Shown here: in pieces, positions 1 through 14,605 of the stretch
Position numbering within the stretch: position 1 is the stretch's first letter
Layout: each line of letters begins with the position of its first letter
NCBI GenBank assembly: GCA_003647375.1
Contig: QMMS01000088.1
Coordinates: 1-14,605, forward strand
Direction: 5' to 3'
Source of the DNA: Deltaproteobacteria bacterium
GTDB lineage: Bacteria; Desulfobacterota; Desulfobacteria; Desulfobacterales; B30-G6
Length of the DNA stretch: 14,605 nucleotides
Notes under the pieces: model-generated
The model's input: the letters and a program-made list of their open reading frames with translations, nothing else
Database searches by the model: none
What the model was told of the DNA's origin: nothing
Position numbers and translations under genes: made by a program

Positions 1-9
1 CACTTTGCG

Positions 10-62
10 AAAAAATAAATGAAAATTCAGCGGGAAGCCTTAACCGACGCTATTTATTTTTT
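10..62 (-). terminator. Possible terminator after the histidine kinase gene
   Basis: An 11-bp perfect inverted repeat, AAAAAATAAAT at 10-20 and ATTTATTTTTT at 52-62, encloses a 31-nt loop that also holds a short AGCG/CGCT pairing. Read on the minus strand it lies just after the kinase stop codon at 78-80 and ends in a T-rich run. The stem is AT-only and the loop long, so termination is plausible but not strongly supported. Confidence 0.35.
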
Positions 63-77
63 TACCGGGAACTGCTG

Positions 78-2255
78 TCAACTTACCGGCAGATACACTT
101 CGAACAGGGCTCCGCCTTCGGTGGAATTTTCTTGAACAATTCTGCCTTGGTGTTTTCGAACGATCTCATGGCTGATATAGAGCCCCAGGCCTGTTCCCTG
201 CCCCACCGGCTTGGTTGTAAAGAAAGGCTTAAAAATATCTTTTTGGATGGAAGGATTGATACCGGGACCGCCGTCCCGACAGGAAAAAACAACCTGATTC
301 ACATCTGTTCGATAGCGTGTTGACAACACAACACTGCCATGGTGTCCCTGCATGGATTGACAGGCATTCTGAATAATATTGATGGCGACCTGACCCAGGT
401 GGGCAAAATTACCCTGAATGGAAGGAATCGGGCATTGAAAATCTTTCTCGATCTGAATATTACCTCGCCTGATATGACCATCCAAGACACGCAATGCGTC
501 CTGGGCAACCTCGTTGACATCGACGAATTCAGAATAAGAATCGGTTTGGCGGGATAGACACAAGAGACTGGAGACAATTTTCTTTGCCCGACCAAGTGCT
601 TTCAGGCTGTATGCGATATCACTCCTGATGATCTCCTTATCAGCGATGATATGGGCTTCAAAATCGGCCTGAGTCGATTGTATCAGGCTCATGGCCGCTG
701 AAATAGGATTGTTGAGTTCATGGGCAACGCCCGCCACCAGCTGACCAATGGCAGCAAGACTTTCAGAGCGAATCAGAAGCTCCTGAGATTTCTTTACCTC
801 TGACAGCGCGTTTTCCAGGGCAATGGTTCTTTCATGAACCTTTGCCTCGAGGTTTTTGTTCAGCCTGTCCACGTGCTTGTATGCCCGGGCGTTTTCCATA
901 GCCAGGGAGGCCTGAATGGCAAGCATCATCACCAGACTGCATTCTTCCCGACCAAACAAATTTCTCGATTTTTTCTCTCCCAGAACGATAAAACCCATGA
1001 AGTGTTCCTTGACCTTCATGGGGAAAACAATCTCCGCCCATAACTTGTCCATGTCATAGAGACATTGTCCGGACGCCTTTTCCTGCACCTTTTCCATCAA
1101 CAGATTTCGACTCACAGGCTGTTCCTGACGTTTCAACAATCTCACCAGAGAGTCCGTGCTTGGCACATATGCATGGGGAAAGGTCTGAGGAACGAGGCTT
1201 TTTGATGCAAACCGTCTGAAACCGTTTTGGGAGACATCCTGCAGATAGATCGTGCAGTGACTTACCTGGAGATTCTCCATCAACGCCGTCAACAGGATCC
1301 GGGCAATGGTACTGCTATCCAGAGCGGCGGACAGCTGGCTGCTGACACGGCGCATGGATTTTTTAAGCGCTGCCGTTTCCCGTTGAAAATAGGGGATGAT
1401 GACTTTCTGCACGCGTGTCTGAATCGGGCCAAAAAGGATGACTACCACCAGAAAAAAGGTCAACTGGAAATAAAAGGTGTCCGCAAAGATATTTCTATGA
1501 AAGAACTGATTCGAAAACATAACGATTATCGCATAGAGGCAGGTCAAAAACAGTGTCAGAATAGAATACAAGAGGCTTTTTTGAATGATGATACCCATAT
1601 CCAGCAAATCGTATCTGAACAAACCTACGGCAAAAACAATCAAAGGAATGAAACTGAAGGTACCCGGAGGGTAGAAAGCGTATCCCAGCAACGGCAGCAC
1701 ATTGAGCCCATTTAGAAACCCCATGACACCGAACCCGGTCAGGATATACTTCAGTTTGTTCTTCTGGACACTGTTCTGCTCCCTCTGTATGGCCAGGCAG
1801 ATGATGGCGAGACTGTAAAGGGAAGCCACAGCCGCGCCGGCGCCGATGACAGGGTATAGCCTGCCGCCACCTCCGAAATATCCGAATTCATATAAATTCA
1901 TCTTCTCGATAACCAGGGGGGTCAACGAAAACCACATGAGCGCAAATGCCACGGCATAAGTTGTGTAGATCAACCACTTCCGGCGGTCGATGTTCAGATA
2001 GGCATGAAAAAAATGAATATACAGCGGTATGGCGTAAACAGCAAAGACGTGGTCGATGCGGCTGGACCAAAGAGCAATCTCACGGCTTTCGACGATAAAC
2101 AGGATCAGGATGTCTGTATGTAGAAATATGCCGTTTATGCACAATAGGAAAAAAAGAGTGTTGACGGTCGTCATTTTCTTGCGTGCCAGCACAACGATAG
2201 CCAGAAATGCAAAACAGATAAGAGACAACAGAGGGGGAATGCTGTAAAGGGTCAT
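78..2255 (-). CDS. Membrane sensor histidine kinase (multi-TM sensor, GAF-like, HisKA, HATPase_c)
   Basis: A 725-aa sensor kinase that should autophosphorylate on histidine and pass phosphate to an unseen response regulator. The start is ATG at 2255: AGGTG at 2261-2265 sits 5 nt upstream, and the in-frame start 12 codons earlier has none. The first ~290 residues hold about eight hydrophobic segments, like the 7TM sensor region of some histidine kinases. A GAF-like region follows (about 315-460), then a short coiled coil. The H box reads AGVAHELNNP with phospho-acceptor His512. The ATPase domain has the N box (Asn630), the G1 motif CRDGGPG (Asp661), an F box (FKPFFTTK) and G2 GTGLGL (687-692). 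It looks catalytically complete. No receiver or regulator gene adjoins it, so it is an orphan kinase and its ligand cannot be read from the sequence. A two-hairpin element lies directly upstream of the RBS. Confidence 0.93.
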   Translation of the reverse strand: MTLYSIPPLLSLICFAFLAIVVLARKKMTTVNTLFFLLCINGIFLHTDILILFIVESREIALWSSRIDHVFAVYAIPLYIHFFHAYLNIDRRKWLIYTTYAVAFALMWFSLTPLVIEKMNLYEFGYFGGGGRLYPVIGAGAAVASLYSLAIICLAIQREQNSVQKNKLKYILTGFGVMGFLNGLNVLPLLGYAFYPPGTFSFIPLIVFAVGLFRYDLLDMGIIIQKSLLYSILTLFLTCLYAIIVMFSNQFFHRNIFADTFYFQLTFFLVVVILFGPIQTRVQKVIIPYFQRETAALKKSMRRVSSQLSAALDSSTIARILLTALMENLQVSHCTIYLQDVSQNGFRRFASKSLVPQTFPHAYVPSTDSLVRLLKRQEQPVSRNLLMEKVQEKASGQCLYDMDKLWAEIVFPMKVKEHFMGFIVLGEKKSRNLFGREECSLVMMLAIQASLAMENARAYKHVDRLNKNLEAKVHERTIALENALSEVKKSQELLIRSESLAAIGQLVAGVAHELNNPISAAMSLIQSTQADFEAHIIADKEIIRSDIAYSLKALGRAKKIVSSLLCLSRQTDSYSEFVDVNEVAQDALRVLDGHIRRGNIQIEKDFQCPIPSIQGNFAHLGQVAINIIQNACQSMQGHHGSVVLSTRYRTDVNQVVFSCRDGGPGINPSIQKDIFKPFFTTKPVGQGTGLGLYISHEIVRKHQGRIVQENSTEGGALFEVYLPVS

Positions 2256-2265
2256 CGTTTCACCT

Positions 2266-2306
2266 ATAAAATCGTTTTGCGATTTTATCAAACACGACAG
2301 AGTCGC
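2266..2306 (-). repeat. Two-hairpin palindromic element, copy 1, in the kinase leader
   Basis: A perfect 9-bp inverted repeat (ATAAAATCG 2266-2274, CGATTTTAT 2280-2288) is followed after 6 nt by a GC-rich mini-hairpin (CGAC 2295-2298, GTCG 2302-2305). Nearly the same bipartite structure recurs at 6089-6130. Both copies lie on the 5' side of a minus-strand gene with the AT-rich stem abutting the Shine-Dalgarno sequence. It may be a leader RNA element, a protein-binding site or a small dispersed repeat. Confidence 0.75.
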
Positions 2307-2452
2307 TCTTTAGGGGGTTACGGGTATAGGGGCACAAGACAAGGGTTTGGTTGATATGCCCTTTTGAAAAAAATATGAAATCCCCTTTTCGGGATAACCG
2401 GATCGCCATTTTGACAAATGCTATAACCCGGATATTTCATAGTGTAAAAAAG

Positions 2453-2480
2453 ATTATAAGGGAATTAAGGGAAGGGTCAA
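2453..2480 (-). promoter_or_regulatory. Sigma70-type promoter for the histidine kinase
   Basis: On the minus strand, TTGACC (2475-2480) is separated by 16 bp from a perfect TATAAT (2453-2458). Transcription would start near 2445, giving a leader of about 190 nt before the ATG at 2255. The site lies between the recN stop and the kinase, so the kinase can be expressed independently of recN. Confidence 0.6.
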
Positions 2481-2514
2481 TCCGGATAAAAAGAGGATGA
2501 ATTGCGGATTTAAT

Positions 2515-4224
2515 TTAGGTATTAGTGGCCCCTGCCATCATCTCAGAAGCATGGGCCAGGGTTTTTGGGGTTACATTTTCACCAGCCATCATTCGGGCGA
2601 TTTCGTTGATGCGTTCATCATGGGTCAATTTATGGATAGTGGTCGCTGTTCTTCCGGAAACAATCTGTTTGGCGATTTTGAACTGGTGGTTACCGAATCG
2701 GGCGATTTGAGGTAGATGCGTAATGCAGATCACCTGGTGAAACCGGGAGAGTTTGGCAAGTTTGTTGCCTACCACTTCTGCAACCGTTCCGCCGATACCG
2801 GCATCCACCTCGTCAAAGATAATGGTTTCCACGGAGTCGGTCTGTGCCAGAATGGCCTTCAAGGCCAGTACGATCCTGGAAAGCTCGCCCCCGGACGCAA
2901 TATCGGACATGGGTTTCAGGGACTCTCCGACATTCGGTGCAATCAAAAATTGGGCCGTCTCAAAGCCTGCTTCCGTCAGGATTTTGTCGCCGGCAATAAG
3001 AAATGGATCCGGCACCGGATTCGAGACAACAGGAATCAGGGATGCCTGAAACCGGGTTTGATTCATCTTCAGGGTGGCAAGTTCCGTCTCTACGGAACGC
3101 GAAAGATGCTGAGCCGCTTTCTGCCGCTTCCTGGACAACCGGTCGCTCAGGGCACTAGTTCGTTCCTGAATATTCAACAGAGACTGATGGGTCTTGGAAA
3201 TATTTCCGGAAAGATTTTCGATCTGCGCCAATTCTCTTCTTATGGTGGTTTCCTTATCCATGACGTCCTGGAGGGTCTCGCCATATTTCCGTTTCAGCTT
3301 GATCAGCAAATCCATCCGCTCCTCAGCGGTCTCTAGGCGGCGTTCATCCATCTGGATCTGCCCCAGGTAAGTCCTGAGGGAAGCCACCACATCTTCTATC
3401 CTGTAGGCACTTTCCAACAAGTCCTCCGATGGTTGTTTCAACTCCGCATCAATCCGGGAGGCATTGTCCAGCTGCTTTCCCACCTCCATGATCCGCTCCA
3501 CCACCGCACCGGAAGCGTTGTAGAGAGATTCGATACTGTTGTGGACGGCTTCGTTGAGCATTTCAGCATTTTTCAGTCGTGATATCTCTTGTTCCAGCGC
3601 TGCATCCTCGCCGGGTGCAATATGTGCCGCCTGGATCTCCTGCTGTTGAAAGCGTAGCAGCTGGAGCTGTTCCTGCTGCCGGTCCTTTGTTTTAATGAGC
3701 TTATGATATTGCTGGATCAATGGCAGCAGGCGATGAAACGCCTGATGAACCTCTCTTCGAAGAGGAATAAGTCCGCCGGTCTGGTCCAGAATCTGCAGCT
3801 GCTGATCTTCCTTCAGCAAGCCCTGATGGGCATGCTGGCCCGAAATGCTGGCCATGTGCTGAGTTAATGTCTTCAGTACCTGCATGGTGGAGAGACGGTC
3901 GTTGATATACACCCGATGACGGTCATTCCTGGAAACAATGCGCCGTATCAGCAAACCATCCAACACAGAAAATCCGTAGGTTTCCATGGACTGCGCCACC
4001 AGGCTGTCCGGCGCCACCCGAAACAGTGCTTCGACCTCCGCGGTTTCGGCACCAGTCCGGATCATCTTTTCGGATGCCCGGCTCCCCAGGATGAGATTGA
4101 CAGCGTTGATGATAATGGATTTGCCGGCGCCGGTCTCGCCACTCAGGATCGTCAGACCGTCCTTAAAGGAGATGCGGATATCGTCGATGATGGCAAATTG
4201 GCGAATGGAGAGTTCCTGCAACAT
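2515..4224 (-). CDS. recN: DNA repair protein RecN
   Basis: A 569-aa SMC-like ATPase acting in double-strand break repair, close to the usual RecN length (about 550 aa). The ABC head is split by a long coiled coil, as in the family. Walker A is GETGAGKS (29-36), the middle ~155-385 is Gln/Glu/Leu-rich coiled coil, the ABC signature is SGGELSR (444-450), Walker B is TIIFDEVD (467-474), and the switch His lies in ITHLPQIA (501-508). The N-terminal LSIRQFAIIDD segment is typical of RecN. ATG at 4224 has no strong Shine-Dalgarno sequence. A terminator for the upstream operon lies at about 4318-4369, so recN probably has its own promoter in 4225-4317, where a 20-bp direct repeat sits. RecN is SOS-controlled in many bacteria, but I see no recognisable LexA box. 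It appears intact. Confidence 0.97.
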   Translation of the reverse strand: MLQELSIRQFAIIDDIRISFKDGLTILSGETGAGKSIIINAVNLILGSRASEKMIRTGAETAEVEALFRVAPDSLVAQSMETYGFSVLDGLLIRRIVSRNDRHRVYINDRLSTMQVLKTLTQHMASISGQHAHQGLLKEDQQLQILDQTGGLIPLRREVHQAFHRLLPLIQQYHKLIKTKDRQQEQLQLLRFQQQEIQAAHIAPGEDAALEQEISRLKNAEMLNEAVHNSIESLYNASGAVVERIMEVGKQLDNASRIDAELKQPSEDLLESAYRIEDVVASLRTYLGQIQMDERRLETAEERMDLLIKLKRKYGETLQDVMDKETTIRRELAQIENLSGNISKTHQSLLNIQERTSALSDRLSRKRQKAAQHLSRSVETELATLKMNQTRFQASLIPVVSNPVPDPFLIAGDKILTEAGFETAQFLIAPNVGESLKPMSDIASGGELSRIVLALKAILAQTDSVETIIFDEVDAGIGGTVAEVVGNKLAKLSRFHQVICITHLPQIARFGNHQFKIAKQIVSGRTATTIHKLTHDERINEIARMMAGENVTPKTLAHASEMMAGATNT

Positions 4225-4252
4225 AATCGAAAATTTATGTCACGATATCCTT

Positions 4253-4324
4253 TTTGTAAAGCGTAAAATAAAGTTAAATAGTATGACCGTCCCTGTTTTT
4301 GCTATTTGTAAAGCGGAAAATAAA
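4253..4324. repeat. 20-bp direct repeat upstream of recN
   Basis: Positions 4253-4272 and 4305-4324 match at 19 of 20 bases (shared core TTTGTAAAGCG followed by AAAATAAA after one variable base). They are spaced 52 bp start to start in the recN upstream region. The second copy overlaps the T-tract of the upstream operon terminator. It could be a double operator for recN or a chance tandem duplication. Confidence 0.6.
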
Positions 4325-4369
4325 AAGGACATCCGGTATCCCCGAGGGCCCCAGGACGTCCCTTTATTT
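4318..4369 (-). terminator. Hairpin terminator of the caspase/lipoprotein operon
   Basis: Read on the minus strand, AAATAAA (4363-4369) and GGAC (4358-4361) pair with GTCC (4327-4330) and TTTATTT (4318-4324). The intervening loop is GC-rich and can itself fold (CCC/GGG). The 3' arm ends in a T-rich run. It begins about 40 nt after the stop codon at 4410, the expected place for an intrinsic terminator. Confidence 0.6.
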
Positions 4370-4409
4370 GATTCACATATTGAAAAATGAACGCTGCTGA
4401 TCAATCGAC

Positions 4410-5627
4410 TCAAGGACTGATATTGACTGGCACATAATCCTCCGTTTCACCCATGTTTAAATTGTCAAACTCATTCGTTTCGATGACATCATCATCCGGG
4501 TCGATGATCAAGCCGATATAAAAATCACCCGATGCCGGAAATCCCGGCGGTGCCGAACCTGGCAGAGTGATTTGCCACTCATTGCCCGGCTGCTGATATA
4601 CGTACCAACCGCCCTGTAGACCATAACTTAAAACCCGATATTCCAATTCGTAATCCGCTTCGGAAATGTAGTTATTGGTAGATAGATATAGACTCACCCA
4701 TATGCCTGTATCTGATGGAATGTCCTCGCTGCCGTCATTAATCACCGCAAATCTGACACCCAGGGAATCACCCCAGTTGAGAGTATTGTTGGAAATCCTG
4801 AAATATACGTCGAGGTCGGGATCGCCCCAGTCATAAGTGTAAGAGGTCAGGTTGACATCCAGTGCACCGCCACCGCCGGAGGCAGTCGTATAGCTATAGT
4901 TATCCCCATAGAAATAGCTTCTGTTATCGTAGATATCGATGGGAAAGACCGTCCAATAATATGTTGTATCCGCATATAGCAAACCAGGAGGCACGGTGAA
5001 AGAAATATCATCCGCGTAAAAAATCAGTGGATCTGAAAGATCCGCTGATTCTGAGATCCAGAGCTGGTATGCAGCGGCGCCTGTAGAAGAAAGCCAGTTG
5101 AACTCGGCATTGTCTGGATCGATGTTGGAAGATGTGTCCGGAGGAGAAATGATTTCCGAAAAAAACTGATTTGCATTGATGATACCGATGTCGTTCATGC
5201 CGGTGTTTACAGAAATGCCTATGCTTGCGCCGCTGTACGTTGTTCGATCGTTCTCGTTGTGCCCATAAAACAAAAGGGTATAATCAGATCCAATTGGCAC
5301 GTCCTTAATAGTCCCAGAATAGGCATCGCAATTCCAGGGGCCTCCCCTCTTGACGACCGACGTTCCGTTAACAATCGCGACGCGGACAGTTTTGACCTCG
5401 TTCGGCAAATTTCCACAAACAGCAGCCCTGACCTGGTAATCCGTGTCACTATCCAAATCTTGATTCCACGCAACATTGAAAGCGATGGATCCTGTATCGC
5501 GGGTGGATGTGCTGTCGGAAATATCCTTACTGCCTTCACAAGCCGCCAGGATACAAATTAAGAGCAAGATGGTAATCATGAGCAACGTTTGATTTATTAA
5601 AATGTGCCGCACGTTTGTAGGTTTCAT
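4410..5627 (-). CDS. Exported lipoprotein with Fn3-like and CARDB domains
   Basis: A 405-aa secreted lipoprotein. The N-terminus has a basic start, a hydrophobic stretch (14-29) and the lipobox LAAC with lipidated Cys30. A β-rich region follows (about 45-150) with Cys71 and Cys100, which could form a disulfide. Next comes an Fn3-like domain (about 160-247; YQLWISES and TTYYWTVFPID are characteristic), a GGGG linker (251-254) and a CARDB-type adhesion domain (about 255-395). The CARDB part has VRFAVINDGS and the terminal Asp/Glu-rich IIDPDDDVIETNEFDN pattern, which often binds Ca2+. GGGGGA is well placed as RBS before ATG 5627. It is the last gene of the caspase operon, so a role in surface recognition or scaffolding for the other exported products is inferred. 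No enzymatic motif is seen. Confidence 0.85.
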   Translation of the reverse strand: MKPTNVRHILINQTLLMITILLLICILAACEGSKDISDSTSTRDTGSIAFNVAWNQDLDSDTDYQVRAAVCGNLPNEVKTVRVAIVNGTSVVKRGGPWNCDAYSGTIKDVPIGSDYTLLFYGHNENDRTTYSGASIGISVNTGMNDIGIINANQFFSEIISPPDTSSNIDPDNAEFNWLSSTGAAAYQLWISESADLSDPLIFYADDISFTVPPGLLYADTTYYWTVFPIDIYDNRSYFYGDNYSYTTASGGGGALDVNLTSYTYDWGDPDLDVYFRISNNTLNWGDSLGVRFAVINDGSEDIPSDTGIWVSLYLSTNNYISEADYELEYRVLSYGLQGGWYVYQQPGNEWQITLPGSAPPGFPASGDFYIGLIIDPDDDVIETNEFDNLNMGETEDYVPVNISP

Positions 5628-5748
5628 CGGTTTCCCCCAAGATAGGAAAGCGTAAAGAAAGGCTTATTATCGTGACTCATCTCCTTGATAACGTTGATTA
5701 GTTGGTTTCCTGTGAGGGTGGCTTACAACAGGATCCATCACGAATCGT

Positions 5749-6075
5749 TTACCAGGACACGACGACATCACCGGTGTCCCCGCCTCCGTCATCACCACCG
5801 CCACCACCACCGCCACCGCCACCTGCGACTGCTGCAACACCACCCACGAGTACCACGCCCAGTAGTGCCAAAAGCCATTTGCCACCGCCGCTTTCTTTTC
5901 CTTTCACAGTTTCAACCGGTATTTTTTTTTCGGGCAAAGACTTGATCACGGGTTTGTTCTTTGTGATATCGGCTTTGGCATACCAGTTCTCCTGGCAAAA
6001 AGCCGTCCCAACCATAAAAAAGTTGAATACACAAAGGGTGAGAAACAGGGTAAATATGGTTTGCAATCGGCTCAT
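5749..6075 (-). CDS. Small exported poly-glycine membrane protein
   Basis: A 108-aa protein with an N-terminal signal peptide (about 1-27), a short linker rich in Lys/Pro/Val (30-65), one hydrophobic segment (KWLLALLGVVLVGGVAAVA, 66-84), then ten consecutive glycines (85-94), an acidic Gly/Asp tail and VVVSW at the C-terminus. GGAG at the expected distance supports ATG 6075. The glycine run is encoded by a near-pure GGN microsatellite. The layout (TM, Gly run, short β-like end) resembles small proteins I associate with caspase-family lipoprotein genes in Desulfobacterota, but I cannot name a family and assign no function. It sits between the DUF4384 gene and the CARDB lipoprotein, and a two-hairpin element abuts its RBS. 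Low-complexity coding makes it easy to miss, but the signal peptide and RBS argue that it is real. Confidence 0.8.
   Translation of the reverse strand: MSRLQTIFTLFLTLCVFNFFMVGTAFCQENWYAKADITKNKPVIKSLPEKKIPVETVKGKESGGGKWLLALLGVVLVGGVAAVAGGGGGGGGGGDDGGGDTGDVVVSW
5794..5823 (-). repeat. Trinucleotide (GGN) microsatellite inside the poly-Gly gene
   Basis: Thirty bases of GGT/GGC codons encode ten glycines; on the plus strand this is a run of CCACCG-type triplets. Such tracts can expand or contract in steps of three, changing the length of the glycine linker without breaking the frame. Confidence 0.85.
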
Positions 6076-6088
6076 ATCAATTCTCCAA

Positions 6089-6130
6089 ATAAAATCGTAG
6101 GAACGATTTTATCATACGCGACGGTGTCGC
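6089..6130 (-). repeat. Two-hairpin palindromic element, copy 2, before the poly-Gly gene
   Basis: A perfect 10-bp inverted repeat (ATAAAATCGT 6089-6098, ACGATTTTAT 6103-6112) is followed by a second hairpin (GCGAC 6118-6122, GTCGC 6126-6130). Sequence and order match the element at 2266-2306 apart from the loop and a few bases. The AT-rich stem ends 13 nt before ATG 6075, next to the Shine-Dalgarno sequence. Confidence 0.75.
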
Positions 6131-6230
6131 TGTTTGCCGAACGATTTCCCAGATCGCAGTCTGGCGGGCTAAAATATCTGTCCCTGAATAAATTCATTTT
6201 TAATGTCGGTAGTGAAAACAATATAATGGA

Positions 6231-6274
6231 GCGGCTTTACCGCTATTAAATAAAATTAGGAAGCAATTTTATTT
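6231..6274. repeat. Third AT-rich palindrome with GC mini-hairpin at the end of the DUF4384 gene
   Basis: A perfect 10-bp inverted repeat (AAATAAAATT 6248-6257, AATTTTATTT 6265-6274) overlaps the stop codon of the DUF4384 gene. It is preceded by a small hairpin (GCGG 6231-6234, CCGC 6240-6243). The palindrome shares TAAAAT, TAGGAA and ATTTTAT with copy 2 at 6089-6112. It may be a diverged relative of the same element or, on the minus strand, a weak attenuator within the operon. Confidence 0.55.
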
Positions 6275-7120
6275 GGTGATACGGTATTGAATAAACTTCT
6301 CTGCCCGATGTGAGAGCGGGATACCCACGATATTCTTGACCAGATCGTTCACCATGGCGGAGCGCCCGTCATAAATGCCGAAGATGCCCTCTTTAAACTT
6401 GGCGGTATTGAAATGCAGGGGCTCTTTCAAGGCAAGGATGTGGATGATTTCATCCACTTTTTCTTTGCCTTCCCCTAAAAAAGCTTCCAGCGTGATCCCC
6501 CTTTTCCTGTCCATGTCGTCGGGAAAGGCAAAGGAGGTGTTGGCCTTGACGAAATTGTTTTGTTTAAACCGGTTGGGGAACAGAATGATGGCGGTTTCAT
6601 CTTCCAGGATGTTGAAAATCGAGAGATAACAGTCTCTGCTGGGGGTCACCCTGATTTCAATGAGATCCCCCTCCTTGAAGACGGTTCGGTTGAGCTCAGC
6701 CTCGAGCCTAAAAAAAACATCGATTTGCCCTTTTTCCTTGATCACGTTGGCCCGCATCGTGACTTTATAGGCCAGGTAGGGCGCCTCTCCTTTGTCCTTG
6801 GCCGGTATCAGTTCGATTTCTTCCTTGATAATCTCCTGCCCGATCACCTTTCCATGCGGGATGGTGCGGATGACATCGCCGGACACATGGTAGTTGATCA
6901 CCATAGTTTCCGACAGAATATCGACACCCACGACCTTCTCGACGGCCTCCCGCCTGGCATTGGCAATGGCCATTTTGCGCGCTTCGTTTTTGGTGACATT
7001 TTCGATGGGAGCGATCCCGTTCACGGTTACCCATTCGGAATCCTGCGAAAACACCGGATTATTGGACAGCACCAAGGCTATGCTGCAAAAGAAAAAAATA
7101 GATAAACATTTCGTTTTCAT
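6269..7120 (-). CDS. Exported DUF4384-domain protein
   Basis: A 283-aa protein with a cleavable-type signal peptide (1 to about 25, before QDSEW). Residues about 28-130 resemble the LPP20/FlgT N-terminal fold: a VTVNGIAPIE strand, then a helix with EARKMAIANARREAVEKVVG, then YLAYKVTMRANV. Residues about 138-215 match DUF4384, with GDLIEIRVTPSRDCYLSIFN and the FPNRF motif typical of this domain. DUF4384 is often linked to caspase-family peptidases, serine/threonine kinases and other envelope proteins, but its biochemical role is not known to me. It starts 36 bp after the caspase gene stop codon, with only a weak RBS, so it is likely cotranscribed. It probably acts in the periplasm or at the outer membrane alongside the caspase lipoprotein. 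No catalytic motif is visible. Confidence 0.88.
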   Translation of the reverse strand: MKTKCLSIFFFCSIALVLSNNPVFSQDSEWVTVNGIAPIENVTKNEARKMAIANARREAVEKVVGVDILSETMVINYHVSGDVIRTIPHGKVIGQEIIKEEIELIPAKDKGEAPYLAYKVTMRANVIKEKGQIDVFFRLEAELNRTVFKEGDLIEIRVTPSRDCYLSIFNILEDETAIILFPNRFKQNNFVKANTSFAFPDDMDRKRGITLEAFLGEGKEKVDEIIHILALKEPLHFNTAKFKEGIFGIYDGRSAMVNDLVKNIVGIPLSHRAEKFIQYRITK

Positions 7121-7156
7121 AAAAAATCATACACCAATTTTATGTATAAATAACAG

Positions 7157-8464
7157 CTACTCGATAACCCGCGACACCGATATATCCTTCAGATCTTCCA
7201 TTGAGGGCGATATAAAAGGGGTCTGCTCCCTTCCCATCCGCCGCGCTGCACGTGTCACATGCCTTGTGACATAAGTGTAGATTTCCTTGATGGTAACAAA
7301 GCGATCCTCGTTCTCGTCAGCTTTACCGCTCAATGCGCGCAGGAGATAATAGGTGAAGAGACCATGCTCCTCTTTGGGGAGCGGGTTGCTGGTCTGTCCG
7401 CCGGTGGCAGCGGTCAGCGCAATCACCTCCTGGGTGGCCAGGCCGATATCTTCGACCTTGAGAAGTGCCGGCCTCGAGCCTTTTGTCAGCATCTCAGCCG
7501 CCCGGGCGGCCACACCGCTGAAACAGGAGTCCAGAAACACATACGCCTGGTTGATGTCGAGAGCATTGATTTCCCTGTAGAACTCTCTCAATTTATAACC
7601 GGTTTCTTCGATAAAGAGTGTATCCCCGTCATACGGTACCAGGTAGGGGGCACCCTTTTCCATGTCCGGTGCACCGTGACCTGCAAAATAGACATAAAGG
7701 GTGGTATCCTTGCTGACATTTGCCGGAATAAAACTCCTGAGATACCCGCTGATTCGCGCCTTCGTGGCATCGCTGTCGATGAGGGAGATGATGTTGTACT
7801 CCGGCACGCCCAAAATTCTGTTGAAGTATTCTTTGATCACCAGGGCATCTTTACGGGCAAAATCGACCCGCGGCAGGTGCGCATAATCCTCGATGCCGAT
7901 AATCAGCCCCCAGTCATCGGGAAAAATCCGCCGGGTTACCGCAACAGGCGCAGCAACAGTTACAACCTTTTCCTCAACAATGGAAAACTTCTTGGCCTCG
8001 AGCATATCATTGTCAAAATATACCTTGAGCTGCCATTCACCAGGCATTTCCTGGGCTTTATCACCCTGTATGGACAGGTTGTGCCAGGCGGTACACTGTT
8101 TAGTATAATGTCCCCTGCTCGCCTTGACACGCGTATTGCCCGTCGCGTAGTAGAGCTTTCCATCCGGACCATACCACTCCCAGCGAACCTTGTGGCTACC
8201 CGACAGATTCTCGAGATTTAGATGGGCGAAAACCGCCTTGTCTTTTGTGGAAAAGCGGTTCGTCGCGGTGGTGGGGACCCCCAGGTTGCCGGAGACACTG
8301 ACGCTCTTGGAGAGAGTCGTTCCCACATAACGAAATTTTGGGGTCTTCTGTATGGTTTTGGAACCACCGCAGGAAATCACCATCAAGATTAGAACCGGGA
8401 GCGTGAGGCCGATTATAACATTTCTAAAACACCGACGGGGCCATTTTTGATTGGTTGCTTCCAT
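7157..8464 (-). CDS. Caspase-fold (peptidase C14 / metacaspase-like) lipoprotein
   Basis: A 435-aa predicted cysteine peptidase. The N-terminus is a signal peptide ending in a lipobox (VISC, lipidated Cys32). Residues about 40-165 form a β-rich domain (VRWEWYGPDGKLYY, GEWQLKVYFD) of the kind placed before bacterial caspase domains. The caspase p20-like domain begins at about 182 with DWGLIIGIEDY. The catalytic His263 lies in YVYFAGHG and Cys314 in YVFLDSCFSG, so the dyad is intact. LTAATGGQTS (350-359) and the FTYYLLRAL helix continue the fold. AGGTGG lies 4 nt before ATG 8464. It is the first gene of a four-gene operon with a strong upstream promoter. Because it is exported, the likely substrates are envelope or extracellular proteins rather than cytoplasmic ones. 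Metacaspases usually cut after Arg/Lys; specificity here is not proven. Confidence 0.93.
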   Translation of the reverse strand: MEATNQKWPRRCFRNVIIGLTLPVLILMVISCGGSKTIQKTPKFRYVGTTLSKSVSVSGNLGVPTTATNRFSTKDKAVFAHLNLENLSGSHKVRWEWYGPDGKLYYATGNTRVKASRGHYTKQCTAWHNLSIQGDKAQEMPGEWQLKVYFDNDMLEAKKFSIVEEKVVTVAAPVAVTRRIFPDDWGLIIGIEDYAHLPRVDFARKDALVIKEYFNRILGVPEYNIISLIDSDATKARISGYLRSFIPANVSKDTTLYVYFAGHGAPDMEKGAPYLVPYDGDTLFIEETGYKLREFYREINALDINQAYVFLDSCFSGVAARAAEMLTKGSRPALLKVEDIGLATQEVIALTAATGGQTSNPLPKEEHGLFTYYLLRALSGKADENEDRFVTIKEIYTYVTRHVTRAARRMGREQTPFISPSMEDLKDISVSRVIE

Positions 8465-8563
8465 TTCGCCACCTATGCGCTATTCATTGAGGGAAAACAG
8501 ATATGAATAGAAATTTATGGTTTTTGGAAGAACTGAGCTGGATTCTCAAGTGGACAAATAATG

Positions 8564-8592
8564 ATTATAATAGAATAAATATAACAAATCAA
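8564..8592 (-). promoter_or_regulatory. Sigma70-type promoter of the caspase operon
   Basis: On the minus strand, TTGATT (8587-8592) is followed by a 17-bp AT-rich spacer and a perfect TATAAT (8564-8569). The predicted start near 8557 gives a leader of about 92 nt to ATG 8464. The near-consensus fit suggests fairly strong, housekeeping-type expression. Confidence 0.65.
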
Positions 8593-8604
8593 ATGATTTT
8601 TGTT

Positions 8605-8642
8605 CCGCAGACCGCCCAGACAAACCAGCTTGAGGTTTGCGG
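8605..8642. terminator. Nested hairpin after the sugar kinase gene
   Basis: An outer CCGCA (8605-8609)/TGCGG (8638-8642) stem encloses CAAACC/GGTTTG with a 7-nt loop (AGCTTGA). It lies about 30 nt after the FGGY kinase stop on the minus strand and could end its transcript, but no T-run follows on that strand. Confidence 0.35.
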
Positions 8643-8672
8643 GTAACCGGTTTGCAGAAAACAAGGGGACGT

Positions 8673-10232
8673 TTAACCGGGGTAACCGGTGATCTCGCGA
8701 ATACGTTTGTAAAGCGGCTTCAGGTGCTTGTACATCTTTTTATAAACTTCGTGGTAGAGTGCATCGTACATCTGGTGTGTCTTCGGATCGGGCTCGAACA
8801 CTTCCCCTACACGTGTCATGGCTTTTACGGCGGATTCAAAGCTATCATGAAAACCGAGACCAACGGCCGCATCGATGGCAGCGCCAAGAGCGGATGTTTC
8901 ATAGATATGCGGTTTCCCGGTAGGCAGACCAAAGACATCTGCAGTGAGCTGCAGAGCATTATGGCTCTGGGAGCCACCCCCGGATACACGCAGACTATTG
9001 ACGGATGTCCGGCTACGTTTCTCGATCCGTTCCTTTCCCTCCCGCATTGCAAAGGCCAGCCCCTCGATAATGGCACGATAGAGGTGGGCCCGGGTGTGAA
9101 TGTCCCCAAACCCGATAATAGCCCCCTTGGCTTCCGGTCCCGGAGATTTCAATCCCGGTGTCCAGTATGGCTGGAGAACCAATCCCATGGAGCAGGGCGG
9201 AATATCCTCCAGCAGGTTCTCAAACAGTGTCTCCGGCGCCAGGCCCATTTTCCTGGCTTCTCGTCGCTCGGGATGACCGAATTCCTCCTTGAACCAGTTG
9301 ACCATCCAATATCCCCTGAAAACCTGAACTTCCACGGTATGATACCCGGGAACGGCCGATGGATATGCCGGTAACAGTGATATGGGCTCGATATATTTTT
9401 TATGGGTAACGTTGATGGTTGCAGTGGTACCATAGCTGAGGCATCCCACGGAAGAGTCAAGGCTACCGGACCCGATAACCTCACAAGCTTTATCGGCTGC
9501 GGCGGCAATCAGAGGGAGATCTTTGGGAATGCCGGATTCTAAAGATGCTGCCCTGGTGATGGTGCCCAGTACCTGACCCGGCGGCACCAGGTCCGGCAGC
9601 ATTTCCCTTTTTATGGGAAGACACCGCCATTTCCAGTCCCAAGAAGGTGCCCAGCGCATGTGCCGGTAATCGAAGGGGACATACCCGACCTGGCATCCAA
9701 TGGAATCAACAAACTTTCCGGTAAGTCTGTGGGTGAGGAATCCGGAAAGGAGCAGGTATTTATGGGTGTTTCTCCAAAGATCCGGTTGGTATGCATGAAT
9801 CCAGTTGGCTTCAGCCTCTGCCTGAAAATAGGCAATGGTGTCGTTAAGCCGGGCCAACCTGAACAGAAACCCCCAGGGACCGCCGATGAATGGCAACCCA
9901 TGTGTCTTACGCTGATCGAGCCACAGAATGGCCGGTCGCAGGGAAATGCCCTTTTGGTCGACATTGATGACCGTGCCCCTCTGGGTGGTAAGGGTTACGC
10001 CCGCTATCCGTTCCTTGAGCTGATCGTTCTGTTTCCAAAGAGCCTGGCATGCCTGGCAAAGCGCATTCCAGAACACTTCGGGGTCCTGCTCTGCCCAGCC
10101 GGGTTGTTTTGAAAAATAGGGCTCGAACCCCACCTGCTCCTTGGCCAGCAGGGTGCCTGTTCCATCGAAAACAATCGCCTTCAGGCTCTGGGTGCCGTTG
10201 TCGATGGCCAGTATCAAGTCTTTTACGGACAT
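8673..10232 (-). CDS. FGGY-family carbohydrate kinase
   Basis: A 519-aa ATP-dependent sugar or polyol kinase of the xylulokinase/glycerol kinase superfamily, normal in length. The N-terminal phosphate-binding motif is [16 protein letters not shown]. The likely catalytic Asp247 is in [14 protein letters not shown]. The C-terminal nucleotide-binding half has [36 protein letters not shown] and [13 protein letters not shown], as in FGGY_C. ATG 10232 is chosen; an in-frame GTG two codons earlier (10238) is an alternative, and neither has a strong RBS. No isomerase, epimerase, transporter or regulator gene adjoins it, so the substrate cannot be named. The conserved core is intact. A MITE-like element lies just upstream, between this gene and the potassium channel gene. 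Confidence 0.92.
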
Positions 10233-10254
10233 ACCCACTTTTCCATAATATATC

Positions 10255-10401
10255 TAGTGTCCGTCCAGAAATGAGGATTTTTACGTGAGATCAAGGCGGA
10301 CGACAGATTTAAGCCGGAGTAATAGCGTGCTATTTTGAGGAGTTAAATCATGGTGTCCAACGCCGATATCGCGGAAAAAGACCATTTGTGGATGGGCACT
10401 A
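10255..10401. mobile_element. MITE-like element with imperfect terminal inverted repeats
   Basis: This 147-bp non-coding block starts with TAGTGTCCGTCCAGAAATGA and ends with the inverse of TAGTGCCCATCCACAAATGG, so the terminal inverted repeats agree at about 15 of 20 positions, best at the outer ends. Inside are a small hairpin (AATAGC 10321-10326, GCTATT 10329-10334) and no ORF of note. The right end stops 1 bp from the potassium-channel stop codon at 10403. From memory, similar sequence is dispersed in Desulfobacteraceae intergenic regions, but I cannot confirm this here. No clear target duplication is visible. Confidence 0.6.
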
Positions 10402-10402
10402 T

Positions 10403-11413
10403 CTAATATTTGTGCCTAACCCTCGTAATACTCTCCACCTCTCCCATCACGATGAGCGTTTCCCCGGATGCCAGTATACGTGCCGGGTCAGGGTTAAACT
10501 CGATCTCCTTGTTGTTGTTTCTTATACCCAGCACCAAAAGATCAAATTTCTGCTTGAGCCCTGCATCGATAATATTTTTATCCACCAGCGGAGATTTATC
10601 GACGATACTGATCTCATGGATTCGTAAGTTGCCCCGGCTGCTGCGTAGCATGCTGTCCAGAAAATCGACGGCGGCAGGACGGATCATCTCGGATGCCATC
10701 CGCAACGCCCCGATATAATTGGGTGAAACAATGCTGTTGGCACCAGCTCGTCGCATCTTGGCTTCGAGTGCGGTATCGATGACCCGGCTGATAATCCGGA
10801 TTCTGCTGTTTAGCATCCGCGCACTCATGGTGGTAAACAGGTTATCCTTGTCCGATGCCAGACTGACGATGACGCCTTTGGCGTTTTCAATTCCGGCCGC
10901 TTTTAAATTCGCGTCATCCGAGGCATCTCCCATAACGTAGAGCAGATCTTCCCAGAGATTTTTACAACGCTCGATGATCTCTTCGCTTTGCTCGATGAGA
11001 ACCACGGGTTCACCGTTGAGAATCAATTCAGCCAGTACCGGCCGCCCGGTTTGCCCACCACCACAGACAATATAATGATCCTTTAGCTTCTGAATTTTTT
11101 TTTCCATTCTCTTTTTCCTCAAAACCCCGGAAAGTTCGCCTTCGATGATGATGGCGGTCGATGTACTGATCCCGTACAAAATGATCCCCATCCCGAAGGT
11201 GATAAGGATCATGGTGAAAATCTCGGCCGGGACGTTTCCCGTAACTTCGAGGACCTCGCCGTACCCAACCGTAGTAAGGGAAACGACTGTCATATAAAGG
11301 CAGGTCATGAAACTGTGCTGCGTTTCATAAATAAAGTAATACCCGAAGCTCCCCACCAAGATGACGCAGAAAATTGTGAACATGATGTAAAAGAGACGCC
11401 GTTTGATTTCCAT
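10403..11413 (-). CDS. Two-TM potassium channel with RCK (TrkA-N/TrkA-C) domain
   Basis: A 336-aa K+ channel subunit, expected to form a tetramer in the inner membrane with an intracellular gating ring. TM1 is about 7-28, the pore helix and selectivity filter read TTVGYG (filter TVGYG, 48-52), and TM2 is about 62-84. The RCK/TrkA-N Rossmann domain starts at about 112 with HYIVCGGGQTG (GxGxxG-type nucleotide loop) and acidic residue Glu141 ends the second strand. A TrkA-C domain spans about 255-330. This is the MthK/Kch-like layout. ATG 11413 has no clear RBS. The last codons abut the MITE-like element, so the native 3' end may have been altered, although the TrkA-C domain appears complete. 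No Trk or Kdp partner is nearby, which fits a stand-alone channel. Confidence 0.94.
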   Translation of the reverse strand: MEIKRRLFYIMFTIFCVILVGSFGYYFIYETQHSFMTCLYMTVVSLTTVGYGEVLEVTGNVPAEIFTMILITFGMGIILYGISTSTAIIIEGELSGVLRKKRMEKKIQKLKDHYIVCGGGQTGRPVLAELILNGEPVVLIEQSEEIIERCKNLWEDLLYVMGDASDDANLKAAGIENAKGVIVSLASDKDNLFTTMSARMLNSRIRIISRVIDTALEAKMRRAGANSIVSPNYIGALRMASEMIRPAAVDFLDSMLRSSRGNLRIHEISIVDKSPLVDKNIIDAGLKQKFDLLVLGIRNNNKEIEFNPDPARILASGETLIVMGEVESITRVRHKY

Positions 11414-11424
11414 ATAATCTTGAT

Positions 11425-11511
11425 ACCTGAATTGATGAGATAGAAGTCATAATCTCTTTAACCTATAGGGTCATAAGACTCAAGTTGAAAATATTTCTAA
11501 CCTGAATTGAT
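11425..11511. repeat. 12-bp direct repeat upstream of the potassium channel gene
   Basis: ACCTGAATTGAT occurs at 11425-11436 and again at 11500-11511, 75 bp apart, within the 5' region of the channel gene. A weak minus-strand promoter (TTCAAC, 16 bp, TATAGG) lies between the two copies. The repeats could be regulator sites; the evidence is only their position and identity. Confidence 0.4.
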
Positions 11512-11580
11512 ATGTGTACTGGAAGGTAGGTCTATGCCAATCGGAACGTTATTCCGGCACACACCCTAATGATGATACAG

Positions 11581-11624
11581 CCGACCCGTACGCCAATTAC
11601 AATCGTAATAGGCGTACGGGTCGG
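11581..11624 (-). terminator. Very long hairpin at the end of the hgc operon
   Basis: CCGACCCGTACGCC (11581-11594) and its perfect 14-bp complement at 11611-11624 flank an inner ATTAC/GTAAT stem with a 4-nt AATC loop, giving a nearly unbroken 20-bp stem. It begins directly after the stop codon of the 108-aa gene (11625-11627). It probably ends or protects the hgc transcript, although no T-tract follows on the minus strand. Confidence 0.7.
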
Positions 11625-11951
11625 TTAAAATTCCACCTGGTGAACCATTTCCATGTTTTGAAGAATCTTTCGAATTTGTTTTTGAACGGTTTTCTCAATA
11701 ATAGGTTCAACACGGGAGATGGGGGCACCGGAATCATCCGTTTTATACTTCAGATCATGAACAACACCGGGCACCCGGGCAAAGCAGACACCACCGGTAC
11801 CACAGCAGGTGCTGTTCAGTACGGCACAACCAACATAATAGAGGATGGTTTTTTCTTGAAACCGGACAGTACCTTCCTTTAAAAAGGCATACTCCCCGCC
11901 GATGGCGGTAACTTCACTGTTTAACCGAAAGTGGGTGTGATCTAACAGCAA
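11625..11951 (-). CDS. Conserved-looking Cys-containing protein coupled to hgcB
   Basis: A 108-aa protein I do not recognise. The TTG start at 11951 is supported by GGAGGTG at 11956-11962, four nt upstream; no usable ATG exists until residue 100. The start overlaps the end of hgcB by 10 bp: its RBS is made from the codons for Gly91-Gly92-Val93 of HgcB. This implies translational coupling. Residues 36-62 carry a compact cysteine motif, GCAVLNSTCCGTGGVC, with Cys42, Cys49, Cys50 and Cys56, followed by RVPG. The C-terminal third is a predicted amphipathic helix (VEPIIEKTVQKQIRKIL). No signal peptide or TM segment is seen, so it should be cytoplasmic. The paired cysteines next to hgcAB suggest metal or thiol chemistry, but that is inference. 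Confidence 0.78.
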   Translation of the reverse strand: MLLDHTHFRLNSEVTAIGGEYAFLKEGTVRFQEKTILYYVGCAVLNSTCCGTGGVCFARVPGVVHDLKYKTDDSGAPISRVEPIIEKTVQKQIRKILQNMEMVHQVEF

Positions 11952-12232
11952 TCGACACCTCCGCAGGAAGCCGCCTCCTTACCTTTGATCCATGTCTGGA
12001 TAATATATGCAGCACATCCGACGCCTGGATCGACAGCGATAGCCTCCTCCGGACAATTGGTGGCACAGGCCCCGCATTCCATACACCCGTCCCTATCCAC
12101 GATTCCGGCTTTATGGGCCGCTATTTCAAAGACACCGTGCGGGCAGACAATTTCACAGGTCCCACATCCGGTACAGGCCTCTACGTCGAGCTCCAGGGTG
12201 GTTACATTCGAAAGATATCTAAATTTTTCCAT
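11942..12232 (-). CDS. hgcB: HgcB, mercury methylation ferredoxin
   Basis: A 96-aa 2[4Fe-4S] ferredoxin that supplies low-potential electrons to the corrinoid of HgcA during Hg(II) methylation. Cluster motifs are CTGCGTCEIVCP (Cys20, 23, 26, 30) and CMECGACATNCP (Cys50, 53, 56, 60). HgcB hallmarks beyond an ordinary ferredoxin are present: Cys73 in the VGCAAYII segment and the C-terminal vicinal pair Cys95-Cys96, residues implicated in handling Hg(II). AGGAG overlapping the hgcA stop codon supports ATG 12232; hgcA ends 8 nt upstream, so the two are coupled. The open frame continues upstream without a stop, but that part is the antiframe of hgcA and is not the start. Its 3' end overlaps the next gene. 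Confidence 0.96.
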   Translation of the reverse strand: MEKFRYLSNVTTLELDVEACTGCGTCEIVCPHGVFEIAAHKAGIVDRDGCMECGACATNCPEEAIAVDPGVGCAAYIIQTWIKGKEAASCGGVDCC

Positions 12233-12240
12233 CCGTTCTC

Positions 12241-13446
12241 CTAAACAAACATCGACCCAATCCAGCCGACAATCGATAAAATTATCGCCCCCGCCTGAAA
12301 GGGTATGGCAATCCGCATCTCTTTTTCCACACCCGAAGGGGAAGTATAGGGCGTCGACCCGGTAAAATTCATAGCCAGATGGGAACTGATGGCGATGATA
12401 AAGAAAATCAGGGCGGCTATTTCCACAGAATCGATCGCCTTCCCCAACATCAGTACCATACCAGCCCCCATTAACAGCCCGGTGATGGCACCCTTGACCG
12501 CAAAGGCCTTGCCAGGTATCCAGGGCAGCAGCACCGGCGCTGCCACGGCGCCCGAAAATATCCCGGCGACACATGCTGCGATCATGATGAGTCCGCGGCT
12601 CCAGGCAAGACTGATGGAAAAAAGGCTGGGTCCGATACCTGAAAGGATAAATCCTGCCAATAAAATCCATAACAAGTATTTACGCAGAAACGATAGTTCC
12701 ACCGGCACGAGTATCAGTCGCTCCAGAAAAGTAAATGTCACCCGACGCATGGATTTATCGGCTTTCAATCCAGCCTTTAAAAAAGACCTGATGTCCCTCG
12801 CCTGAATCGGGCCCCAAGTCACCTTGAATCCGCACCCTTTTTTAACCTGTTTTCCGGAAACACCCGTGGCCGACAATTGGGGTAAAATCAGTCTTTTATG
12901 GCTCACGATCTCCTGCAGACGGGCCATTTTGACTCGGCGGATCACTTCATGGGTGGAAAATGTTTTTTTCCCGGCCGCACACCAGACATTGACGCCACGT
13001 GTATCCAGGACCAGGATCCAGACATGCTCCCCTTGGAGTTCCTTGCGAAGCGCATCGAAACTGAGCTTATAGTTCCCCGTTACCAGGACGGGTGATGTCG
13101 GGGTTGTATCACCCATACTGTAAAGCCCTGGTGCCACCTTATACTGGCTTCTGTTGATACCCAGACGAACCTTGATGGTACCAAGAATATCGGATATCTC
13201 GGGTTTTGGCTTGATTTTGGGAACAGATCCCGCTGCGGTGTCTATAAACCCTTCAACAAAGCTGCAAAGATCATAACCCGGTCTTTCAAATGGACTGCTG
13301 GCAGGGCCTGGTGGCGGGCCACAGCAAACATCATCCACCGGTGCTTCTTTGTAAATCGGCAACATTTCCGTTAGCCCTTCATTGGCACATGGGGTCTTGG
13401 CAGGGCCACAGCATCCGTTGTTATATTGGGTTTCCTCTGACATCAT
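12241..13446 (-). CDS. hgcA: HgcA, corrinoid mercury methyltransferase
   Basis: A 401-aa membrane corrinoid protein that transfers a methyl group to Hg(II), producing methylmercury. The diagnostic cap-helix motif NVWCAAGK lies at 153-160, with Cys156 as the lower-axial cobalt ligand. The corrinoid-binding domain (about 85-240) includes PVLVTGNYKLSFD and WILVLDTRG. About five TM segments follow (257-277, 283-303, 316-336, 341-360, 380-400), as in the family. The N-terminus is longer than in Desulfovibrio-type HgcA (about 340 aa), with two Cys-Cys motifs: GCCGP (11-15) and VCCGPPPGPASSPFERPGY (40-58). I recall the second being common in other HgcA proteins; the first is less usual. AAGGTGAA at 13453-13460 supports ATG 13446, within the end of the preceding gene. 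Gene order and the following hgcB confirm the assignment. Confidence 0.97.
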   Translation of the reverse strand: MMSEETQYNNGCCGPAKTPCANEGLTEMLPIYKEAPVDDVCCGPPPGPASSPFERPGYDLCSFVEGFIDTAAGSVPKIKPKPEISDILGTIKVRLGINRSQYKVAPGLYSMGDTTPTSPVLVTGNYKLSFDALRKELQGEHVWILVLDTRGVNVWCAAGKKTFSTHEVIRRVKMARLQEIVSHKRLILPQLSATGVSGKQVKKGCGFKVTWGPIQARDIRSFLKAGLKADKSMRRVTFTFLERLILVPVELSFLRKYLLWILLAGFILSGIGPSLFSISLAWSRGLIMIAACVAGIFSGAVAAPVLLPWIPGKAFAVKGAITGLLMGAGMVLMLGKAIDSVEIAALIFFIIAISSHLAMNFTGSTPYTSPSGVEKEMRIAIPFQAGAIILSIVGWIGSMFV

Positions 13447-13449
13447 AAA

Positions 13450-13638
13450 TCATTCACCTTGTACTTGATCTGAATCCGACTGTTCACCCGTTGCTTTGGA
13501 AAGACAGATGCGGCACCGATCATCGCTGCACATCCGGCAGGAGAAACAATTGCCGCAGGAATGCTTTTTGAGAGATAAAGCATTCTGCTCCGGCACGTAT
13601 ATCTTGCCTTTGATATCTGGAAGGGTAACGAAGGGCAT
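13450..13638 (-). CDS. Small Cys-rich protein coupled to hgcA
   Basis: A 62-aa protein I cannot assign. GAGGAGG seven nt upstream of ATG 13638 is a strong RBS, and the stop lies 3 nt before the hgcA start, so the hgcA RBS is inside this gene. The first 20 residues (LPDIKGKIYVPEQ) look like a short β segment. The core is a six-cysteine cluster, Cys28-x2-Cys31-x2-Cys34-x2-Cys37-x4-Cys42-x2-Cys45, in SCGNCFSCRMCSDDRCRICL. The tail is acidic and Gln-rich. Spacing differs from a standard ferredoxin (CxxCxxCxxxCP) and suits a Zn or other thiolate metal site, or Hg(II)/thiol handling. There is no signal peptide or TM segment. As the first gene of the hgc operon it is a candidate accessory protein; this role is inferred from position only. 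Confidence 0.82.
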   Translation of the reverse strand: MPFVTLPDIKGKIYVPEQNALSLKKHSCGNCFSCRMCSDDRCRICLSKATGEQSDSDQVQGE

Positions 13639-13675
13639 CCGGCATCCTCCTCACAAACACTGAGCTGCTTAACCT

Positions 13676-13704
13676 ACCCTAATAACGATTGTTAGAAATG
13701 TCAA
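13676..13704 (-). promoter_or_regulatory. Promoter and operator-like palindrome of the hgc operon
   Basis: On the minus strand a perfect TTGACA (13699-13704) is followed by a 17-bp spacer and TAGGGT (13676-13681), a poor -10. A palindrome TAAC-GATT-GTTA (13683-13694) fills the spacer, where a repressor or activator commonly binds. The poor -10 fits a promoter that needs an activator or responds to a regulator. No regulator gene lies beside it. Confidence 0.45.
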
Positions 13705-13757
13705 AACTGGTCTTTATTTCGGCAACTTGTAACGCCCAATATATGAAAAAAGGGTTC

Positions 13758-13786
13758 TTGATATACCATGCCATTTATATTATGCT
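13758..13786 (+). promoter_or_regulatory. Promoter for the LPP20-like lipoprotein
   Basis: TTGATA (13758-13763), a 17-bp spacer and TATGCT (13781-13786) form a fair sigma70-type promoter, with a start near 13793 and a leader of about 97 nt. A 10-bp palindrome, TGAGCGCTCA, lies in the leader at 13838-13847. Confidence 0.5.
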
Positions 13787-13889
13787 TTTCAACACATTGT
13801 GTGAACATGAGCATCTCTTTTTATCAACGACCCAAAGTGAGCGCTCAAGTTAGAAACGAATCTTGTGTGTTTTAACCTGCGGGGACTGC

Positions 13890-14348
13890 ATGACCTGCCA
13901 GAACAAACGGATACTTCAATTCGGATGCTGCATTATCTTGATTCTTCTTACTTTTGGCTGTGCATCGACACAGAAGTGCGAGTCCAAGGAAGTGCCTATC
14001 TGGTTAACCTCCATACCACATGATGATATCTACTTTTATGCTGTTGGTATTTCAGGACAAACAAGAAATGTCAATGATGCATGGATTCAAGCAGGAAACC
14101 GGGGAAGAGCCGAACTCGGGCGTATCATCTTTTCACATGTATCGAGCCAGGATATGATTGTCAACACGTCCAGGGGCCAGTATTCCAGCCAGCTTATCGA
14201 TATTTTGTCCGATACGGAACTCAACTACACGGAAATTATCGAGCGCTGGTATGATCCGTGTGGGGATAATGGCCCACCCTATTATTATTACATCCTGGTA
14301 AGGATGGATAGAAAAACGGCCTCCGCTGTATTGAGAAGGTTGAATTAA
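13890..14348 (+). CDS. Small LPP20-like lipoprotein
   Basis: The only plus-strand gene, 152 aa. ATG 13890 has GGGGA six nt upstream and is preferred over the TTG at 13863. The N-terminus is a signal peptide with a hydrophobic stretch ending in LTFGC, so Cys24 is the probable lipidated residue; Thr at -3 and Phe at -2 make this lipobox somewhat unusual. The mature part resembles LPP20-type outer membrane lipoproteins: PIWLTSIP, then YFYAVGIS, a helix with DAWIQAGNRGRAELGRII, and a final strand YYYYILVRMD. Function in this family is poorly known. It is divergent from the hgc operon and shares only the 250-bp intergenic region with it. A terminator follows directly. Confidence 0.82.
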   Translation: MTCQNKRILQFGCCIILILLTFGCASTQKCESKEVPIWLTSIPHDDIYFYAVGISGQTRNVNDAWIQAGNRGRAELGRIIFSHVSSQDMIVNTSRGQYSSQLIDILSDTELNYTEIIERWYDPCGDNGPPYYYYILVRMDRKTASAVLRRLN

Positions 14349-14377
14349 CCCTCGTTGCAAAAGCCGGAGGGTTTTAT
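14347..14377 (+). terminator. Intrinsic terminator of the LPP20-like gene
   Basis: AACCCTC (14347-14353, overlapping the stop codon) pairs with GAGGGTT (14367-14373); a small GC/GC inner stem with AAAA loop may form. The hairpin runs into TTTTAT. It is in the correct place and orientation for the gene ending at 14348. Confidence 0.75.
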
Positions 14378-14391
14378 CACCAGGTATATGA

Positions 14392-14465
14392 ACCCGGGAA
14401 GTACTGAGTAGATACCCGGGTCCAAAGGGCCCGGCACTGATTTAATCCTGTAAGGGATTAATTTT
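14392..14465 (+). other. Cluster of overlapping hairpins downstream of the LPP20-like gene
   Basis: ACCCGGG (14392-14398) can pair with CCCGGGT (14415-14421). That right arm is also part of a stronger hairpin, CCGGGTCC (14416-14423) with GGGCCCGG (14427-14434) around an AAA loop. The two are mutually exclusive. A third hairpin, TTAATCC (14442-14448)/GGATTAA (14455-14461), runs into TTTT, like a terminator. The layout resembles an attenuator or a small structured RNA, but no gene follows within the window. Confidence 0.5.
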
Positions 14466-14486
14466 ATGCACACTCAACTTATGATA

Positions 14487-14605
14487 AATTCGAAATACGA
14501 ATATCGAATGCTCAAATGATTCAAACATAGTGTTTGAACTTGCATCGCCAAGGTCTTGTTTTGATCATTCGAATTTTGATCATTAGGTATTGTTTAGGAT
14601 TTCGA
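14487..14605. repeat. AT-rich repeat-like intergenic sequence, cut by the window end
   Basis: The stretch has a run of TTCGAAATACGAATATCGAA-type sequence, a small inverted repeat (TTCAAACA 14520-14527, TGTTTGAA 14531-14538) and a direct repeat of TTTTGATCATT at 14561-14571 and 14576-14586. It ends in TAGGATTTCGA. This composition resembles dispersed AT-rich palindromic repeats I recall from Desulfobacterota and Planctomycetes intergenic DNA. No ORF is seen. Confidence 0.45.

Follow-up and report, generated by a model that had tools for sequence, protein, structure and literature searches.

The window analysed here is a stretch of 14,605 nucleotides that carries hgcA and hgcB between two small genes, which we refer to as f62 and f108 (Table 1). 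All four genes lie on the minus strand in the order f62, hgcA, hgcB and f108. They are separated by a gap of 3 nt, a gap of 8 nt and an overlap of 10 nt, respectively. Purine-rich stretches resembling Shine-Dalgarno sequences are found upstream of each of the four starts, and those of hgcA, hgcB and f108 are located inside the preceding gene or touch it. The tight packing between two small genes, the spacings and the position of the ribosome binding sites had all been described in the initial annotation and were reproduced on the window. The inverted repeat that follows f108 could possibly mark a transcript end or stabilize the RNA, and no T tract was found after it. Neither promoter-like matches (4 found versus 4.0 expected) nor terminator-like matches (4 versus 2.8) in positions 11300-14000 were above shuffled sequences, and a search of Rfam gave no match. 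The G+C content of hgcA (51%), hgcB (53%), f62 (48%) and f108 (45%) against 49% for the window gives no clear sign of a recent import.

Table 1. Genes and features discussed in the text, with positions in the window.
Feature	Position	Strand	Description
f62	13450..13638	-	62-aa protein; six Cys; N-terminal motif GKIYVPE; outside named families (Pfam, NCBIfam)
hgcA (corrinoid protein)	12241..13446	-	NF040863, 433.1 bits; CdhD PF03599; N-terminal extension with two CCG motifs
hgcB (dicluster ferredoxin, cysteine type)	11942..12232	-	NF040864, 120.5 bits; GVGC and terminal CC
f108	11625..11951	-	108-aa protein, TTG start, invariant CCGxGG core
Inverted repeat, 20 nt, 4-nt loop	11581..11624	-	95% complementary; immediately 3' of the f108 stop
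TrkA_N/TrkA_C ion-channel gene	10403..11413	-	Pfam
RecN-like gene	2515..4224	-	Pfam
LPP20-like lipoprotein gene	13863..14348	+	Below Pfam cut-off; divergent from f62

Judged by its predicted products, the hgcAB of the window is an ordinary pair. Both proteins score above the curated cut-offs of their families (275 for HgcA and 99 for HgcB), and the HgcA match extends over residues 75-400 of 401. HgcA encodes the sequence NVWCAAGK, which we take to be the cap-helix motif N(V/I)WCAAGK. The HgcB translation contains two CxxCxxCxxxCP clusters (CTGCGTCEIVCP and CMECGACATNCP), the GVGC cysteine at the Cys73 site and the terminal CC. The pair is thus like others matching NF040863 and NF040864 in the cut-offs passed, in the motifs and in having hgcB directly after hgcA. 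It differs in the N-terminal CCG extension of HgcA, which covers about 74 residues, and in being flanked by two small genes outside named families. A conserved Cys93 of HgcA is described in the accessible part of PMC11588087. The same text and the available part of PMC7305189 describe that the corrinoid of HgcA is methylated by SAM, that the HgcB clusters reduce cobalt, and that the Cys tail is proposed to handle Hg. The distribution of hgcAB is patchy and the native role debated, according to excerpts of PMC10349881.

The small genes on either side of hgcAB are best understood through their homologues. These were analysed in 389 genomes of one order, the same as that of the nearest genome record to the window (L001, a Deltaproteobacteria metagenome-assembled genome, here G001), and in a phylum-wide set of 247 genomes. 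The f108 family is present in 79 of the 389 genomes at 81 places, f62 in 184. Phylum-wide, matches were found in 41 genomes for f108 and in 68 for f62, with many of the latter weak and covering only the Cys region. Counting the entry of the window itself in each case, a search of 5.8 billion proteins retrieved 41 members of the f108 family and 8 of the f62 family. The six cysteines of f62 follow the pattern C-x2-C-x2-C-x2-C-x4-C-x2-C and are kept in all 33 aligned members (alignment A6, window included). On these sequence grounds, both reading frames are regarded as conserved families and not chance occurrences. Neither family has a match above cut-off in Pfam or NCBIfam, and PDB sequence searches with the two profiles returned nothing below E 0.1. 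A weak Pfam match of f62 to NADH_4Fe-4S (E 0.067) was not considered sufficient to assign f62 to that family, and Pfam support was absent for f108 as a GCAxxG-type protein. The AlphaFold model of f108 is confident and beta-rich (pLDDT 89), with no convincing match in a fold search against the PDB. The model of f62 is poor (pLDDT 55) and too weak a basis for a fold search, so that a metal or redox role of f62 rests on sequence and context.

The genomic surroundings of f108 hint at acyl-CoA metabolism rather than metals. All 81 places were covered with up to 6 kb per side, many shortened by contig ends and with reading frames chosen as simple longest-ORF picks. The most common neighbors are acyl-CoA-dehydrogenase-like genes (12 loci), CoA-transferases of family III (11) and histidine kinases (10), as raw counts without a background rate. 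A thiolase and a synthase-like gene occur at 8 loci each, 7 of 8 in the direction of f108; domain searches covered a single member from each of the four metabolic groups. Most likely, f108 encodes a beta-rich protein that plays no role in Hg methylation and is perhaps connected with acyl-CoA metabolism. At one locus (L127, genome G244), f108 contains an internal stop, and the scan for reading frames recovered neither f108 nor hgcAB there.

The locus of the window can be compared within a single family, which comprises four genomes in the set (G001, G056, G104 and G139). All four carry f108, and the window was grouped with them by similarity. G139 (L083) shows the same order as the window, f62-hgcA-hgcB-f108-TrkA. 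G001 (L001) shows hgcA-hgcB-f108-TrkA, and its f62 is out of sight because the contig begins inside hgcA. In G104 (L082) and G056 (L084), no gene lies between f62 and f108, which are followed by TrkA, directly thereafter by a RecN-like gene, and by a histidine kinase. The LPP20-like gene adjoins f62 in the window, G139 and G056. Hence, f62 and f108 stay adjacent where hgcAB is absent from the slot. The TrkA protein of G139 is 86-88% identical to those of G104 and G056 and 72-74% identical to those of the window and G001, and f108 agrees with this grouping. Both branches into which the family divides thus contain hgcAB at this slot. Identities of TrkA between G139 and G104 (88%) and between G056 and G104 (87%) leave the branching among the three genomes unsettled. 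If G104 and G056 are sisters, one loss of hgcAB suffices; if they are not, two losses have to be weighed against two gains.

We suggest, at a probability of roughly 0.65, that an ordinary hgcAB pair resides in a conserved locus, f62-hgcA-hgcB-f108-TrkA, where it was ancestral and from where it was lost in G104 and G056. The family ancestor would have carried hgcAB between f62 and f108. G104 and G056 would have lost this copy and appear to hold instead a different hgcAB elsewhere, probably of a selenocysteine type. The small genes would be independent neighbors, clearly so for f108 and probably so for f62. A short scar supports the loss. The gap between f62 and f108 in G104 aligns to the last codons and the stop of hgcB of G139, with the stop in register (score 31). 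Against the whole hgcAB of G139, none of 1000 shuffles reached this score (best shuffle 30), and the next best score of the G139 hgcB end against 74 other regions upstream of f108 was 22. This match was first spotted by visual inspection and scored afterwards, and it is significant only against hgcB of G139. Against hgcAB of the window, 0.38 of shuffles reach the score, and the window's hgcB end itself scores 15. With the hgcB end of G001, the score is 19, which is below the 26 of an unrelated region. The case for the gap being a remnant of the hgcB 3' end is thus good but not final, and such a remnant favors loss. For G056, a putative scar of 13 nt matching the start of hgcA was discarded, as controls equal it.

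The opposite direction of change is a rather doubtful explanation. The arrangement f62-f108-TrkA might be older, and hgcAB might have entered separately in the lineage of the window and G001 and in the lineage of G139. Both small genes frequently occur where hgcAB is missing, the counts of events tie if G104 and G056 are not sisters, and horizontal transfer is extensive in published trees of HgcA (PMC7305189, accessible part). Such a history would, however, require two insertions at one junction, and the hgcB remnant in G104 has no place in it. The phylogeny of HgcA also speaks against separate entries. When HgcA of the window, G001 and G139 were constrained to a single clade, the likelihood was 13.6 higher than that of the free tree, which was of a quick type and included 59 rows, a part of the HgcA found, with L065, L070 and L073 dropped as duplicates.

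In G104 and G056, hgcA is located on another contig than the f62-f108-TrkA locus. The HgcA of both genomes groups with that of G362 (L075) with an SH-aLRT support of 100, away from the window, G001 and G139. A single clade for the five HgcA of the window and the family was rejected (p 2.5e-5). A single clade for 11 f62-linked HgcA was not rejected (p 0.55), with a likelihood slightly above the free tree. The HgcB genes of G104, G056 and G362 have an in-frame TGA at the Cys73 site, after which the frame runs on to the CC end. A hairpin (TTATCCAGGTCTGGATAA) follows the TGA in all three, and the window and G139 differ there. The folded segment after the TGA has a z of -2.85 in L213, the sole one scored. 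The genes selA and selB are above cut-off in the three genomes, and also in the cysteine-type genomes G001 and G155, so that selenocysteine is allowed rather than proven. Considering these predicted features, the hgcAB of G104 and G056 is probably of a selenocysteine type. For the selenoprotein form of HgcB with the motif GVGU, work by Haft and Gwadz is cited in PMC11588087. In its accessible part, PMC13188914 already lists the GVGU HgcB as a selenoprotein, and the copies of G104, G056 and G362 are alike via the TGA, the hairpin and selA/selB, whereas HgcB of the window has a Cys at that site. The TGA type occurs in the family members without hgcAB at the f62-f108 slot. Genes of the ArsR family are located upstream of both hgcA copies in G104 and G056, and the hgcA contig of G104 contains a fragment matching a phage integrase (E 2.5e-5, below the Pfam cut-off). 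The presence and absence of hgcAB between the same two neighbors in one family allows loss and replacement to be compared cleanly in a natural setting. Together with the apparent selenocysteine-type hgcAB in G104 and G056, this is apparently the more interesting result of the locus.

The initial annotation had considered the coupled small proteins as candidates for Hg(II) delivery or cofactor maturation. A co-option of f62 and f108 as accessory factors, which would supply HgcAB with Hg(II) or load it with its cofactor, could account for the tight spacing in the window and for the TAATG overlap of the f62 stop and the hgcA start in G139. The association of f62 with hgcA also extends beyond the family. 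Among the places listed, f62 precedes hgcA on the same strand, at a distance of no more than about 0.9 kb, in at least nine genomes (G139, G157, G155, G212, G120, G033, G201, G092 and G189) and at two loci. Contigs were matched by eye, and the list covers the stronger f62 matches and most but not all places of hgcA. The junction varies from the 1-nt overlap in G139 to a 13-nt gap in G155, an 81-aa reading frame between the two genes in G189, and f62 and HgcA in one open frame in G157. In G038 and G019, f62 and hgcA are on one contig about 7-8 kb apart. At the second locus, hgcB is followed by a convergent gene in G157, G155, G212 and G120, presumably HtpX-like as recognized from its sequence. 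The f62-HtpX neighborhood occurs without hgcAB in G071, G235 and G191, and this locus thus exists both with and without hgcAB as well. A search for a scar at the hgcAB-free locus of G235 gave no significant match (shuffle fractions of 0.065 to 0.745, 200 shuffles).

Co-occurrence across genomes, a check proposed in the initial annotation, gave a positive association for f62 and a weaker one for f108. HgcA is above cut-off in 162 of the 389 genomes, 161 of which entered the co-occurrence tests. Both f62 and HgcA are found in 98 genomes (odds ratio 2.6, p 8.6e-6). For f108, HgcA is above cut-off in 42 of 79 genomes versus 119 of 310 genomes without f108 (odds ratio 1.8, p 0.02). Kinship and completeness are ignored in both comparisons. 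The association of f108 is stronger with f62 (odds ratio 4.7, p 1.3e-8, kinship ignored).

Nevertheless, an accessory function of both genes is unlikely. The gene f108 adjoins hgcAB at just 2 of its 81 places (G001, L022; G139, L083), and f62 is confirmed near hgcA in at least 9 of its 184 genomes. Homologues being mostly away from hgcAB is an outcome that the initial annotation had set in advance against its own proposal. No HgcA above cut-off was found in 86 of the 184 f62 genomes and in 37 of the 79 f108 genomes, and G104 and G056 kept both small genes without hgcAB between them. When produced in E. coli, HgcAB of P. mercurii shows activity with SAM as the donor, and E. coli BL21 lysate containing it formed MeHg (PMC11588087, accessible part). 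Hence, f62 and f108 are not essential there, although a host factor may contribute, as host lysate was added in the assays of the purified complex (same source). The tight spacing might give shared expression, and shared function is not proven by spacing. More generally, the fact that a gene is packed tightly against hgcAB, as in an operon, says little about whether it takes part in mercury methylation. In G139, G104 and G056, the stop codon of f108 and the start codon of TrkA overlap (TAATG), with a longer spacer in the window and G001. If tight overlaps were taken to signal shared function, the partner of f108 would be TrkA and not hgcAB.

Because the homologues of f62 and f108 are mostly elsewhere and both genes are kept without hgcAB, they probably do not belong to the mercury machinery as dedicated components. 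The proposed roles in Hg(II) delivery or corrinoid maturation have no case for f108, as nothing was found in support. For f62, a modest chance of an accessory thiol or redox role in Hg methylation persists, since f62 lies upstream of hgcA at two loci and co-occurs with HgcA. The source of the reducing equivalents of HgcAB is moreover stated to be unknown in the available text of PMC11588087, which keeps a Cys6 protein near hgcA worth considering. The linkage of f62 and hgcAB is compatible with inheritance in one HgcA clade. In the excerpts covered from the hgcAB literature, we found no mention of f62- or f108-like proteins beside hgcAB. A scenario in which the native cysteine-type hgcAB was deleted, a foreign selenocysteine-type pair with its own ArsR regulator is relied on, and f62 serves as a redox partner for the cysteine type only seems quite improbable.

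A small gene directly upstream of hgcA is also a feature of regulator-led hgcAB loci. Pairs with an upstream ArsR-like, PrlF/AbrB-type or other putative regulator are known (PMC7438021, PMC10349881; excerpts), and according to the accessible part of PMC7438021, hgcAB is preceded in 112 genomes by a gene for a hypothetical protein or a putative regulator, comparable to f62 by description only. The window differs from such loci in the Cys6 cluster of f62 and in that neither a helix-turn-helix nor an AbrB match was found among the 33 members in Pfam and NCBIfam. That f62 is a leftover or partner of an ArsR-type hgcAB regulator is highly improbable: ArsR genes do precede hgcA in L002, L203 and L213, and a 67% identical f62 homologue (P0049, outside A6) reads on into a helix-turn-helix of the ArsR type, of which it contains the C-terminal half, but none of the 33 members of A6 has such a domain in Pfam, f62 is usually far from hgcA, and P0049 looks like a deletion join.

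The preferred reading of f62 as a probably independent neighbor leaves a family with its own range of associations. The gene leads open frames with Pyr_redox_2 (G100, G195), rubrerythrin (G236), ABC ATPase (G240) and TIM-barrel (G081) domains. The Pyr_redox_2 parts appear thioredoxin-reductase-like by eye, with no Met between the parts, and some of the open frames listed may represent two genes that lack an intervening stop. Most likely, f62 is a small redox module that binds metal or FeS and is employed in more than one context. The Cys6 family is unannotated and sometimes joined to redox domains, and is worth study in its own right. In G209, f62 adjoins FdhD.

The HgcB frames of three loci carry an in-frame TGA at the site of the GVGC cysteine, Cys73. 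Two of these are hgcAB loci outside the f62-f108 slot (L203 and L213, of genomes G104 and G056), and the third is L075 of G362. A hairpin downstream of the TGA is common to all three frames. Judged from these sequence features, the three genes probably encode selenoprotein HgcB.

Two CCG motifs lie in the N-terminal extension of the window HgcA. Of 62 HgcA rows, a set including three duplicates and loci titled Firmicutes, 36 have one or more CC on the N-terminal side of the HgcA core. Among the rows of loci L052-L064 none has a CC ahead of the core, apart from duplicates of other lineages. The CCG extension is a possible candidate for a further Hg-binding site. A single, partly N-masked open frame of 618 aa in L003 comprises the upstream membrane protein and HgcA.

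Features and their coordinates in the window and in loci of relatives
Feature	Locus	Position
HgcA N-terminal extension	window	13225-13446
Caspase-domain (Peptidase_C14) protein	window	7157-8464
DUF4384 protein	window	6269-7120
Glycine-run protein	window	5749-6075
Upstream membrane protein plus HgcA	L003	5239-7095
f62 plus HgcA	L195 (G157)	2512-4455
f62 plus Pyr_redox_2	L186	484-1644
f62 plus Pyr_redox_2	L192	1118-2284
HgcB with TGA	L203	from 2306
HgcB with TGA	L213	minus strand
HgcB with TGA	L075	from 2503

The Cys6 protein f62 also occurs joined to other domains. It forms the N-terminus of a thioredoxin-reductase-like protein in two genomes, and one 647-aa open frame in G157 holds both f62 and HgcA, possibly as a fusion or as a read-through of two genes. 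In the metagenome protein P0049 an f62 homologue is joined to an ArsR helix-turn-helix represented by its C-terminal half, and this join probably arose by deletion. The longest contig is 15,663 bases for both P0049 and P0004, an f108 homologue (94% identical).

In the window, the adjoining Peptidase_C14 and DUF4384 genes sit in a block separating TrkA from RecN; in G104 and G056 RecN directly follows TrkA. Neither protein had a match in L001, the compared region of G001. Another window protein, of 108 aa with a long glycine run and unrelated to f108, had no match in a Pfam search.

Directly downstream of f108, a synthase-like gene and a thiolase recur in seven loci (L148, L123, L125, L150, L156, L141 and L121), and this acyl-CoA gene cluster may give a clue to f108 function. 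The synthase-like gene of L148 bears an OB-fold tail.
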